Below, in pieces: positions 1 through 64,000 of a DNA stretch of 64,000 bases; position 1 is the stretch's first letter; every line of letters starts with the position of its first letter. The notes beneath the pieces are model-generated. The model did not search any database. It was not told the origin of the DNA and saw only the letters and a list, made by a program, of their open reading frames with translations. The position numbers were made by a program, and so were the translations under genes. This stretch comes from Oenococcus kitaharae (GTDB taxonomy: Bacteria; Bacillota; Bacilli; Lactobacillales; Lactobacillaceae), in assembly GCF_025758695.1 (NCBI RefSeq), contig NZ_JANJQP010000002.1, forward strand, positions 124,001 through 188,000. The letters are read 5' to 3'.

Positions 1-2
1 GA

Positions 3-149
3 AACCGTAATACAGGCGGTACTGGCCTTGGACTTTCGATTGCCAAGTGGATCGTGGACGCGTTCAAGGGAAAGATTACTGTGAGCGACAATTATCCGGA
101 GGGCAGTGTTTTTAAGGTGGTCTTACCCAAATTAAAAGCAACTCATTAA
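3..149 (+). CDS. Sensor histidine kinase, C-terminal fragment (gene begins before the window)
   Basis: Frame 3 is open from the window edge to a TAA stop. It encodes the end of a HATPase_c domain: the glycine-rich ATP-lid G2 box GGTGLGLSIAKWIV, then a beta-strand tail rich in Val, Phe and Lys. This is the usual C-terminus of a two-component sensor kinase. The sensor part, the phospho-acceptor His and any response regulator partner lie outside the window, so the signal cannot be inferred. Confidence 0.85.
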   Translation, partial: NRNTGGTGLGLSIAKWIVDAFKGKITVSDNYPEGSVFKVVLPKLKATH

Positions 150-196
150 AAACTTTGAATTGTCTCGTAAATTCGTACTAACTATTAGAGGGATTT

Positions 197-1129
197 ATGA
201 AATTATCAAAGTTTTTATTTTCGGCATCTTTATTAAGCGGGATTTGGTTATTTAATGAAAGCGCACAGGCTGATTTATCCAGTAATCTTGTTATTCAGCA
301 CATACAAGAAGGGATAGCGCGCAAATCTTGGCAGCCCGTTCAAGAAGAAAATTTTTTGAATCGGTCAGGAATGCTGCCGAGAAATAATTATCGCAATGGG
401 CAAGGCCGCCCGGAAGGAATTGTGATTCATGAAACTGCTAACCCGACATCAACGATTTACAATGAAATTTCGTATATGTATGGACACTGGCAGTCGGCAT
501 TTGTGCACGAATTTGTTGACGCTAATCATTTGGTGGGTGTTGCTAATACAGATTATCTTTGTTGGGGTGCTGGTACGATTGCCAATCAGCGCTTTATTCA
601 AGTAGAACAGCTGGAAGTTCATAGCAAAGATGATTTCGCACGCGAGCAGTTGAATTTAGCTAAATTTACGGCTGATCAATTGTCCTATTACCGGCTTGGT
701 ACGGGTCGTCGGAGAGCTACTATTTGGAGCCATGATGATGTTAGCCGTGTTTTGGGAGGCACCAATCATAGTGACCCGGTAAGTTATTGGAATAATTCTG
801 CTTCCAATTGGTTTTCCGGCAGTTACAATATGGATGATTTTATATGGCTGGTTAATCAAATAAAATCAGCCACTCTCATGCGAGGGTATGGCCTGCCAAG
901 CATTATTAAGCGTGATACACAAACATGTTGGCTGAAATTTGGCAGAAATACAGAAATTTTCGACCGGTCTGTTGCCGGCAAGGTTATCGGTAACTCAACA
1001 ACTTTATCTGCCAAAAATGTGACAGTTAAAGAAATTGATACTTTATCTAATGGCCAAGTTCTGGCACTGGTTTCTCAAAACAATAATATTCTGGGTTGGA
1101 CTGATTTAACTGCTCTAATTAAAATATAA
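197..1129 (+). CDS. Secreted N-acetylmuramoyl-L-alanine amidase (Amidase_2 type) with SH3-like tail
   Basis: The 310 aa product starts with a signal peptide (charged MKLSK, hydrophobic core, cut near Ala25). An amidase_2 core follows: GIVIHETAN supplies the first zinc His, with later His-containing strands (FVHEF, WSHDDVSR). The last ~80 residues look like an SH3b/GW-type wall-binding module. The likely role is cleavage of the MurNAc-L-Ala bond in peptidoglycan turnover. TTGTCT and TATTAG with 17 bp between them lie just upstream. TATTAG ends 8 nt before the ATG and an AGAGGG sits in those 8 nt, so both SD-led and leaderless starts are possible. A terminator follows the stop. Confidence 0.8.
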   Translation: MKLSKFLFSASLLSGIWLFNESAQADLSSNLVIQHIQEGIARKSWQPVQEENFLNRSGMLPRNNYRNGQGRPEGIVIHETANPTSTIYNEISYMYGHWQSAFVHEFVDANHLVGVANTDYLCWGAGTIANQRFIQVEQLEVHSKDDFAREQLNLAKFTADQLSYYRLGTGRRRATIWSHDDVSRVLGGTNHSDPVSYWNNSASNWFSGSYNMDDFIWLVNQIKSATLMRGYGLPSIIKRDTQTCWLKFGRNTEIFDRSVAGKVIGNSTTLSAKNVTVKEIDTLSNGQVLALVSQNNNILGWTDLTALIKI

Positions 1130-1170
1130 AAAAACGTTTGGCTGTTGTGTTCCTAACCAAACGTTTTTTT
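1128..1170. terminator. Bidirectional intrinsic terminator
   Basis: The arms AAAACGTTTGG and CCAAACGTTTT flank a ~15 nt loop. There is an A-run on the left and a T-run on the right, so the hairpin can stop the amidase transcript and the convergent PAP2 transcript. Confidence 0.85.
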
Positions 1171-1175
1171 ATATT

Positions 1176-1838
1176 TTAAATGGCATCGTACTGCAGCGTT
1201 GGAATCCGATCGTGCAAAACTCGTGCATATTTCTCATAGAGCCACACCCATAATGTCACCCAAGCAATACCGAAAGCTGCACCGGCAAGCGCATCACTTA
1301 AGAAATGATCCTGAAGGTAAAGCGTTGCTTCCATTAACAGCAACCCAAATGTAATCGTTCCCCAGCCAAACCAAAGCTGCAGGCTTGTCGAAGAAAGATT
1401 GGGCAGAACCAAGACGAAAATGATCGTGATAATGATAAATGTAGTTAGAGCATGATTAGAAGGGAAAGCGTAGCCTGAGGCTAAGTGGCCAATAGGGCGG
1501 GCTCGGCCAACAGCGACTTTAAAGATTTGCCCAATTGCTAAACCGCTGATATATGTAAGTAATACCCAAATAGCTGGAATGCGCAGATTCGAAAAATACA
1601 GTAGCCCAGCGATCACGACCGCATAAATAAAAGTTGCCAAAGGAGAGCCTAGCGCCGATATAATGGTCATTAAGCCATCTCCAAAGGAAAAACTTGTATT
1701 TCCTAGCGAACTTGTCAACCATCTATCGATGGATATTGTCATTCCAAATCTAATGCCGACCAAAACCAGCAGCAGCAAAAAAACAAGTGCGGCAGCAAGC
1801 CCGGCTTTTTTCAAAAATTTTGGCATCCTAACAATCAT
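1176..1838 (-). CDS. PAP2-family membrane phosphatase with altered motif 3
   Basis: 220 aa with about five to six hydrophobic helices. PAP2 motif 1 is KVAVGRARP and motif 2 is PSNH (usually PSGH). Motif 3 reads ATLYLQDHFLSD, where the family has SRxxxxxHxxxD: the nucleophile His and final Asp are present but the phosphate-binding Arg is replaced by Thr. The family removes phosphate from lipid phosphates such as undecaprenyl pyrophosphate or phosphatidic acid. Activity here is uncertain because of the missing Arg. The start is the ATG with AGAGG five bases upstream. It is monocistronic and convergent with the amidase gene. Confidence 0.8.
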   Translation of the reverse strand: MIVRMPKFLKKAGLAAALVFLLLLVLVGIRFGMTISIDRWLTSSLGNTSFSFGDGLMTIISALGSPLATFIYAVVIAGLLYFSNLRIPAIWVLLTYISGLAIGQIFKVAVGRARPIGHLASGYAFPSNHALTTFIIITIIFVLVLPNLSSTSLQLWFGWGTITFGLLLMEATLYLQDHFLSDALAGAAFGIAWVTLWVWLYEKYARVLHDRIPTLQYDAI

Positions 1839-1942
1839 CTTAACCTCTTAATAAAACCTTAATTATATTCATTATAGCTGAAAGGTATCTTTTATCATCG
1901 TGTTTTATTTATATGATTTGGGGCAAAAATCACATAGACAGT

Positions 1943-1964
1943 AAAAACCGAACATTCGGTTTTT
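1943..1964. promoter_or_regulatory. PurBox-like palindromic operator
   Basis: A perfect 10 bp inverted repeat (AAAAACCGAA, CA, TTCGGTTTTT). The 2 nt gap makes a protein-binding site more likely than a hairpin. Read on the + strand it fits the Firmicute PurR PurBox consensus AWWWCCGAACWWT without mismatch; the opposite strand fits with a mismatch in the core. It lies ~120 bp upstream of the importer operon. A -10-like TATGAT is at 2029-2034. PurR control is inferred from the match. Confidence 0.6.
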
Positions 1965-2081
1965 GCTTGTGGATAAAATTCGTAATTTATTACAAAAAAA
2001 GGAAAATGATTCGGATTCGTCTGTAATTATGATACGATTTTCTTAGCCATTAGGGTGGCAAAAATTTGGAAGAGGTTAGTA

Positions 2082-2996
2082 ATGAAAAAATTCGCACATT
2101 CTGCTGCAGTTCTTGCTATTGTTTCCGGCGTTCTGGCAACAACAGTTCCTGTCGTTGCTAGTGCTTCTCAAGCAGCAAATCCGAAGACGCTTCGCGTTGG
2201 GTTTGTTCCTTCGAGTAATGCAACAACCATGGAAGCTCGGGCGAAACCTTTGGGACAGATGCTCTCAAAGCAATTGGGACAAAAGGTCGTTGTGACGGTT
2301 TCAACTGATTATAATTCGATTGTTGAAGCACTTGGTTCAGGAAAGATTGATATCGGATTTTTGCCGCCTGACGGATATGTTCAGGCACATAAACAATATG
2401 GTGCCAGAGTACTTTTGCAGACGGTTCGAAATGGTGTCAATAACGATGGTAGTCTCCAGAAAAAGATGGTGAGCTGGTATCGAGCTTTAATCCTTGTTCG
2501 TAAAGATTCAAAAGTTAAAAGTATCAAAGACCTCACGGGTAAGAATATTGCCGTGCAGGATGTTACAAGTTCTTCGGGATACATCTTCCCAATTTACTAT
2601 TTGAAAAGTAAAGGTATCAACGTTGTTAAGAATTCTAATTTAGTCACAGTTAAAGGGCATGATCAAGGTGTCTTAGCTGTTGAGAATAAGCAAGCCGATG
2701 CTGCCTTTGTCTTCCAAGATGCTCGTAATATTGTTAAGGGTGATGTGCCAACTATTTTCAAGGACACAAAAATTTTAGCTGAAACGATGAAGATTCCTAA
2801 CGATACCGTTACAGCGCGTAAGAGTTTGTCTAAGAAATTATCCACTAAGGTCCAAAATGCCTTTATTAAAATCGCTAAGACCAAGAAGGGCAACAAATTA
2901 GTAGAAAATCTGTATGATATTGCAGGATTTGCAAAGTCCAAGAATTCGAATTTTGCTGTTGTGCGTAAAGCTGATAAAGCCGTTACAGGCAATTAA
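2082..2996 (+). CDS. phnD: Substrate-binding protein of a phosphonate-type ABC importer (PhnD-like)
   Basis: 304 aa from the ATG at 2082. This start is preferred over GTG 2055 because GAAGAGG lies just upstream of it and a clean signal peptide follows (MKKFAHSAAV... ending near ASA-S). There is no lipobox Cys, so it is released or held by interactions rather than lipid-anchored. The body matches PhnD/PF12974: VGFVPSSNA near the N-terminus, LGSGKIDIGFLPPDG in the first lobe, and the DVTSSSGY ligand loop. PhnD proteins bind phosphonates or phosphate esters. The terminal 5'-nucleotidase and the PurBox-like operator suggest a nucleotide-related ligand here. First gene of the operon. Confidence 0.85.
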   Translation: MKKFAHSAAVLAIVSGVLATTVPVVASASQAANPKTLRVGFVPSSNATTMEARAKPLGQMLSKQLGQKVVVTVSTDYNSIVEALGSGKIDIGFLPPDGYVQAHKQYGARVLLQTVRNGVNNDGSLQKKMVSWYRALILVRKDSKVKSIKDLTGKNIAVQDVTSSSGYIFPIYYLKSKGINVVKNSNLVTVKGHDQGVLAVENKQADAAFVFQDARNIVKGDVPTIFKDTKILAETMKIPNDTVTARKSLSKKLSTKVQNAFIKIAKTKKGNKLVENLYDIAGFAKSKNSNFAVVRKADKAVTGN

Positions 2997-3005
2997 TAAA
3001 TTGTT

Positions 3006-3037
3006 GAAAATTGAGTGAAAATGCTTGCTCAATTTTC
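3006..3037 (+). promoter_or_regulatory. Intercistronic hairpin between phnD and phnC
   Basis: Perfect 10 bp arms GAAAATTGAG and CTCAATTTTC enclose a 12 nt loop, with no T-run after them. Hairpins like this behind binding-protein genes commonly protect the upstream message, so that more binding protein than permease is made. That role is inferred. Confidence 0.6.
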
Positions 3038-3064
3038 TCCCTACATAGATAATAAAGAAGACTT

Positions 3065-3844
3065 ATGACTGATACTAACCTGATCGAAATCAAAAATGTA
3101 AATAAAATTTATGATAACGGTGTCGTTGGCTTAAAAGACATTAATCTGAATGTTAAAAAGGGCGAATTTCTTGTGATTGTCGGTTTATCCGGAGCCGGAA
3201 AGTCCACTTTACTACGTTCAATTAATCGTCTCCACGACGTGACGTCTGGCGATATTCTGATTGACGGGCAATCAATTCAGCATGCCAGCGGTAAAGCCTT
3301 GCGTATGATGAGACGCAACGTTGCGATGATTTTTCAAAACTTTAACTTGGTTAAACGTGCTTCCGTCAGGAGGAACGTACTTTCTGGCAGGGTTGGCTAT
3401 TATGGCTTTCTTCGTTCGAGTTTTGGTTTTTGGAAGAAAGAGGATGTTCAGCGTGCCGTCACGGCTCTCAAACGGGTCAATTTAGCCGAGAAATTTTATG
3501 ACCGTGCCGATGCGTTATCCGGTGGACAGCAGCAGCGTGTTGCAATTGCCAGAGCTTTAATGCAGGAACCGAAAATTATGTTGGCAGATGAACCAACGGC
3601 AAGCTTGGATCCGGCGACTTCCAATCTTGTTATGGATGATTTAAAAGCACTCAACCAGGATTTAGGTATCACAGTGGTAGCGAATTTGCATAACGAGGAG
3701 TTGGCGTTAAAATATGGTTCTCGGATAGTTGGATTGAGAGACGGCGAGCTGATTTTCGATAAAGAGGCCGATCAAGTTTCCGAATCGGATTTTCAACAAA
3801 TTTATCAATCTGTTCAAGATAAGCATGAGGCGGGATCCAAATGA
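3065..3844 (+). CDS. phnC: ATPase of phosphonate-type ABC importer (PhnC-like)
   Basis: 259 aa, normal for PhnC. Walker A is GLSGAGKST (~res 39-47), the Q-loop is in IFQNFNLV, the signature is LSGGQQQR and Walker B is [12 protein letters not shown]. It energises uptake with the two permeases downstream. AAGAAGA precedes the ATG. Its last four bases overlap the next ATG (ATGA), indicating translational coupling. Confidence 0.9.
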
Positions 3845-4635
3845 ATGTCCTGCCAAAAAGAAGTAATACACAGCGTTTTCACATCAAAGGGGTCCTGTAC
3901 TTTTTTCTAATCATTTTTTTGTTGATTTTTTCTTCAATTATTACCGGTACGCAACTGGACCAATTTTTTAATCATGATTCATTAGGCCAGTTTGCAGTCC
4001 TTTGGCAGAAGATGTTTCATCCCTATTGGCCTTACTGGTCATATGTTGTTGGGCCATTACTAGACACAATCAGAATGGCACTGGTAGGAACGCTTCTAGG
4101 TACCATTATTGCCATTCCATTTGCCTTATTATCAGCAAGAAATATTGTGTCGCTAGGCTGGCTTCGTGGTGTCATCCGCGTTATTTCTAATCTGGTTAGA
4201 ACGCTGCCTGATCTTTTATTGGCAGCTGTTTTCACTGCGATTTTGGGTTTCGGCCCTTTGGCTGGTGTGGTGACTTTGCTGATTTTCACTTTTGGACAAA
4301 TGGCTAAGCTGATGTTTGAGGCGATCGAGACAATTGATCAGGGGCCATTAGAGGCGTTAGAAGCTGCCGGAGCAAGCAAAGTACAAATCATTATCTTTGC
4401 TGTTGTACCACAAGTTTTGAATACCTTTTTCTCGAACTTTTTATACACATTCGAAGTTAATGTGCGCGCTTCAACTGTGATTGGCTATGTTGGCGCTGGC
4501 GGTATTGGCCAGCTGCTCCAAGTGACGATTAATCAATTCCGTTACGATGAAACAGCTGTCATTATTTTTGTGATTTTGATAGTGGTTGTATTAATTGAAT
4601 TTATGAACAATTATTTGCGGGAGAAGCTGGCATGA
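3841..4635 (+). CDS. phnE1: Permease 1 of phosphonate-type ABC importer (PhnE-like)
   Basis: 264 aa with about six membrane helices. The cytoplasmic EAA loop is visible near residues 160-190 ([20 protein letters not shown]), as is the PhnE ending [14 protein letters not shown]. It pairs with the next permease. Start and stop codons overlap with both neighbours (ATGA), so the two permeases and the ATPase are translated as a unit. Confidence 0.88.
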
Positions 4636-5699
4636 TAGATATTCCGAAAAAAAGTTTTCTTCGAAAAATTCAGCCCTACGTGATTGCGATTATCATTCTT
4701 GCGATCTATATTTGGGCCTTTGCCGGCATTCAATTTAATGGTATTCAACAGATGGCTGGACAGATCACGGCTGCCGTTTTTAACGGGCTGGTTCATCCAG
4801 ATTGGCAGTTTGTTTCTGCACCGCTGGACAGATGGCTGAATGCAACTTTTCAAACCGGCATTCCTTCGACCTTGGCGACGGCTGATGGTGAAGATTTGGT
4901 GGCCAAACTTCTGCAGACAGTTGCGATTGCATTTTTGGGAACCTTTGTTTCGGCTTTCCTGGCTATTCCCTTTGCTTTTTTGTCAGCACGCACTGAAGGA
5001 AGAAGCCGCGAGTCTTGGAAACAACGCGCCAAAGCTATTCTCTATTTGGCGGTTGGTATGTTAGCTGTTGCGTTAATCATCTGGGGATTTCGTTTAATTT
5101 TTGGTTTTGATGTTTTCCCGAAAAATTTATTTATCTTCATTTTTGTGCTTTGGTTTTTTGAAAGCCTCTTTATTGTTGCGAATGGCCTCGTGCAAGATAT
5201 CAGTAAATATACGATTTTTCGTCCCAAATCCACTAATGGTAAATTTATTCTGACTTTTATACGTGTGTTTCCTGAAATTGTCCTGGCTCTGATGTTTATC
5301 AAAGCTGTTGGCCCGGGTTCTTTTGCTGGTGTGCTGGCTTTATCCGTTCATTCAGTTGGTATGCTGGGTAAACTAGACGGTGAGGCAATTGAAAATTTGG
5401 ATCGCGGCCCTAATGAAGCGATTGTTGCTGCTGGTGGGACGCAATTAGATACTTTGACGTTAGCAACGCTGCCAAACGCGATGCCAAGTTTTTTGAGCAA
5501 CACTTTGTATCGCTTTGAAATTTCTGTACGATCTGCTTCTATTTTAGGAATGGTCGGTGCCGGTGGTATTGGACAGGATTTGATTTTAAGCACGCAGGTA
5601 CGTAATTGGCCGCGGGCTGGCATTATCTTGATTGGCGTTGTGATTATGGTGACACTGATTGACTTTATATCTGGGCAACTGAGAAAGCGGATCATCTAA
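4632..5699 (+). CDS. phnE2: Permease 2 of phosphonate-type ABC importer (PhnE-like)
   Basis: 355 aa, longer than permease 1 because of extra helices between residues ~130 and 190. The EAA loop (GEAIENLDRGPNEAIVAAGG) and the [14 protein letters not shown] segment are conserved. Two different PhnE proteins are typical of the Gram-positive version of this importer. It overlaps permease 1 by four bases and ends three bases before the nucleotidase. Confidence 0.88.
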   Translation: MIDIPKKSFLRKIQPYVIAIIILAIYIWAFAGIQFNGIQQMAGQITAAVFNGLVHPDWQFVSAPLDRWLNATFQTGIPSTLATADGEDLVAKLLQTVAIAFLGTFVSAFLAIPFAFLSARTEGRSRESWKQRAKAILYLAVGMLAVALIIWGFRLIFGFDVFPKNLFIFIFVLWFFESLFIVANGLVQDISKYTIFRPKSTNGKFILTFIRVFPEIVLALMFIKAVGPGSFAGVLALSVHSVGMLGKLDGEAIENLDRGPNEAIVAAGGTQLDTLTLATLPNAMPSFLSNTLYRFEISVRSASILGMVGAGGIGQDLILSTQVRNWPRAGIILIGVVIMVTLIDFISGQLRKRII

Positions 5700-5702
5700 T
5701 TT

Positions 5703-7265
5703 ATGAAGTTGTATATCCTGTCCACGTCTGATGTACATGGTTACATTGCGCCAAGTAATTTTGTAGATTCGGAGCAAACGGATTTTGGCTTGGCTGGAGC
5801 GGCTAGTTTAATTAAAAAATTTCGTTTGGATCATCCAAACGATCTAGTTCTGACAATAGAGAACGGTGATTTCATTCAAGGATCTCCCTTGACGAATTTT
5901 ATTGCTCAAAAACATCCTGAATATGCGTCACTGTATCAGAAATTTGCCGATATTATTGGCTATGATGTGCGAATTTTAGGCAACCATGAATTTAATTATG
6001 GCTTGTCTTTTTTAAAAAAAGCAATTGGGCCGGATGCGGGCGTTTTGGATGCTAATGTCTTTGAAAGACAAAAAAATTTATACCCAAATCCTTATAAGAT
6101 TTTCAACTACGCTTCCACAAAAATAGGTGTTTTGGGATTAACGACTGAATATATTCCGCATTGGGAAACAGCTGCCCACCTTGGCAATGTCCACTTTGAA
6201 AATCCGGTTGAAACAGCGAAAAAGTACATTCCTATCATGCGTGCTCAAGAGGCTGACATTATTGTCGTGGCTTACCATGCCGGTTTTGAATGTGACTTAA
6301 ATAGTGGCGAAGCGACGGAAAAATTTACTGGTGAGAACCGTGCTTATGAACTCCTGCAGCAAGTTCCCGGTATTGATGCGCTTGTTACTGGTCACCAGCA
6401 CCGTAAGTTGGCACAATTAGTTGATGCTGGGCACTGTTCCGTACCGGTTACCCAGCCGGGTTATCAGGCGGAGGCAGTCGGGGAAATCGAATTGGATTTT
6501 GATCCTGCGAATAAGCAAATCACGCGCAGTGAGGCTTGCCTGCTACCAACGAAAAATTTTGTGGCCGACACAGATATCATGCAGAAACTGAATCAAGTGC
6601 AGAAGCAATTGGATAGTTTCTTGGATGAAAAAATTGGCGAAATCCAACCCGACATGCTAATTAAGGATCCGTTCGCTGCTCGTCTGCATGGCCATCCTTA
6701 TTTATCGATGATCAACAAAGTACAGGGGCAGGCCGTGCACGCTGATATTTCTGCTACTGCCTTGTTTTCTGATGGACAGCTTGGATTAGGAAACGTTGTC
6801 ACACGTCGTGCTATTGCAACAAACTATCTTTTTCCTAATACGGCCGTGGCTGAAGAAGTATCGGGACGCGATCTCCTATCAGCTTTGGAGCGTGCTGCGG
6901 AATATTTCATTGTAGATTCTGACGGCAAAATTAACATTTCGGACCGTTTTGGTATTACTAATATTCAACATTATAACTACGATTATTTTTCAGGCATTGA
7001 TTATACTTTTGATCTTACACAACCTTTTGGCCATCGTGTTAAAAATGTCAGTTATCAGGGTAAAAAGATCGAGTTAAATAAAAAGTATCGTCTAGCTATC
7101 TCGAACTATCGCAGTTCGGGTGTTGGAGGCTACACTAGTTATTCAGTTGACAAAATTGTTGAAAGTTCGACCGTAGACATGGTGGATCTGATAAGCAATT
7201 ACATAGCTGATCATTCACCGATCAAGTCGCAACAGCCAACAAATTTAACGATTATTTCAAAATGA
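5703..7265 (+). CDS. 5'-nucleotidase / cyclic-nucleotide phosphodiesterase-type metallophosphatase, apparently cytosolic
   Basis: 520 aa. The N-terminal calcineurin-like metallophosphatase has the di-metal motifs SDVHG (~10-14), GDFIQGS (~55), GNHEFNYG (~95) and GHQH (~220). A C-terminal 5'-nucleotidase substrate-binding domain follows (from ~330, with SDGQLGLGNVVTRR). There is no signal peptide: catalysis starts at residue ~10, so the enzyme should act inside the cell, unlike exported UshA/CpdB relatives. It starts three bases after permease 2 without a good SD, so it is probably coupled. It likely dephosphorylates nucleotides brought in by the importer, feeding the ribose and base salvage genes downstream. 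Confidence 0.85.
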   Translation: MKLYILSTSDVHGYIAPSNFVDSEQTDFGLAGAASLIKKFRLDHPNDLVLTIENGDFIQGSPLTNFIAQKHPEYASLYQKFADIIGYDVRILGNHEFNYGLSFLKKAIGPDAGVLDANVFERQKNLYPNPYKIFNYASTKIGVLGLTTEYIPHWETAAHLGNVHFENPVETAKKYIPIMRAQEADIIVVAYHAGFECDLNSGEATEKFTGENRAYELLQQVPGIDALVTGHQHRKLAQLVDAGHCSVPVTQPGYQAEAVGEIELDFDPANKQITRSEACLLPTKNFVADTDIMQKLNQVQKQLDSFLDEKIGEIQPDMLIKDPFAARLHGHPYLSMINKVQGQAVHADISATALFSDGQLGLGNVVTRRAIATNYLFPNTAVAEEVSGRDLLSALERAAEYFIVDSDGKINISDRFGITNIQHYNYDYFSGIDYTFDLTQPFGHRVKNVSYQGKKIELNKKYRLAISNYRSSGVGGYTSYSVDKIVESSTVDMVDLISNYIADHSPIKSQQPTNLTIISK

Positions 7266-7299
7266 GTTTTTTGGCATCATTTTACTTATACTTGGCTGT

Positions 7300-8307
7300 A
7301 TGGGTAGGAAAATTACGATTAAAGAAGTTGCTGCTAAGGCCGGGTTATCAGCTACGGCCGTCAGCCAAATCCTGAATGGCAAAGGCGCGCGTTTTTCCAA
7401 AAAAAATATTCAAAAGGTTCTGCAGGCAAAAGAGGAGCTGCATTATGTACCAAATTCTGCCGCAAGAAACCTCAGTAATAAGACGGATTCTACGATCGGG
7501 GTCTTGGTACCAACAATTTCCAACCCTTTTTTTAGTGAATTTTTACAATTGCTGGAAAACTATTCCGATGCACATACACATATTTTAATGGTCGGCTTGG
7601 ATGGCGACAGAAGCCAGCTGTATTCTGCGATTGAAGGTTTGATTGGCCAGAATGTTGACGGCTTGATTATTGCAGTTGCCATTCAAGAAAATTCTCAAGT
7701 GACCAATTTGTTAAAAGAAAATCGCACCCCTTATATTGTGCTTGATCAAAATAGCAGCAAAAATTCTGATTTTATTGCTTCTGATGACTTTCATGGCGGT
7801 GAAATTGTTGCACACTATCTTTATTCGTTAGGACATCGCCGCTTCAGTGTCGTGGTGCCTGATAAAAATGCGATGACTGCCAATTTAGCCTTGCGATTAC
7901 AAGGTTTTACAGAGACCTGCCGCGATTTAGGTATTCAAACAACACAAATTCAAATTGTTAAAACTGCTTTTACGAAACATGGCGGGCAGCGGGCTGTCCC
8001 AAATATTCTAGCCTTTAAACCAAGTGCGATTTTTACTTTAAGCGATGAATTAGCAATTGGCGTTTTGGGCGGTTTATTTAACGCCGGCGAGCAGGTACCG
8101 CGGGATTATTCCTTAGTTGGTTACGATGATACAGATTATGCCGAATTCACAAATCCTAAGTTAACTACTGTTCGCCAGCCCGTAGAGCTGATTGCCAAAT
8201 ATGTTTTGGAAATGCTGAAGAATAGAATTGCGGATCCCCAAATAGACTGGCAGGTTATGGCTGTTGATGTTGAGTTGATTGTACGCGACTCGGTTCGAGA
8301 AATTTAA
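7300..8307 (+). CDS. rbsR: LacI-family transcriptional regulator, probable ribose repressor
   Basis: 335 aa. LacI HTH at the N-terminus (ITIKEVAAKAGLSATAVSQI), hinge around residues 45-60, then a periplasmic-binding-like sugar domain (IGVLVPTISNPFFSEF onward). A LacI-type operator at 8363-8382 sits in front of the rbs genes just downstream, so it is probably the pentose/ribose repressor. No SD is visible. TATACT ends 7 nt before the ATG, which suggests a leaderless mRNA with its own promoter rather than readthrough from the importer operon. Confidence 0.85.
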   Translation: MGRKITIKEVAAKAGLSATAVSQILNGKGARFSKKNIQKVLQAKEELHYVPNSAARNLSNKTDSTIGVLVPTISNPFFSEFLQLLENYSDAHTHILMVGLDGDRSQLYSAIEGLIGQNVDGLIIAVAIQENSQVTNLLKENRTPYIVLDQNSSKNSDFIASDDFHGGEIVAHYLYSLGHRRFSVVVPDKNAMTANLALRLQGFTETCRDLGIQTTQIQIVKTAFTKHGGQRAVPNILAFKPSAIFTLSDELAIGVLGGLFNAGEQVPRDYSLVGYDDTDYAEFTNPKLTTVRQPVELIAKYVLEMLKNRIADPQIDWQVMAVDVELIVRDSVREI

Positions 8308-8321
8308 ATTCTTTCAGTAAA

Positions 8322-8336
8322 ATGTAAGCGTTTTCG
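8322..8336 (+). promoter_or_regulatory. Candidate catabolite-responsive element (cre)
   Basis: ATGTAAGCGTTTTCG fits the CcpA cre consensus WTGNNARCGNWWWCA except for the last base. It covers the expected -35 area of the rbs promoter, whose -10 TATACT is at 8349-8354. Glucose repression through CcpA is inferred. Confidence 0.55.
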
Positions 8337-8362
8337 TTGAATATTTGTTATACTATTCGCTG

Positions 8363-8382
8363 ATGGTAAACCGTTTTACCAT
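8363..8382. promoter_or_regulatory. LacI-type operator in front of rbsK
   Basis: TGGTAAACCGTTTTACCA (8364-8381) is a near-perfect palindrome around a central CG, the hallmark of LacI-family operators. It lies just downstream of the -10 TATACT, where a bound repressor would block initiation. The adjacent RbsR-like protein is the obvious ligand. Confidence 0.7.
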
Positions 8383-8430
8383 ACAAAGGGATGCATTGAG
8401 CGGCTGGGGATTCGGCCGGAGGGGGACGTA

Positions 8431-9357
8431 ATCGAAAAACAAAATAAAAAAATTGTTGTCTTGGGGTCTTTGAATGTCGATACGATTCAGCACATGGATA
8501 AATTGCCTGAACGCGGCGAGACGATTCACATTAACAGTCTGACGAGTGCACCGGGCGGCAAAGGGGCCAATCAAGCCGTTGCGGCTGCTAGGCAAGGTGC
8601 GCAAGTCAGCTTTATCGGAGCTGTGGGCGATGATGCTAATGGCCGTTTTATGAAACAAGCATTGGCTGATAATCAGATTGATGTTTCTCGGATTGTGACT
8701 AAGTCGGTACCAACCGGGTCAGCTTCGATTCTGCTGGAAGCTGATGGCAGCAACACGATTCTAGTATATGGTGGTGCCAACATGCGGGTAACGGTGGAAG
8801 ACGTTCAGGCAGCCGAAGATGAAATTGCTGAAGCAGATGCGATTATCACTCAATTTGAGACGCCGATTCCAGCTGCGATCCGTGCTTTTGAAATTGCGAA
8901 GAAGCATCACGTTATGACGATTTTAAACCCGGCCCCGGCGAAAAAGATTGACGCGGGACTGCTGCGTTTATCTGATTTTGTCACGCCCAATGAGACCGAG
9001 GCACAGGTTTTAATTGACCAGGATGTTGCCTTTAATCAGGACTCACTCATGAATGCTGCTCAAGCATTAGAAAAATTAGGCGTCAAAAATACATTGATTA
9101 CCTTGGGGAAGTCAGGGTCCTTTTACAAAGTCGCTGATAAATCCGGTATGATTCCGAGTTTTAAAGTTAAAGCTGTCGATACGACTGCCGCTGGTGATAC
9201 TTTTATCGGTGTTTTTGCGGCCAACATCAAAAACGATTTGAGCAATTTGGTACCAACGCTGATTTGGGCCAGCCGGAGTTCTTCGCTGACTGTCCAAAAA
9301 GCTGGCGCTTTGCCTTCTATTCCTACTTTTGCAGAGGTTGAGGCAGATGAAAAATGA
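8431..9357 (+). CDS. rbsK: Ribokinase, apparent AUC start codon
   Basis: 308 aa PfkB-family kinase that phosphorylates ribose to ribose-5-phosphate. Visible are the first strand [12 protein letters not shown], the sugar-binding GGKGANQA and the catalytic DTTAAGDTF. The only canonical in-frame start is TTG 8461, which would delete the first beta strand and lies 38 nt from any SD. An in-frame ATC at 8431 has GGAGG ideally spaced 8 nt upstream (8418-8422) and restores the full N-terminus, so I set the start there. No ATG, GTG or TTG occurs in frame upstream as far as I checked (to ~8389). A sequencing error in an ATG is the alternative. First gene of rbsKDACB; it overlaps rbsD by ATGA. Confidence 0.85.
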
Positions 9358-9752
9358 AAAAAGGTGTTCTGTTAAATTCTGAAATTTCGGCTGTCGTTGC
9401 TGATATGGGCCACTTTGATACTTTGGCTATCGGTGACGCCGGCATGCCTGTGCCTGCCGGTACTAAAAAAATCGATTTGGCTGTGACAAAAGATTTACCT
9501 CGTTTTGATGATGTTGTAAAAACAATTCTTCAAGAATTGGAAGTTCAAAGAGCCTATGTTGCTTTAGAAATGAAGACAAATAATCCAGAAGGATTAAAGA
9601 GCCTAATTGATATTCTGGGCAGTCAAGTGGAAATTGTGTTTATTCCGCACGAACAAATGAAAAAAGACCTTAAATATGCGCGGGCATTTGTCCGCACCGG
9701 CGAGGAACATCCTTTTTCAAACGTGATTTTAGAATCAGGCGTTGTCTTCTAG
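9354..9752 (+). CDS. rbsD: D-ribose pyranase
   Basis: 132 aa, the usual RbsD length. It opens [20 protein letters not shown], with the family's catalytic His20 in the MGH motif, and continues with GDAGMPVP. It interconverts beta-pyranose and furanose forms of ribose, so that imported sugar suits ribokinase. It overlaps rbsK by four bases and ends 12 nt before rbsA. Confidence 0.92.
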
Positions 9753-9764
9753 AAAAGAGGAAAC

Positions 9765-11243
9765 ATGAAAATTGAGCTGAGAAACATTTGGAAGGCCTTT
9801 GGCCAAAACTCAGTTTTAAAGGGTGTCAATATAATGATTCAGCCAGGGGAAGTACATGCCCTGGTTGGTGAGAACGGGGCCGGCAAATCTACTTTAATGA
9901 ACATTTTGACCGGGCTTTTAAAAGCTGATCGAGGCGAAATTATGGTTGATGGCAAGGCTGTTCAATATCCCGATGCAATGGCTGCTGAACAGGCTGGTAT
10001 TTCCTTTATTCATCAGGAAATGAACAATTATAGCGAGATGTCAGTTCTGGACAACATGTTTATTAATCGTGAAATCAAAAACAAGTTCGGTCTCTTGGAT
10101 GAAGAAAAAATGGCCGAAATTGCTCGAAAATATCTTGCCCAAATGGGATCGGATGTCAATATTTACGATGAAATCGGCAGTTTGCCGGTCGGCAAGCAGC
10201 AAGTGATTGAAATTGCCAAGTCGTTAATGACCAAGGCCCAAGTCATTATTATGGACGAACCGACAGCGGCTCTGACACAGACTGAGATCAAATCCTTGTT
10301 TAAAAATATCCAAAAATTAAAAGCGCAGAATGTGTCATTTATTTATATTTCTCACCGTATGGAAGAGATTTTCCAAATTACGGATACAGTGACTGTGATG
10401 CGCGATGGCGTCAGTGTCTCTAGCCGGCCGACAGCACAAAGCCGAATTACTCAACTAGTTAAAGACATGGTTGGCCGGGATATAGGTGATTTTTACCCGA
10501 AAAGAACGCCGCAATTAGGCAAGGAGGTTTTAAAAGTTTCTGGTCTGAGCGGAGCGAGTTTCTCCAATGTCAACTTTCAGCTTCACGAAGGTGAAATTCT
10601 AGGATTTTCAGGTTTGATGGGTGCCGGCCGTACAGAAACGATGCGGGCAATATTTGGTGTCGATAGGGTGACCGCTGGCGATATTTATGTTCATGGTCAG
10701 AAAAACAGGATTGCCAATCCTGCTGAAGTGATTAAAGAGAATATTGGTTTTTTGACAGAAAATCGTAAAGATGAAGGATTGATTTTAGACTTCAATCTGA
10801 AAGAAAATATTGTTCTGCCAAGTATTGACGGCTTTAAAAAAGGTTTATTTATTGATGAGAAGGCTGTCGATGAGTTTACCGAAGCGTTAATTAAACGCCT
10901 AGGTGTCAAAGCCATGAGTGAATATGATCTGGTTTCAAGTCTATCGGGTGGCAACCAGCAGAAAGCTGTCTTGGCAAAATGGATTGGTGCTGGAACAAAT
11001 ATTTTAATCCTTGACGAACCCACTCGAGGCGTTGACGTCGGTGCCAAAAAAGAGATCTACGATCTGATGAACGAATTGACGGATCGAAAAGTTGCCATTA
11101 TTTTAGTCTCATCTGATCTGCCTGAGCTCATTGCCATGTCGGATCGGATTGAAGTAATGTATGAGGGGCAGCTGGTCGGTGAATTAGATGGCACAACAGC
11201 AACTCAAGAGCAGGTTATGGCACTTGCGACAAAGGGGAAATAA
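9765..11243 (+). CDS. rbsA: Ribose ABC importer, double ATPase subunit
   Basis: 492 aa with two ATPase halves. The first has Walker A GENGAGKST (~35), signature-like SLPVGKQQ and Walker B VIIMDEPTAAL. The second has a degenerate Walker A region (GLMGAGRTE), an intact signature LSGGNQQK and Walker B ILILDEPTRGVD. This asymmetry is normal in RbsA/MglA proteins. AGAGGAAAC gives the SD. It powers ribose uptake with RbsC and RbsB. Confidence 0.93.
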   Translation: MKIELRNIWKAFGQNSVLKGVNIMIQPGEVHALVGENGAGKSTLMNILTGLLKADRGEIMVDGKAVQYPDAMAAEQAGISFIHQEMNNYSEMSVLDNMFINREIKNKFGLLDEEKMAEIARKYLAQMGSDVNIYDEIGSLPVGKQQVIEIAKSLMTKAQVIIMDEPTAALTQTEIKSLFKNIQKLKAQNVSFIYISHRMEEIFQITDTVTVMRDGVSVSSRPTAQSRITQLVKDMVGRDIGDFYPKRTPQLGKEVLKVSGLSGASFSNVNFQLHEGEILGFSGLMGAGRTETMRAIFGVDRVTAGDIYVHGQKNRIANPAEVIKENIGFLTENRKDEGLILDFNLKENIVLPSIDGFKKGLFIDEKAVDEFTEALIKRLGVKAMSEYDLVSSLSGGNQQKAVLAKWIGAGTNILILDEPTRGVDVGAKKEIYDLMNELTDRKVAIILVSSDLPELIAMSDRIEVMYEGQLVGELDGTTATQEQVMALATKGK

Positions 11244-11246
11244 AAA

Positions 11247-12206
11247 ATGAAAACAGGTACAAGCAATTCTGTAAAGTCTTTCCTGGCCAAACTTGGACCA
11301 TGGGGAGCTCTGATCGTTTTAGTACTGATCGTGGCAATCCTGAACCCGGCCTTCTTGGACATTAACAACCTTTTAAATTTATTAAGACAAGTCTCAATTA
11401 ACGCCATTATCGCCTTTGCGATGACTTTTGTCATCTTAACTGCCGGCATTGACTTGTCCGTTGGTTCGATCCTGGCTTTTTCCGCTGCGATTACAGCTCA
11501 ATTAATTGTCAGCGGCGTGCCAACTGTTATCGCTGTTGTTAGCGGTATCTTACTGGGTGGTGTTGCCGGTGCAATTAATGGTTTACTAATCACAAAAGGC
11601 GGTGCTGCGCCGTTTATCGTCACTTTGGCTACGATGACCATTTTTCGTGGTGCCACCTATGTTTTCACTGACGGCTCACCGATTACCGGTGCGAAAATTA
11701 CAAATAATTATAGTTTTCAAGTGCTGGGGCGGGGATACTTTCTCGGTATTCCGGTTCCGGTCATCATTATGTTTGCCGCATTTGTAGTCCTTTACCTGCT
11801 GCTTCATCGCATGAGCTTTGGCCGGAAAACTTATGCAATTGGCGGCAATATCAAAGCAGCTTTTGTTTCTGGTATTAAAACAAATAAAATTCTCATCTGG
11901 ATTTATGCGATCTCTGGAGCTGCTGCGGCTTTGGCCGGCATGATATTAACTTCTCGTTTGTCCTCGGCACAGCCGGATGCGGGAACTGGATATGAAATGG
12001 ATGCCATTGCCTCGGTCGTATTAGGCGGCACAAGTTTGGCTGGCGGAAAAGGTCGGATTTCCGGTACTTTTGTTGGTGCTTTGATTATCGGGGTCTTGAA
12101 TAACGGCATGAATTTGTTGGGTATTTCGAGTTTTTACCAACAGATTGTCAAGGGCGTTGTGATCTTGATTGCTGTCTTACTAGACCGCAAGAAGAGTAAG
12201 GCCTGA
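11247..12206 (+). CDS. rbsC: Ribose ABC importer, permease
   Basis: 319 aa, strongly hydrophobic. It contains the family hallmarks TAGIDLSVGSILAFS near residue 70 and GGTSLAGGKGRISGTFVGA near 265. It forms the homodimeric ribose channel and begins three bases after rbsA. Confidence 0.93.
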   Translation: MKTGTSNSVKSFLAKLGPWGALIVLVLIVAILNPAFLDINNLLNLLRQVSINAIIAFAMTFVILTAGIDLSVGSILAFSAAITAQLIVSGVPTVIAVVSGILLGGVAGAINGLLITKGGAAPFIVTLATMTIFRGATYVFTDGSPITGAKITNNYSFQVLGRGYFLGIPVPVIIMFAAFVVLYLLLHRMSFGRKTYAIGGNIKAAFVSGIKTNKILIWIYAISGAAAALAGMILTSRLSSAQPDAGTGYEMDAIASVVLGGTSLAGGKGRISGTFVGALIIGVLNNGMNLLGISSFYQQIVKGVVILIAVLLDRKKSKA

Positions 12207-12216
12207 GGAGGAAACG

Positions 12217-13185
12217 ATGTTAAAGAAAAAAACTTCAATTATCTCAATCGGTCTCATTGTCATTATCTTGGTCGCTCTGTTTATTTCCGGTAAACCATTG
12301 CTGACACTGAATAATCCTTGGGTCCGAATTGATCAGAATAAACGTATCGATGCCAAGCAGCTGAAAATTGGTGTTTCTATTTCAACGATGAATAATCCTT
12401 TCTTTATTTCAGTAGCGAAAGGCATCAGAACGCAGGCCCGTAAGCAAGGTGTTAAACAACTGATTATTGATGATGGTAAAAATGATACATCCAAACAGTC
12501 CAACGACATTGAGGATTTGATTCAGCAAAAAGTTGATCTGCTGATTGTTAACCCTGTCGACTCTGATGCGGTGACACCTGAAGTGAAGGCGGCTAATGAT
12601 GCCGGCATCCCTGTGATCGCCATTGATCGGTCTTCCACTGGCGGCAAAGTGCTCTCTCTGGTGTCGTCAGATTCTGTCTTGGCAGGCAGAATGGCTGCTG
12701 ATTTTTTGATCAAAGCCTTGGGAAACAATGCTAAAGTGGCTGAATTGCAGGGGATTCCTGGTGCCTCAGCCACACGTGATCGTGGAAAAGGTTTTGATGG
12801 CAATGCACGAGGAAAGCTATCTATTGTTGCCAAGCAGACAGCTGGTTTTGATCGTTCTCAAGGATTGTCGGTCGCGGAAAATATTATTCAGGGGCATCCT
12901 GATCTCCAAGGTATTTTTGCGCAAAACGATGAAATGGCTTTAGGTGCCGCACAGGCTGTGAATGGTAAAAACATTGTGATTGTCGGTATCGACGGTGAAG
13001 CAGATGGTGTTGCTGCTGTCCGTTCCGGCAAAATGAGTGCAACTGTTGCGCAGCATCCCCAAAAAATGGGTGAAATTGCCATTCAAATTGCGATTCAGCA
13101 TTTTCAAGGTAAAAAGATTGCTAAATGGACAAAATCACCAATTGCTCTGGTAGCGAATAGACAATATCGTAATTTAGTGAAGTAA
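12217..13185 (+). CDS. rbsB: Ribose-binding protein, membrane-anchored without lipobox
   Basis: 322 aa. One N-terminal hydrophobic helix (residues ~7-25) is followed by a type I sugar-binding fold: IGVSISTMNNPFF, then DDGKNDTSKQ, NPVDSDAVTP and GIDGEADGV. Gram-positive binding proteins usually have a Cys lipobox. None is present here, so the protein is either held by an uncleaved helix or released. GAGGAAACG gives the SD. It is followed by the operon terminator. Confidence 0.9.
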   Translation: MLKKKTSIISIGLIVIILVALFISGKPLLTLNNPWVRIDQNKRIDAKQLKIGVSISTMNNPFFISVAKGIRTQARKQGVKQLIIDDGKNDTSKQSNDIEDLIQQKVDLLIVNPVDSDAVTPEVKAANDAGIPVIAIDRSSTGGKVLSLVSSDSVLAGRMAADFLIKALGNNAKVAELQGIPGASATRDRGKGFDGNARGKLSIVAKQTAGFDRSQGLSVAENIIQGHPDLQGIFAQNDEMALGAAQAVNGKNIVIVGIDGEADGVAAVRSGKMSATVAQHPQKMGEIAIQIAIQHFQGKKIAKWTKSPIALVANRQYRNLVK

Positions 13186-13200
13186 AGATTGTGTGTAGTT

Positions 13201-13225
13201 AAAACGGCGATGGCCGTTTTTCTTT
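13201..13225 (+). terminator. Terminator of rbsKDACB
   Basis: AAAACGGC, a 4 nt loop and GCCGTTTT, followed by TTCTTT. It lies immediately before the -10 (TATACT 13225-13230) of the nucleoside hydrolase gene. Confidence 0.85.
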
Positions 13226-13238
13226 ATACTTAGAAGTT

Positions 13239-14144
13239 ATGAACGTAATTATTGATTCTGATCCAGGCATTGACGATGCAGTCGCTTTGTCAGTTATTTT
13301 AAACAACCCGGCTTTTCATGTTAAATTGATTACAACAGTTGCTGGTAACGTAACCGTTGATAAAACCACGAAGAATGCTTTGCGTCTTGTTGAATTTTTC
13401 AATATGCAGACGCCGGTTGCGACTGGTGCTAGTCAGCCTTTAATTAAAGCTTTTGAAGATGCTGCCCATATTCATGGCGAATCAGGCATGGAGGGCTACA
13501 TTTTTCCAGCCATACAAAGCAGTCCAATTAAGCAGACGGCTGCTGAAGCTTGGCACAATGTACTGGTACAAAGTGATGAGAAGGTCACATTAGTCTTAAC
13601 CGGTTCTTACACTAACTTCGCATTATGGTTTCGTCAATATCCACAGGATCTGGCTAAAATTGATCGCGTGCTTGCAATGGGCGGCAGTATCTGTGGCGGC
13701 AATATGACCAGTGCGGCTGAGTTTAATGTTTTCACTGATCCCGATGCAGCTAAGATTTTACTTTCTGCCGGGCTGCCGATCACAATGGTTGGGCTGGATG
13801 TCACGCTGAAAGCCATGGTCAACCAAGATTGGATCCATCAGGTCAGTGCCATGAACCGATCCGGAAAAATGTTAGCAGCTTTGATTTCGCATTATAATGA
13901 CATTCACGCTGAAGGTTGGCCGATTCATGATGCTAATACGATTGGCTATTTATGCCACCCTGAGTTTTATCAGACTAAGGATGTATGGGTTGATATCGTA
14001 ACAGAAGGACCGGCAATTGGTGAAACGGTTGTCGATATCCGTGCTGCCTATCATCAAGGCAGGACAAATGCCACAGTGCTGACTGATATTGATGCCGCAC
14101 GTTTTCGCGATTGGCTTCAAGACCAAATTGCAAAAATGCCTTAA
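13239..14144 (+). CDS. Inosine/uridine-preferring nucleoside hydrolase
   Basis: 301 aa of the IunH/Rih family. The calcium- and ribose-binding DSDPGIDDA is at residues 6-14, NFALWF at ~128, the MGG loop at ~147, and the C-terminal catalytic HDANTIGYL at ~230. It splits nucleosides to base plus ribose, linking the upstream nucleotidase to the rbs genes. TATACT ends 8 nt before the ATG and there is no real SD, so the mRNA is probably leaderless and separate from rbs. Confidence 0.9.
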   Translation: MNVIIDSDPGIDDAVALSVILNNPAFHVKLITTVAGNVTVDKTTKNALRLVEFFNMQTPVATGASQPLIKAFEDAAHIHGESGMEGYIFPAIQSSPIKQTAAEAWHNVLVQSDEKVTLVLTGSYTNFALWFRQYPQDLAKIDRVLAMGGSICGGNMTSAAEFNVFTDPDAAKILLSAGLPITMVGLDVTLKAMVNQDWIHQVSAMNRSGKMLAALISHYNDIHAEGWPIHDANTIGYLCHPEFYQTKDVWVDIVTEGPAIGETVVDIRAAYHQGRTNATVLTDIDAARFRDWLQDQIAKMP

Positions 14145-14177
14145 TCAGTTATCTTATGTATTTTAAAGGAGGATTTT

Positions 14178-15491
14178 TTGGCCGAACAATTATTTAACAC
14201 CGAGCAGGCAAAAGGAAGGGTTATTTTAGTGGCCTTGGAAAACCAAAAAAACTCGGCAAGTTTTGCTTACACAATCGAAGAATTCAAAAATTTAGCGGCC
14301 GCCAACAATTTAAATGTGGTGGACGTTTTGACTCAAAAATATGATCGTCCTAATGCCGGCACTTATTTCGGCAAGGGCAAAGTTACAGAATTAAAAGAGC
14401 TCGTTGCTGCTAGAGAGGCCGAATTGGTGATTTCCAATGATGATCTGACGGCCACTCAAATTCGTAATCTGGAAAAAATGATAGGTGGCGGTACAAGAGT
14501 TGTTGATCGTACGGCTTTAATTCTGGATATTTTTGCTTCTCGCGCGAAGAGTAAATTGGCCAAGCTGCAGATACGTTTGGCACAAAAACAATATCAATTG
14601 CCACGGCTGCATACGGCTTTGGCTAATGAATTGGATCAGCAGGGCGGAGCTGGCGGCGGGTCCTTTACCAGCCGTGGTTCCGGAGAAACAAAACTGGAAT
14701 TAAACCGCCGCACAATCGAGGATCAAATTGCTCAAATCAAAGCCGAGCTAAAAACGCTATTGTCTGCTTCAACCGTTCAGCGATCTCAGCGCGATCATTC
14801 TGGGCTAAAAACGGTTGCCCTTGTCGGCTATACAAACGCCGGCAAGTCAACTTGGATGAATCGCATGATCGAAAAATATTCAGAAAGCAAAGAAGATATC
14901 GATGACAAAAAAGTCTTTGAAAAAGACATGCTTTTTGCAACGTTGGATGCAACAGTTCGTGCGATACGTCTGCCTAATAAAAGGCGTTTCTTGTTGTCTG
15001 ATACGGTAGGTTTTGTTTCTAATCTGCCGCATAACTTGATTGCCAGCTTTCAATCTACATTGGATGAAGCTGTGCATGCAGATTTGCTGGTGCAGATTGT
15101 CGATGTTTCCGATCCGCATTATCGCGATATGATGGCGACGACAAAATCGACTTTAGCTGCGATTGGCGTCGAGCAGATTCCAATGGTAACGGTGTTTAAT
15201 AAAGCAGACAAGGCCGGTGTTACCTATCCAGAACGCAGCGGCGAGGATTTAATTGCCAGTGCTTTGGACGACAATTCCTTAGATGCTTTCATCAAGCTGC
15301 TGGATGAGAAATTATTCGCCGATTTTAAAACAGTTGAACTAATGATTCCTTTTGATCAAGGGGCTGTGGTGAATCAAATTCTAAATGGGAATAACGTTTT
15401 AGAGCAAGACTTTACCGCCCAGGGTACTCGACTGCGTGTAGAATTACCGGCTGCTCAAATTGAAACTTATCAGGCATTTGTTCAGAAATAG
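14178..15491 (+). CDS. hflX: Ribosome-associated GTPase HflX
   Basis: 437 aa. HflX N-terminal domain with YFGKGKV, the GGxGGGSFTSRGSGETKLE linker region, the G1 loop GYTNAGKST (~218), DTVGFVSNLP as G3, and NKAD as G4. It is known to bind 70S/50S ribosomes and help rescue stalled ones. TTG is the start, with AAAGGAGGA ideally placed upstream. Monocistronic, with its own terminator. Confidence 0.93.
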   Translation: MAEQLFNTEQAKGRVILVALENQKNSASFAYTIEEFKNLAAANNLNVVDVLTQKYDRPNAGTYFGKGKVTELKELVAAREAELVISNDDLTATQIRNLEKMIGGGTRVVDRTALILDIFASRAKSKLAKLQIRLAQKQYQLPRLHTALANELDQQGGAGGGSFTSRGSGETKLELNRRTIEDQIAQIKAELKTLLSASTVQRSQRDHSGLKTVALVGYTNAGKSTWMNRMIEKYSESKEDIDDKKVFEKDMLFATLDATVRAIRLPNKRRFLLSDTVGFVSNLPHNLIASFQSTLDEAVHADLLVQIVDVSDPHYRDMMATTKSTLAAIGVEQIPMVTVFNKADKAGVTYPERSGEDLIASALDDNSLDAFIKLLDEKLFADFKTVELMIPFDQGAVVNQILNGNNVLEQDFTAQGTRLRVELPAAQIETYQAFVQK

Positions 15492-15495
15492 TGTT

Positions 15496-15531
15496 AAAAA
15501 AGCTCGCACTCAATGTTGTGTGAGCTTTTTC
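15496..15531 (+). terminator. Terminator after hflX
   Basis: An A-run followed by GCTCGCAC, an 8 nt loop, GTGTGAGC with one wobble, and TTTTT. Confidence 0.85.
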
Positions 15532-15561
15532 TATGATCATATATGTTGTGTTGACAATCTT

Positions 15562-17238
15562 TTAGTCGGCATTAATATCAATAAACTTGAATTGGTCAAC
15601 ATCGAAGAGGCCTTGATCCGTGATCTTTAAGCTTGGAATAACTGGCAGAGCCATGAAAGAGAGCGTGAGGAAAGGATCAAAATTAATATCATCTGATATG
15701 TCTTTGAATGCCGATAGCAGTTTCTTTTGTTTATCAATCACTTCTTGGTACGGCTTATTAGACATTAAGCCCCCAATTTCAAGAGGTAGTTCACGAGCAA
15801 AACCATCTTTGTTAACCAAAATCAAGCCGCCGCCCATGCGCTTTAAGCGATCGTAGGCGATAATCATAGCCTTGTCATCAACACCAGCGATAATCATGTT
15901 ATGTGAATCGTGAGCAATGGTTGATCCGATTGCACCTTCTTTAAGATTAAAGCCGTGAATAATACCCAATCCATGACCTAAATTATGGTAGCGTTCGGCC
16001 ACGACAATTTTTGCATAGTCCTCATCGGCAACAAAATTACCTGTTTCATCACGAGAAACGGTCTCCACAGTATGCTGCGTTGTAATGTGATGAGGCTGGA
16101 CATTAATGACGTGAGCGCGATCACTTTTTAAAGGCAGTTTGAGATCATCCAGAGTTAGATGTGCATTGATAGCCGGACTGGTAAAAGTCAATACTTTGGA
16201 ATCGAGTTTGTCTACCCATTTACCGGCGGTCATGACTTTCTCGGCCTGGAAATTCTTGGGATCTGACGTCAAGACTAAGTCGGCAATATAGCCGTCTGTC
16301 AGCGCACCGACATTTTCCAAATGTTGTGCCACGGCGGCATTATAACTGGCAATTGTAAAAGCTCTTTCAGCTGGAATACCTTCATCAATTGCTAAACGGA
16401 CGTTATTGTCGATTGATCCTTCTTTTTGAACATCAATCGCGGATTTATCATCCGTGCAAAAAGAGAAATAGGACTGATTGTTTTTATGGACAACCGGTAG
16501 AATTGATTTTTCATCGCGTTCAACAGTTCCTTCACGGATAAAAACCTTCATACCGGATTGGATTCTTTCTAAGGCTTCCTTGCCGGATGTGCTTTCGTGA
16601 TCGGTGTCAATTCCGACAGCTCTGTAAACAGCTAATTGTTCACGCGTTAAGCCTGACCCGTGTCCATCGGCGTGGTGGCCTGCTGCTTGAGCATCTTTAA
16701 TTTTTTGTAACATGTCTGGATCTTGGTTTTCTACGGCTGGAAAATCCATGACCTCGGCTAAACCATTGATTTCTGGGAAACCGTAAAAAGGTTTTAAGGC
16801 ATCGGCGTGTAAAACAGCACCTGCGTGTTCGAAATTTGTGGCTGGAACCGAACTTGGCAGCATGTAGTGAATATGCAGAGGCGTATTTCTGGCTTCTTCA
16901 ATCATATAAAAAAGCCCAGAGACACCCGAGACAGACCCTATTTCATGCGGGTCGGCGAAAATTCGAGTGACACCGTGCGCTAATTCTAGTTTGGCTAATT
17001 CTGATGGTGCCAAAAGTGATGATTCGATGTGTAAATGAGCATCTATCAAACCTGGCACAATATATTTGCCTTCTGCGTCAAAATCGTGAGCAGCTGTTAG
17101 TTTTTCTGATTTACCACGGAAATAGACAGCTCCATGATCAATCCATAAATCTGTATCTTCAAATTTTTGGTTAAAGACATCCAAAATTTTGGCGTTAAAA
17201 ATGTGTAAGTCAACTTGCTTTCCCATATTGGCAACCAT
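15562..17238 (-). CDS. adeC: Adenine deaminase
   Basis: 558 aa amidohydrolase converting adenine to hypoxanthine and ammonia. Visible metal ligands include DAHLHIESS (~65), HADGHGSGLT (~195) and the later HDSHN. The length fits AdeC (~580 aa). Two starts are possible: ATG 17238, or ATG 17226, which gives MGKQVDLHIF and is 10 nt from a CATAAT hexamer. Neither has a good SD. Hypoxanthine produced here can be used by the phosphoribosyltransferase encoded at 41.1 kb. Confidence 0.92.
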   Translation of the reverse strand: MVANMGKQVDLHIFNAKILDVFNQKFEDTDLWIDHGAVYFRGKSEKLTAAHDFDAEGKYIVPGLIDAHLHIESSLLAPSELAKLELAHGVTRIFADPHEIGSVSGVSGLFYMIEEARNTPLHIHYMLPSSVPATNFEHAGAVLHADALKPFYGFPEINGLAEVMDFPAVENQDPDMLQKIKDAQAAGHHADGHGSGLTREQLAVYRAVGIDTDHESTSGKEALERIQSGMKVFIREGTVERDEKSILPVVHKNNQSYFSFCTDDKSAIDVQKEGSIDNNVRLAIDEGIPAERAFTIASYNAAVAQHLENVGALTDGYIADLVLTSDPKNFQAEKVMTAGKWVDKLDSKVLTFTSPAINAHLTLDDLKLPLKSDRAHVINVQPHHITTQHTVETVSRDETGNFVADEDYAKIVVAERYHNLGHGLGIIHGFNLKEGAIGSTIAHDSHNMIIAGVDDKAMIIAYDRLKRMGGGLILVNKDGFARELPLEIGGLMSNKPYQEVIDKQKKLLSAFKDISDDINFDPFLTLSFMALPVIPSLKITDQGLFDVDQFKFIDINAD

Positions 17239-17282
17239 TATGACATAACAAAAAGCGAAAAAGAAAGTCTTTGTAAGCTAAA

Positions 17283-17984
17283 CTAACCAAGATTCGGGTT
17301 AACTAATACTTCTGGGCCGCTTTCTTTACCGACAACAACTTCGCTAACCATATTAAGGAAAAGGCCGTGTTCAACCACGCCAACAGTTTTGATTAATTCA
17401 TCTGCCAGTTCGACTGGTTGTGTGATCTTGTGCAGATGCAAATCCAAAATAATATTATTGGAGTCTGTTTTAAATACATGGCCCGCTTGATCTTTTCGAA
17501 TCACCGGCTCAAAACCTGCCTGGTTGAATTTTGCGAGAACATGCTGGCTGCCAAATGGAATTACGTCGACCGCCAAAGGAAAGGCACCAATTGTGTCGAC
17601 AATTTTAGATTCATCGACTACCCAGACAATTTTTTTGGAATTGATGGCAACGATTTTCTCCCACAGCAAGTTGCCGCCGCCGCCTTTGATACCGTTAAAA
17701 TTGCTGTCCACTTGATCAGCACCGTCTATCGTGAGATCAATACTGTCAACTGAATCCAAATCAACAACCTTGATACCTAATTTTTTAGCTTGCGTCGCAG
17801 TTAAAATGGAAGTGGCAACGGCTGTGAATTGCAGACCCTCTTCTTGAACACGCTGGCCAAGTTCATCGACAAGCATCCGGACAGTCGAACCACTGCCAAG
17901 GCCGACTATCATACCGTCTTTCACGTAATCGGCTACTCGAACTGCAGCGGCCTTTTTTAATTTATTTTGAAGTTCCTCGTTCAT
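17283..17984 (-). CDS. rpiA: Ribose-5-phosphate isomerase A
   Basis: 233 aa. GLGSGST (~28) binds the phosphate, DGADQVD (~90) holds the catalytic acid region, and KGGGGNLLWEK follows. It interconverts ribose-5-P and ribulose-5-P, so salvaged ribose can enter the pentose/phosphoketolase pathway. TATAAT lies exactly 7 nt before the ATG on the minus strand, leaving no room for an SD: a strong leaderless candidate. Divergent from prs. Confidence 0.95.
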   Translation of the reverse strand: MNEELQNKLKKAAAVRVADYVKDGMIVGLGSGSTVRMLVDELGQRVQEEGLQFTAVATSILTATQAKKLGIKVVDLDSVDSIDLTIDGADQVDSNFNGIKGGGGNLLWEKIVAINSKKIVWVVDESKIVDTIGAFPLAVDVIPFGSQHVLAKFNQAGFEPVIRKDQAGHVFKTDSNNIILDLHLHKITQPVELADELIKTVGVVEHGLFLNMVSEVVVGKESGPEVLVNPNLG

Positions 17985-18048
17985 ATTTTACATTATAGTC
18001 TTTCCCTTTAATTGGCTGATATACTTAAAAACAGAGGGGCTTTAATAT

Positions 18049-19059
18049 ATGACTGCTAATGAACATCGCATGGTTTTAATGGCACTTTCTGCCAATCTGC
18101 CGCTGGCTGAGAAAATCGCAAAACGTCTGCATCAGCCTTTGGCCGATGTTAATTTGGATCGATTCGCGGATGGTGAAATTCGCTTGAACATTAATAATTC
18201 GGTACGCGGAGACAATGTCTTCGTGATCGCACCAACGGCTGCTTCACCGCACGCCAGCGTAAATGACAACATTATGGAATTATTCATCGCGGTTGATGCT
18301 TTGAGACGAGCTTCGGCTCATGCAATTAACATTGTGATGCCTTATTACGGTTATGCTAGGCAGGATCGAAAGGCGCGCAGTCGAGAATCAATTGCTGCAC
18401 GTATTATTGCCGATCATCTGGAACAAGCTGGTGCCACACGTGTGATCGCCTTTGACCTGCACGCATCTCAAATTCAAGGATTTTTTGATATTCCTGTCGA
18501 TCATTTAATGGGTGCACCAATCTTGGCTGATTATTTATTATCAAACCACTTGATTGATCCAGAAAATTCAGTTGTTGTTTCACCAGACCATGGCGGTGTC
18601 CGTCGAGCTAGGGAACTGAACCAGTTTTTGGGTCTGCCGGATTCTTATGCTGTGATTGATAAGCGCCGTCCTGTTGATAAGAAGAACACGGTCGAAGTTT
18701 TGAATTTAATCGGAGACGTCGATGGGAAGACCGCCATCATCATTGACGATATGATCGATACAGGGCATACGATTGTTGAAGGTGCCAAATTGTTAAGAGC
18801 AAAGGGTGCCAAGAAGATTATTGTTGTTGCCAGCCATGCCTTGCTATCGGGCGATGCACCGCAATTACTGCAGCATTCTGATTTTGATCACGTGATCGTG
18901 ACCGATTCGATTGATATTCCAGAATCCAAGCGTTTTGACAAGCTGCAGATTGTCAGCGCCGATGATTTGTTTGCTAGAGCCATCACGGCTGTCCAAGAAA
19001 ACGGCAGCGTCAGCCCATTATTTCAAAATAGATACCACCGCGGATTTGAAAGCGATTAA
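18049..19059 (+). CDS. prs: Ribose-phosphate pyrophosphokinase
   Basis: 336 aa enzyme making PRPP from ribose-5-P and ATP. Key segments are FADGEIR, the flexible loop YGYARQDRKARSRE, FDLHASQIQGFF and the PRPP loop IIIDDMIDTGHT. Unlike many neighbours it has a real leader: TATACT at 18020-18025 and AGAGGGG nine bases before the ATG. It sits beside rpiA and supplies PRPP for purine and pyrimidine salvage. Confidence 0.95.
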   Translation: MTANEHRMVLMALSANLPLAEKIAKRLHQPLADVNLDRFADGEIRLNINNSVRGDNVFVIAPTAASPHASVNDNIMELFIAVDALRRASAHAINIVMPYYGYARQDRKARSRESIAARIIADHLEQAGATRVIAFDLHASQIQGFFDIPVDHLMGAPILADYLLSNHLIDPENSVVVSPDHGGVRRARELNQFLGLPDSYAVIDKRRPVDKKNTVEVLNLIGDVDGKTAIIIDDMIDTGHTIVEGAKLLRAKGAKKIIVVASHALLSGDAPQLLQHSDFDHVIVTDSIDIPESKRFDKLQIVSADDLFARAITAVQENGSVSPLFQNRYHRGFESD

Positions 19060-19062
19060 GTT

Positions 19063-19518
19063 TTAGGCTGTCAGTATTTTTTGCATCTTGCGGTGCTGAA
19101 TGTTAGCATCCAAAAAGATGTCGCCATAGGCGGCGTATCCTAAATTTTCATAAAAAGAAATTGCATGAACTTGAGCCTCCAGCTCAAGTTTTTTTATATG
19201 TTGTTTTTTGGCGTCGATTTCAATCTGTTTCAATAATTGGCTGGCAAATCCTTTTCCACGAAAATTTTTGAAAGTTGCAACACGCCCAATGTGCCAGCTA
19301 TCATGATTCACTGTGTAAATTCTGCTGGTCGTGGCCGGCTGCCAGTCCTGCACATAGCCGACATAATGCAGACAATGGCCATCTTGCCCGTCTATCTCGT
19401 CTGCTGGACTGACATTTTCTTCCAGCATAAAGACAGCCCGGCGGATTTTCATAGCATCATCAAGAACTTTGCCAGGTCCGAACAGGCTGGCAATAATTAA
19501 TTTTTCGTTATCTGACAT
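19063..19518 (-). CDS. GNAT-family acetyltransferase
   Basis: 151 aa from ATG 19518 (MSDNEKLIIAS). The acetyl-CoA loop is visible as IGRVATFKNFRGKGFASQLL, and the end YENLGYAAYG is typical of GNAT motif B. The substrate is unknown. TATAAT ends 9 nt before the ATG with no SD. Convergent with prs, four bases apart. Confidence 0.8.
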   Translation of the reverse strand: MSDNEKLIIASLFGPGKVLDDAMKIRRAVFMLEENVSPADEIDGQDGHCLHYVGYVQDWQPATTSRIYTVNHDSWHIGRVATFKNFRGKGFASQLLKQIEIDAKKQHIKKLELEAQVHAISFYENLGYAAYGDIFLDANIQHRKMQKILTA

Positions 19519-19636
19519 AATCACTTAATTATAGGCTGTTTTACAAAATCTAAAATGGTCTTATACAAGGCTGAAAATTGTTTGGATTGTTAATAAATTT
19601 TAGAAAAAAAGACGGCTTCATTATATAATTGCCCTT

Positions 19637-20752
19637 ATGGTAGAAGCGATACATCGGCCGACTCGTTTGGAATTTTCCAAATCTGCTCTGGCTTATAACG
19701 TTCAATATGTAAAAAAAGTCTCTGGTGCCAAATTATTATGGCTGGCAGTCAAGTCTAATGCTTATGGGCATGGGCTGCTTTTGGTGTCAAAATTAGCCAA
19801 ACAAGCAGGAATCGATGGTCTGGCCGTGGCTGAGATTGATGAGGGTATCGCGATTCGTAAAGCGGGTTTGAACGATTTCATCCTCATTTTAGGGCCGACA
19901 GATGTTGCAGACGCGCCTCTGGCCGCTAAGTACGGTTTTTTAACAACTGTGCCTTCTTTGGATTGGTTAAAGCAGGCAGACAAGTTGTTAGGTGATCAGT
20001 GTTTGGCAGCCAACTTAGCTGTCGATACAGGCATGAACCGGATTGGGGTTCGCGACAGACAGGCGCTGCAGGATGAAATTGATTATTTAAAAGCACATGA
20101 GGACCATTTTAAGTATCAGGGGATTTATACGCATTTTGCCAGTTCGGATAATGCTGATGATCGTTATTTTCAAAAACAGAAGCAGCGCTGGTATGATATG
20201 ACAAAGGGTTTGCCGATGCCTGAATTTGTGCACGTCATGAATTCAGGCGCGGCTATGTATCACGCCGATGAATTGCCTGGATGCAACAACATTGCGCGGG
20301 TTGGCACAGTGGTTTACGGCGTAGAGCCTTCAGAGGGAGAACTTGGCCCAATCGACAAATTAAAGGCTGTTTTTCAATTAAAATCAGCTTTGAATTTTGT
20401 CAAGAAAATTCCCGCCGGCGAAGGCATTAGTTATGGATCTAAATTTGTGACAGATAAAGACAGTTGGATCGGCACGATTCCGATTGGATACGGGGATGGC
20501 TGGCTGGCTGAATATCAGGACTTTTCGCTTCTGATTGATGGCCAGCGCTGCCGACAAATAGGCCAGGTTGCAATGGATCAGATGATGGTTTTGCTGCCAA
20601 AAGAATATCCAATCGGGACCGAAGTGACTTTGATCGGCAAAGATGGCAGCGAAGAAAATACCTTATATGATCTGCATAAGCATTCAGGTGTGCCGCCTTG
20701 GAAAATTACAGTTGCTTTCTCGGACCGTTTGAAAAGAATCGTGGTGGATTAA
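19637..20752 (+). CDS. alr: Alanine racemase
   Basis: 371 aa PLP enzyme making D-alanine for peptidoglycan and teichoic acids. The PLP Lys is in AVKSNAYGHG (~36-45). The opposite-face catalytic Tyr is in ISYGSKF (~265), and IGYGDGW follows. TATAAT at 19624-19629 is 7 nt before the ATG with no SD, so it is probably leaderless. It heads an overlapping three-gene unit. Confidence 0.95.
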   Translation: MVEAIHRPTRLEFSKSALAYNVQYVKKVSGAKLLWLAVKSNAYGHGLLLVSKLAKQAGIDGLAVAEIDEGIAIRKAGLNDFILILGPTDVADAPLAAKYGFLTTVPSLDWLKQADKLLGDQCLAANLAVDTGMNRIGVRDRQALQDEIDYLKAHEDHFKYQGIYTHFASSDNADDRYFQKQKQRWYDMTKGLPMPEFVHVMNSGAAMYHADELPGCNNIARVGTVVYGVEPSEGELGPIDKLKAVFQLKSALNFVKKIPAGEGISYGSKFVTDKDSWIGTIPIGYGDGWLAEYQDFSLLIDGQRCRQIGQVAMDQMMVLLPKEYPIGTEVTLIGKDGSEENTLYDLHKHSGVPPWKITVAFSDRLKRIVVD

Positions 20753-21762
20753 TGGCAAACGATTTATTTGATCTTGCAATAATTGGTGCTGGCCCAGTGG
20801 GTCTTTTTGCGCAATATTATGCCGGTCTGCGTGAATTGAAAACGGCTTTGATTGAAGCGACACCGCAATTGGGCGGGCAGATTACAGCTCTTTATCCTGA
20901 GAAAAATATTTTGGATGTGGCTGGTTTTCCCGGTATTTCTGGCCGTGATCTTGTCAAAAAATTACAGGAGCAGGCTAATTTGATTGATGGCAAAACTTTT
21001 TTGAACTCCAATGTCACGAATTTAAGAAAACAAGATAGTCAATTTGAATTAGAAATTAATAATCATGCTTTGATTACAGCTAAATCAGTCATCATTGCCA
21101 GCGGAAATGGTTCTTTTAGCCCCCGTAAATTGTCTGTACCCGGTGCTGAGGAAATGTTCCAAGCCGGCAGGATGCGATATCTGCTGCCGAATCTGGCTAA
21201 AAGCCCATATCAGGATTTCACTGTGGTCGGCGGCGGCAATACAGCAGTCGATTATGCACTGGAATTAATCGAGCACGATAAACAGGTACATCTGATTCAT
21301 CGTCGGGATCGCTTCAGAGCGCTAGAATCCTCAATTACCAAATTACAGCAAAACCCGCTGGCAACTTTTGAAACGCCTAATAAAATTGTCGGTCTTCAAA
21401 TATCAGACGGTCGTTTGGCAATTCAAATGCAGAATATTGACGATGACCGCTTGCAGACTATTGTGACCGATCAATTGATTGTTGGGTATGGATTTACTGC
21501 CTCATCGGCCAGCTTGGACTTATGGGAGACGCTGCCAGTCAAAATTAACAATGGTTTTGTGACTGATCCCACACAAATGACCTCAATCCCAGGCATTTTT
21601 GCGGTCGGGGATGCCAGCAGTTATGCCGGAAAAGCGGATATTATCGCCAGCGGTTTTGGCGAAGTACCAACAGCCGTCAACTCGGCTGTTAATTATTTTG
21701 ATCCCGAACGCGGCGGCCCAGCCCATTCCACAAGTTTGAATCTAGGAGAATTTCATGACTGA
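20752..21762 (+). CDS. Ferredoxin/flavodoxin-NADP reductase, TrxB2/YumC type
   Basis: 336 aa from the ATG that overlaps the alr stop (TAATG). FAD site IIGAGPVGLFAQYY (~9), NADPH site VVGGGNTAVDYA (~160) and FAVGDASSYAGK (~280). There is no CxxC, which separates it from thioredoxin reductase and places it with Firmicute YumC-type ferredoxin-NADP+ reductases. It may feed electrons to ferredoxin/flavodoxin or redox repair systems such as the sulfoxide reductase encoded next. Confidence 0.88.
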   Translation: MANDLFDLAIIGAGPVGLFAQYYAGLRELKTALIEATPQLGGQITALYPEKNILDVAGFPGISGRDLVKKLQEQANLIDGKTFLNSNVTNLRKQDSQFELEINNHALITAKSVIIASGNGSFSPRKLSVPGAEEMFQAGRMRYLLPNLAKSPYQDFTVVGGGNTAVDYALELIEHDKQVHLIHRRDRFRALESSITKLQQNPLATFETPNKIVGLQISDGRLAIQMQNIDDDRLQTIVTDQLIVGYGFTASSASLDLWETLPVKINNGFVTDPTQMTSIPGIFAVGDASSYAGKADIIASGFGEVPTAVNSAVNYFDPERGGPAHSTSLNLGEFHD

Positions 21763-22219
21763 ATTAAAAGCTGATACAACTTTAAGCAAAGTATTTTTGG
21801 CCGCTTACGAAGACGAAAAGGATACGACGGCCAATTTGGCCAATGCGGCAGCTGTATTATTCCAATTTGTCGAGGACATTAACTGGGCCGGTTTTTATCT
21901 GTTTTCTAAGGAGGATGGTGATTTAGTCCTAGGCCCCTTTCAAGGCCTGCCGGCCACTCCGCGGATTGCCCAAGGAAAGGGCGTTGTAGGGACCGCATTC
22001 GCCAAACAACAGATTATCATTGTACCGAACGTTCATCAGTTTGCCGGACATATTGCATGTGATCCAGCCTCGAATGCCGAAATTGTCTTGCCGCTGACAA
22101 AAGCTGATGGCCAAAAAATCGGTGTGATGGACATTGATTCGACAACAATCAACCGTTTTGATGAGCAAATTAAGATGGATTTACATGACTTTTCAGCAAC
22201 TTTGATTGCCCACATTTAA
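21755..22219 (+). CDS. GAF-domain free methionine-R-sulfoxide reductase, one-cysteine form
   Basis: 154 aa, a single GAF domain of the fRMsr (YebR/YtsP) family. The catalytic-Cys segment GHIACDPASNAEIVLPL is intact. The two other cysteines of the family are missing: the GVCGTA position reads GVVGTA, and the upstream AC position is Ala-Thr. The protein therefore has a single Cys. It could work with an external thiol, or have lost turnover. AGGAG gives the SD; it overlaps the reductase gene by eight bases. Confidence 0.82.
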   Translation: MTELKADTTLSKVFLAAYEDEKDTTANLANAAAVLFQFVEDINWAGFYLFSKEDGDLVLGPFQGLPATPRIAQGKGVVGTAFAKQQIIIVPNVHQFAGHIACDPASNAEIVLPLTKADGQKIGVMDIDSTTINRFDEQIKMDLHDFSATLIAHI

Positions 22220-22255
22220 TACCCGTCTTTTTGTTCGGCGTTATAATGATAAACA

Positions 22256-24442
22256 ATGACTTCAGCTCTCAAAATTTTTGCCGGCCATATTATTAATCGT
22301 TTCAATCCTAATCGTAGTCGCGCTGCCTTCCTATGGCTGCTGACCTTATTTTTTTGGGCAAAAACGTTATTAGCCTACTTTTCAGATTTTGCCGGTCTTG
22401 GTGCGGCTGATCCTTTCCAATTTTTTATTATGATCATTAATCCTCTGGCCACGATGATCATTATCTTTTCACTTGTTTCATTCATTAAGCACAAACTGCC
22501 TTTCTATATCACGGCTTTGAGCGTTGACGCACTGCTGACGCTCCTTTTGTATATTAACTGTATTTACTATCGAGAAATGACTAGTTTTGTATCAGTTAAT
22601 GTGATGCTGGGCTATTCCAAAGTGAACCAAGGCCTTGGGAGCGCATCTTTGTCTCTCATGCATTTTCAGGATCCATTTTACTGGCTGGACCTGATCGTTA
22701 TCATCGTTTTGCTGCTATTGAGACGAGTTAGGATGCAGGAAAAATCAGTGAGCAAGCAACACTCTTTTCTAGCTTTGTCTTTAGGTTTTTTGGCTTTATG
22801 TTTTAATTTATTTTTAGCTGACTGCTCGCGTCCACAATTGCTGACACGTGGTTTTGATGATACATATTTTGTGAAATACATGGGAATCAATTTTTACACG
22901 GTACAAGACGCGATTAATACTGTGCAGATCAATACCCTGAGAAATTCTGCTAAACCAAGCGATTTAAATCCAATTAAACAATTTATTCGATCACATTACG
23001 CCAAACCGAACAAGAAATATTTCGGAATTGCCAAAGGACGCAACGTTATTTATATCCATTTGGAATCCTTTCAGCAGTTTGCAATCGATTTGAAAATTAA
23101 TGGTCAGGAAGTCACACCTTTTTTGAATTCCCTTTACCACGGCAAAGATACAATCGCTTTTTCCAATTTTTTCCACCAGGTAGGACAAGGGAAAACTTCA
23201 GACGCGGAAAATATGTTAGAAACATCGACATTCGGCCTGCCGACGGGATCACTATTTAACAAATATGCAACCAATACCTTTCAGGCTATGCCAGCTATCA
23301 TCAATCAGCGCAGGGGCTATTCAACAGCCGTTTTTCATGGAAACGTTGCTTCTTTTTGGAACCGGAATGTCGTTTATAAATCACTAGGCTATCAGCATTT
23401 TCTTGACGCCTCTTATTTCGATGTTAGCGGGTATAAATCGGAGGGCTGGGGTCTGAAAGATAAGCTCCTTTTTAAGGATTCCGTTCCGTATCTGGAAAAA
23501 ATGCAGCAGCCCTTTTACGTTAAATACCTGACTGTGACTAACCATTATCCGTTTCAACTCGATAAAATTGATCAAGACCCTAAATTCCAGACAACCGCGA
23601 CCGGCGATCCGATTATTGATAATTACTTTTTAACGAACCATTATTTGGATCAATCTATCAAAGAATTTTATGCTTATTTGGACAAAGCCGGCCTTTTGAA
23701 AAAATCCATCATTGTTTTGTACGGTGACCATTACGGCATTTCAAATTCGGAAAATAAAACCTTAGCCACTGTTTTCGGCCGCGATCCAGCAACCTGGACA
23801 GCAAACGACGACGCGCAATTGCAGCGTGTACCTTATATGATTGATATTCCGGGCAGTAAAGTCGGGCACATCGATCCAACCTACGGTGGTGAGATAGATG
23901 CCTTACCAACTTTGGAACATTTATTGGGAATATCCAACAAACGTTATCTCCAATTTGGTCAGGATCTGCTTAGCAAGCAGCATCAACAGTTAGTGGCCTT
24001 TCGTGATCAGGATTTTGTGACACCCAAATATACTTATACTGGCGGAAAATTATGGGACAATGCCAGTGGACAGCCGATTGACGAAAAAACCATGTTACCA
24101 AAACTTGCTAACCAAGTGAAAAAATGGCAAGACCAAGTCAGCGACGAACTGTCTTTGTCAGACCAATTAACCTATAAAGATTTGATGCGTTTTTATCACC
24201 CTCAAGGTTTTACAGATGTTGATCCTAAAAGATATGACTATGGTATCCGCAACACACGCCAGCAATTGAATAGGCAAAATCGTATTTTAGGCAAAAAGTC
24301 CACTTCTCTTTGGTCGAAAAATAATGATAAAACCACAGCTAGCCTCTATAAGACTGATGCACCAGAACAATATTTTAAGCCTTCTAATTGGGCTCGAATC
24401 CAGTATCACAATCCTGATGATTCGGCAGGACGGACGAAATAA
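22256..24442 (+). CDS. LTA synthase-like membrane sulfatase-fold protein
   Basis: 728 aa. About five membrane helices in the first ~220 residues are followed by an extracellular sulfatase/phosphotransferase domain. It has YIHLESFQQF (metal Glu), QGKTSDAENML with the catalytic Thr, and YGDHYGIS late in the domain. Such enzymes polymerise glycerol-phosphate on a glycolipid to make lipoteichoic acid. The polar tail beyond ~600 is longer than in S. aureus LtaS. TATAAT is 8 nt before the ATG with no SD. Confidence 0.88.
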   Translation: MTSALKIFAGHIINRFNPNRSRAAFLWLLTLFFWAKTLLAYFSDFAGLGAADPFQFFIMIINPLATMIIIFSLVSFIKHKLPFYITALSVDALLTLLLYINCIYYREMTSFVSVNVMLGYSKVNQGLGSASLSLMHFQDPFYWLDLIVIIVLLLLRRVRMQEKSVSKQHSFLALSLGFLALCFNLFLADCSRPQLLTRGFDDTYFVKYMGINFYTVQDAINTVQINTLRNSAKPSDLNPIKQFIRSHYAKPNKKYFGIAKGRNVIYIHLESFQQFAIDLKINGQEVTPFLNSLYHGKDTIAFSNFFHQVGQGKTSDAENMLETSTFGLPTGSLFNKYATNTFQAMPAIINQRRGYSTAVFHGNVASFWNRNVVYKSLGYQHFLDASYFDVSGYKSEGWGLKDKLLFKDSVPYLEKMQQPFYVKYLTVTNHYPFQLDKIDQDPKFQTTATGDPIIDNYFLTNHYLDQSIKEFYAYLDKAGLLKKSIIVLYGDHYGISNSENKTLATVFGRDPATWTANDDAQLQRVPYMIDIPGSKVGHIDPTYGGEIDALPTLEHLLGISNKRYLQFGQDLLSKQHQQLVAFRDQDFVTPKYTYTGGKLWDNASGQPIDEKTMLPKLANQVKKWQDQVSDELSLSDQLTYKDLMRFYHPQGFTDVDPKRYDYGIRNTRQQLNRQNRILGKKSTSLWSKNNDKTTASLYKTDAPEQYFKPSNWARIQYHNPDDSAGRTK

Positions 24443-24468
24443 AAAAGACGCCGTAAGACGTCTTTTTT
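24441..24468. terminator. Bidirectional terminator between the LTA-synthase-like gene and corA
   Basis: AAAAAAGACG and CGTCTTTTTT flank an 8 nt loop. The symmetry with A- and T-runs serves both convergent transcripts. Confidence 0.9.
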
Positions 24469-25381
24469 AGCGGTCGAAGAAATGTGCTTTGATTAAAATA
24501 TAGATTTCGACAATGATTAATAGTCCTGTAATTGCAAAAGTCAGCAGCCAAGAATAGGGCATATTCGTAAAGGGCAGTTTCATATTCATCCCGTAAAAGC
24601 CTGTCACAATTGTCGGTACAGCCATTAATGCTTGCAGCATTGTCAAAATTCTTAATGACTTGTCCAAACGCTGATTGTTCAAATTGGTATAGGCACCCGA
24701 AATGGCTCCAATGACTTCAGCCGCTTGATTGGCCATATCGACCGCTTGTGTGTTTTCCACGAGGACATCGGCAAAGTATTCTTTTTGCCGATCATCTACC
24801 TGACCGCCCAAATAGGCTTGCAGTCGTGAAATGGCTGTCCGATCAGTTCTCAAAGAATCCAGCATATAAATCATTTGTGTTTCCAATTCCATTAAAGATG
24901 AAATGGCACCAGATTGAATTTTTTGTCTGAGATTAGATTGAATGACGTTCCGCCGCCGGTTCACGGTTGTAATTGTGCTGATGTATTCTGCAATTAAAAC
25001 TGAACTGGTATTTAAAAAGATATCTATTGCTGTCAAATGGCTTTTGTCGGGATAATTTTCCCTGGCTGTAGCAAACAGTTTTTCAGAAATTCTGGTCGTT
25101 GTCGAACGAGCAATGGTATAAAAATTGCCTTTTTTATCAATCAGCATGCCAACTGGCTCTGTGGCAGCCAAGCGGGAATTGGGTGTGATAATATCAAAGA
25201 CAATCAGTGAATTTCCGCTAACCGAATCGATTTCAGTACGGGCCGATTCATTTGGATCCAAGGCATAAAAAAGCATCTCACGGGTCACGCCCAGTTTGAT
25301 TAATTGATCCTGTTCTGCTTGGCTGGGATCTTGCACCTCGTACCAAATCAATTTTGTATTTATTTGATGTGTTTTCAGCAT
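24467..25381 (-). CDS. corA: CorA-family magnesium/divalent cation channel
   Basis: 304 aa from the ATG that shares bases with the preceding stop (TAATG). A long cytoplasmic helical part is followed by two C-terminal helices and the diagnostic YGMNM loop (~275). It mediates Mg2+ or related cation uptake as a pentamer. Translationally coupled to the DUF218 gene upstream. Confidence 0.9.
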   Translation of the reverse strand: MLKTHQINTKLIWYEVQDPSQAEQDQLIKLGVTREMLFYALDPNESARTEIDSVSGNSLIVFDIITPNSRLAATEPVGMLIDKKGNFYTIARSTTTRISEKLFATARENYPDKSHLTAIDIFLNTSSVLIAEYISTITTVNRRRNVIQSNLRQKIQSGAISSLMELETQMIYMLDSLRTDRTAISRLQAYLGGQVDDRQKEYFADVLVENTQAVDMANQAAEVIGAISGAYTNLNNQRLDKSLRILTMLQALMAVPTIVTGFYGMNMKLPFTNMPYSWLLTFAITGLLIIVEIYILIKAHFFDR

Positions 25382-26472
25382 TAGAAAAACCAGATTAACA
25401 TCGCCAAAAATAAACTGGCAAACAAGAACAATAATAGCACGACCATCTGTTGACGTTTTTTTATCAACAGCATGGCAGCAAATTCTCGAAACCATCCGGA
25501 AGCGATATAATTTTTAGGCGTTTTTGCCGGAATGGCCGTGATTTTGATTTTTTGTTTTTTGGCAAGGTATGCGGCCCTGGTCAAATGATAAGAGTTACTA
25601 ACAAAGGCCAGCTGTAGTGATTCACTATTATGATGTTCTTGGCTAATGAGCTGCAGGGAATTTTTAAAGTTTTCACGTGTGTTCGTGGATGAATTTTCGT
25701 AACGAATTTTATTTTTCGGGTAACCAGCCTTGAGTAGTTCCTGGCCGATGGCCGCCGCCTCACTGAGTTTTTCATCGCTGCCTTTTCCGCCAGAAGCAAT
25801 AATTATTGCTTGTCCGTGATTTTGTGCAAAAAAGATGACTGTTTTGATGCGCTGGGCCAAGCTGGCAGAAATTTGCTTGCCGTTGATTAATCCAGCTCCC
25901 AAGATAATCACATAATCATAGCTGCCAGCTTGCCTGGCGGCACGATGGCCCTGCCAATTAATTAAAAATGTCTGTGTTAGAAAATTAGCGAATACAAAAG
26001 CTAAATAAATCGTAAATAGCGGGGCAAAGGCAAGCAACGCTGCCCAAGCAGCTGGCAGTTTGATCTGGAAAAAATCCATGATTAGCAGTATACAGATGAC
26101 TGTAAAAATGAAAATAACCAAATCGGTCGCGAAATGATATCGTGAGCGGTATTTCTTGTTGGCTGATAGCCTAAAGCTCCAAGCAACCAGCGTTAGTGCG
26201 GAATAGAGGGCTAGGCCGATAATGGCAGCTGCGAGTATGCCGATAGCAATTGAAACGACAGTAAAGGCCAGCAACCCCCGATCAGCCGAGGCCAACAGGA
26301 AAAAAACCAGCAGAGAATAAAGGGATAAGTTTAAAAACCAGCCGCACTTGAGAGAATAGCGATTGAGGTGCGAGACAAAAACTGCTAAGAGCAGAAAAAT
26401 CAGCGCCAACCCTAGCGGTATGACAGGATTAATGCCGCTACTTAAAAGAATTGTTTGCAACTGTTTGAACAC
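25381..26472 (-). CDS. DUF218/YdcF-like membrane protein
   Basis: 363 aa. About five N-terminal helices are followed by a DUF218 domain beginning YDYVIILGAGLINGKQ (~185), then GGKGSDEKLSEAAAIG and the SNSYHLTRA segment, and one last C-terminal helix. This family includes ElyC/SanA-like proteins linked to envelope integrity; biochemistry is poorly known. GTG start, four bases after the ykoC-like gene, so it is probably the distal part of the same transcript. Confidence 0.8.
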   Translation of the reverse strand: MFKQLQTILLSSGINPVIPLGLALIFLLLAVFVSHLNRYSLKCGWFLNLSLYSLLVFFLLASADRGLLAFTVVSIAIGILAAAIIGLALYSALTLVAWSFRLSANKKYRSRYHFATDLVIFIFTVICILLIMDFFQIKLPAAWAALLAFAPLFTIYLAFVFANFLTQTFLINWQGHRAARQAGSYDYVIILGAGLINGKQISASLAQRIKTVIFFAQNHGQAIIIASGGKGSDEKLSEAAAIGQELLKAGYPKNKIRYENSSTNTRENFKNSLQLISQEHHNSESLQLAFVSNSYHLTRAAYLAKKQKIKITAIPAKTPKNYIASGWFREFAAMLLIKKRQQMVVLLLFLFASLFLAMLIWFF

Positions 26473-26476
26473 AAGT

Positions 26477-27127
26477 TCATTTTATCAATGCAATTAAAAT
26501 ACTTAGGACAAGAATCAGAATAAATAGGTAAATTTCTTTAGCATGAATTGATTCATGATGATAATGGCTGCGTTTCTTCCCTTCCAAAAAACCGTGGGCA
26601 TACATAGCCTGACTGAGATTGTTTGACCAGACAAATGAATTATAAATGGCTTTTACATATAACTGCGGGGAAAAGACAGTTAAACGCACACCACGCATTT
26701 TGGCAGATGCACGAATGATCTTAATTTGACGGGTCATTTTTGGCAAGAAATTCAAGGCCCCTAAAATTCCATAAACAAAAGTCGGATTGACATGCAAGTC
26801 TTGTTCAAAACCACGCATTAAAGCGGTCATCGACTGGCTGAAGGCTAGCACACTACCGAGAAAAATATAGGCGTACACACGCGTCGCCATAATCCAAGCA
26901 AAGGTTTTTGAGTGGTCTGGGCTCATGGTGTAATACATAAACCAGCCCCCGACAAAAGGGAGAATACCGACAATAATTAACCAAAGAATTCTTTTAAAAG
27001 AAATTTTCTTATAAATAACGTAGATTAAGGCACATGCCGTGATGGCTAGGTTCAGCCATAAAGACCTCACAAAGGCCAGCTCAATTGCAAGCGCAAGAAC
27101 AAGAAGGAATTTTAAGGACGCTCTCAT
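26477..27127 (-). CDS. ykoC: ECF transporter T component (YkoC-like)
   Basis: 216 aa, about five helices. Two cytoplasmic coupling motifs are seen, AKMRGVR (~148) and AMYAHGF (~180), corresponding to the A-R-G motifs that contact the ATPases. It overlaps the ATPase gene by four bases. Together with YkoD and YkoE it should form the thiamine/hydroxymethylpyrimidine importer. Confidence 0.85.
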   Translation of the reverse strand: MRASLKFLLVLALAIELAFVRSLWLNLAITACALIYVIYKKISFKRILWLIIVGILPFVGGWFMYYTMSPDHSKTFAWIMATRVYAYIFLGSVLAFSQSMTALMRGFEQDLHVNPTFVYGILGALNFLPKMTRQIKIIRASAKMRGVRLTVFSPQLYVKAIYNSFVWSNNLSQAMYAHGFLEGKKRSHYHHESIHAKEIYLFILILVLSILIALIK

Positions 27128-28395
27128 GATAATTCCGCCAATCTGATGAGTTTATGATCTTGAATTTGATAAGCATGGTCAATAATTTGATCCATGGCGA
27201 ACAATTGATGACTAATAAAAATTTTCGTAGCCGCTGAAGTTTTTAACAACGCAATCAAATCAAGGACAGATTTTTGATCTAGTCCGGCAAAAGGCTCATC
27301 CAAGAGAATGGTGTCGGGAGATTGAATCACAAGCAACAGAAGTTGCAGTTTTTTCTTTTCCCCACCGGATAATGTGTAAACTGAAGCATCCAGGCGATCC
27401 TTTAAAGATAAACGCGTCAGCCAATCTTCTATGGCGGCGGGAGCCATTGCTTCATGGAAACTTTTGTGCTGGCTTAAGAACAGTTCTTCTTGAACCGTGA
27501 TTTTTAAAAAACTGTCGCTAGGATTTTGAAAGGCCAGTGAAATTTTTCCGCGGCTAGTAATTTTGCCGTTAAATTTTTGCAGACCTGACATGGCTTTTAA
27601 CAAGGTCGATTTGCCGGTACCGTTTTCACCAACAATTAAAACGCTGCTTTTGTCAGGTATCAATGCAGAAGCTTGATCAAAAATGATTTGATCGGGAAAA
27701 GAGATGGAGAGCCGATCAATTTTAATCCTATCCGACTGAAAATCACTTTTTAGATGGAAGTGATTCTGTCTTTTAAAAGAATCATAGAATTGACGGAAAT
27801 CCGTTTTTGGTAAGGATGTAATTGTGTGTTTATCAAATAGAAAAATGCGCTGTGCGAGTCCGTCGTAAATTAAAGGATTGTGATCAGCTATCACAATTGT
27901 CCGACCCCGCCGCTGCAATTCCTGCACTTTGGCAAGCAGAAACCGGATACTCTGCCGATCGATACTGGCAAAAGGTTCATCTAAAATAACGAGTTGAGTA
28001 CCTAGATTGACGGCTTCTGCCAAAGCCAGCCGCTGCTGTTCGCCGCCTGATAGGGTATCGACCAGTTGGTTTTTTTTGTTTTCTAGGTGAAACTCCGTCA
28101 GGATCTGATTAATTTTGTTTTCAATCTGATCGGCTGGATATTGCAGATTTTCCAACAAAAAGACCAGTTCGTAAAAAGGTGTTTCCATTGTAAACTGCTG
28201 GTCAGGGCTTTGAAAAACACGTGCTGCAGTTTTATCATATTTTGCCACGAGTTCATTAATAAAAGTTGTCTTGCCGGAGCCTGAAGCCCCAGAAAGTAAA
28301 ATAAAGTCACCCGCGTTAATACTCAAGTTGATGTTTTGCAAAATCGTCTGCCCATCAATTTCAATATTTTGATTTTTAAAATCAATTATCGACAC
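27124..28395 (-). CDS. ykoD: ECF transporter, fused double ATPase (YkoD-like)
   Basis: 423 aa with two complete ATP-binding halves. Half 1: GASGSGKTT, LSGGEQQR, VILDEPFASID. Half 2: GENGTGKST, LSGGEKKK, ILLDEPFAGLD. The fused arrangement is the YkoD type. GTG start directly after the ykoE stop. Confidence 0.9.
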   Translation of the reverse strand: MSIIDFKNQNIEIDGQTILQNINLSINAGDFILLSGASGSGKTTFINELVAKYDKTAARVFQSPDQQFTMETPFYELVFLLENLQYPADQIENKINQILTEFHLENKKNQLVDTLSGGEQQRLALAEAVNLGTQLVILDEPFASIDRQSIRFLLAKVQELQRRGRTIVIADHNPLIYDGLAQRIFLFDKHTITSLPKTDFRQFYDSFKRQNHFHLKSDFQSDRIKIDRLSISFPDQIIFDQASALIPDKSSVLIVGENGTGKSTLLKAMSGLQKFNGKITSRGKISLAFQNPSDSFLKITVQEELFLSQHKSFHEAMAPAAIEDWLTRLSLKDRLDASVYTLSGGEKKKLQLLLLVIQSPDTILLDEPFAGLDQKSVLDLIALLKTSAATKIFISHQLFAMDQIIDHAYQIQDHKLIRLAELS

Positions 28396-29013
28396 TTATT
28401 TAATCAGTTTAGCTTTCTTTAGAATGGTGTAGATCAGATAGACCACAATACCGGCGAAAATCAAAATCGATAGGTAAGAAATGACAAAAAGTGACAAAGT
28501 ATAGCTGATAGGAAAACGGTTATACGAATTCTGAAAATAGGTAAATCCGAAAGTGATAACTGTTGATGTCAATGTGGAAAGCCACAATCCGGCAAAAGGA
28601 CGTTTATAACCTGTCAGGGCAAAACCTGCTTCTGTACCCGCCCCTTGTATGAGGCCGCTGAGAATATCGGAAATGCCCCAAGCTGATCCAACCGCCATTT
28701 CTACTGTGGCGGCTAAGGTTTCTCCAAGCAAGGATGCACCTGGTTTTTTGATAATCATACCGGCAATCGGGCCGGCCATGACCCAAAGGCCGATTGTCGC
28801 TGCTGTGGCAACCTGCTCAGAAATTTGCGAAGCCCCGATGGTTTGTGCAAGTGATTGATCAGAGACCAAGCTGACCAAAGGACCGCTCAAGCTGACCATG
28901 GTATTCCAAGGGATACCGAAAGCAAAAAACAGAATGCCGAAAATCACACCGATCAGGCCGATTAAAATGACATCCCTGATCCGCCAATTTTTTGTTGATG
29001 TGTGTGCTGTCAT
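28396..29013 (-). CDS. ykoE: Thiamine/HMP ECF substrate-binding component YkoE
   Basis: 205 aa from ATG 29013, behind GGAGG; an upstream in-frame TTG overlaps that SD and is less likely. About six helices; the conserved opening NWRIRDVILIGLIG, IIKKPGASLLGE and the WGISDIL region define YkoE. It lies directly downstream of the TPP riboswitch and its terminator, so expression should fall when thiamine pyrophosphate is high. Confidence 0.9.
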   Translation of the reverse strand: MTAHTSTKNWRIRDVILIGLIGVIFGILFFAFGIPWNTMVSLSGPLVSLVSDQSLAQTIGASQISEQVATAATIGLWVMAGPIAGMIIKKPGASLLGETLAATVEMAVGSAWGISDILSGLIQGAGTEAGFALTGYKRPFAGLWLSTLTSTVITFGFTYFQNSYNRFPISYTLSLFVISYLSILIFAGIVVYLIYTILKKAKLIK

Positions 29014-29036
29014 AAAATAAAATTCCTCCAAAGAAT

Positions 29037-29160
29037 AACAAAAAGAGCCGAAAGATAACGACTCTTTTTGTTATCTCCCTACGCAGGTACTAACCTACAG
29101 GTTCAATGGGTAATTCTCAGCTTGCTATAGGCAAGCACCCCAGATAGAAGTATTCAGCTC
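29037..29160 (-). promoter_or_regulatory. TPP riboswitch (THI element) with terminator
   Basis: Read on the minus strand, the aptamer (29146 to 29072) has the THI-box signatures GGGGTGC, GCTGAGA, ACCC-TTGAACCTG and GTACCTGCGTAGGGA, closed by P1 TATCT/AGATA. The expression platform is AACAAAAAGAG...CTCTTTTTGTT (29072-29037), an intrinsic terminator that starts inside the P1 3' flank. Ligand binding should favour termination ahead of ykoEDC. Confidence 0.95.
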
Positions 29161-29184
29161 TTTTAAATTGATTCTAGCATAAGT

Positions 29185-29796
29185 TTATTGCACAAGTTTG
29201 GTTCTTTTTAAAAGACTGAAGATTAATAGATTAATCAGGCCCGCAAAAACAAAGATCGACAAAAACCAAATGACAAACAAAATCAGCACATAATTAACAT
29301 CGAATTTGTAATAAGAACGCTCAAAGTAGTGGTAAGCAAAACTAACAATACTGCCGGTAATTGTAGATAGCCACAGACCAGCCATTGGCCGCCGATAGCG
29401 GACACTGGCAAAACCGATTTCAATGCCAGCACCTTGTTCGATGCCCCATAGCAGAGTTGTAATTCCCCAAGATGACCCGATGACCATCTCGACGGCCGAA
29501 GCGATCAAATTAGACAAGAAAGCAGCACCTGGTTTTTTAATAATTAAAGCTGCAATCGGACCCGCCATCATAAACAGGCCAACTGTTGCTGCTGTTGTGA
29601 CTTGAGCTGCTACCAATGAGGTCGATAAAGAGCTCGCCAGTGAGTGGCCGGTCAAAAAAGTTGCTATAGGCGTTAGGATACTGATAAACAAGTTATATGG
29701 CTGGCCTGAGGCAAAATAAACGGCACCGAATACCACACCGACTAATGCTGCTAAAATGACATCTCTGATTTTCCAATTTTTACTCTTCATCTGCAC
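29185..29796 (-). CDS. Second YkoE-like ECF substrate-binding component
   Basis: 203 aa, clearly paralogous to the YkoE encoded downstream. It shares NWKIRDVILAALVG, the GPIAALIIKKPGAAFL segment, GSSWGI and the RPMAGLWLSTITGS region. It has no ATPase or T gene of its own and probably shares YkoD/YkoC. It ends ~25 bp before the TPP aptamer, so the riboswitch separates the two paralogues and its own expression is not under that switch. It may carry a related pyrimidine or thiamine precursor. Confidence 0.85.
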   Translation of the reverse strand: MQMKSKNWKIRDVILAALVGVVFGAVYFASGQPYNLFISILTPIATFLTGHSLASSLSTSLVAAQVTTAATVGLFMMAGPIAALIIKKPGAAFLSNLIASAVEMVIGSSWGITTLLWGIEQGAGIEIGFASVRYRRPMAGLWLSTITGSIVSFAYHYFERSYYKFDVNYVLILFVIWFLSIFVFAGLINLLIFSLLKRTKLVQ

Positions 29797-29815
29797 CTCG
29801 TTATCCCTTTAAATG

Positions 29816-29847
29816 TTAAAAAGCGCCTGCACAAATCTGGAAGCGCT
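29816..29847 (-). terminator. Leader hairpin/attenuator before the second ykoE-like gene
   Basis: On the minus strand, AGCGCTT and AGGCGCT (one G-U pair) enclose ~15 nt and are followed by TTTTTAA, as in an intrinsic terminator. It lies 20 nt upstream of the gene with no minus-strand gene before it, which suggests attenuation within the leader. Confidence 0.5.
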
Positions 29848-29861
29848 AAAATTTTAACATA

Positions 29862-30773
29862 GTGCAATTCTACCAATTTAATTTTGTCATCTCACAACAT
29901 TTTGTTAACAAAAGTGTCAAAGAGTATCTGGCTCTGCTCTTGATCCCCAAGCATGTCCGCGGATTGCTGCGGCAGGATAAACGGCTTTTCTTAAATGGCC
30001 AGCCTGTTTCGACAGCAGCTTTATTGGCAGCTGGCGATAAGCTGAGTTTTAAATTATCTGCTGCTGATTTTTCAGAGAAACAGCAGGTATATCCGTCCAA
30101 CAATCTGCAGCAGATTTCAATCGTTTATGAAAACGATGATTGCATCATCGTTGATAAACCAGCTGGAATGAAAATGCATCCGCACTCACCCAATGAGACT
30201 GATACCTTATTGAATTTTGTTCAAGCTGCCTTAGCCGGCCGTCGATCGCACGGCCTACCGGCCTCTGCCTATATGGTTCACCGCATCGATACTGATACTT
30301 CAGGCTTGGTTTTGATTGCTACAAATCCACTGGCTGCTGCCGTTTTGAATCAGCTGATTGCCAAAAAAATCATTAAAAGAACCTATTTAGCCTGGGTATC
30401 AGGCCATTTATCTGAGCCAAACGGCGTTATTACACTGCCCATTGCCCAGGATCCGAAAAATCTGTATGTCCGTATTGTTGATCCATCGGGACAGCCGGCG
30501 CTGACGCGTTGGGTCAAAATGCATGTTGTCTATCAAAACACTTTACTGCGTATTCAGCTGGCAACCGGACGGACGCATCAGATCCGAGTTCATCTGGCTG
30601 CTATCGGCCACCCGTTAATTGGTGATCGACTATACGGCGGACCGGATTATCCACGCCTGCTGCTGCATTCGGCCAGTATTGAATTGCCGGATTTATTTAC
30701 TGATTATCAGCAGCTGCGGCGTGTGACCTCACCGCTGCCGGCGGATTTTCCTAGACAGCTATATTTGAGGTAA
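29862..30773 (+). CDS. RluD-type 23S rRNA pseudouridine synthase family protein
   Basis: 303 aa. S4-like RNA-binding N-terminus (~res 15-75), then the synthase domain with the catalytic Asp in MVHRIDTDTSGLVL (~140) and TGRTHQIRVHLAAIGHPLIGD (~225). It converts specific uridines in rRNA to pseudouridine. The start is GTG 29862; TAAAAT lies 9 nt upstream and there is no SD. Confidence 0.9.
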   Translation: MQFYQFNFVISQHFVNKSVKEYLALLLIPKHVRGLLRQDKRLFLNGQPVSTAALLAAGDKLSFKLSAADFSEKQQVYPSNNLQQISIVYENDDCIIVDKPAGMKMHPHSPNETDTLLNFVQAALAGRRSHGLPASAYMVHRIDTDTSGLVLIATNPLAAAVLNQLIAKKIIKRTYLAWVSGHLSEPNGVITLPIAQDPKNLYVRIVDPSGQPALTRWVKMHVVYQNTLLRIQLATGRTHQIRVHLAAIGHPLIGDRLYGGPDYPRLLLHSASIELPDLFTDYQQLRRVTSPLPADFPRQLYLR

Positions 30774-30791
30774 TTTTTTGAACACATTACC

Positions 30792-30820
30792 TTGACACAC
30801 ATAGTAATATGCTGTAAATT
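30792..30820 (+). promoter_or_regulatory. padR promoter with internal palindrome
   Basis: TTGACA (30792-30797), 17 bp, TAAATT (30815-30820). The spacer holds CATAGTAATATG (30800-30811), a palindrome well placed for PadR autorepression. The operator assignment is inferred. Confidence 0.6.
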
Positions 30821-30845
30821 AATACATGAAGGATGAGGAGGATCA

Positions 30846-31196
30846 ATGGCTCAAGAAATATCGAAAGATATGATTCGCGGACTGACAGGTGCGATTGTAT
30901 TAAGTGTTTTAGAGTTTGAAGATTCCTATGGTTACCAGATTTCCAAACAGATCAAACAGATAACTGATGATCGTTACGAACTCAACGAAGCCACTTTGTA
31001 TACCGTTTTTCGCCGTTTATCAGCTCAAGGATTTGTGAAAAGCTACTACGGCAATGATGATGAAAATCAAGGCGGGCGCCGCAAATACTACAGTTTGACC
31101 GAAAGCGGCAAAAAAGAGCTCAATCGATCCCGTACCGACTGGGAATTTTCAAAAGAAATTGTTGATGCGCTGCTGCAGGAGAAGAAGAATGGATGA
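30846..31196 (+). CDS. PadR-family transcriptional regulator
   Basis: 116 aa winged helix. LSVLEFEDSYGYQISKQI and LNEATLYTVFRRLSAQGFV are the PadR DNA-binding signature, followed by GGRRKYYSLTESG. GAGGAGG precedes the ATG. It overlaps the next gene, whose product looks like the usual PadR partner, so it probably represses its own operon. Confidence 0.9.
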   Translation: MAQEISKDMIRGLTGAIVLSVLEFEDSYGYQISKQIKQITDDRYELNEATLYTVFRRLSAQGFVKSYYGNDDENQGGRRKYYSLTESGKKELNRSRTDWEFSKEIVDALLQEKKNG

Positions 31197-32316
31197 CTTA
31201 ATTAACAAAAAGCTGACAAGACTATTTTCAGGCTATGAAAAAACTGCTGATTTAGATGATTTGCATGACGAGATTTTCGATGATGTCAAAGAAAGTGCCA
31301 AAGATTTGCAGCAGAAAGAACACCTCAGCGATGAGGAAGCTGTTGACAAAGCATTTTTGCAAATGGGCGATCTGACAAAAGTGATCGATCAAATTGGTGA
31401 AAAAAAAGGAAACGGGACTTTTAAATTCAATTTTCATTTCCTCAGTCAACAGGATAGCGAAGTTGTCTACGAAGATGAGTTTGCCTTAGACGAGATTGAA
31501 AAAATCAATCTCAAATTCCATTCAGATGCTGTAAAAATTATCTCGACAGATTCAGACAAATTGAAACTGACTCAGTATAAAAATCCGCAGACTGCTGATG
31601 ATCCGATCGTTCAAGTCAGCAGCCAAAACGGTGATCTAAATATTCATTTACCAGAAAAAAAATTCTCGATTAGTATTGGTGTTTTTATTTCTACGACGCG
31701 TCTGCCTAAATTGCTGATTGAATTGCCAAACAGCTATAAAGGTACATTGAATAGCGACTTTGGATCCGGCAGCATGCTGGTAAAGGGGATTAAAAATCAC
31801 GCAGCCGCTAATTTCACCTTTCATTCCGGCAGCTTGAAGATTTCAAATTCAGTCTTTTCAGAAAGCGGCTGTTCTTTTCATTCCGGCAGCCTATCTGTTT
31901 CGGATAGCTTGGCCGATTATTTCGGATCAGATTTTTCATCAGGCACGCTGCGTTTGAACAATGTTACGGCAAAATATGATATTAAAGCCACCTCGGGCAC
32001 GGTACGCCTGAATAAAATAACCGGTGCCGGTAGTGTCAATCTATCGTCGGGGGTTGTGCGTGCTGATTTTAAAAAGGTAACCGGTGATTTAAAATTGACC
32101 GCGTTGTCAGGCATGATTAGAGCTGTTTTGCCTAGCCAAGACGAATTTGCTTTCAAGTTATCGGCTAAAACCGGTACAGTTCGTTTGAAGGATGTTTTTG
32201 ACGCACCAGTGGATTATGATATCGAGTCATCCTCTGCTAAATTAGGTACTGTCGGCGAAGCTAAAAGTTATTGCTTGCTCAGTCGCGTGTCTTCGGGCAC
32301 AATCGTGATTGATTAG
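31189..32316 (+). CDS. HAAS/DUF1700-like plus DUF4097 beta-helix protein
   Basis: 375 aa from ATG 31189 (GGAGAAG upstream), overlapping padR. Residues ~1-65 are acidic and helical with a regularly spaced DLDDLHDEIFDDV segment, like the HAAS/DUF1700 domain encoded beside PadR genes. From ~85 on it is a repetitive beta structure rich in 'SSGTVRL', 'HSGSL' and 'SGVV' turns, typical of DUF4097 adhesin-like beta helices. No signal peptide or membrane helix is visible. Possibly an envelope-stress sensor; function unproven. Confidence 0.75.
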   Translation: MDDLINKKLTRLFSGYEKTADLDDLHDEIFDDVKESAKDLQQKEHLSDEEAVDKAFLQMGDLTKVIDQIGEKKGNGTFKFNFHFLSQQDSEVVYEDEFALDEIEKINLKFHSDAVKIISTDSDKLKLTQYKNPQTADDPIVQVSSQNGDLNIHLPEKKFSISIGVFISTTRLPKLLIELPNSYKGTLNSDFGSGSMLVKGIKNHAAANFTFHSGSLKISNSVFSESGCSFHSGSLSVSDSLADYFGSDFSSGTLRLNNVTAKYDIKATSGTVRLNKITGAGSVNLSSGVVRADFKKVTGDLKLTALSGMIRAVLPSQDEFAFKLSAKTGTVRLKDVFDAPVDYDIESSSAKLGTVGEAKSYCLLSRVSSGTIVID

Positions 32317-32368
32317 AATTTTTTTAACTTAATTTATGTTTAACTGCAGCCGCCTTATAATTTAATCA

Positions 32369-32758
32369 ATGACTAAACGAGTTCCGCCTTTTTTAACACC
32401 CCCGGCTATTGTGTCGATTATCATTGCTTTATCAGCGGTTAATGTTGTGACTAATGTGACAACTCATACAGCTGAGGGTGGTGCACCAACAAACTATACG
32501 CCCAGCCAAAGTTCGTCAACGAGTTCAGCTGTGAGTTCATCCAGACCGGATCGGCAGTCATCTTCTGACTTGTCTTCCAGCAGTTCTTCATCTGTGCCAG
32601 ACACAGCGTCCAGCAGCAGTTCTTCACAAAAAACGCCTTCAGAAACAAGCGGCTCTTCTAGCAGTACGTCTGAAAGCTCGCAATCTGTTGATAAAGCACC
32701 AGCTGCCAGCAGCACTACTAGTTCATCAGCTGTCACACCGCCGGCAGGAGGTAAATAA
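32369..32758 (+). CDS. Ser/Thr-rich surface protein with N-terminal membrane anchor
   Basis: 129 aa. One hydrophobic helix at residues ~12-30, then an almost pure Ser/Thr/Pro/Gln low-complexity tail, with no LPXTG. It probably reaches through the cell wall as a stalk, possibly glycosylated. TATAAT is 7 nt before the ATG with no SD, a clean leaderless candidate. Its stop overlaps the next start (TAATG), so the two products are made together. Confidence 0.7.
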   Translation: MTKRVPPFLTPPAIVSIIIALSAVNVVTNVTTHTAEGGAPTNYTPSQSSSTSSAVSSSRPDRQSSSDLSSSSSSSVPDTASSSSSSQKTPSETSGSSSSTSESSQSVDKAPAASSTTSSSAVTPPAGGK

Positions 32759-33552
32759 TGGGAATTGGTTTACTGGCTTTAATTAATCAATGGCTTGGTT
32801 TTTTTAGTGTTCGCAATCAGGCTAGAGGGCGTATTTATTCAATCGTCGGTTTTATCGCTAACTTTTACCTCCTTTATGTTGGTGTGCGTTTAATCATCAA
32901 TCGTCAGATTTGGGGGATTGTTTTCCTATTAGCTTTTGTCGTCTTGCTGTATTTTTCTGTGCTGAATATGATTTATTATTTTACAGACAAAACAGTTAAA
33001 TGGGATATTTCGCCTTTGATTGACCACTTTTTGGGTGGCGATAAAGCTGAAGAAGAAGCTGCTCTGAAAACTGTACCGGCCAATGGCCTTTATCGACGTG
33101 ATCAAGTGCTGGGTACGGTGATTGTGTCAAGTTTAGAAGAACAAGAAAACTTATCCAATCTCTATCAGCGAATGCTGCAGGCCAAATTGATTGAACAGAA
33201 TTATGGTCATTTTTCCCGCTCGCAAATAAAGAGGTATCTGCTGGCGCATGAAACAATATCGGCTAATTATCCGGGTACGCTGCTGCCGTATTTTGATTTA
33301 AAATACGTGCCCAGCGGTTTATTGATCTATGGCGGCATGAATCAGTTTTCTGCTCGCCCGATTGGTGTAATCGTTAAGGTTGGACTAAGTGATGCAATGA
33401 CTGCATTACAGGGTTATCAGTTATCGCTAGCCTCGGTGGTAATCCATGGCGGACAGGGACGCCAGTTAGATCCGACCCATAGTAAAATTGTGGCTGTGTC
33501 GTTAGCAAATTACATCACGGCTGAAGTCGCTTATAAAAAAAGAGAAATTTAA
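32758..33552 (+). CDS. Unrecognised membrane protein coupled to the Ser-rich protein
   Basis: 264 aa. Two or three hydrophobic helices in the first ~80 residues are followed by a ~180 aa soluble domain with no motif I can name (it contains LIYGGMNQFSARPIGVIVKVG). Start overlaps the previous stop. Co-translation with the Ser-rich stalk suggests a membrane partner. I do not recognise the family. Confidence 0.65.
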   Translation: MGIGLLALINQWLGFFSVRNQARGRIYSIVGFIANFYLLYVGVRLIINRQIWGIVFLLAFVVLLYFSVLNMIYYFTDKTVKWDISPLIDHFLGGDKAEEEAALKTVPANGLYRRDQVLGTVIVSSLEEQENLSNLYQRMLQAKLIEQNYGHFSRSQIKRYLLAHETISANYPGTLLPYFDLKYVPSGLLIYGGMNQFSARPIGVIVKVGLSDAMTALQGYQLSLASVVIHGGQGRQLDPTHSKIVAVSLANYITAEVAYKKREI

Positions 33553-33590
33553 GAAAACCGTTTTTGAGAAGGGATGGGTCACATAAATAA

Positions 33591-34163
33591 ATGATGAAAG
33601 TTATCGTAGGATTGGGAAATATTGGTGCAAAATACGCACATAATCGGCATAACGTCGGTTTTATGGCGGTGGACGAACTCGCACAGCGACTCAATACAAC
33701 CTTTTCTTTGAAACAAAATCTGCACGCATTTATCGCAACGGCTGTTGTGGCATCTGAAAAAGTATATCTGGTTAAACCGACAACGATGATGAATGATTCT
33801 GGTCTGGCCGTAGAGGCCGTGATGCATTATTTTGACGCCGGGCTAGATGATTTAATCGTTTTTGTTGACGATATTGATCGGGATTATGGTCAGCTGCGTA
33901 TCAAAAAAAGCGGTGCATCAGGCGGACACAATGGTTTGAAATCAATCGAATCAGCTATTGGGAGTCAGAAATTTGTCCGAATCCGTATCGGCACAGGGAG
34001 GCCCGCTCATGCTGCACAGGCTGTCATTAATCATGTGTTGGGTGATTTCACAAAACCGCAAATGGACTTGGTTCAGCCCCAGATTGACCAGGCCGTTTTA
34101 GCGTCAGAGGATTTTATTAAGGGCATTGCACTGAATACAATTACGAATCGTTACAATAATTAA
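33591..34163 (+). CDS. pth: Peptidyl-tRNA hydrolase
   Basis: 190 aa. GLGNIGAKYAHNRHNVGFM contains the catalytic His; KPTTMMNDSG and SGGHNGLKSI are also conserved. It recycles peptidyl-tRNA dropped by ribosomes. ATG 33591 or 33594 may be used. Its stop overlaps mfd. First gene of the conserved pth-mfd-rqcP block. Confidence 0.95.
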   Translation: MMKVIVGLGNIGAKYAHNRHNVGFMAVDELAQRLNTTFSLKQNLHAFIATAVVASEKVYLVKPTTMMNDSGLAVEAVMHYFDAGLDDLIVFVDDIDRDYGQLRIKKSGASGGHNGLKSIESAIGSQKFVRIRIGTGRPAHAAQAVINHVLGDFTKPQMDLVQPQIDQAVLASEDFIKGIALNTITNRYNN

Positions 34164-37100
34164 TGATGAGCGCATTGACAGATTTTATCAGTCGTTTGCC
34201 TTTGACTGAAAGTATAGTCCTGAACCAAAGCAGCCCGGATACGGCGCAACTTATTTCAGGCATTGACGATACCCCCAAGGCCGCGTTAGCCGCTGGGGTT
34301 TTTGTGCGTTTAAAAGCTGAAAAACAGGAAAAAAACAGCTTAATTATCACAGACACGCAATTCCGTGCTGATCGGCTTAGCGGTGACCTGGAAGCTCTCG
34401 TCGGCCAGGATAATGTCTTTGAAATTCAAGCAGAAGAATCCTTGGCGACGGAAACAGCGATTGCGTCGCGCGATGCAGATTTGAGTCGCGTTTTGGCCTT
34501 GCGAGCCATGCAGTCTAACACTCCAGCCATGATTGTTGCGCCTTTAGCTGCCTTGACGCGTCGTTATCCAGATCCGGCAGTTTTTCGGTCTGCTGTTTTG
34601 GATCTTAAAAAATCGGACACCTATGTGCAGGCGGATTTGGCCGGCAGATTGATCGAGATGGGGTATCGCAAAGAAGCATTGGCTGCGAGTCCTGGTGAAT
34701 TTGCGGTCAGAGGCGAGATTGTTGATATCTATCCGATCAATATGGATAGCCCTGTACGCTTGGATTTCTTCGATGAAGAGCTTGAGTCTATGCGGACTTT
34801 TGATGCCGATTCACAAAAATCTTTGGACAAAATCCAGCATGTTTTTGTGTTTCCAGTTTCGGACTTCCTTCTGTCACAAGCTGATTTTTCCACAGATTTG
34901 CAAACACTGCAAAATGCTTTTATTGCCTACCGTGATTCTCTGAAGGGGATCGAAAAGAAGAAAATTACAAGTTTTTTTGACCCTCTACTGGCTCGTTCTA
35001 GGGAAAGCGGCTTTGATCGCGGTCTTTTACCTTTTGCTGAGTTCTTTTTAACACACTCGCTTTTAGAGTATGCTAAGCAAGACGACCTGCTGTTCATTGA
35101 TGATTTCGCCAGAATTAATGAACAGGCCAAACTTCAAGAGGAAAAAGATGCGCAATGGATGACTGATGCTTTAAAAGAGTTTCGGCTCCTACCTGATTTA
35201 AAAATCAAGCTTGATGCAACTAATCTTTTGAAGAAATCACAGCAGAATATTACCGGTAAACTGCAGCGTTTTCACAATCCGAAAATTTTCTTGAGTAATT
35301 TAACCCGTGGGTTGGTTGGCCTGGCTTTTACTGCCAAACAAACTCTATTGACCCGACCGATGCAGCAGTATTTTGGCCAGATGCCGGCCCTAAAAGCTGA
35401 TGTTGATTCTTATCGTAAGCGAGAATTCACCGTGGTCTTGGCTGCTGCTTCTCATGAACGGTTGTTGTCCTTGCAGCGGACTTTGCACGATTTTGATATG
35501 AATTTTGCTATCACTGATGAGGTATTGCCCGGTACGGCCCAATTACAAGTTAGTGCTTTATCACGCGGTTTTGAATTGCCGGATCAGAAATTGGTTGTTC
35601 TAACCGAAGCGGAATTGTTCGCCAAAGTCAAAAAGCGAATTCCGCGGCATGCAACTTTTTCTAATGCCGAAAGAATTACCAGTTATAACCAACTCAAGGT
35701 TGGCGATTATGTAGTACATGTTAATCATGGTATCGGACGCTATGAAGGTTTAACCACACTGGAAGCCAATGGCGGCAAACAAGATTATTTGACACTGGCT
35801 TATGCACAAAACGCCAAGATTTTCGTACCGATAACACACCTGAACCTAGTTCAGAAATACATTGGCGGCGATCAGGGCAAAGTTAAAATCAATTCTTTGA
35901 ATTCAACCGACTGGGCCAAAACAAAACACAAGGTGGCCACCAAAGTCGAAGATATTGCTGATGACTTGATTGCTTTATACGCCAAGCGCGAAGCCGAAAG
36001 CGGTTTTGCCTTTTCTGCTGATGATCAAGCACAGGACAAATTCGATAATGAGTTTGCCTACCCAGAGACTGTTGACCAGCTGCGTTCGATTAAAGAGATC
36101 AAAAGCGATATGGAGTCAGCCAAGCCGATGGACCGCCTGCTGGTCGGGGATGTTGGTTTTGGGAAGACTGAGGTCGCCCTGCGTGCTGCATTTAAAGCGA
36201 TTCATGATCACAAACAGGTTGCATTTTTGACGCCGACTACTATCCTTTCCCAACAGCATTACGAAACGGCCTTGGAACGTTTTTCCGATTTTCCGGATGT
36301 CAGGATTGCTGTTTTGTCCCGCTTTAATACGCCGGCACAGAACAAAGCGGCTATTAAAAAGATCAAAGACCACCAAATTGATCTGGTTATCGGGACTCAT
36401 CGTCTTTTGTCCAAGGATGTGGTTTTTGATGATTTGGGCCTGCTGATTATTGATGAAGAGCAGCGTTTTGGCGTCAAACACAAAGAGAAGATCAAACAGT
36501 TGCGTGCCAGTATCGATGTCCTCACGCTCACAGCGACACCGATCCCGCGTACTTTAAATATGGCGCTTGTCGGCGCACGTGATTTATCAGTCCTAGAGAC
36601 ACCACCAGCTAACCGTTTTCCGATTCAGACTTATGTTTTGGAAAGTAATTGGCCAGTCGTTGCTGATGCGATGGAAAAAGAGATTGGACGCGGTGGACAG
36701 GTCTTTTTCCTGCATAACCGTGTTCAGGACATTGAACGGACTGTTGGTGAAGTACAACGTCTGGTGCCTGATGCCAATGTTGGCTATATTCATGGTCAGA
36801 TGAACGAAACCCAGTTAGAAAATGTTTTGATGGACTTTTTAAACGGCGTCTATGATGTGCTGGTCACGACTACGATCATCGAGACAGGTGTTGATATTCC
36901 GAATGTCAACACGTTGATTGTCGAGAATTCACAGCGTTTTGGTTTGTCGCAGCTTTACCAATTACGCGGCCGAATCGGTCGTTCTAACCGTCTAGCCTAT
37001 GCATATTTCACTTTTCCGCCTGATCGCCAACCGACTGAAGATGCTCAAAAACGCCTGGAAGCCATTCGTGATTTCACGGAGCTAGGATCCGGCTTTAAAT

Positions 37101-37726
37101 TGGCCATGCGCGATCTGTCAATTCGTGGTGCCGGTGATTTATTGGGCAAACAGCAGCACGGCTTTATCGATTCTGTTGGTTATGAACTATACCAGCAGAT
37201 GCTGCAAGAGGCCGTAGCAGCCAGGCAAGGCAAACACAAAAAAGCCATACAGACTAATGCTGAAATTGTTTTGGACATTGAGGCTCTGCTGCCCGAGGAC
37301 TATGTGGGTGATTCATCTCAGAAAATCGAGATGTACCAGCGGATCCGAAAGTCTCAGAACCAGGCACAGTTTGACGAAGTCCGTCAGGATTTGATCGATC
37401 GTTTTGGCGCAATTCCTCAACAGGTTGAAAATCTGTTTGCGCTGGCGCGTTTGAAAAATGCCGCTGATTTGGCTAATGTTGTTAATTTGCGTGGCGACGG
37501 GACTCAAGTCCGGATATTGTTCAGCAAAAAAGCCAGCCGAGCACTTGCTGGCGAGACTGTTTTTAAAACCTTGCAGGACCTGCCTTATAAGGTTCGCGTC
37601 AAAGCCATCGATGATCAATTAGAATTAACCGTCATTTTAAACAAAGATCCGCAACTAACCTATTTAGGAAAAATAACCGATTATCTCGAATCGGCTGCAA
37701 AGGAGATCCAACATGCGTTTGGATAA
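34163..37726 (+). CDS. mfd: Transcription-repair coupling factor
   Basis: 1187 aa, full length. N-terminal UvrB-like part, RNA polymerase-interaction domain around VNHGIGRYEGL (~520), helicase motifs GDVGFGKTE (Walker A, ~666), DEEQRFG (Walker B), TATPIPRT, and the QLRGRIGRS motif VI, then the TRCF C-terminal domain. It removes stalled RNA polymerase and recruits UvrA. Coupled to pth through TAATG. Confidence 0.97.
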   Translation: MMSALTDFISRLPLTESIVLNQSSPDTAQLISGIDDTPKAALAAGVFVRLKAEKQEKNSLIITDTQFRADRLSGDLEALVGQDNVFEIQAEESLATETAIASRDADLSRVLALRAMQSNTPAMIVAPLAALTRRYPDPAVFRSAVLDLKKSDTYVQADLAGRLIEMGYRKEALAASPGEFAVRGEIVDIYPINMDSPVRLDFFDEELESMRTFDADSQKSLDKIQHVFVFPVSDFLLSQADFSTDLQTLQNAFIAYRDSLKGIEKKKITSFFDPLLARSRESGFDRGLLPFAEFFLTHSLLEYAKQDDLLFIDDFARINEQAKLQEEKDAQWMTDALKEFRLLPDLKIKLDATNLLKKSQQNITGKLQRFHNPKIFLSNLTRGLVGLAFTAKQTLLTRPMQQYFGQMPALKADVDSYRKREFTVVLAAASHERLLSLQRTLHDFDMNFAITDEVLPGTAQLQVSALSRGFELPDQKLVVLTEAELFAKVKKRIPRHATFSNAERITSYNQLKVGDYVVHVNHGIGRYEGLTTLEANGGKQDYLTLAYAQNAKIFVPITHLNLVQKYIGGDQGKVKINSLNSTDWAKTKHKVATKVEDIADDLIALYAKREAESGFAFSADDQAQDKFDNEFAYPETVDQLRSIKEIKSDMESAKPMDRLLVGDVGFGKTEVALRAAFKAIHDHKQVAFLTPTTILSQQHYETALERFSDFPDVRIAVLSRFNTPAQNKAAIKKIKDHQIDLVIGTHRLLSKDVVFDDLGLLIIDEEQRFGVKHKEKIKQLRASIDVLTLTATPIPRTLNMALVGARDLSVLETPPANRFPIQTYVLESNWPVVADAMEKEIGRGGQVFFLHNRVQDIERTVGEVQRLVPDANVGYIHGQMNETQLENVLMDFLNGVYDVLVTTTIIETGVDIPNVNTLIVENSQRFGLSQLYQLRGRIGRSNRLAYAYFTFPPDRQPTEDAQKRLEAIRDFTELGSGFKLAMRDLSIRGAGDLLGKQQHGFIDSVGYELYQQMLQEAVAARQGKHKKAIQTNAEIVLDIEALLPEDYVGDSSQKIEMYQRIRKSQNQAQFDEVRQDLIDRFGAIPQQVENLFALARLKNAADLANVVNLRGDGTQVRILFSKKASRALAGETVFKTLQDLPYKVRVKAIDDQLELTVILNKDPQLTYLGKITDYLESAAKEIQHAFG

Positions 37727-37988
37727 ATATTTAAAAGTCAGCCGCCTGATTAAAAGACGCACCTTGGCCAAAGAATTTGCTGACCAGGGACGTGTTACAG
37801 TCAATGGCAAAGTTGTCAAATCTTCGGCAAGCGTGACGATCGGGGATGTCTTGGTACTTTCATTCGGCACCCGTATTTTGACAATTAAAATTACCGATAC
37901 TTCAGAAATTGTGAAGAAAAACGATGCAGGGGAGATGTATGACTTGCTTTCATCGGAATCAAATTCTGATAATTCTTCGATCCATTAA
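37713..37988 (+). CDS. rqcP: S4-domain RNA-binding protein RqcP/YabO
   Basis: 91 aa, small S4 domain from MRLDKYLKVSRLIKRRTLAKE onward. RqcP acts with RqcH in ribosome quality control, helping alanine-tail addition on 50S-stalled chains. AAAGGAGAT SD inside the mfd end; a 14 bp overlap. Confidence 0.9.
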   Translation: MRLDKYLKVSRLIKRRTLAKEFADQGRVTVNGKVVKSSASVTIGDVLVLSFGTRILTIKITDTSEIVKKNDAGEMYDLLSSESNSDNSSIH

Positions 37989-38052
37989 ACTGCTATGGAT
38001 ATGTTTTTCATCTCTGCATCTATTTTTAGATTATGAGTTCTCTATTTAGTGT

Positions 38053-39225
38053 TTAAAACAAATTTAATTTCGCAATCCGTTGGCAGGCCTCGGTGAAATA
38101 AGGTTCATCAATCAGCAAGCCGACTCTGACAAAACCTTCTCCCCCTTTACCAAAACCGATCCCTGGTGCCACGGCAACAGCTGCTTTATCTAACAATAGG
38201 CCTGTAAACGATTCACTCGTGTAGCCTGTTGGTACGGGCATCCAAGCGTAGAAAGACCCACCCGAAGGATAAGGCTCCCAGCCGATTTTTCTAGCAGCGG
38301 CAAAGAATTGATTACGGCGTTTTTCATATAATGACACCAAATCATGAACTGTGTGCTGATCGCTTTTTAGAGCAGCAATACCAGCCTTTTGGATAGCTGG
38401 GAAGACACTGACAAAAAGATGGTCTTGAAGCAGGTTGATCGCTTCAATCATGTCGGCATTTCCGGCAGCAAAGCCCAGACGCCAGCCGGCCATGTTATAG
38501 GATTTAGAAAAAGTATAAGTTTCAATGCCAACGTCTTTTGCACCGGGTGTCTGCAAAAAACTCAATGACTTTTGTCCGTCAAAGCTGATCGCACCGTAAG
38601 CAAAATCATGTACAACGCCGATCTGATTTTGCTTGGCAAAATCGACTGTTTTTTGGAAAAATTCAGGATTGGCAACGGCACCGGTGGGATTATTCGGATA
38701 ATTCAGGTACATCAGTTTGCCTTTTTTTGCCAAATCCGGGTCGAATGTGTCATAGTCAGGCAAAAATCCGTTTTCTGCTTTTAAGGGAAACAGCCCTAAA
38801 CGGACTGAAGCCAGCGCGATACCGGACAAGTAATCTGGATAACCCGGATCTGGCAAAAGCATCGTGTCCCCAGGGTTTAATAATGCAAAGGGCAGCTCCA
38901 CTAATCCAATTTTAGAACCGCCTAAGATTGCAATCTCTTTATCAGGGTCCAAAGAAACACCGTATTCTCTTTTGTAAAAATCTGCTGCAGCCTGCCTTAA
39001 TTCAGGATCGCCACGGAATTGGGAATATTTATGATTCTGCGGCTCAGCTGTTGCCTCTTGCATGGCTTTGACAATAAAATCAGGTGTCGGCTGGTCAGGA
39101 TTGCCTTGGCCTAAATTAATCACGTCAGCGCCAGTCGCAATTTTTGCGTTGACTTTCTTAACTAATTGGGCGAAAAACTGTTGGGGCAGTTGTTTTAACA
39201 CTTTTGATTCATCAAATGTAACCAT
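38053..39225 (-). CDS. Class I PLP aminotransferase under T-box control
   Basis: 390 aa from ATG 39225, behind AAAGGAG; the upstream in-frame extension lies in the T-box leader and is rejected. Fold type I signs: INLGQGNPDQPTP, NYPNNPTGA (~185) and the PLP Lys in YTFSKSYNMAGWRLGF (~245). It resembles the MtnE/YkrV and PatA-like group, so methionine, aspartate or another amino acid could be the substrate. The T-box shows it responds to an uncharged tRNA. Confidence 0.85.
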   Translation of the reverse strand: MVTFDESKVLKQLPQQFFAQLVKKVNAKIATGADVINLGQGNPDQPTPDFIVKAMQEATAEPQNHKYSQFRGDPELRQAAADFYKREYGVSLDPDKEIAILGGSKIGLVELPFALLNPGDTMLLPDPGYPDYLSGIALASVRLGLFPLKAENGFLPDYDTFDPDLAKKGKLMYLNYPNNPTGAVANPEFFQKTVDFAKQNQIGVVHDFAYGAISFDGQKSLSFLQTPGAKDVGIETYTFSKSYNMAGWRLGFAAGNADMIEAINLLQDHLFVSVFPAIQKAGIAALKSDQHTVHDLVSLYEKRRNQFFAAARKIGWEPYPSGGSFYAWMPVPTGYTSESFTGLLLDKAAVAVAPGIGFGKGGEGFVRVGLLIDEPYFTEACQRIAKLNLF

Positions 39226-39287
39226 TAAAATCTCCTTTAACTTTGAAGCTTCATCAGGCCAGCCATGTTTGCCTGACACAAATAGAT

Positions 39288-39539
39288 ACAAAAAATCCTC
39301 TATCGTATAAAAACGATAAAGGACGGAAAACCGTGGTACCACCTTCATTGATGCATGACTTGCACCCACTTTTTTAATTGCGCTAACGGGCAAAAGCCGA
39401 CACTAGCTTGCGCAAAAAATATTCAGCCATTGCCGTTCGCTAGTATGATTGCATCAAAAGACCATCTTCTTGTTCTGCGGCCGACCGCTTCTCAGCTTCG
39501 CGCGGTTCTCTTTATCGGAATAGGACAATACTCATCTTT
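39288..39539 (-). promoter_or_regulatory. T-box leader
   Basis: On the minus strand the conserved antiterminator T-box sequence AAGGTGGTACCACGG is followed by the terminator TCCTTTATCG...CGATAGAGGATTTTTT (39323-39288). Stem I occupies the 5' part. I could not fix the specifier loop with confidence; an ATG in AAGATGGTC (39465-39463) is one candidate and would read methionine. Uncharged tRNA should allow readthrough into the aminotransferase gene. Confidence 0.92.
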
Positions 39540-39545
39540 GCAAGG

Positions 39546-39574
39546 ATTATAAAATGCGTATACAGCTTTGTCAA
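39546..39574 (-). promoter_or_regulatory. Consensus promoter of the T-box transcript
   Basis: TTGACA (39574-39569), exactly 17 bp, TATAAT (39551-39546), both hexamers perfect. This is the strongest promoter-like sequence I found in the window. Confidence 0.9.
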
Positions 39575-39617
39575 ATGAGAGTCTCATACAGGCTGCTATT
39601 AGCAGCCAAAAGCTTTT
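39575..39617. repeat. Cluster of palindromes upstream of the T-box promoter
   Basis: ATGAGAGTCTCAT (39575-39587) directly abuts the -35. GGCTGCTATTAGCAGCC (39591-39607) is a 7 bp hairpin with a 3 nt loop, and AAAAGCTTTT (39608-39617) follows. They may be operators or a hairpin in the gap between divergent genes. Besides these I see only the weak divIC promoter area between 39620 and 39724. Confidence 0.5.
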
Positions 39618-39724
39618 AGTTCGAAATTGAAGGGTGATTGTCCGTGGCGAATTATTAAGATTTATTTGCGATTTTCTTAAGCAGTTTTTATCATTGGAAT
39701 CCTGTGCGATATTGATTTTAAGCG

Positions 39725-40162
39725 ATGAGGAACGGTGCAGCTAGACAAACGAAAAGGGTCAATCCTAAGACAGAACCGCAAGGTCCTGCTTTGCATGTGG
39801 TGCAAGCTGATACCGCTGCTCAAATCCGTCGGGCACAAGGGTCCAACCAAGCTCGCGAGAGACATTATCATAAAGAGATTGCTCGCCGCCGCCGGTTAAT
39901 TGCCTGCCTTGGCATTTTCTTTGTTGTGATTTTTTCCGTCAATCTGTTGTCTTCAGCTGTCAAACTGAATGCAGCCTTAGCCCAGCTGCGGCAAGTTAAT
40001 CGGCAATTGGATCGTACTCGCGGTGAAAACGGCAAATTGAAAACTGTGTTGACTAATCTCAAACAGCCTGATTACCTCGCACAGGTTTTACGTGATAAAT
40101 ATCAATATTCCAAAAAAGGCGAAGTTATTTTTAATCTGCCTGCTGGAAGCGACACAAAATAA
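39725..40162 (+). CDS. divIC: Septum formation protein DivIC/FtsB family
   Basis: 145 aa. Long basic N-terminus, one membrane helix at ~58-78, then a coiled coil (LNAALAQLRQVNRQLDRTRG) and the family end LRDKYQYSKKGEVIFNLP. It bridges the divisome with FtsL/DivIB. No SD is visible before the ATG. Gene order with tilS, hpt and ftsH supports the call. Confidence 0.88.
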   Translation: MRNGAARQTKRVNPKTEPQGPALHVVQADTAAQIRRAQGSNQARERHYHKEIARRRRLIACLGIFFVVIFSVNLLSSAVKLNAALAQLRQVNRQLDRTRGENGKLKTVLTNLKQPDYLAQVLRDKYQYSKKGEVIFNLPAGSDTK

Positions 40163-40182
40163 CAGTTTTTTTGCTGTTATTT
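40157..40182 (+). promoter_or_regulatory. Hairpin between divIC and tilS
   Basis: AAATAACAG, an 8 nt loop, CTGTTATTT. It begins inside the divIC stop region and ends 7 nt before the tilS ATG. A weak terminator, mRNA processing site or translation-modulating structure are all possible. Confidence 0.45.
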
Positions 40183-40189
40183 TATTAAT

Positions 40190-41092
40190 ATGAAGAGTCT
40201 CTACAGACAATTTCAATTGAATATCCAGAGCCATCGGCTTTTTTCCGGACGCGATAAAGTTCTTGTGGCGATTTCTGGCGGAGTGGATTCAACTGTTTTA
40301 GCGAACTTGCTCTTTAAATATGAAAGCCAGCCATCTGACCATCTTTTTTTAGCTCATGTTGATCACCAACTGCGCCCTGATTCATTTAAAGAGAAAGAAT
40401 TAATTGATCGTCAGTTTGCAAGCCGCGGATTGCAGGTATTCCATAAGATCTGGCCGCGTTCTCAGCATCCAACTTCAGGTATCGAAAACGCCGCGCGTGA
40501 TTTTCGCTACCAATTCTATGAAGAAGTAGCCAGCAGGCTGGGAATTTCGACGATTATTTTAGCTCAGCATGCGAATGATCAGGCTGAGACGACTTTGTTA
40601 AAATTGATCCGGGGGGGAGACTGGGAAACAATTTCTGCCATGAATTGGTCGCGTCCTCTAAACAACTCTTCTGATATCCGTGTTGTCAGGCCCTTATTAA
40701 ATATCAAAAAAGCTGATTTATACGCGTATGCCAAATCGACAGGACTTGAATGGATCGAAGACCCCAGCAACCAAGACCCGGACTACACGAGCCGAAATCA
40801 GATCCGCCAAGTGGTTCTGCCGGCTCTGGAAAAAATCAATCCTCAAGCAATCGAACACATCGCTGATTTTGCAGAGCAGATTAAGCATCTGAAAGAAGAC
40901 CAGTTGTTTGAAATGTTAAAGCTCTGGGTAAAAGAGTCAGCACCTGATTTACCGATCAAGCGCTCTCAGATCGACCAATTCGAGGCTTTATTGAAAAATA
41001 AGCAGTCGCCAAATGGGAGAATCGAGTTAGCTGACCAGGTATCGTTAATCAAGCACCACGATGGAATTCAAGTTAGAAAGGAAAACGAATAA
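40190..41092 (+). CDS. tilS: tRNA(Ile)-lysidine synthetase, short form
   Basis: 300 aa. The PP-loop SGGVDST (~30) and the ATP-pyrophosphatase core are intact (HVDHQLRPDS, AQHANDQAETTLLKLIRGG, WIEDPSNQD). The C-terminal domain of the 430-470 aa enzymes is absent, so it resembles the minimal Aquifex-type enzyme. It modifies C34 of tRNA-Ile(CAU) to lysidine so that AUA is read as Ile, an essential activity. Confidence 0.9.
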   Translation: MKSLYRQFQLNIQSHRLFSGRDKVLVAISGGVDSTVLANLLFKYESQPSDHLFLAHVDHQLRPDSFKEKELIDRQFASRGLQVFHKIWPRSQHPTSGIENAARDFRYQFYEEVASRLGISTIILAQHANDQAETTLLKLIRGGDWETISAMNWSRPLNNSSDIRVVRPLLNIKKADLYAYAKSTGLEWIEDPSNQDPDYTSRNQIRQVVLPALEKINPQAIEHIADFAEQIKHLKEDQLFEMLKLWVKESAPDLPIKRSQIDQFEALLKNKQSPNGRIELADQVSLIKHHDGIQVRKENE

Positions 41093-41140
41093 GACTGGCT
41101 GTTGTCCCTGCCTGATTCGTGTTAACATAAAAACAATAAA

Positions 41141-41686
41141 ATGACTGATACAGATCCCCGTTTTTCAAGAATACTCCACGATCACGATGAAATCGAAAAT
41201 GCTGCCAAACGGATTGGGGCACAAATTGATCATGATTATGCCGGCAAAACGCCTATTTTGGTTGTTGTTTTAAAGGGTGCTGTCATGTGGGCAGGTGATC
41301 TCTTTAAAAATATTTCGATTGATGTTGAGATGGATTTCATTGATATTGCCAGTTATCATGGCGGTATCAAGTCGACTAACGCCATTACTTTGAGAACTGA
41401 TTTGACTTCTGATGTACGGGGACGCGACATTATCCTAGTCGAGGATATTGTCGACACTGGATTATCATTACAATACCTGATCTCTTTGCTAACAGATCGC
41501 GGCGCAAAGTCTGTTAAAACAGCCACGATGCTAAATAAACAGCAGGGACATAAAGTCGCGGTAAAAGCCGATTATATCGGCTTTGAAATTTCAAATGAAT
41601 TTGTAGCCGGTTATGGATTAGATTACCAAGAAATTTGGCGGAATCTGCCTTTTATCGGTGTTGTGAACCCAGAAGTCTATTCTTAA
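41141..41686 (+). CDS. hpt: Hypoxanthine phosphoribosyltransferase
   Basis: 181 aa. VLKGAVMW near residue 48 and the PRPP loop LVEDIVDTGLSL (~105). It makes IMP/GMP from hypoxanthine/guanine and PRPP, so it closes the salvage route fed by adenine deaminase and prs. No good SD; TAACAT lies 12 nt upstream. Confidence 0.95.
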   Translation: MTDTDPRFSRILHDHDEIENAAKRIGAQIDHDYAGKTPILVVVLKGAVMWAGDLFKNISIDVEMDFIDIASYHGGIKSTNAITLRTDLTSDVRGRDIILVEDIVDTGLSLQYLISLLTDRGAKSVKTATMLNKQQGHKVAVKADYIGFEISNEFVAGYGLDYQEIWRNLPFIGVVNPEVYS

Positions 41687-41741
41687 TGTTGTTTGTATCT
41701 AGGAATGTTAAAATATTGTGTTAGCGTAAACGAGGTAATAT

Positions 41742-43922
41742 ATGCAGAATAAGAATCGCGGATTCTTCCGTAGTTCGTTATCATACGCCATTGTGATACT
41801 AGCGATTATCTTCTTAATCTATAGTTTCTTCGGACGGAGTGATGGTAATGTCAAACATCTTTCGACGACTGCCTTTTTAAGGCAGCTGCGGACCAATAAA
41901 ATTAAAGATTTTACAATTCAGCCTGGAGATAGTGGTGTCTATACGATTTCCGGCGATTTTAAAAAGGCACAGAAGTCTAGTCAGAATAATGGCGGTGTTA
42001 GCCTGATTTCTGGTTATCAGGCAACGGTTACGCGTTTTACCGCTTACGTACTGCCCAACGATTCAAGCCTAAAAGAGATTACGAGCACTGCTCGTCGAGC
42101 CGGGGTTGCGATTAATCCAAGGCCTGCTCCGTCGAATTTCTGGGGCTCGATGCTGACGATGATTGTCCCAACGCTGATTCTATTTGCGCTGCTTTACTGG
42201 ATGATGCTTGGCGGACAGCGGGGTCAAGGCGGTTCTGGCGGTGGACCTGGCGGAATTATGAGTTTTGGCCGTTCCAAGGCTAAACCTTCAGATCCGAAGC
42301 AGAATAAAGTACGTTTTGCTGATGTTGCAGGCGAAGAAGAAGAAAAGCAGGAATTGGTTGAAATCGTTGAATTCTTAAAGGATCCAAAGAAATTTACTAG
42401 TTTAGGCGCTCGTATACCAAAGGGTGTTTTGCTTGAAGGACCTCCAGGAACTGGAAAGACTTTGCTAGCCAGAGCGGTTGCCGGGGAAGCATCAGTACCA
42501 TTCTTCAGTATCTCCGGTTCTGATTTTGTGGAGATGTTTGTCGGTGTTGGTGCCAGCCGAGTTCGTGATTTATTTGAAAATGCCAAAAAAGCTGCACCAT
42601 CGATTATCTTTATTGATGAAATTGATGCCGTTGGCCGGCGCCGTGGTGCTGGTATGGGTGGCGGCAATGATGAACGTGAGCAGACCCTGAACCAGATTTT
42701 GATTGAGATGGATGGTTTTGAAGGTAATGAAGGCGTCATTGTTCTGGCTTCTACAAACCGTTCTGATGTTTTGGATCCGGCTTTGCTCCGTTCTGGTCGT
42801 TTTGACCGGAAGATTTTGGTGGGTGCACCGGATGTTAAAGGCCGAGAAGCTATTCTACGCGTACACGCTAAGAATAAGCCGATGGCCGATGATGTTGATT
42901 TGAAAGTGATTGCCCAGCAGACACCTGGATTTGTCGGTGCTGATTTGGAAAACCTTTTGAACGAGGCTGCTCTATTGGCTGCTCGAAATGGTGAAAAAGC
43001 TGTCACAGCTGCCGACATTGATGAAGCTGAAGATCGTGTGATTGCCGGTCCTGCTAAAAAAGACCGCAAGACGACCGAAATTGAACGACAGACCGTTGCT
43101 TATCATGAAGCCGGGCATGCTATTGTCGGCTTGGTTCTAAATGATGCACAAGTTGTCCGTAAGGTTACGATTGTCCCTCGTGGGCGCGCTGGCGGATACG
43201 CTTTGATGATGCCTAAAGATGAACGGTATTTGATGACCGAAAAGGACGCTAAAGAAGAATTGGCTGGCTTAATGGGCGGCCGTGCTGCTGAAATGATTAT
43301 TAATCAGCAAGCTAGTTCCGGTGCGTCAAATGATTTCCAGCAGGCAACACAGATTGCCAGGGAAATGGTTACGCAATATGGTATGTCAGATAAATTAGGG
43401 ATGGTTCAGCTGGAAGGCAATGCTAACGCATTTATCGGAGATCCGAATAATCCTAACCCACCGTATTCGCAAAAGACTAGTGAATTGATTGATGAAGAAG
43501 TGCGTCGTTTGACTAGAGAGGCTTATCAAAAGGCTGTCGACATTATTCAAACTCATCGTGATCAGCATAAGGCGATTGCTGAGGCGCTGCTTAAATATGA
43601 GACTTTGGATGAGGCACAAATCAGATCATTGTATGAGACGGGTGAAGTTCCAAGCGACTTGGCAGCAACGAAAAATGTTGATGCACGACCGCTGTCATAT
43701 GAAGAATCTAAAGCTGCATTACAGAAGAACAATTCACATGACCAATCAGAGGATAATAAAGATGATGCCAACGCACCCGCTGATCCTAAACCTGTAGTTA
43801 AAAAACCAAGGGCTAAAAAGACAACAAGTACAACGACACCGCGTCCTCGCCGTAAGGCTGCTCCTAAAAAGCCTGTTAAGACTGATGATGATACAGATAC
43901 AAAAGATAAAGATGAAAAGTAA
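41742..43922 (+). CDS. ftsH: ATP-dependent membrane zinc metalloprotease FtsH
   Basis: 726 aa. Two N-terminal helices around an extracytoplasmic loop, AAA+ domain with GPPGTGKT (~230), [10 protein letters not shown] and RSGRFDRK, then the zinc site HEAGH (~455). The last ~90 residues are acidic, then Lys/Pro/Thr-rich and repetitive. It degrades misfolded membrane proteins and regulators. GAGG SD; a terminator follows. Confidence 0.97.
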
Positions 43923-43924
43923 GG

Positions 43925-43953
43925 AAAACGCGACTTTAAACAGCCGCGTTTTT
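43925..43953 (+). terminator. Terminator after ftsH
   Basis: AAAACGCG, a ~12 nt loop, CGCGTTTTT. Confidence 0.8.
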
Positions 43954-43963
43954 ATGAATTGAT

Positions 43964-44842
43964 ATGGATTATTTGATTAAAAGCGTCACACACAATGGGC
44001 ACTTTCGCGCCTATCTGACGGATATGTCAGATCTGGTAAGAAAAGCAGCTGAAATACATCATAGCAGTCCAGACGCGACGACGGTTTTAGGGCGTGCACT
44101 GATTGCGACGGCTCTGACCGGTACGTCTCTTTTAAAGGGTTCGGATCAGATCCACGTGGCTATCAACGGCCGTGGACCGATTGGCCAAATTGTTACGGAG
44201 ACAAATGCCCAGGCGCAGCTGCGAGGCTACGTGACTAATCCTCAGGCATCTGTTGCTAAAAGAGCGGACGGCCAACCCAATGTGCCCGTCCTTGTCGGCT
44301 TGAATGGGAGCCTGCGGTTAACGAAAGTGCAGCCTGGGTTGGAGCCTTATACCGGCGAAGTTGCTTTAACAACTGGTGAAATTGGTGATGATTTTACCTA
44401 TTATCTCGCGCAGTCCGAGCAGATTCCAAGCGCAGTCGGTGTCTCTGTTTTTGTTAACTCTAAGAATTTGGTTGAGCGGGCAGGTGGTTTTTTGATCCAA
44501 ACCATGCCGGGTGCCAGCGATAATGAATTGAACTTATTGGAACAGCATTTAGGCAGATTACCTAATATTTCGTCAATGCTAGCAGAAGGCTTGCAGGCGG
44601 AACAGATTTTTGCTAAATTTTTTGGACAGACAAAGATGACGATTTTGGATAAAATTCCGGTCACCTTGGCAGCACCCTTACCCAAAAAATGGTATGCAGA
44701 CGCTTTGGGGACATTACCGAAAACTGAATTAACAGCCATGATTGCTGAGGACCACGGTGCTGAAATCGTTGATCGTTTTAATGGGCACAAATATCAATTC
44801 AGTGAAGAGGAATTGAAAGCGATTCTTGCAGCAGGAAAATAA
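43964..44842 (+). CDS. hslO: Hsp33 family chaperone lacking all redox cysteines
   Basis: 292 aa with the normal Hsp33 fold: GRALIATALTG, ISSMLAEG and the C-terminal zinc-domain layout. The four zinc cysteines are gone. The CxC position reads LAAPL in IPVTLAAPLPKKW, and the CxxC position reads DRFN in VDRFNGHKY. There is no Cys in the whole protein. Hsp33 normally unfolds and activates when these cysteines are oxidised, so this one cannot be a thiol switch; it may be constitutive or regulated by unfolding alone. Position after ftsH is the standard one. Confidence 0.9.
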   Translation: MDYLIKSVTHNGHFRAYLTDMSDLVRKAAEIHHSSPDATTVLGRALIATALTGTSLLKGSDQIHVAINGRGPIGQIVTETNAQAQLRGYVTNPQASVAKRADGQPNVPVLVGLNGSLRLTKVQPGLEPYTGEVALTTGEIGDDFTYYLAQSEQIPSAVGVSVFVNSKNLVERAGGFLIQTMPGASDNELNLLEQHLGRLPNISSMLAEGLQAEQIFAKFFGQTKMTILDKIPVTLAAPLPKKWYADALGTLPKTELTAMIAEDHGAEIVDRFNGHKYQFSEEELKAILAAGK

Positions 44843-44915
44843 TGAAATACGGAATCAAGCATGGGGAAGGGCCTGGCTTTCTGATACACTAGACTAGGTA
44901 TATTTAAGGGATTTT

Positions 44916-46406
44916 ATGGTAGAAAAAGCAGATAAAGAATTAAATGATCAACTCAGAGTACGTTTGCAAAAAATGCAGGCTTTAAAAGATGACCTGGGTG
45001 TCGACCCTTTTGGCCATCGTTTCGAACGAGATACATATGCAAAAGATATTCATAATTTTGCAGATGATAAAAGCGGCGAATCACTATATGAGGCCAAAAA
45101 ACATGTCATTGTTGCTGGTCGTATGATGGCCAAGCGTGGTGCTGGCAAGGTTATTTTTGCTGACATCAGAGATGTCAGCGGAACAGTTCAAATCTACGCA
45201 CGTCGTGATGACTTGGGCGAAAACTATAGTCTTCTGCGTCGTGCTGATTTAGGTGATATTCTGGGTTTTTCTGGTCAGGTTATGAAGACTGATGCTGGCG
45301 AGACGACAGTTTTGGTTGACAAAATTACTTGGCTGTCAAAAGCACTGCGGCCATTGCCTGATAAATTCCATGGTTTAACTGACATTGATACACGTTATCG
45401 CAAACGTTATTTGGATTTGATTGCAAATCCGGATTCTTTTGATATCTTTATCAAACGGTCGAAAATCGTCAAAGCCATTCGCGATTATATGGATTCGGTT
45501 GGCTTTATAGAAGTTGAGACACCAATTCTGCAAAACTCTGCTGGTGGCGCCGCTGCTCGTCCATTTGTAACACACCATAACGCTTTGGATATTGATATGT
45601 ACCTACGAATTGCAACAGAGCTGTATTTAAAGCGATTGATTGTCGGCGGTATGGAACGTGTCTATGAGATTGGCCGGATTTTCCGTAACGAAGGTATGGA
45701 TACAACTCATAATCCTGAGTTTACCACGCTTGAATCTTATGCTGCTTATTGGGATTTGTCAGATGTGATGATCGAGACAGAAAATATTATTCGCGCCGCT
45801 GCTCAGGCAGTTAATGAAGATGGTCTGATTACTTATAAAGATCATCAGGTAGATATCACAAAACCTTTTGCTAAAAAGTCGATGACTGCTTTGATCAAAG
45901 AAAAGACCGGCATTGATTTTGATCAAAAGATGGATTTAGATGATGCCCGTCAATTAGCTGATGATAATCATGTTAAATATGAGAGCTTCTGGGGTGTCGG
46001 CCATATTATTTCTGAATTTTTCGATACTTTTGTCGAAAAGACTTTGATTGAACCAACTTTTGTCTATCATTTTCCTTTGGAAGTCAGCCCATTGGCTAAA
46101 AAAGAAGATGACAATCCGGATTTTGTTCAACGTTTCGAGCTTTATATTGCCGGTAACGAGTATGCCAACGCTTTCACGGAACTGAACGATCCGATTGATC
46201 AACGGCAGCGTTTTGAAGCCCAAGCTTCTGAACGTGAAAATGGTAATGACGAAGCTGAGTCGATTGATGAAGATTATATTGAAGCCCTCGAACACGGTAT
46301 GGCACCAACGGGTGGTTTGGGGATTGGTATTGATCGTCTGGTGATGCTTTTGACTGACCAGGCTTCAATTCGAGATGTGTTGCTGTTCCCAACAATGAGA
46401 AATTAA
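44916..46406 (+). CDS. lysS: Lysyl-tRNA synthetase, class II
   Basis: 496 aa. OB-fold anticodon domain ([20 protein letters not shown]), motif 2 [18 protein letters not shown] (~262) and motif 3 [13 protein letters not shown] (~465). AAGGGA SD seven bases before the ATG. Standard position at the end of the hslO block. A strong terminator follows. Confidence 0.97.
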
Positions 46407-46416
46407 AACAGTATTT

Positions 46417-46448
46417 AAAAACCTTGATGATTCCTCATCAAGGTTTTT
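46417..46448 (+). terminator. Terminator after lysS
   Basis: 14 bp arms AAAAACCTTGATGA and TCATCAAGGTTTTT around TTCC. The -10 of the next gene starts five bases later. Confidence 0.92.
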
Positions 46449-46465
46449 GTTCTAAAATAGGCTGC

Positions 46466-46825
46466 ATGCAGAAGAAATCAACAATTAATAAATTTTTAGA
46501 AGCCATTCCACGGATTTTATCTAGTCCGATATCGATCGCGATTTTCTTATTTTTATTTATTTATCTCGTTATTTTCGGAATTTTGGGTTTAATTCCGCAA
46601 CTCAAGTTTCTTGAACCATCGAATACGAGCCAGTTAATTCTAGGCAATTATACGAATGTCCTGTCGGCCTTAGGTGCGGCCATTGCGGCTGGCGTTGGCA
46701 CGAGTGTTCATAAACATGTTCGTGCTCATCGTAAACAAACAGCCGATTTGCAAGTGACAGTCGACCGCTTGGAGAAAAAGATAGATGAACTTGCAAAAAA
46801 GATTAATGCTGATAATCCAAAATAA
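46466..46825 (+). CDS. Small membrane protein with C-terminal coiled coil
   Basis: 119 aa from ATG 46466 (MQKKSTINKF). Two hydrophobic helices (~20-45 and ~65-85) and a heptad-like end TVDRLEKKIDELAKKI. TAAAAT is 7 nt before this ATG with no SD; the longer frame from 46424 lies in the lysS terminator and is rejected. Function unknown. Confidence 0.65.
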   Translation: MQKKSTINKFLEAIPRILSSPISIAIFLFLFIYLVIFGILGLIPQLKFLEPSNTSQLILGNYTNVLSALGAAIAAGVGTSVHKHVRAHRKQTADLQVTVDRLEKKIDELAKKINADNPK

Positions 46826-46828
46826 AGA

Positions 46829-48196
46829 TTAAACATTAGTGGTTTTTTGCCGTTTAATCCGCAAGACCAGATACAACAAAATCGCAGCAAAGACGCTGCA
46901 TACGATCAAAGCAGCCAGCATCCCGATCATTGAGACTTGTCTAGGACGAGAAACCACGGACAGCACTTGACTCACAATTAAGACACCGATGACGCCTGCT
47001 ACTTGTCTAACGGTGGTTATCAAAGCAGTGCCGTGGGGAATCAAGTCATCATCTAAAGCGTTGTTTGCATAAGTGACGGCCGGCATCATCATAAAGGCGT
47101 TTCCTGATTCAACCAATGCGGCAAAGATGACGGCAAACAACCAGTTTTTCAGTTCAACGATTAATGAAAGACCTGCGAAGCCAATAAAGATCATGGACGC
47201 ACCAATCAGCATGGTGCGTTTCAGACCAAATTGTGCCATGACCTTGGCCGAGCGGCGGTTCAAAATGCTTAAGCTTAACGCCGCCGGCACCATTAAAAGG
47301 CCTGACCATAGACTATTCAAATTCAGGATTCTTTGAAAATACAGCGGCATTAAAACCGTTGTCACGATTAAACCGATATAGGATCCAGCCGTCAGAAACA
47401 TGCCAAGCCGAAAAGCAGACTTGGCTAGTACATGCAAATCCAAGAGGGGATTTTTGACTGTCAGCTGCCGATAAACAAAGTAAGCAGTTAGTAGAAGACC
47501 GGCAATTAATAAAATGAGCAGCCAGACACGGATACCTGAAGATAATGTTTGCAAAGCGTATAAGACCATTAACAGCCCCACTAAAGATAAAGATGAGATC
47601 CAGTCGAAATGATAAGGTTCTTTCGGCATGACATTACTGATATATTTGAGGGACAGCAGAAATAAGACCAGCAGGACTAGTAAGAAAAAAGCGAAAACGG
47701 ATTGCCAATTAAAAGCCTGCAAAATGACACCGGAGACAATTGGTCCAACAGCTAACGCAGAACCCATCACCAATCCGACTGCCCCCATTTGAGCGGCGCG
47801 ATTCTCCGATGGTGTGATCGATAGAATCACAGACTGGAAACTGGGAAATAAGAGTCCGACCGAGATGCCTTCTAATAAGCGGCCTACCATCAGCAGATCA
47901 AAGTTTGGTGCGTAGATTGCAATTAAGGTGCCAACCATAAAAATAAGCTGTAAAGCTAACAAAAAATTTTTAAAGGGCAGATTTTTCAAAAACCAAGGCG
48001 ATAAAGGCATCATCAAGACCATGATCAGCATAAAGCCTGTCGTTAACCACTGGACACTTGCAATCGGTACAGAAAAACGCTGCATTAAAGTCGGGTAAAT
48101 GGTTGTCATAGCTGACTGACTGATCGAAAATGTAAAACTGGTTGCTAATAATAAGTTGATAAAAAATTTCTTGTGTTTATTTGATAAATTTGGCAT
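46829..48196 (-). CDS. MFS multidrug exporter, DHA2 (14-helix) type
   Basis: 455 aa, hydrophobic throughout. MFS motifs include VQWLTTGFMLIMVLMMPL, LLMVGRLLEGISVGLLFPSFQ and GSALAVGPIVSGVI (motif C of drug antiporters). Probable proton-driven efflux of toxic compounds. GAAGGA SD. Its stop lies four bases from that of the convergent small membrane protein gene. Confidence 0.85.
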   Translation of the reverse strand: MPNLSNKHKKFFINLLLATSFTFSISQSAMTTIYPTLMQRFSVPIASVQWLTTGFMLIMVLMMPLSPWFLKNLPFKNFLLALQLIFMVGTLIAIYAPNFDLLMVGRLLEGISVGLLFPSFQSVILSITPSENRAAQMGAVGLVMGSALAVGPIVSGVILQAFNWQSVFAFFLLVLLVLFLLSLKYISNVMPKEPYHFDWISSLSLVGLLMVLYALQTLSSGIRVWLLILLIAGLLLTAYFVYRQLTVKNPLLDLHVLAKSAFRLGMFLTAGSYIGLIVTTVLMPLYFQRILNLNSLWSGLLMVPAALSLSILNRRSAKVMAQFGLKRTMLIGASMIFIGFAGLSLIVELKNWLFAVIFAALVESGNAFMMMPAVTYANNALDDDLIPHGTALITTVRQVAGVIGVLIVSQVLSVVSRPRQVSMIGMLAALIVCSVFAAILLYLVLRIKRQKTTNV

Positions 48197-48250
48197 TAAT
48201 CCTTCTTTCTTTACTAGTACACTGTATGCGTCGCTGTTTTGATTATAAAT

Positions 48251-48280
48251 AAAAAGGCTCTGCGATAACAGAGCCTTTTT
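48251..48280. terminator. Terminator of the ABC exporter operon
   Basis: AAAAAGGCTCTG, CGATAA, CAGAGCCTTTTT. Perfect arms; on the minus strand it ends the permease transcript, with the stop codon inside the stem base. Confidence 0.9.
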
Positions 48281-49892
48281 AAATTAGATCGCGACGGTAA
48301 AAACCCCAAGCAGATATGACGACTAGTATCATCATGATGATCCATTGCAGCCACCAAAGAGGCCAGTCGATATTCTTCACTGGTAAATCACGCATCCAGC
48401 CTAATGGTGTGACGGTCAAAACCCAGTTCGGCAGTTTTAGCATGTTGTGAAAATAAAGCAGGAAGAAAGACAGTCCTAAGTAGGCATATAAGACTGACAC
48501 AATTCTAGGCAGCCAAGCAATTAAGAATAGTGCCAGAGCCAAGAAGGTCAAAATACCCGGCATCAGGCCAAGTGCCAATTCGTTGAAATGGCTAATGGGA
48601 AGACCGTGTTTTAACAAGGCGTTTCCTATCAACGCCATTGTGTATACCGCACCCAGATCAGCCAAGATGGTCGTGGTCAAGGCGGGGAGGACATAACTCA
48701 GGAGTAGTCCGCCACGAGAAGTCTTCTTAGCGTAAACCAGTTCCGTAAGACCTTTTGCCGTGTCGGAATTGATTTTTGCAATCATCTGGATGCCGGGGAT
48801 GATCGCTAATAATATAAGGAAGTAACTGATCATGGCAATGAACTGCAGCAGGATCTGGCTGCTGACTTGTCTGACCTGATCACTGCCAATAATTTGAGCG
48901 ATGCTGGGATTGATTTTTAGTAGATCGCTGATTTGCGGGAAGATCGATGCATACATGGCGGCGGTAGCAACATTGGCAAAAATCCAGATTAGAGCGATGT
49001 ACTTTTGAAGGTAGAAGGAAAGGCGATTGAGATTGGATAAGAAACGCGGTGCAGTTACTGGTCCGCGCCCACTTTGGATTAAAGCGGCGTTCAAATCACG
49101 ATGGCCAGCAATTTGGAAGGCCAGTGCTGCAAATACGACGGTTAAGGCGAGCATCAGCCACACAACTTTCAGGTCGTTTTGTGTTCCTATTTTGCCTAAC
49201 TCGACCCATCCGAACAGGGATAACCAAGTCCACTTGGCTGCGCTGACATCGGTCGCCATACGGACCGCGTAGCAGATAGCGAAAAAGATAAAACTGGCGG
49301 AATTGGCAGCTTGGGAACTATTAAATATTTGAGCTGCCAACAAGGCAGCTGCACCAAACATCAAGCCGACTAAGACCGTCTCTAAGGAGAAAAGCGAAAT
49401 CATTTCAGAGGTCATACCGGTTATATTGGCAGCCCATATGGACAGGTAAGAAATAATCATCAGTATCAAATTAAAAATGATTATTTCTAAAACAGCGGCT
49501 GAGAAGGGCGCCAGCCTGCCTACAGCTGTTGCGCGAATGATTTCTGTAACACCCTTATCTTCTTGGGCACGTGTTGTTCGAACGGCCAATAAAATATTTG
49601 GGATCACTGTGAATATCCCTGTGAAGACAAGCATCATAGCGATAAAAATTTGACCCGTCGAAATGCCGCTGCCCGTGGGTGGTACACCAAAAATGGATGT
49701 CATGGCAGGTGTTTTTAAAGTAACAATGATAGACGCGATCGCTTTTCTATTGCCATAGATGCCGTTAAATTTGCTGGCGCCGGCTAAAAGCGTGGCCGCA
49801 ATTGCTAAGATCCACACGATGATAAAAGTGCTGTCTCGCTTGAGTGCTGCTTTTAAGATTAAGCCGTTTTTTGAAAACATGTTTGCAAACAT
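48279..49892 (-). CDS. ABC exporter permease (polyketide-antibiotic-type, COG3559-like)
   Basis: 537 aa with about twelve helices in two similar halves: RDSTFIIVWILAIAATLLAG near the start, TRAQEDKGVTEIIRATAVGR in the first loop and TAKGLTELVYAKKTSRG in the second. It partners the ATPase gene with which it shares one base. Likely drug or lipid export; substrate unknown. Confidence 0.82.
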   Translation of the reverse strand: MFANMFSKNGLILKAALKRDSTFIIVWILAIAATLLAGASKFNGIYGNRKAIASIIVTLKTPAMTSIFGVPPTGSGISTGQIFIAMMLVFTGIFTVIPNILLAVRTTRAQEDKGVTEIIRATAVGRLAPFSAAVLEIIIFNLILMIISYLSIWAANITGMTSEMISLFSLETVLVGLMFGAAALLAAQIFNSSQAANSASFIFFAICYAVRMATDVSAAKWTWLSLFGWVELGKIGTQNDLKVVWLMLALTVVFAALAFQIAGHRDLNAALIQSGRGPVTAPRFLSNLNRLSFYLQKYIALIWIFANVATAAMYASIFPQISDLLKINPSIAQIIGSDQVRQVSSQILLQFIAMISYFLILLAIIPGIQMIAKINSDTAKGLTELVYAKKTSRGGLLLSYVLPALTTTILADLGAVYTMALIGNALLKHGLPISHFNELALGLMPGILTFLALALFLIAWLPRIVSVLYAYLGLSFFLLYFHNMLKLPNWVLTVTPLGWMRDLPVKNIDWPLWWLQWIIMMILVVISAWGFYRRDLI

Positions 49893-50791
49893 CAGCTCAC
49901 CTTCTTTTGGCCACCATCATAAAAGTGAAGGAATAATTCTTCTAGGCTTGGCGGTGTGACCTGTAAATCTGTCACGGAGAGAGCCGCCAGCACCTGCATC
50001 ATTTCTGACAGGTGTTCGCGGTCAATCGTGAAATTAATCCGGCTGCCATCTTGTTTGAAAGCTCGTACCCCAGGCATTGCAGCCAGTTTATCCGCTTTTT
50101 CTTTGACGAGGGCGCTGACATTCAAAGCAGAAAGATGTTTCAAATCGGCCAAAGCACCGACTTCGATGATTTTGCCCTGTCGAATGATGGCCAAACGGTC
50201 AACGATTTTTTCAATTTCCGACAAGATGTGTGATGAGAGCAGGATTGTCTTACCAGCTGCTTTCAGCTTTAGAATTTCTTGTTGGAAATTCAATTCCTGC
50301 AAGGGATCAAGGCCGCTGGTCGGTTCATCAAAAATATAGAAGTCGACATCAGCTGAGAAAGCCGCAATCAAGGCGACCTTCTGCCGATTTCCTTTAGAAT
50401 AGGTACGATTCTTTTTGCTAGGGTCAAGATCAAATTCTTTGATTAAGTCCCACGTCTTGTGCGAACGCTTTTGGCCGCCGAGCCTTAAAAGCAGATCAAT
50501 CGTCTGACCACCGGTCAAATTCGGCCACAAGCTGACGTCTCCGGGTACATAGGCGAGATTCTTGTGAATTTCGACTGGGTTTTTAAAGACATCCTTGCCA
50601 AACAAACTGATTTCGCCGCCGGATTTTTTTAATAATCCCAACGCAATTCGGATGGTTGTCGATTTTCCAGCACCATTGGGGCCGATAAAAGCAAAGACCT
50701 CGCCTTTATGTACATCGAAGCTAATGTCTTTTAAAGCCTGCGTTTTACCAAAATTCTTTTGTAGATGTTTAATATGCAAAACTGTTTCCAT
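49892..50791 (-). CDS. ABC exporter ATPase
   Basis: 299 aa, DrrA/CcmA-like. Walker A GPNGAGKST (~38), signature TYSKGNRQKV and Walker B FYIFDEPTSGLD, with a C-terminal extension to ~299. AAAGGA SD. First gene of the exporter pair, divergent from the TetR gene that probably controls it. Confidence 0.9.
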   Translation of the reverse strand: METVLHIKHLQKNFGKTQALKDISFDVHKGEVFAFIGPNGAGKSTTIRIALGLLKKSGGEISLFGKDVFKNPVEIHKNLAYVPGDVSLWPNLTGGQTIDLLLRLGGQKRSHKTWDLIKEFDLDPSKKNRTYSKGNRQKVALIAAFSADVDFYIFDEPTSGLDPLQELNFQQEILKLKAAGKTILLSSHILSEIEKIVDRLAIIRQGKIIEVGALADLKHLSALNVSALVKEKADKLAAMPGVRAFKQDGSRINFTIDREHLSEMMQVLAALSVTDLQVTPPSLEELFLHFYDGGQKKVS

Positions 50792-50924
50792 TTTCTTGTC
50801 CTTTCCGCTGACGAGAATATCTTGGACTGTTTTGTGCAGAAAGTCAATAAAAAATGAAATATTTTATTGTTAAAGTTCACTTTTTAGAAAAATAGCTCAG
50901 TTTAGCGATATAATAAGCTCAGTC

Positions 50925-51575
50925 ATGTCAGGAAAACGCGAAAAAAATAAGTCCCAGCAACGGGACAAAATTTTACAAGCTGCTTATGCTGTTTTCAATC
51001 AGATTGGTTATCAAGCTGCCAAAGTGAGTCAGATTGCCCAGACGGCTCACGTATCGCAAGTGACTTTATATAAGTATTTTGCTTCCAAGCGGCTGCTTTT
51101 TAAGGCTTTACTGAAAGATTTGATCCAGCGTGAATTGGCAAATATGAAACAAGCCCTATCTGATTTGTCTGTCGATCAGCCGCAAAATTTCTTAAAAGTC
51201 ATTCAGTTTTCCCAACAAGAGACGCGGGAGTTCTCCAAAGTATTTTTTGAAGATGTTGTCGCCGAATACCAAGGGCAAAATGGCGATCACGAGATTTATG
51301 ACTATTATGAACAGGAATTGACCGTTTTTTGGCAATATATGATCGCCCAGGTCCGAAGCAGCGGCTATATCGCTTCGCGAATCAATGATCAATCGCTGAT
51401 GCTGTATTTTAAGATTTGGACCAGTTATTTTGCCGATCCGAAGAATAGCCGCTGGGCGCAGGGAATTGATCTGAAGACCTGGGTGACACAATTGACTGAT
51501 TTGTTTTATTTTGGTTTGCTGAATGTCAATGATGATAAACGGCAGGAAATGTTAAAGGACCTGTATGAAAACTGA
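50925..51575 (+). CDS. TetR-family regulator
   Basis: 216 aa. N-terminal HTH around AAYAVFNQIGYQAAKVSQIAQ and VTLYKYFASKRLLF. The divergent exporter pair is the likely target. AATAAAA and TTTTATT (nine bases apart) in the shared gap could be its operator. TATAAT at 50909-50914 lies 10 nt before the ATG, so the leader is three bases or less. Confidence 0.88.
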   Translation: MSGKREKNKSQQRDKILQAAYAVFNQIGYQAAKVSQIAQTAHVSQVTLYKYFASKRLLFKALLKDLIQRELANMKQALSDLSVDQPQNFLKVIQFSQQETREFSKVFFEDVVAEYQGQNGDHEIYDYYEQELTVFWQYMIAQVRSSGYIASRINDQSLMLYFKIWTSYFADPKNSRWAQGIDLKTWVTQLTDLFYFGLLNVNDDKRQEMLKDLYEN

Positions 51576-51641
51576 TTTTCGTCATGAGGATGGCCACTGT
51601 TTTTGAATATTATAGTAGAATAAGTTGTTGGGTTAATTTGC

Positions 51642-51670
51642 TTGACCTGCGTTTGAAAATGCCCTAAACT
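51642..51670 (+). promoter_or_regulatory. Promoter of tRNA-Asn
   Basis: TTGACC, 17 bp, TAAACT, 28 nt before the mature tRNA. Confidence 0.75.
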
Positions 51671-51697
51671 TAAATGGTTGTTCAGCAACATGATTAT

Positions 51698-51770
51698 TCC
51701 GACTTAGCTCAGTTGGTAGAGCGCCTGACTGTTAATCAGGTTGTCGTCGGTTCGAGCCCGACAGTCGGAG
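51698..51770 (+). tRNA. tRNA-Asn (anticodon GTT)
   Basis: A full cloverleaf: acceptor TCCGACT/AGTCGGA with discriminator G, D arm GCTCAGTTGGTAGAGC, anticodon GTT at 51731-51733, T arm GTCGGTTCGAGCCCGAC. The 3' CCA is not encoded. Confidence 0.97.
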
Positions 51771-51778
51771 TTTGCGGT

Positions 51779-51806
51779 CGGTTGATTTCACAGCCAACCG
51801 TTTTTT
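51779..51806 (+). terminator. Terminator after tRNA-Asn
   Basis: CGGTTG, 10 nt, CAACCG, then six T. Confidence 0.8.
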
Positions 51807-51840
51807 ATTGGAAATGCTTGGGCAGATTCTAATAAGTCTA

Positions 51841-51913
51841 GCCGACTTAGCTCAGTTGGTAGAGCATCGGTATCGTAAACCGGGGGTCGGCGGTTCGAAC
51901 CCGCCAGTCGGCA
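51841..51913 (+). tRNA. tRNA-Thr (anticodon CGT)
   Basis: Acceptor GCCGACT/AGTCGGC with discriminator A; the D arm is identical to the tRNA-Asn gene upstream. Anticodon loop ATCGTAA gives CGT, reading ACG. CCA is not encoded. A possible promoter is TTGGAA-N16-TAATAA, just upstream. Confidence 0.96.
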
Positions 51914-51923
51914 GCATATTTAT

Positions 51924-51972
51924 AAAACAGCGTCATATCAAGTGTAAGAAAGCTTGATATAACGCTGTTTTT
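51924..51972 (+). terminator. Long terminator after tRNA-Thr
   Basis: AAAACAGCGT-C-ATATCAAG pairs with CTTGATAT-A-ACGCTGTTTT, 18 pairs with one mismatch, then T-rich. Between it and 52062 I see nothing coding. Confidence 0.9.
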
Positions 51973-52061
51973 GTATGTTTGTACACAAAAAGCGCGGCAG
52001 TCGTTTAACTCATAAAAGCTTTTCTAAAAGCAGTAATTCGTCTCCTGGGTTTGTTCGACAG

Positions 52062-52088
52062 AAAAAAGTTCCTAAATTAGGAACTTTT
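52062..52088 (-). terminator. Terminator of the mazEF-like operon
   Basis: AAAAGTTCCTAA and TTAGGAACTTTT, with an extra T-run on the minus strand just past the toxin stop. Confidence 0.85.
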
Positions 52089-52096
52089 CATGACCA

Positions 52097-52453
52097 CTAT
52101 TCAAGAAGATCCAAAATAGTCTGTTTAGCCTCAATAAAAGATGAGGTGGGAAGCAGACCGACTTTTTGTGCATGACGCTTTTTGTAATCGAAAGTATGAA
52201 ATTGCAGTGGATTGATATAGCCGTGGACGGTGGAAGCGCCAGAAACAGGAATGAAAAAATCTTTCAAACGATTATCTTCGGAACTTGTTATTGGACAGAC
52301 GACAGCTAAATCAGTCACGCGAGAATAATTTTGGCTGCTGAGAACGAGAGCTGGACGGCGTTTTCTAATTTCTTCACCGACGGAGGGATTGAAGTCAATA
52401 TAGATAATATCCTGCTGATCCGGAATATAGTTAATCTGAGAACTCGGTGTCAA
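52097..52453 (-). CDS. mazF: MazF/PemK-family endoribonuclease toxin
   Basis: 118 aa from TTG 52453, chosen because GGAGG lies eight bases upstream; a longer frame from TTG 52468 is possible. DIIYIDFNPSVGEEIRKRRP is the MazF opening, followed by VLSSQNYSR, CPITS and the FDYKKRH region. Such toxins cut mRNA or tRNA at specific sequences. It overlaps the antitoxin gene by ~23 bp. Confidence 0.9.
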   Translation of the reverse strand: MTPSSQINYIPDQQDIIYIDFNPSVGEEIRKRRPALVLSSQNYSRVTDLAVVCPITSSEDNRLKDFFIPVSGASTVHGYINPLQFHTFDYKKRHAQKVGLLPTSSFIEAKQTILDLLE

Positions 52454-52670
52454 AATCCGAACCTCCAAACGCTTCTTTTTGGGTTAAGTGTTCGTGTGCT
52501 TGGACCCATTTTTCATCTTTGAAAGGGTTGGTTTTCTTGGGTGTATAGACAATTTCACCATCACGACCCTGGAAAACGGTAAACTCTTTGGCAGTTGGCT
52601 TTATCTCTTTAGGCAGTGTCAGAATATTTGAGTTGCCGGATTTTCTAATTTTAACTGTGGCACCAATCAT
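52431..52670 (-). CDS. mazE: MazE-like AbrB-fold antitoxin
   Basis: 79 aa. The swapped-hairpin AbrB motif is VKIRKSGNSNILTLPKEI, and an acidic tail (GGSDFDTEFSD) would wrap the toxin. GGGGG SD. First gene of the pair, downstream of a palindrome that likely serves its autoregulation. Confidence 0.88.
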   Translation of the reverse strand: MIGATVKIRKSGNSNILTLPKEIKPTAKEFTVFQGRDGEIVYTPKKTNPFKDEKWVQAHEHLTQKEAFGGSDFDTEFSD

Positions 52671-52693
52671 TGCGTTAACCCCCGTATGTCTTT

Positions 52694-52712
52694 GTATATA
52701 TTAAGTATATAC
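52694..52712. promoter_or_regulatory. mazEF promoter/operator palindrome
   Basis: GTATATA, TTAAG, TATATAC. On the minus strand it overlaps the -10 TATACT, with TTGCTT 17 bp upstream as the -35. This is the usual layout for autorepression by a toxin-antitoxin complex. Confidence 0.7.
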
Positions 52713-52850
52713 GAGGACTGTTTGAAAAGCAAAAAACACCGGTCTTCATGTTGCCTTAGACAGCTAAGTCACCAATAGCTACGACCCTCTAAGGCCTCTC
52801 GAACTGAGCTTCAGGAAAAGTCTATGCTGTTTGCTACGTGCTGACTTGGT

Positions 52851-53171
52851 TCAATATTTTCTTGTCAAAACTAGGCCATCTGGCTTTCCGCTGATGTCAT
52901 ATGCTCTGAGAATCTGCAGCAGGACATCAGCGGATAGCAGGCGAATAACTCGATAAGCTTGCAGCAAGGGGATGCCGGCCTCAGTGAGGACTCGGCGTAG
53001 TTGATGATCAAGACTGATATTGGCTGAAGGGGAATCATTGATTTTTCCAATGTTGCCGGCTTTGACTTTTGTTAAACAACTCAGCTTTTTAGCTAGAGGG
53101 CCAGTCACTTGAATCTCTGTTTCTTTGTTGTTGATCTGCAATTGTAAAATTTGTTTGTCTTGTCTGATCAA
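52851..53171 (-). CDS. Hypothetical protein
   Basis: 106 aa from TTG 53171, with AGGAG seven bases upstream. N-terminal half beta-like (ILQLQINNKETEIQVTG), C-terminal half helical (LLQAYRVIRLLSADVLLQIL). No signal, helix bundle or family recognised. The ~180 bp between it and mazE show nothing but the mazEF promoter. Confidence 0.55.
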   Translation of the reverse strand: MIRQDKQILQLQINNKETEIQVTGPLAKKLSCLTKVKAGNIGKINDSPSANISLDHQLRRVLTEAGIPLLQAYRVIRLLSADVLLQILRAYDISGKPDGLVLTRKY

Positions 53172-53222
53172 TAATCAGCTCCTATGACTAAGGAATTATC
53201 TAGATCATTCTTCTGTCAGTTT

Positions 53223-53489
53223 TCATTTAGGATTAGTGTTACTGGCAAGTGCTCGTTTTTTAGCCTGGTGTTTTCGGTAAACATATTCGACCCAGCCCCA
53301 AAAGAAAAAGAAGATGAAGGTGCGAAGGCTGTCTATCCAACTATGCTGTAAATAGTTGGAGAAGCGATATCCTCGTCCAGCAATCAGATCGATCACGCCT
53401 CGCAAGCCAAAGATGATAAGCAAATCTAAGATAACGAACAACAGAACGTAAGCTAAAGCTGATTTTGTTAGTTGTTTTAAGTTTTTCAT
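53223..53489 (-). CDS. Small membrane protein
   Basis: 88 aa with two hydrophobic helices (~12-32 and ~52-70) and a basic end HQAKKRA. TATTAA lies 7 nt before the ATG with no SD, so it may be leaderless. No family recognised. Confidence 0.55.
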   Translation of the reverse strand: MKNLKQLTKSALAYVLLFVILDLLIIFGLRGVIDLIAGRGYRFSNYLQHSWIDSLRTFIFFFFWGWVEYVYRKHQAKKRALASNTNPK

Positions 53490-53632
53490 ATAAATATTAA
53501 TAGTTCTGTTTCTTCCTATTTTGGATTAGTTTTAATGTAACATGTGAACACTGGCTTAGTACATCAAAAGCACAACAATTTGTTGCGTTGGTGTTGCGCC
53601 ACGGATTAGTAACACAAAATTATTGGTTTTTT

Positions 53633-54052
53633 CTACTGTTCCCGATACACATTCAGCCAATGATGCGGCTGGAGTTCTTTTAAAGGAAGATATTGGACTG
53701 AATGATGTTTGTCAATCTCAACCGCACAAAGAACCTGGTCGCCCCAAAAGTTAAGTCGTTCTTGGCAAATACCGCAAGGCGTCAATACTTGGAAAGCTGA
53801 TTTCTCGTTTTCCCGGACCAAACACAGACTGTGAGTTATTTTTTTGTTCAAATTGGCCGCTTGCAGATAAGAACCCAATTCCATGCAGACGGACGAAGCG
53901 GCGTTGGGAAAATCCGGTGATATACTGGTCAAAATTGAACCATCTTCCAGTAAAACACCAGCGGAACCACCCCAGCCTGTTGGATAATGTGCTTCTAAAT
54001 TCTGCTTCACCTGGTCAAATAACGCTTGTTCTTGTACAATTTCTTTGTTCAT
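53633..54052 (-). CDS. Cytidine deaminase / blasticidin-S deaminase-like protein
   Basis: 139 aa. Zinc site VCMELG (Cys plus catalytic Glu) near residue 51 and PCGICQERL (PCxxC) near 95, the arrangement of CDA-fold deaminases. Could deaminate cytidine for salvage or a nucleoside antibiotic; the substrate cannot be told from the sequence. Confidence 0.82.
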   Translation of the reverse strand: MNKEIVQEQALFDQVKQNLEAHYPTGWGGSAGVLLEDGSILTSISPDFPNAASSVCMELGSYLQAANLNKKITHSLCLVRENEKSAFQVLTPCGICQERLNFWGDQVLCAVEIDKHHSVQYLPLKELQPHHWLNVYREQ

Positions 54053-54136
54053 TTTAAATACCTGTTCTCATTTTCTCTCAAAGATGGCCGGCTGCTTAAG
54101 AAGTCGATAAAATGCTGTCATGTATAATTGAGACCC

Positions 54137-54415
54137 ATGCGTAGGGTGAACGGTGAGGTAATACTGAAAGCGGTATCATTAATGCAAGATGATGAAACAT
54201 CGGCAGGAATTAGTCGGAATGTCTCATATCGTATAAGGAAGTCTCTCGTGAAGAAAAGTTTTCTCTTTAAAGTATTGCCGATCGTTATTTTGTTAGCCGC
54301 CGTGTTGCTGCTGCAATTCTATCGCGTGCCTAACGCTCAAGTTATTGATGTGGCTCTCGTGATTATTTGCATCGCTGTGAGTGTGATTGGCGAGCATTTT
54401 AGTAAAAAAGAATAA
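54137..54415 (+). CDS. Small membrane protein of unknown function
   Basis: 92 aa from ATG 54137. A ~40 aa polar, basic N-terminus, then two close hydrophobic helices and the end GEHFSKKE. TATAAT ends 8 nt before the ATG with no SD. It precedes the DUF2712-like cassette but has its own promoter. Confidence 0.6.
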   Translation: MRRVNGEVILKAVSLMQDDETSAGISRNVSYRIRKSLVKKSFLFKVLPIVILLAAVLLLQFYRVPNAQVIDVALVIICIAVSVIGEHFSKKE

Positions 54416-54532
54416 ATGATTGAAAAAATGCTCGATTTTTATCAATATCCTGCTAAGTTCTCCCAAAATAAAAAAGCCGTGGTATAAATAAAAACAAGGC
54501 ACCTGTAAATAAAGTGCCGAATTTTAAAAAAG

Positions 54533-54570
54533 GAGAAAATTTCTCAAAATAAATTATATTTTTTGAGAAA
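54533..54570 (+). repeat. Mutually exclusive inverted repeats in the leader of the DUF2712-like gene
   Basis: GAGAAA (54533-54538), TTTCTC (54540-54545) and GAGAAA (54565-54570). The middle copy can pair with either outer one; the second pairing extends to 10 bp (TTTCTCAAAA/TTTTGAGAAA). It lies just upstream of the SD GAAGG and could switch access to it, or bind a regulator. Confidence 0.55.
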
Positions 54571-54583
54571 AAATGAAGGCTTT

Positions 54584-55015
54584 ATGAAAAACATAAGTAA
54601 GCAGTATATTGCATTATTTGTATTAGCTTTTTCACTGGTTGCCGGTGTCGCTTTACCGACTTTTGCGTCTGACAACAATATTGGATTTGCTTTTACAATC
54701 CAATCTTATCAGGAGGAATCAACAACAGGCTGGCGCTATAGACAAACGAAGTCCACGGCGAATCCATGGAAAGTTGGTGTGTATACTTCAACTGAAGGCA
54801 ATGGCTCTTACTATTCGGCTCATTTATACGGATCGCAGAATGGAGCACTTGCTTCGCCGACCAAAAATGCCTATACCGGTCCAGCTTATCCGTATGTATA
54901 TAGCGGAGCCTATTCTAACGCAAGTCAACAGAATGTCCGCATGGCAGTATTCAATCCTACTTGGACACCATCTGTATTTTATATCACTGGTGCATGGGAT
55001 GAGGAGACTTGGTAA
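54584..55015 (+). CDS. DUF2712-like secreted protein
   Basis: 143 aa from ATG 54584 (GAAGG upstream). Signal peptide to about ALPTFA-S, mature part ~115 aa rich in Tyr, Ser, Asn and Gly. The segments IGFAFTIQSYQ, WRYRQTKSTANPWKVGVY, YSNASQQNVRMAV and the closing GAWDEETW match my memory of DUF2712 proteins. Function unknown. It is followed by three permease-like genes, an ATPase and an anchored protein, so it may be an exported effector, a bacteriocin-like peptide or a cell-surface factor. Confidence 0.75.
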   Translation: MKNISKQYIALFVLAFSLVAGVALPTFASDNNIGFAFTIQSYQEESTTGWRYRQTKSTANPWKVGVYTSTEGNGSYYSAHLYGSQNGALASPTKNAYTGPAYPYVYSGAYSNASQQNVRMAVFNPTWTPSVFYITGAWDEETW

Positions 55016-55024
55016 CTATTAATT

Positions 55025-55828
55025 ATGATTAGATATAGCTTAGAACGTATTATTTGGACAAAACGCTTTTGGGGCGTTTTGTTTGTGTTAACTGTCATAA
55101 CTAGCGTTGATGCGATCCAACATGTCGTAATGGCAAGTGGACAATCTTTCACAAAAATTGCTTGGCTCTCAACTTTTATGGCTAGCAGTTTGGTTGCGGC
55201 ATATATCGGTCATTTATTGATTGCTTTCACGATTGGTTTATTTCCCGTCTGGATTTTGTTGGGATCTGGTTTTGCTTTGCTAAATGATTTTGAGTCCGGC
55301 CAAGCTTATAACGTGGCGAGTCGGGTAGGTGTGGCCAAGTTTCTGCGCGGCCATTATATCGGTGCTGGTATTAGCAGTGTGATTTTATTCGCTGTGCCTT
55401 TATTATGGAACGCCCTGCTCATTTATATTTTGAGATTATTTCCTTTTACGAGATGGGATGGTCAAGCACAAATGTTCCAGTCTGCACCAAAAATACCTAA
55501 ATATGATTTTTTACTCTGGCAATTTCGGCATCCTGCGGCAACCTTTTGGCTTTATCTAGCTTTGTTTTTGTTGGCCGCTTTTCTAGTCGGCATGTTGATG
55601 ATTTCTTTTAGTTTGATCCTGAATCGCTTTTATCAAGTCTTAACCGTTACAGTCTTAGCTACTGTCTTGTTAGGTAGCCAAATTTTCAATATAGGGACCT
55701 TGGTTCAGACCTTTGCACCTTTGGTACTTGTTCGAGATTGGGCGAATGCTTGGATAGACCTTCTTGCCATCTTGGCGATTTTTAGTTTGGCAATTTATTT
55801 TTGGCGCAAACGAGGAGAACTGGAATGA
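55025..55828 (+). CDS. ABC-2-type permease-like membrane protein 1
   Basis: 267 aa with about six helices and a conserved-looking loop SGQAYNVASRVGVAKFLRGH between helices 2 and 3. No named family recognised. It overlaps the next gene by ATGA. Probably part of the membrane pore driven by the ATPase encoded at 57.2 kb. Confidence 0.7.
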   Translation: MIRYSLERIIWTKRFWGVLFVLTVITSVDAIQHVVMASGQSFTKIAWLSTFMASSLVAAYIGHLLIAFTIGLFPVWILLGSGFALLNDFESGQAYNVASRVGVAKFLRGHYIGAGISSVILFAVPLLWNALLIYILRLFPFTRWDGQAQMFQSAPKIPKYDFLLWQFRHPAATFWLYLALFLLAAFLVGMLMISFSLILNRFYQVLTVTVLATVLLGSQIFNIGTLVQTFAPLVLVRDWANAWIDLLAILAIFSLAIYFWRKRGELE

Positions 55829-56526
55829 TTAAAAATCCACGCTTTTTGTTCTCGACTCTCCTGATGATTCTGTTCTTGGTCATCTGCTATGTCTTTGGTA
55901 TCTCTTGGTCGGCCATTACTTATCGAGATTGGTTAACATCTGAAGCTGGTGGTATCTACTTTTACCGGCTTAACTGGCAGACGGTTTTTTCAGTTATTTT
56001 CCTTATTTATTGGTCGATCAATATTGCGGTTCCGGTGCAGACTGTTGTACGTCTACAAAAAAGCAGTCTACTTTCCCGTATGTATATGATTAAGACATTG
56101 AAGCTCACTTTTGTGTTTGCCTTAATCTATTGGCTGTTACCTTGGACTCGTATTTTTCAATTTAATCCAAGTAGTGCAGAATTGGTGACTTTTTTAGTTC
56201 TATGGACGTTACAGGTCGCCTTATCTCTGGGCTGGACATTAATCATTATCTCTCTTGTACAAATTGTGATGAATTATACTTCTTGGTCTTCTATACTAAT
56301 AGGACTAATTATCAATACTGTGATGGCTGTGATTGCCTATCTTCCTCTGCCTCTTTTGAACAATTCGATTTTTTCTCAAACCCAAGTAACCCTTTTTGCC
56401 GCGCCTCACGCTTTAGGAGCGGGAATTAGCTACGCTACTTTTGGTTTATTTATTTATATAGTTATTCTTTTCTGTTTATACATTTTTTTTCAAAACAGTA
56501 TTCGGAGACGCGAATGGATAAAGTAA
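55825..56526 (+). CDS. ABC-2-type permease-like membrane protein 2
   Basis: 233 aa from the ATG that overlaps the previous stop, behind CGAGGAG. About six helices; the polar stretch VVRLQKSSLLSRMYMIK sits where ABC-2 permeases have a coupling helix. It ends inside the next gene. Confidence 0.7.
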   Translation: MIKNPRFLFSTLLMILFLVICYVFGISWSAITYRDWLTSEAGGIYFYRLNWQTVFSVIFLIYWSINIAVPVQTVVRLQKSSLLSRMYMIKTLKLTFVFALIYWLLPWTRIFQFNPSSAELVTFLVLWTLQVALSLGWTLIIISLVQIVMNYTSWSSILIGLIINTVMAVIAYLPLPLLNNSIFSQTQVTLFAAPHALGAGISYATFGLFIYIVILFCLYIFFQNSIRRREWIK

Positions 56527-57143
56527 ACTATGGATTACGCTTTGCTATCTTGAGCGTGATGGTCTTACTAACCTTTTTGATGCAGAGCCGAGGCCACCAA
56601 GCTGTCTATTTTTTTGATTATATGCACGTTAGTCTTGTTACTCGCATCTTCTTTTTTGGTTTGTTACTAACTAGTTTTTTGCCAATTGTTGGTAGTGTCA
56701 AAGAGTGGGAGACGGGTGCCACGCTGAATCAATTGATTCGTTATAAGGCACGTTGGCATTTACTCGTGAAGACCTACTTACGAAATGTCATGATTTTAAT
56801 TATTAATCCTCTGCTTATTCTGTTGGCTGACTTTTTCATTTTTGAAAAAAATGCCCTGTGGCCACAATTTTTTTCATTAATTATGGGCTACATTTTTTTT
56901 ACCAGTCTATATATGTTATTTGAACTGCTATTTTCACCGGGCCCAGCCTTACTGATTATTAGCGCGATTTTATTAACAGCTTTATTAGTTTTTCGATTAC
57001 CAGCTGGACTGGCCGCCTTCTTTTTGATTAATCACATCGCTGTGCCGATATGGAGCTACTTGGGTCTTTGTGTAGCAACCATATGTGTTTTGTGCATCTC
57101 GGCCCTCTTTTTGCAACGCAAAGAATTTTTTGGATCACACTAA
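56514..57143 (+). CDS. ABC-2-type permease-like membrane protein 3
   Basis: 209 aa with about six helices; the loop VKEWETGATLNQLIRYKARW resembles the equivalent loop of proteins 1 and 2. Three different small permeases with one ATPase is an uncommon composition. It overlaps protein 2 by 13 bp. Confidence 0.7.
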   Translation: MDKVNYGLRFAILSVMVLLTFLMQSRGHQAVYFFDYMHVSLVTRIFFFGLLLTSFLPIVGSVKEWETGATLNQLIRYKARWHLLVKTYLRNVMILIINPLLILLADFFIFEKNALWPQFFSLIMGYIFFTSLYMLFELLFSPGPALLIISAILLTALLVFRLPAGLAAFFLINHIAVPIWSYLGLCVATICVLCISALFLQRKEFFGSH

Positions 57144-57153
57144 GGAGATACAT

Positions 57154-57777
57154 ATGATTGAAGTTAAAAATATTATCAAAACCATTAACCATAAGACGGT
57201 CTTAGACAATCTATCTTTGACCTTCGAGACTGGCAAAATTTATGGGCTAAAAGGCCGAAACGGTGCTGGCAAAACGATGCTGCTGCGAGCGATTGCCGGC
57301 TTAATCCGTTTGGACTCAGGCAGTATTACTATTGATGGGAAAGTCCTGCACCGAGATATTGATTTTCCGTCTGAACTTGGTTTGCTCATTGAAAACAATA
57401 ATGTTCTGCCGGAATTCACTTTAAGAAAAAATCTCCTTTTACTGGCTAAAATTCGCAAAGTGGCTAGTCCGGAAATGATTGATGCGACAATCAAACGCGT
57501 GGGGTTGGATCCTACAGATAAGCGAAAGGTGCGTCAATATTCTTTAGGTATGAAGCAGCGGGCCGCGATTGCGCAAGCCCTGTTTGAAAAACCGAAATTG
57601 ATTTTATTAGATGAACCGACTAATGCGATTGATATTGAGGGCGTGAAAGAAATGCGCCGAATCTTTGAAGCGGAGAAGGAAGCCGGTGCCACGATTATTC
57701 TAGCAAGTCATAATCCAGAAGACTTGTCCATCTTGGCAGATCAGGTCTTCAATATGGAAGAAGGTAAATTAGTATGA
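57154..57777 (+). CDS. ABC transporter ATPase of the DUF2712-like cassette
   Basis: 207 aa from ATG 57154 (AAGGAG SD). Walker A GRNGAGKTM (~33), signature YSLGMKQR, Walker B LILLDEPTNAID and the switch His in ASHNPEDL. It resembles bacitracin/lantibiotic-type export ATPases (BcrA group). Its stop overlaps the next start. Confidence 0.9.
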   Translation: MIEVKNIIKTINHKTVLDNLSLTFETGKIYGLKGRNGAGKTMLLRAIAGLIRLDSGSITIDGKVLHRDIDFPSELGLLIENNNVLPEFTLRKNLLLLAKIRKVASPEMIDATIKRVGLDPTDKRKVRQYSLGMKQRAAIAQALFEKPKLILLDEPTNAIDIEGVKEMRRIFEAEKEAGATIILASHNPEDLSILADQVFNMEEGKLV

Positions 57778-58550
57778 GAAGCAGTAAAAAAGCCTCTTTA
57801 ATTGCTTTCATTATCATTGTCCTTGGCCTCTTTGGGCTGTTAAGCTACAATTTTTTGAGCCAAAGAATCAGCCAAAATGCTGCCAGAAATTATGTGCCTA
57901 AGGTTAAAAAAGTCGGTAAGGCAGGCCAATCAAACAATTATATAAACAGGAATCCAGCCAAAGCCATAACTCTGACAGGGCCTATCGATAGCAAAACGAT
58001 CGCTGATATAAAAGTAATTCCTGGTTTTTATGATGCACACCTGACTGGGGGGACAACACAATATTTCAACATGGATGGTTTGACACCTCAGCTGGATGAG
58101 CAAGGACTGCTCTTAATAGGTAATTTAACAACTAGTTTAGAAGCTGGTAGAACTATTCAATTAACACCGACGAAATTTAGTCCCTTAAAGAAACAAGGCG
58201 ATAGTTATGTCATTACTAATCCGGGTAATTACTTACCCGACGTTCAAATTCCGGTGGGCAGTTATCATGTCACGTATGAAGGCAAGATGTCTGTGCAGGA
58301 GCCACATGCTACAGATGGTAAGCCAGGTACAAATTTAAGCCTAGAGTTAACAAAGTATGATGGTTCTACAGTCATGCAAAGTGTCGAAAAAGATCATTTC
58401 CTTGTGGGACTCTATAAAGGACCAAGTAAACACGATGCAGGAATGAAAGAAGGGCTCTTGAGAGTCCAAAAAAATCGCCTTATACGAGTCAGTATGACAA
58501 ATGTCATTGATCCAAATCTAAAAATTCTTTTGACACCTATTAAAAAGTAA
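57774..58550 (+). CDS. Membrane-anchored extracellular protein of the DUF2712-like cassette
   Basis: 258 aa. One N-terminal helix (~8-28), then ~225 aa of probably extracellular beta-rich sequence (LTGPIDSKTIADIKVIPGFY, NPGNYLPDVQIPVGSYHVTY). No Cys and no sorting signal. Last gene of the cassette, coupled to the ATPase gene; could be an accessory or immunity-type factor. Family not recognised. Confidence 0.65.
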   Translation: MRSSKKASLIAFIIIVLGLFGLLSYNFLSQRISQNAARNYVPKVKKVGKAGQSNNYINRNPAKAITLTGPIDSKTIADIKVIPGFYDAHLTGGTTQYFNMDGLTPQLDEQGLLLIGNLTTSLEAGRTIQLTPTKFSPLKKQGDSYVITNPGNYLPDVQIPVGSYHVTYEGKMSVQEPHATDGKPGTNLSLELTKYDGSTVMQSVEKDHFLVGLYKGPSKHDAGMKEGLLRVQKNRLIRVSMTNVIDPNLKILLTPIKK

Positions 58551-58575
58551 TTTGTGTTGACAAAATGATGTTTTG

Positions 58576-58608
58576 AAAAAGCAAGGGATGCATAGTCCCT
58601 TGCTTTTT
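58576..58608. terminator. Bidirectional terminator
   Basis: AAAAAGCAAGGGA, 7 nt, TCCCTTGCTTTTT. It ends the DUF2712-like operon on the + strand and the small peptide gene on the minus strand, whose stop is six bases away. Confidence 0.92.
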
Positions 58609-58613
58609 TGCAC

Positions 58614-58724
58614 TCACTGTTGAGGTAACTCGTAAAATACCTGAAGACCATTAATAATACGATTAGTACCAACAATAATAACAATGCCGACTAACATTTT
58701 CAAAATTTCGCTGAATTTCCTCAT
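58614..58724 (-). CDS. Short hydrophobic peptide 1 (SHP-like), partner of the first Rgg
   Basis: 36 aa. Basic start MRKFSEILK, hydrophobic core MLVGIVIIVGT, then a 16 aa tail NRIINGLQVFYELPQQ. GIVIIVGT resembles the streptococcal SHP pheromone core DIIIIVGG. AAAGGA lies six bases before the ATG, an ideal SD, and a terminator follows the stop, so this is a real small gene. It is divergent from an rgg-type gene with 48 bp between starts, the classic rgg/shp layout. Unlike SHP2/SHP3 the core is not at the C-terminus, so processing may differ. Confidence 0.72.
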   Translation of the reverse strand: MRKFSEILKMLVGIVIIVGTNRIINGLQVFYELPQQ

Positions 58725-58760
58725 AAGCAATCCTTTCATTTTAAGCTACTCATTTTCGTC

Positions 58761-58767
58761 TATTATA
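58761..58767. promoter_or_regulatory. Overlapping divergent -10 elements, rgg1/peptide 1
   Basis: TATTATA contains TATTAT for the + strand rgg gene (ending six bases before its ATG) and TATAAT for the minus-strand peptide gene. The two polymerase sites exclude each other. No consensus -35 is found at the right distance for the peptide, as expected for an activator-dependent promoter. Confidence 0.6.
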
Positions 58768-58772
58768 GAGCT

Positions 58773-59645
58773 ATGTATGATCCTCGAACTCACTCACTAG
58801 GCACACAATTTAAAACCATCAGAAAAGAGCGGGGATATTCTGCAAGCACCGTGGCAGATGGTATTTTGTCTGTCTCGACTCTTTATAAATTTGAAGAAAA
58901 TGATGTGAATTTGTCTTTTATCAAAGTGGTTCAATTACTGGAAAAAATGCATGTTGATTTGGATGATTTCGTTCAAATCACAGATTCTAATTTCAATAAT
59001 GAGTATCAAATTTTTTTGAATCAGATGAATGTTTTATATAGCGAGAATAAGCTGGTTGATTTAGAGGACATTTTTATATCTCATTTGCATCAGTATCAGT
59101 CTAATAAAGACCATTTTGATCTCGTATGTGCTGCCACAACGATGGCTTTATTGAAGAATTTGAATCACAACTATCCAGTTAATCAAGCACTTGTTTCGGA
59201 CTTGACCAACTATTTGTTGAGAGTTGGTGGCTGGCAGAATTTTCAAATCACGGTTTTTGGCAATTGCTTGACGATTATCAGCTCACGCGTGATTGAGATC
59301 ATGGCTAAAGAGATGATTACTCAGCACGAGGAGCATAGGTTAAACTCAAAAAATTCAGAATATTTATTATTAGCTTTAGTCAACACGATTGATGCCATGA
59401 TTGACCGAAAAGATTTCATCTATGCTAAGGAATTGGTGAACGATATCGAGTCAATGGATATCCCAGAGATTTCTCTATTGGCACGGTTCAAACTCATTTT
59501 TTTAAAAAATCTTCTACTCTTAGACGCTGAGGAGGCCAAGAAAAGTAATGGTGCCTTACTCCTTTCACTTGATCGGCTCGGCTCCAAACAATTAGCTGCT
59601 GCTTACCAGGCTTATATGAATGAGTTTTATAGTCAGAATAATTGA
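58773..59645 (+). CDS. Rgg-family quorum-sensing regulator 1
   Basis: 290 aa, the normal Rgg length. N-terminal HTH (LGTQFKTIRKERGYSASTVA, then SVSTLYKFEENDVNLSF) and a ~220 aa all-helical, TPR-like peptide-binding region with WQNFQITVFGNCLTIISS near 150. Rgg proteins bind secreted, re-imported peptides and control adjacent promoters. It is paralogous to the regulator encoded 270 bp downstream. No SD; probably leaderless. Confidence 0.88.
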   Translation: MYDPRTHSLGTQFKTIRKERGYSASTVADGILSVSTLYKFEENDVNLSFIKVVQLLEKMHVDLDDFVQITDSNFNNEYQIFLNQMNVLYSENKLVDLEDIFISHLHQYQSNKDHFDLVCAATTMALLKNLNHNYPVNQALVSDLTNYLLRVGGWQNFQITVFGNCLTIISSRVIEIMAKEMITQHEEHRLNSKNSEYLLLALVNTIDAMIDRKDFIYAKELVNDIESMDIPEISLLARFKLIFLKNLLLLDAEEAKKSNGALLLSLDRLGSKQLAAAYQAYMNEFYSQNN

Positions 59646-59711
59646 TTTTAGGGTACAACAAAACCACTTCAGACGGATCGAACTTTCAATATACTTCCAA
59701 GACATAGATTT

Positions 59712-59834
59712 TTATTTTTGGAGATATTGCTGAGCGGACACGATTGGCTTAGATTTATGTTCCGCTTGAAGGCTGCCGCCGATTACAATAATTACGCCAA
59801 AAATGAGCAAAATTAAAGAACTCGCTTTTTTCAT
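59712..59834 (-). CDS. Short hydrophobic peptide 2 (SHP-like), partner of the second Rgg
   Basis: 40 aa. Basic start MKKASS, hydrophobic core LILLIFGVIIVIGG, then the tail SLQAEHKSKPIVSAQQYLQK. GVIIVIGG again resembles the SHP core DIIIIVGG; LQA-E also looks like a signal-peptidase site that would free a ~16 aa tail. GAGG lies ten bases before the ATG. It is divergent from the second rgg, with 83 bp between starts. The match in layout to peptide 1, despite different sequence, is the best evidence that both are real genes. Confidence 0.7.
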   Translation of the reverse strand: MKKASSLILLIFGVIIVIGGSLQAEHKSKPIVSAQQYLQK

Positions 59835-59898
59835 TTTGATTCTGCCTCGTCGTGCGGGATTCAATTTTTTATTTTTGTAATCCAGCACTCACCTTATT

Positions 59899-59908
59899 AT
59901 TATATTAT
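59899..59908. promoter_or_regulatory. Overlapping divergent -10 elements, rgg2/peptide 2
   Basis: ATTATATTAT: TATTAT (59903-59908) for the rgg gene and, on the other strand, TATAAT (59904-59899) for the peptide gene, as in the first module. The expected peptide -35 would fall inside the first codons of rgg2 and is not consensus. Confidence 0.55.
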
Positions 59909-59917
59909 TCTAGAGTT

Positions 59918-60790
59918 ATGGTGAAATTAGAAGCAAAAAAAATCGGTGAAACTTTTAGGCAATTGAGGAAAGAAGAGAAATATAAGGGGCCTGACCTCGT
60001 TGCTGGTATTACTTCTATTTCGTCATTGAATAAATTTGAGAAAGGTGATCTCAACCTTTCGTTTGCGAAAGTAATAATGCTCCTCGATAGGCTACATATA
60101 AGCGCTGATGAGTTTATTCAGTTAATTGAACCAGATTTTGGCCGCAGCTACCAGGATTTAATAAACAAAATCTACCAAGATTATGTTCATAAAGATATCA
60201 GAAGCCTAAGGGAGGCTCTGGATGATGTTGCTAAACGATATCAAAACGAGGAAAGTAATTTTGGCATATTGATACAAGCGGTGGTGGTTGCTTTGATTAA
60301 AGATCTGGATCCTAATTTTGTTGTAGAACCCGAGATTAATAATCAGCTATTTGATTATTTGATGGCAGTTGAAAACTGGGGCAATTTTCAAATTAGTATA
60401 TTTAATAATTGTCTGACCATTTTAAGTTCTCAAATGATTCATTCGATCATGAAGGAGCTTGCTTTTAAGATCAGCAAGATGGCTCATGTGCATGATAATC
60501 AAGAGTATGCTCTTACGGCAATTGTAAATGCTGTAGAAGTGTTGTTAAATCGAAACGATTTAGCCGGGGCACAACAATTAGTGAGATTTTTTGAGAATGC
60601 TCAATTGAGTCAAGAAGCAAGCGTGATTCGAATCAAGTTGGCTTTTTTCAAAAATCTTTTATCTAAAAATTCTGATGCATTACAAGATAATAGTTCGCTT
60701 ATTCATACGTTAAGAGTTATTGGCTCTAAGCAATTAGCGTCCTCTTATGAAGAATATCAAGAAAAATTTCTCCAAGAACACCCTTTTTAA
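59918..60790 (+). CDS. Rgg-family quorum-sensing regulator 2
   Basis: 290 aa from ATG 59918, preferred over an upstream in-frame ATG at 59852 that would run through the promoter. HTH (IGETFRQLRKEEKYKGPDLV, SISSLNKFEKGDLNLSF) and helical C-terminal region with WGNFQISIFNNCLTILSS aligned with regulator 1. It is the gene nearest the lactococcin 972-like locus and the best candidate for its regulator. Confidence 0.88.
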   Translation: MVKLEAKKIGETFRQLRKEEKYKGPDLVAGITSISSLNKFEKGDLNLSFAKVIMLLDRLHISADEFIQLIEPDFGRSYQDLINKIYQDYVHKDIRSLREALDDVAKRYQNEESNFGILIQAVVVALIKDLDPNFVVEPEINNQLFDYLMAVENWGNFQISIFNNCLTILSSQMIHSIMKELAFKISKMAHVHDNQEYALTAIVNAVEVLLNRNDLAGAQQLVRFFENAQLSQEASVIRIKLAFFKNLLSKNSDALQDNSSLIHTLRVIGSKQLASSYEEYQEKFLQEHPF

Positions 60791-60863
60791 ATTTGTGAAG
60801 AACTCGTTTTTTGCTACTAAAAAAAGATTTAAAAAGTGCTTTTTGATAGTATCTGATAATTTT

Positions 60864-60892
60864 GATCTGTGCTTAACAGATCGCTGTATAAA
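60864..60892 (+). promoter_or_regulatory. Bacteriocin promoter with inverted-repeat operator
   Basis: GATCTGT, GCTTA, ACAGATC (60864-60882) is a perfect 7+5+7 repeat over the -35 area (TTGATC 60862-60867). TATAAA follows at 60887-60892. A likely binding site for one of the two Rgg proteins; inferred. Confidence 0.6.
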
Positions 60893-60898
60893 GAAGCT

Positions 60899-60927
60899 AA
60901 GGTATCGAACTTAGTGCGCGATACCTT
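60899..60927 (+). promoter_or_regulatory. 5' UTR hairpin of the bacteriocin mRNA
   Basis: AAGGTATCG, 11 nt, CGATACCTT, a perfect 9 bp stem at the start of the expected transcript. No T-run, so it is more likely a stability or translation element than a terminator. Confidence 0.6.
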
Positions 60928-60987
60928 GATCTAATTAGTTATGAACTTTTGTTGTTTATTGATCATTATGATTGGAGATACTTAAAT

Positions 60988-61281
60988 ATGACTTTTGGAA
61001 GCAAAATTAAAAAAATTGTCATTGTGACTTTGACTGTTGGTACTTTTGGTTTTTCCACGATTGCTCTTGCTGCAAATGTTAGTGGAGGCACCTGGAACTA
61101 TGGCGTGGGGTGGAATGGTGACTATGGTTATTCGAACTATTATCATGGTAGCAGGTCGCACTGGTCAAAAGTTGTTAGAGGGTCGGAAACAAATACAAGC
61201 ACAGGAGCAGCTGGCCACTGGTCTAAAGCCAGTATCCAACACTTTCCCCCAACTAGAATGAGTTATTATTATGGGTTTTAG
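60988..61281 (+). CDS. Lactococcin 972-family bacteriocin precursor
   Basis: 97 aa from ATG 60988, behind GGAGA. Signal peptide ending near TIALA-A, mature part of ~68 aa. GGTWNYGVGW, YSNYYHGSRSHWSKVV, AGHWSKASI and the end MSYYYGF line up with lactococcin 972 (EGTW, YSNYHHGSKTHSATVV, AGVWAKATV, ASFYYNFW from memory). Lactococcin 972 binds lipid II and blocks septum formation in lactococci. The transporter genes that follow are the usual partners. Confidence 0.92.
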   Translation: MTFGSKIKKIVIVTLTVGTFGFSTIALAANVSGGTWNYGVGWNGDYGYSNYYHGSRSHWSKVVRGSETNTSTGAAGHWSKASIQHFPPTRMSYYYGF

Positions 61282-61311
61282 ATTGGTATGAACAAATAAT
61301 TCATCCAGAAC

Positions 61312-61345
61312 AAACAGGTTATTTCAAAATAATCTGTTTATTTTC
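61312..61345 (+). terminator. Hairpin/attenuator after the bacteriocin gene
   Basis: AAACAGGTTATT, a 4 nt loop, AATAATCTGTTT (one G-U pair), then ATTTTC. A leaky terminator here would keep transporter levels below bacteriocin levels. Confidence 0.6.
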
Positions 61346-61378
61346 AATAACTGTACTACAATAAGTGGTACAGTTATT
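61346..61378 (+). promoter_or_regulatory. 11 bp inverted repeat before the bacteriocin transporter gene
   Basis: AATAACTGTAC, 11 nt, GTACAGTTATT, perfect arms. It shares the CTGT...ACAG core with the repeat at the bacteriocin promoter, so the same regulator may bind. A second hairpin in the mRNA is the alternative. Confidence 0.5.
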
Positions 61379-61411
61379 ATGGACTTTTTGGTCATTTAGA
61401 GGGTTCTTGCC

Positions 61412-63565
61412 ATGAAAAAAATTACGTCATTGTGCTTGCTGATTGCGCTTATATTTGCCAGTTTTCTTGTCATCAATATTTACGAGACTAGAGACTATAT
61501 CACTGTTAATAATCTGGGGCAGACGCCATCCTCTTTCCAGTTTTATATTTCGAATACAAATAGAACTGCCCGACAAGAACTGGCCTTTTTCAGGCAATTA
61601 GCCGATAAAGAAAAAGTCTCAATTTTTAGGACAGATACAAAAGGACAGAATAGTGATGTTGTCTTAAAGTCGGTTGTTTTTGAAAAAAGCAGTTTTCCTT
61701 TTCAACAATTCCATCTTCGTCCGCACAACTTATTTAAAAATGGCCAAAGTATCTACACAAGTTTTAAAACTGACAGCCGCTATCAAGCGGCGTCTATCCC
61801 CGTCTTTTGGTCAGCTAATAAAGTGCAGCTTCAGACAATGGCCCGCTATTATCGCCAAGATGACAAGTCGCTCAATGGCACTTATACAGTTTCCTCGACT
61901 CAATCAATTAATAAGACGGCCGTTGTCAATAAATTGAGTCAGTTTTTTGCCGTTAGTCCCAAGGTGCTGTTAACGTCCAGCTATGGCAGCGGCACTAGCT
62001 TTATCAATATTTCACTGATGCTGTTTGTCCTAATTATTGTGATGACTATATTAGTTTTGGCTATTGTGATCATCTACACGCCCCTGGCACAAATCAAAGA
62101 GATCGGGATTAAGAAACTTAATGGTATTAGCAACAGGTCGATTTTTTGGGATTTTATTAAAACGAACATATGCGTCATTATCCTAGTATCTATGTTAATT
62201 GATGCGACAGCTTGGTTTTATTTCCGTTATCGGCCCAGTGGCTTTTTCGTTTCTCTACTTATGTCGCAATTATTCATTCTGCTTCTGTTTCTTATCCTAA
62301 ATGCTTTTGTCTATCTAACGATCAAGCAAGTGACAATTAGCAAATTATTGAAGAATTTTCTTAATTTTCGACTGGGGAATGTTCTTTGCCTGATCATGAA
62401 AGGCGTCATGATGTTGTTGGTTACTGCCTTACTGATTTTTATTGGCAATAATGTACATGCGCTGATGCAGCAGAATGCGTTTAATCGCAGCTGGCAAAAA
62501 AACGGTCGAGTCCTGACGCTCAATCAGTATCACGAATCAAATAGTGAATTTCAGGATAGTTTGTTAGGGGGACACCAAACGTCGGACAAATTATTTGTGT
62601 TATTTAAAAAACTAGAAAGGTCAACTGATGCCGTATACATAAATGGTGAGATGACTAAACCATACGCTACGGGCGGCGCGCAAAAGAAAGAAAATCAATC
62701 CTTATATTTCGCACGCAGAAAGTTTCCAGTCATGACGGTCAACAAAAATTATTTTAAGCATTTTCATAATCGACAGCTGGAATTAAGAAAAAATCCAAGT
62801 AATATCCGCCAGTTCATAGTACCTGCTTCCTATAAAAAACAAGCGGCTAAGACTAAGTACCTGTGTCAAAATCTTATTTTCAGTGATTTATCTTCGGCTG
62901 AAGAAAAGCGGACTAATCTGACTGATATTCCGGTGCAGATTGATTACTACGATGACCCTCAGCTCTCGGTTTTCCCATACAGGGCTGATACTAAAGATAA
63001 TTTTGCTCAACCTATTTTTCAGATTTTCGACGACAATAATGCGACTTTTTTTGAAAAAATCATATTAACCAACAACGGGATTAACAATCCGATCAAAATC
63101 CAAAATACTGCTGCTAATCGCAGCAATATCAAGACAATTAGCCATTCTAATTTCTTTAGGCCTCTGCAGCTGCAATTTGTCACAGATAATTCGTTACTGG
63201 CCGATCAGGCATCCACTGATACAGAAGTAATTAACCGTTCATCAGCAGTAACCTTGGCTGTCTTTTTCCTAAGCCTTGTCTCTTCAATCTTCCTACTAGC
63301 CTGCATTATCCAAAGCAAGGCTAATCGTTTGGCCGTTGAGCGTTTATTAGGAATTAAATTATTTGACCGCTACCGGACAGAGATTATCAGTTTTGCCGCT
63401 TCATATATTATTCAGCTAGCGGCCATCATGATATTTGGGCGTTCCATGCTGCTGCTTCCCTTTGTCCTGCTGCTGATCGCGCTAGATGCCGCTATATCGG
63501 TTGCCTTCATTCTAATTAGAGAGAAAAGTAGTCTAGCACTGACATTGAAAGGGGAACAATCATGA
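61412..63565 (+). CDS. Bacteriocin-associated integral membrane protein (lactococcin 972 immunity/export permease)
   Basis: 717 aa. Helix at ~5-25, large extracellular loop, three or more helices around 200-345, a second large loop and three C-terminal helices, a FtsX/MacB-like permease plan. This matches the ~700 aa 'bacteriocin-associated integral membrane protein' found beside lactococcin 972 genes. ERLLGIKLFDRYR near the end mirrors IGIKKLNGISNRS near 230. AGAGGG SD. It overlaps the ATPase start by ATGA. Confidence 0.85.
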   Translation: MKKITSLCLLIALIFASFLVINIYETRDYITVNNLGQTPSSFQFYISNTNRTARQELAFFRQLADKEKVSIFRTDTKGQNSDVVLKSVVFEKSSFPFQQFHLRPHNLFKNGQSIYTSFKTDSRYQAASIPVFWSANKVQLQTMARYYRQDDKSLNGTYTVSSTQSINKTAVVNKLSQFFAVSPKVLLTSSYGSGTSFINISLMLFVLIIVMTILVLAIVIIYTPLAQIKEIGIKKLNGISNRSIFWDFIKTNICVIILVSMLIDATAWFYFRYRPSGFFVSLLMSQLFILLLFLILNAFVYLTIKQVTISKLLKNFLNFRLGNVLCLIMKGVMMLLVTALLIFIGNNVHALMQQNAFNRSWQKNGRVLTLNQYHESNSEFQDSLLGGHQTSDKLFVLFKKLERSTDAVYINGEMTKPYATGGAQKKENQSLYFARRKFPVMTVNKNYFKHFHNRQLELRKNPSNIRQFIVPASYKKQAAKTKYLCQNLIFSDLSSAEEKRTNLTDIPVQIDYYDDPQLSVFPYRADTKDNFAQPIFQIFDDNNATFFEKIILTNNGINNPIKIQNTAANRSNIKTISHSNFFRPLQLQFVTDNSLLADQASTDTEVINRSSAVTLAVFFLSLVSSIFLLACIIQSKANRLAVERLLGIKLFDRYRTEIISFAASYIIQLAAIMIFGRSMLLLPFVLLLIALDAAISVAFILIREKSSLALTLKGEQS

Positions 63566-64000
63566 CTGACACGATCATCGAAATGAGGCACTTACAAAAA
63601 AGTTTTGGCAAGAAAACCGTTTTTCATCATTTTGATTTGACGATTCAAGCTGGTGAATTGCTGGCGATTACAGGGCCGAGCGGTTCGGGGAAATCGACCT
63701 TATTGAATATCCTGGGATTGATTGAGAATTTTGATGCCGGTGAATATTTGTTTTTTGGGAAGAAGAATATTAAAGCCAATTCGCGTTTAGCACAAATCAT
63801 GATCCGCGATAAAATCAATTATCTGTTTCAAAATTTTGCTTTGATTGAGACTGAGACAGCCGAGGATAATCTGATGCTGGCGCTGAAATATTATAAAGCC
63901 AGCAAGGCACAGAAAAAAGCTTTGATTGCTGCCACGCTTGATAAAGTGGGCTTATCAGGGTACAGCCAAGGGAAAATTTTCGAGCTCTCGGGTGGTGAAC
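63562..64000 (+). CDS. ABC transporter ATPase of the bacteriocin locus (cut by window end)
   Basis: 146 codons visible. Walker A GPSGSGKST (~36), Q-loop in LFQNFALIE, and the signature ELSGGE exactly at the window edge. MacB/LolD-type ATPase, partner of the large permease. The Walker B part lies beyond the window. Confidence 0.92.
   Translation, partial: MTDTIIEMRHLQKSFGKKTVFHHFDLTIQAGELLAITGPSGSGKSTLLNILGLIENFDAGEYLFFGKKNIKANSRLAQIMIRDKINYLFQNFALIETETAEDNLMLALKYYKASKAQKKALIAATLDKVGLSGYSQGKIFELSGGE

Follow-up and report, generated by a model that had tools for sequence, protein, structure and literature searches.

The window analyzed here is a stretch of 64,000 nucleotides of Oenococcus kitaharae DNA (NZ_JANJQP010000002.1, positions 124,001 to 188,000 of the forward strand). 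It carries rbsR, which encodes a ribose-operon repressor, followed by the ribokinase gene rbsK and by rbsD (Table 1). No stop interrupts the rbsK frame between 8341 and the stop codon at 9355-9357, which overlaps the start of rbsD in the sequence ATGA. Between the upstream stop codon and the TTG at 8461, this frame contains no ATG, GTG or TTG. A first-pass annotation had proposed that translation starts at an ATC codon optimally spaced, at 8 nt, from a GGAGG Shine-Dalgarno sequence, and our coordinates for both elements and for the distance between them agree with that description. The anti-Shine-Dalgarno sequence of the 16S rRNA is normal in this genome. Read from the ATC, RbsK passes the TIGR02152 ribokinase test, with residues 8 to 304 falling on positions 1 to 297 of a profile of 298. 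The ribokinases 3ry7 (1.3e-75) and 1gqt (4.2e-60) in the PDB are similar to it, in alignments that begin at residues 6 and 7. A search for loci related to the region returned one distant match only. For the comparisons below we used seven genomes of the genus, G000 to G006, with G000 being the genome of the window.

Upstream of rbsK, a promoter consensus scan found no site at the expected place; its matches were one on the plus strand at 8295-8323 (9/12) and one on the minus strand, that is, 2 found versus 0.7 expected. The near-palindrome at 8363..8382, ATGGTAAACCGTTTTACCAT, appears as a hairpin in the fold of the leader, although the leader RNA as a whole is not structured beyond chance (z of -0.14). 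Located after rbsR and resembled by GTAAAACGTTTTAC sites that precede rbsK in some further genera, the near-palindrome is probably an RbsR-type operator.

Table 1. Features of the rbsK locus and two CAU tRNAs of the same genome (window positions unless a locus or contig handle is given)
Feature	Position	Strand	Evidence or remark
rbsR, ribose-operon repressor	7300..8307	+	ORF upstream of rbsK; NCBIfam NF047341, 404 bits vs cut-off 382
Candidate -10 element of rbsK promoter, TATACT	8349..8354	+	not among the consensus-scan sites; weak candidate
Putative RbsR-type operator, near-palindrome ATGGTAAACCGTTTTACCAT	8363..8382	+	18/20 positions equal its own reverse complement
Shine-Dalgarno GGAGG of rbsK	8418..8422	+	also in G002, G003, G004
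rbsK ATC start codon	8431..8433	+	ATC in 5/5 genus genomes with orthologue
rbsK, ribokinase, 308 aa	8431..9357	+	TIGR02152, 330.1 bits vs cut-off 299.65
TTG, first canonical in-frame codon of rbsK	8461..8463	+	residue 11; not conserved as a start
rbsD, D-ribose pyranase	9354..9752	+	NF008761, 168 bits vs cut-off 93
G000 initiator tRNA	L085 1292-1367; G000:C1 about 535022-535095	-	A29-U41, C33
Fourth, unusual CAU tRNA	L074 9242-9313; G000:C2 197242-197313	-	46.6 bits, weakest of 43

The rbsK start region within and beyond the genus

A DNA match to the rbsK region was found in six of the seven genus genomes, and five of them (G000 to G004) carry an orthologue of the rbsK of the window. G000 and G001 show 4 differences in 4201 bases around rbsK with the start codon untouched, so the two assemblies agree, and because they are near copies the five genomes amount to four lineages. 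The DNA of G002, G003 and G004 is 72-73% identical to the window over the match. Comparison with relatives, which the first-pass annotation had suggested as a check, revealed ATC after GGAGG at the homologous codon in all five orthologue-bearing genomes, at a spacing of 8 nt in G000, G002 and G004 and of 5 nt in G003. The codon preceding it differs (GTA in G000 and G001, GTC in G002, ATT in G003, and ATC in G004), and the constancy of the ATC beside this changing neighbor supports AUC as the start. None of the first 16 rbsK codons of G002, G003 or G004 is ATG, GTG or TTG, and the stretch from the ATC to residue 11 is free of indels across the four lineages. In G004, only 5 open codons separate the upstream stop from the ATC, which makes a long N-terminal extension impossible there. 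Judged as an AU-H start, the rbsK codon follows a Shine-Dalgarno sequence, is conserved, and has no canonical alternative that is shared.

The individual genomes do not contribute equally. A frameshift interrupts the rbsK of G002 (G002:C4, about 67166-68082) past residue ∼90, which lessens its weight as evidence for the AUC start; the start region itself is intact. G005, which is 68% complete, encodes a ribokinase that is 46% identical, lies on a long branch and starts with ATG; in G006 (65% complete), rbsK was not found. The second ribokinases of G002 and G004 apparently start with GTG. Given that the five ATC genomes are related, their conservation reflects few events rather than many. The proposal that the ribokinase starts at AUC is supported by the ATC of the five orthologues, the TIGR02152 match from residue 8 and the lack of a canonical codon among the first 16 in G002, G003 and G004; the sequence features are confirmed, and the AUC start of rbsK is well supported.

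The surroundings of the gene vary within the genus. The genes rbsDACB, located downstream of rbsK in the window and in G003, were unmatched in the stretches of G002 and G004 that were examined; about 1.4 kb past the rbsK start, both of these genomes have a frame for an MFS-type transporter.

Can translation start at a codon other than this ATC? The TTG at 8461 is the first canonical in-frame codon of rbsK in the window, and a start there or at another canonical codon would make the upstream conservation incidental. This TTG is not conserved, being replaced by CTC in G003 and by CTT in G002 and G004, and it lies 38 nt from the Shine-Dalgarno sequence. As the first-pass annotation had argued, its use would truncate the fold, since it would cost the protein positions 1 to 3 of TIGR02152 and a portion of the first strand, which is placed by homology only. 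The homology to ribokinases from residues 6 to 8 likewise supports the AUC over TTG 8461, and we consider a canonical start very improbable. We give a slight chance to initiation at a neighboring near-start, which would make the ATC codon 2 or a later codon. ATT, ATC, GTC or GTA stands immediately 5' of the ATC, and G002 and G004 have a TTG in frame 5 codons upstream, where it overlaps the Shine-Dalgarno sequence and has none of its own. However, this TTG is absent from G000 and G003, and none of the neighboring near-starts is common to all four lineages, whereas the ATC is.

The first-pass annotation had also allowed for a point mutation of ATG to ATC or a sequence error. In a single genome, a mutated or misread ATG would appear identical to an ATC start, and a change of this kind is described for a Neisseria gene copy (PMC10210955). 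The identical ATC in five genomes and four lineages rules out a recent mutation or sequencing error for practical purposes, leaving it a negligible probability. Ribokinase genes of other genera argue in the same direction. A family comparison matched 271 of 301 genomes, and we inspected the best 30 loci of the 271, 25 of them from outside the genus. In all 25 out-of-genus loci, an ATG sits 3-4 codons downstream of the ATC position (one of the loci carries an ATG at +2 too), and at +3, where other genera have ATG, the genus genomes read CAA or GAA.

These comparisons favor initiation at AUC 8431, and the phylogeny of the gene is informative about its history. In a tree of 33 rows, from which G002 was excluded, the AUC genes of G000, G001, G003 and G004 formed one group with a support of 100/99, adjoined by the long-branched ribokinase of G005. 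A single origin of the AUC start within the genus, with the codon retained since then, fits the tree.

ATC and other start codons in the genome

The RbsK proteins of G000, G003 and G004 have 21 isoleucine columns in common, and only in the start column do all three use ATC. Across the three species, the remaining 20 columns comprise 47 ATT, 11 ATC and 2 ATA codons. Multiplying the ATC frequencies of the three species gives 0.0026, an approximate value that ignores shared ancestry. Among the 44 ORFs of the window with homologues in relatives, only rbsK has its first canonical codon far inside the conserved protein. Nine of the 44 had no clean shared start, and for each of them a canonical codon is present in the genome of the window. 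In the ORF at 24467-25513, the codon common to every copy is the 45th, and the part ahead of it is non-coding, as stops in G004 demonstrate. One G002 codon among the starts compared reads "atn". Another of the nine, at 19063-19524 (minus strand), has a G003 homologue that, alone among the copies, offers no ATG, GTG or TTG close to the conserved N-terminus when read in the aligned frame; this copy may have diverged, may carry a frameshift or may use another odd start.

A larger comparison set 344 kb of G000, about a fifth of that genome, against 420 kb of G003. Of 128 G000 ORFs with a G003 homologue (at least two of which are tRNA regions and not genes), 96 passed an automatic shared-start test and 32 were flagged; the test is blind to a non-canonical start beside a canonical codon. 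Codon-by-codon examination covered 47 rows (17 + 29 + rbsK), and rbsK was the only one of the 128 compared ORFs without a canonical start in G000. When the same 344 kb of G000 (332 non-overlapping ORFs) were searched for Shine-Dalgarno-like strings followed by ATC, ATT, ATA or CTG, inspection by eye found, besides rbsK, internal or weak matches only. A signal-peptide gene with an apparent ATA start was set aside, as a GTG occurs in frame four codons before the ATA. Within the roughly one-fifth of G000 examined, AUC does not appear to be in general use as a start.

The start of infC is apparently AUA in all six genus genomes with a match. Of 18 outgroup genomes from the order, 15 show an ATA at this position, and for the remaining three the sequence compared stops short of it; five of the 15 have an ATG two codons upstream. 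This AUA is likely the start through which IF3 controls its own synthesis.

The initiator tRNA of the genus

Searches of G000 gave 43 tRNA matches, all covered by ARAGORN. Four have a CAU anticodon, and one of these four shows initiator features. Its anticodon stem is AGG/CCU and its loop CCCAUAA, so that A29-U41 replaces the conserved pair G29-C41, and position 33 has C in place of U. The arm, TCAGGCCCATAACCTGA, was found in six of the seven genus genomes, each with AGG/CCU and hence with one G-C pair of the anticodon stem replaced; the 68% complete G005 had no match. The other five arm-bearing genomes repeat this pattern among the three CAU tRNAs of the corresponding cluster, in which the same two CAU tRNAs accompany the initiator. 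The fourth CAU tRNA of G000 has the stem ATTGC/GCAAT, with no GG..CC stem and no other initiator features. Patterns for an initiator with the canonical stem yielded no match with a CAT anticodon in the seven genus genomes, the three loose matches having other letters. Decoding of AUC by a tRNA with a different anticodon was considered and rejected: the initiator is a variant, and its anticodon is still CAU. A second TCAGGCCCATAACCTGA-type match in G003 (L151, G003:C1 near 1636957) was not called as a tRNA by ARAGORN. A CRISPR-like direct repeat of the CCCCGCACAAGCGGGGGTGATCCT type lies there, with a spacer-like stretch that fits the tRNA pattern.

The exact arm AGGNNCATAACCTGAAGG (AGG/CCU) was absent from the 397 other genomes of a class sample, the one match in 398 being G000 itself; besides G000, the sample contains two genomes of the family and none of the genus. 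The GGG/CCC pattern matched 209 of 301 family genomes, and 92 matched nothing. Among the matches listed, other genera of the family have GGG/CCC with T33 and some have GGG/CCC with C33; C33 beside an intact GGG/CCC stem was observed in several of these genera (g2, g7, g25, g29 and g39). In mycoplasmas, the C-terminal tail of uS9 is changed; no such change was found in the genus, where the tail reads SKR in six of six genomes.

Is the tRNA responsible for the AUC start? One potential explanation is that initiation has been re-tuned, such that the A29-U41/C33 initiator alters the checking of start codons and makes an AUC affordable, with rbsK as the visible consequence. This explanation adds a cause to the AUC start and does not deny it; we regard it as possible but on the unlikely side. 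In its favor, the variant arm is present in six of seven genus genomes and in none of the 397 others, although only two of the latter belong to the same family. Mattingly et al. describe a contact of 16S G1338 with pair 29-41, tie changes in the initiator stem to start-codon stringency, and find CUG less strongly discriminated against once the neighboring 30-40 pair is altered (PMC11497404). The loss of discrimination in that work, however, comes from weaker GUG and UUG complexes and not from a stronger CUG complex. The position of rbsK as the only one of the 128 compared ORFs without a canonical start in G000, with no other AUC gene seen, argues against a general relaxation of start choice. 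Retention of the AUA start of infC suggests that checking by IF3 still matters in the genus. Other genera, too, have C33 by itself, next to an intact GGG/CCC stem, and the uS9 tail is unchanged. The variant initiator and the AUC start are both present in each of the five genomes where both are readable. G006 has the variant tRNA and no rbsK that was found, and G005 has a ribokinase starting with ATG and no tRNA match, which makes the two traits inseparable in this set. We find it doubtful that the genus re-tuned its start choice through an A29-U41/C33 initiator that would loosen or shift the ribosomal check, with AUC fixed on rbsK as an IF3-responsive throttle.

Initiation at AUC and its parallels

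Our data make it very probable that rbsK is read from AUC 8431 by the ordinary fMet-tRNA under guidance of the Shine-Dalgarno sequence, from a start that would have arisen once in the genus, and with synthesis that is likely low and IF3 dependent. The initiator fMet-tRNA (anticodon CAU) would pair with the AUC, leaving a C-C mismatch at the third position. GGAGG and the A-rich codons that follow the AUC would aid initiation, and the predicted N-terminus of RbsK is fMet-Glu-Lys-Gln. As a weak, IF3-sensitive start, the AUC may keep RbsK low in the way proposed for infC, a purpose that we infer. IF3 is reported to repress mRNAs with AUU starts. AUC is counted among real bacterial start triplets in PMC4611024, which sets starts without a 3' G apart from the canonical ones. 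In Escherichia coli ribosome-mutant fidelity assays, AUC serves as a measure of spurious initiation (PMC10250234), which indicates that it is a poor start there. A laboratory AUC start mutation, prokaryotic, appears in PMC10303841.

The literature on AUC starts that we covered is mainly mitochondrial and eukaryotic. In bacteria, infC, which encodes IF3, has AU-H starts under IF3 control. The rbsK start resembles them in being an AU-H codon after a Shine-Dalgarno sequence and conserved across species. It differs in that the product of rbsK is an enzyme of catabolism, for which no link to IF3 is known, and in that its codon is AUC, seen in this genus only. Escherichia coli pcnB has an AUU start that limits synthesis; like rbsK, it is a gene for something other than an initiation factor with an AU-H start, although gene, codon and lineage differ. 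In work by Ayyub et al. from 2018, mycoplasma initiator tRNAs are said to have unusual features and to be accompanied by unusual initiation codons. The genus similarly pairs an unusual initiator tRNA with an unusual initiation codon, but its uS9 tail is unchanged and the codon was seen in one gene other than infC. For the L12ae gene of the archaeon Staphylothermus marinus, PMC2678158 infers an ATC start by alignment because no valid start codon fits. The natural ATC start of rbsK was likewise inferred for want of a valid start codon; the L12ae case concerns an archaeal ribosomal-protein gene in one genome, with no mention of conservation in further species. According to PMC11445065, lacI and other sugar regulators have GTG starts, weak codons being favored in sugar use. 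Unlike the AUC of rbsK, GTG is a common alternative start, and it is found there on regulators, not on the enzyme.

Literature listings on the ribokinase start, the initiator tRNA and non-AUG starts of Oenococcus contained no report of the rbsK AUC case. Natural AU-H starts are already known; the new element is an AUC that a ribokinase has retained, in a genus whose initiator tRNA is itself unusual. Within a partial coverage of the literature, conserved natural AUC starts outside infC seem to be rarely documented. Gene finders restricted to ATG, GTG and TTG would truncate RbsK. With its natural A29-U41/C33 initiator, the genus is also a ready system for asking whether, in living bacteria, the stringency of start-codon choice depends on how firmly the anticodon stem of the initiator is held.
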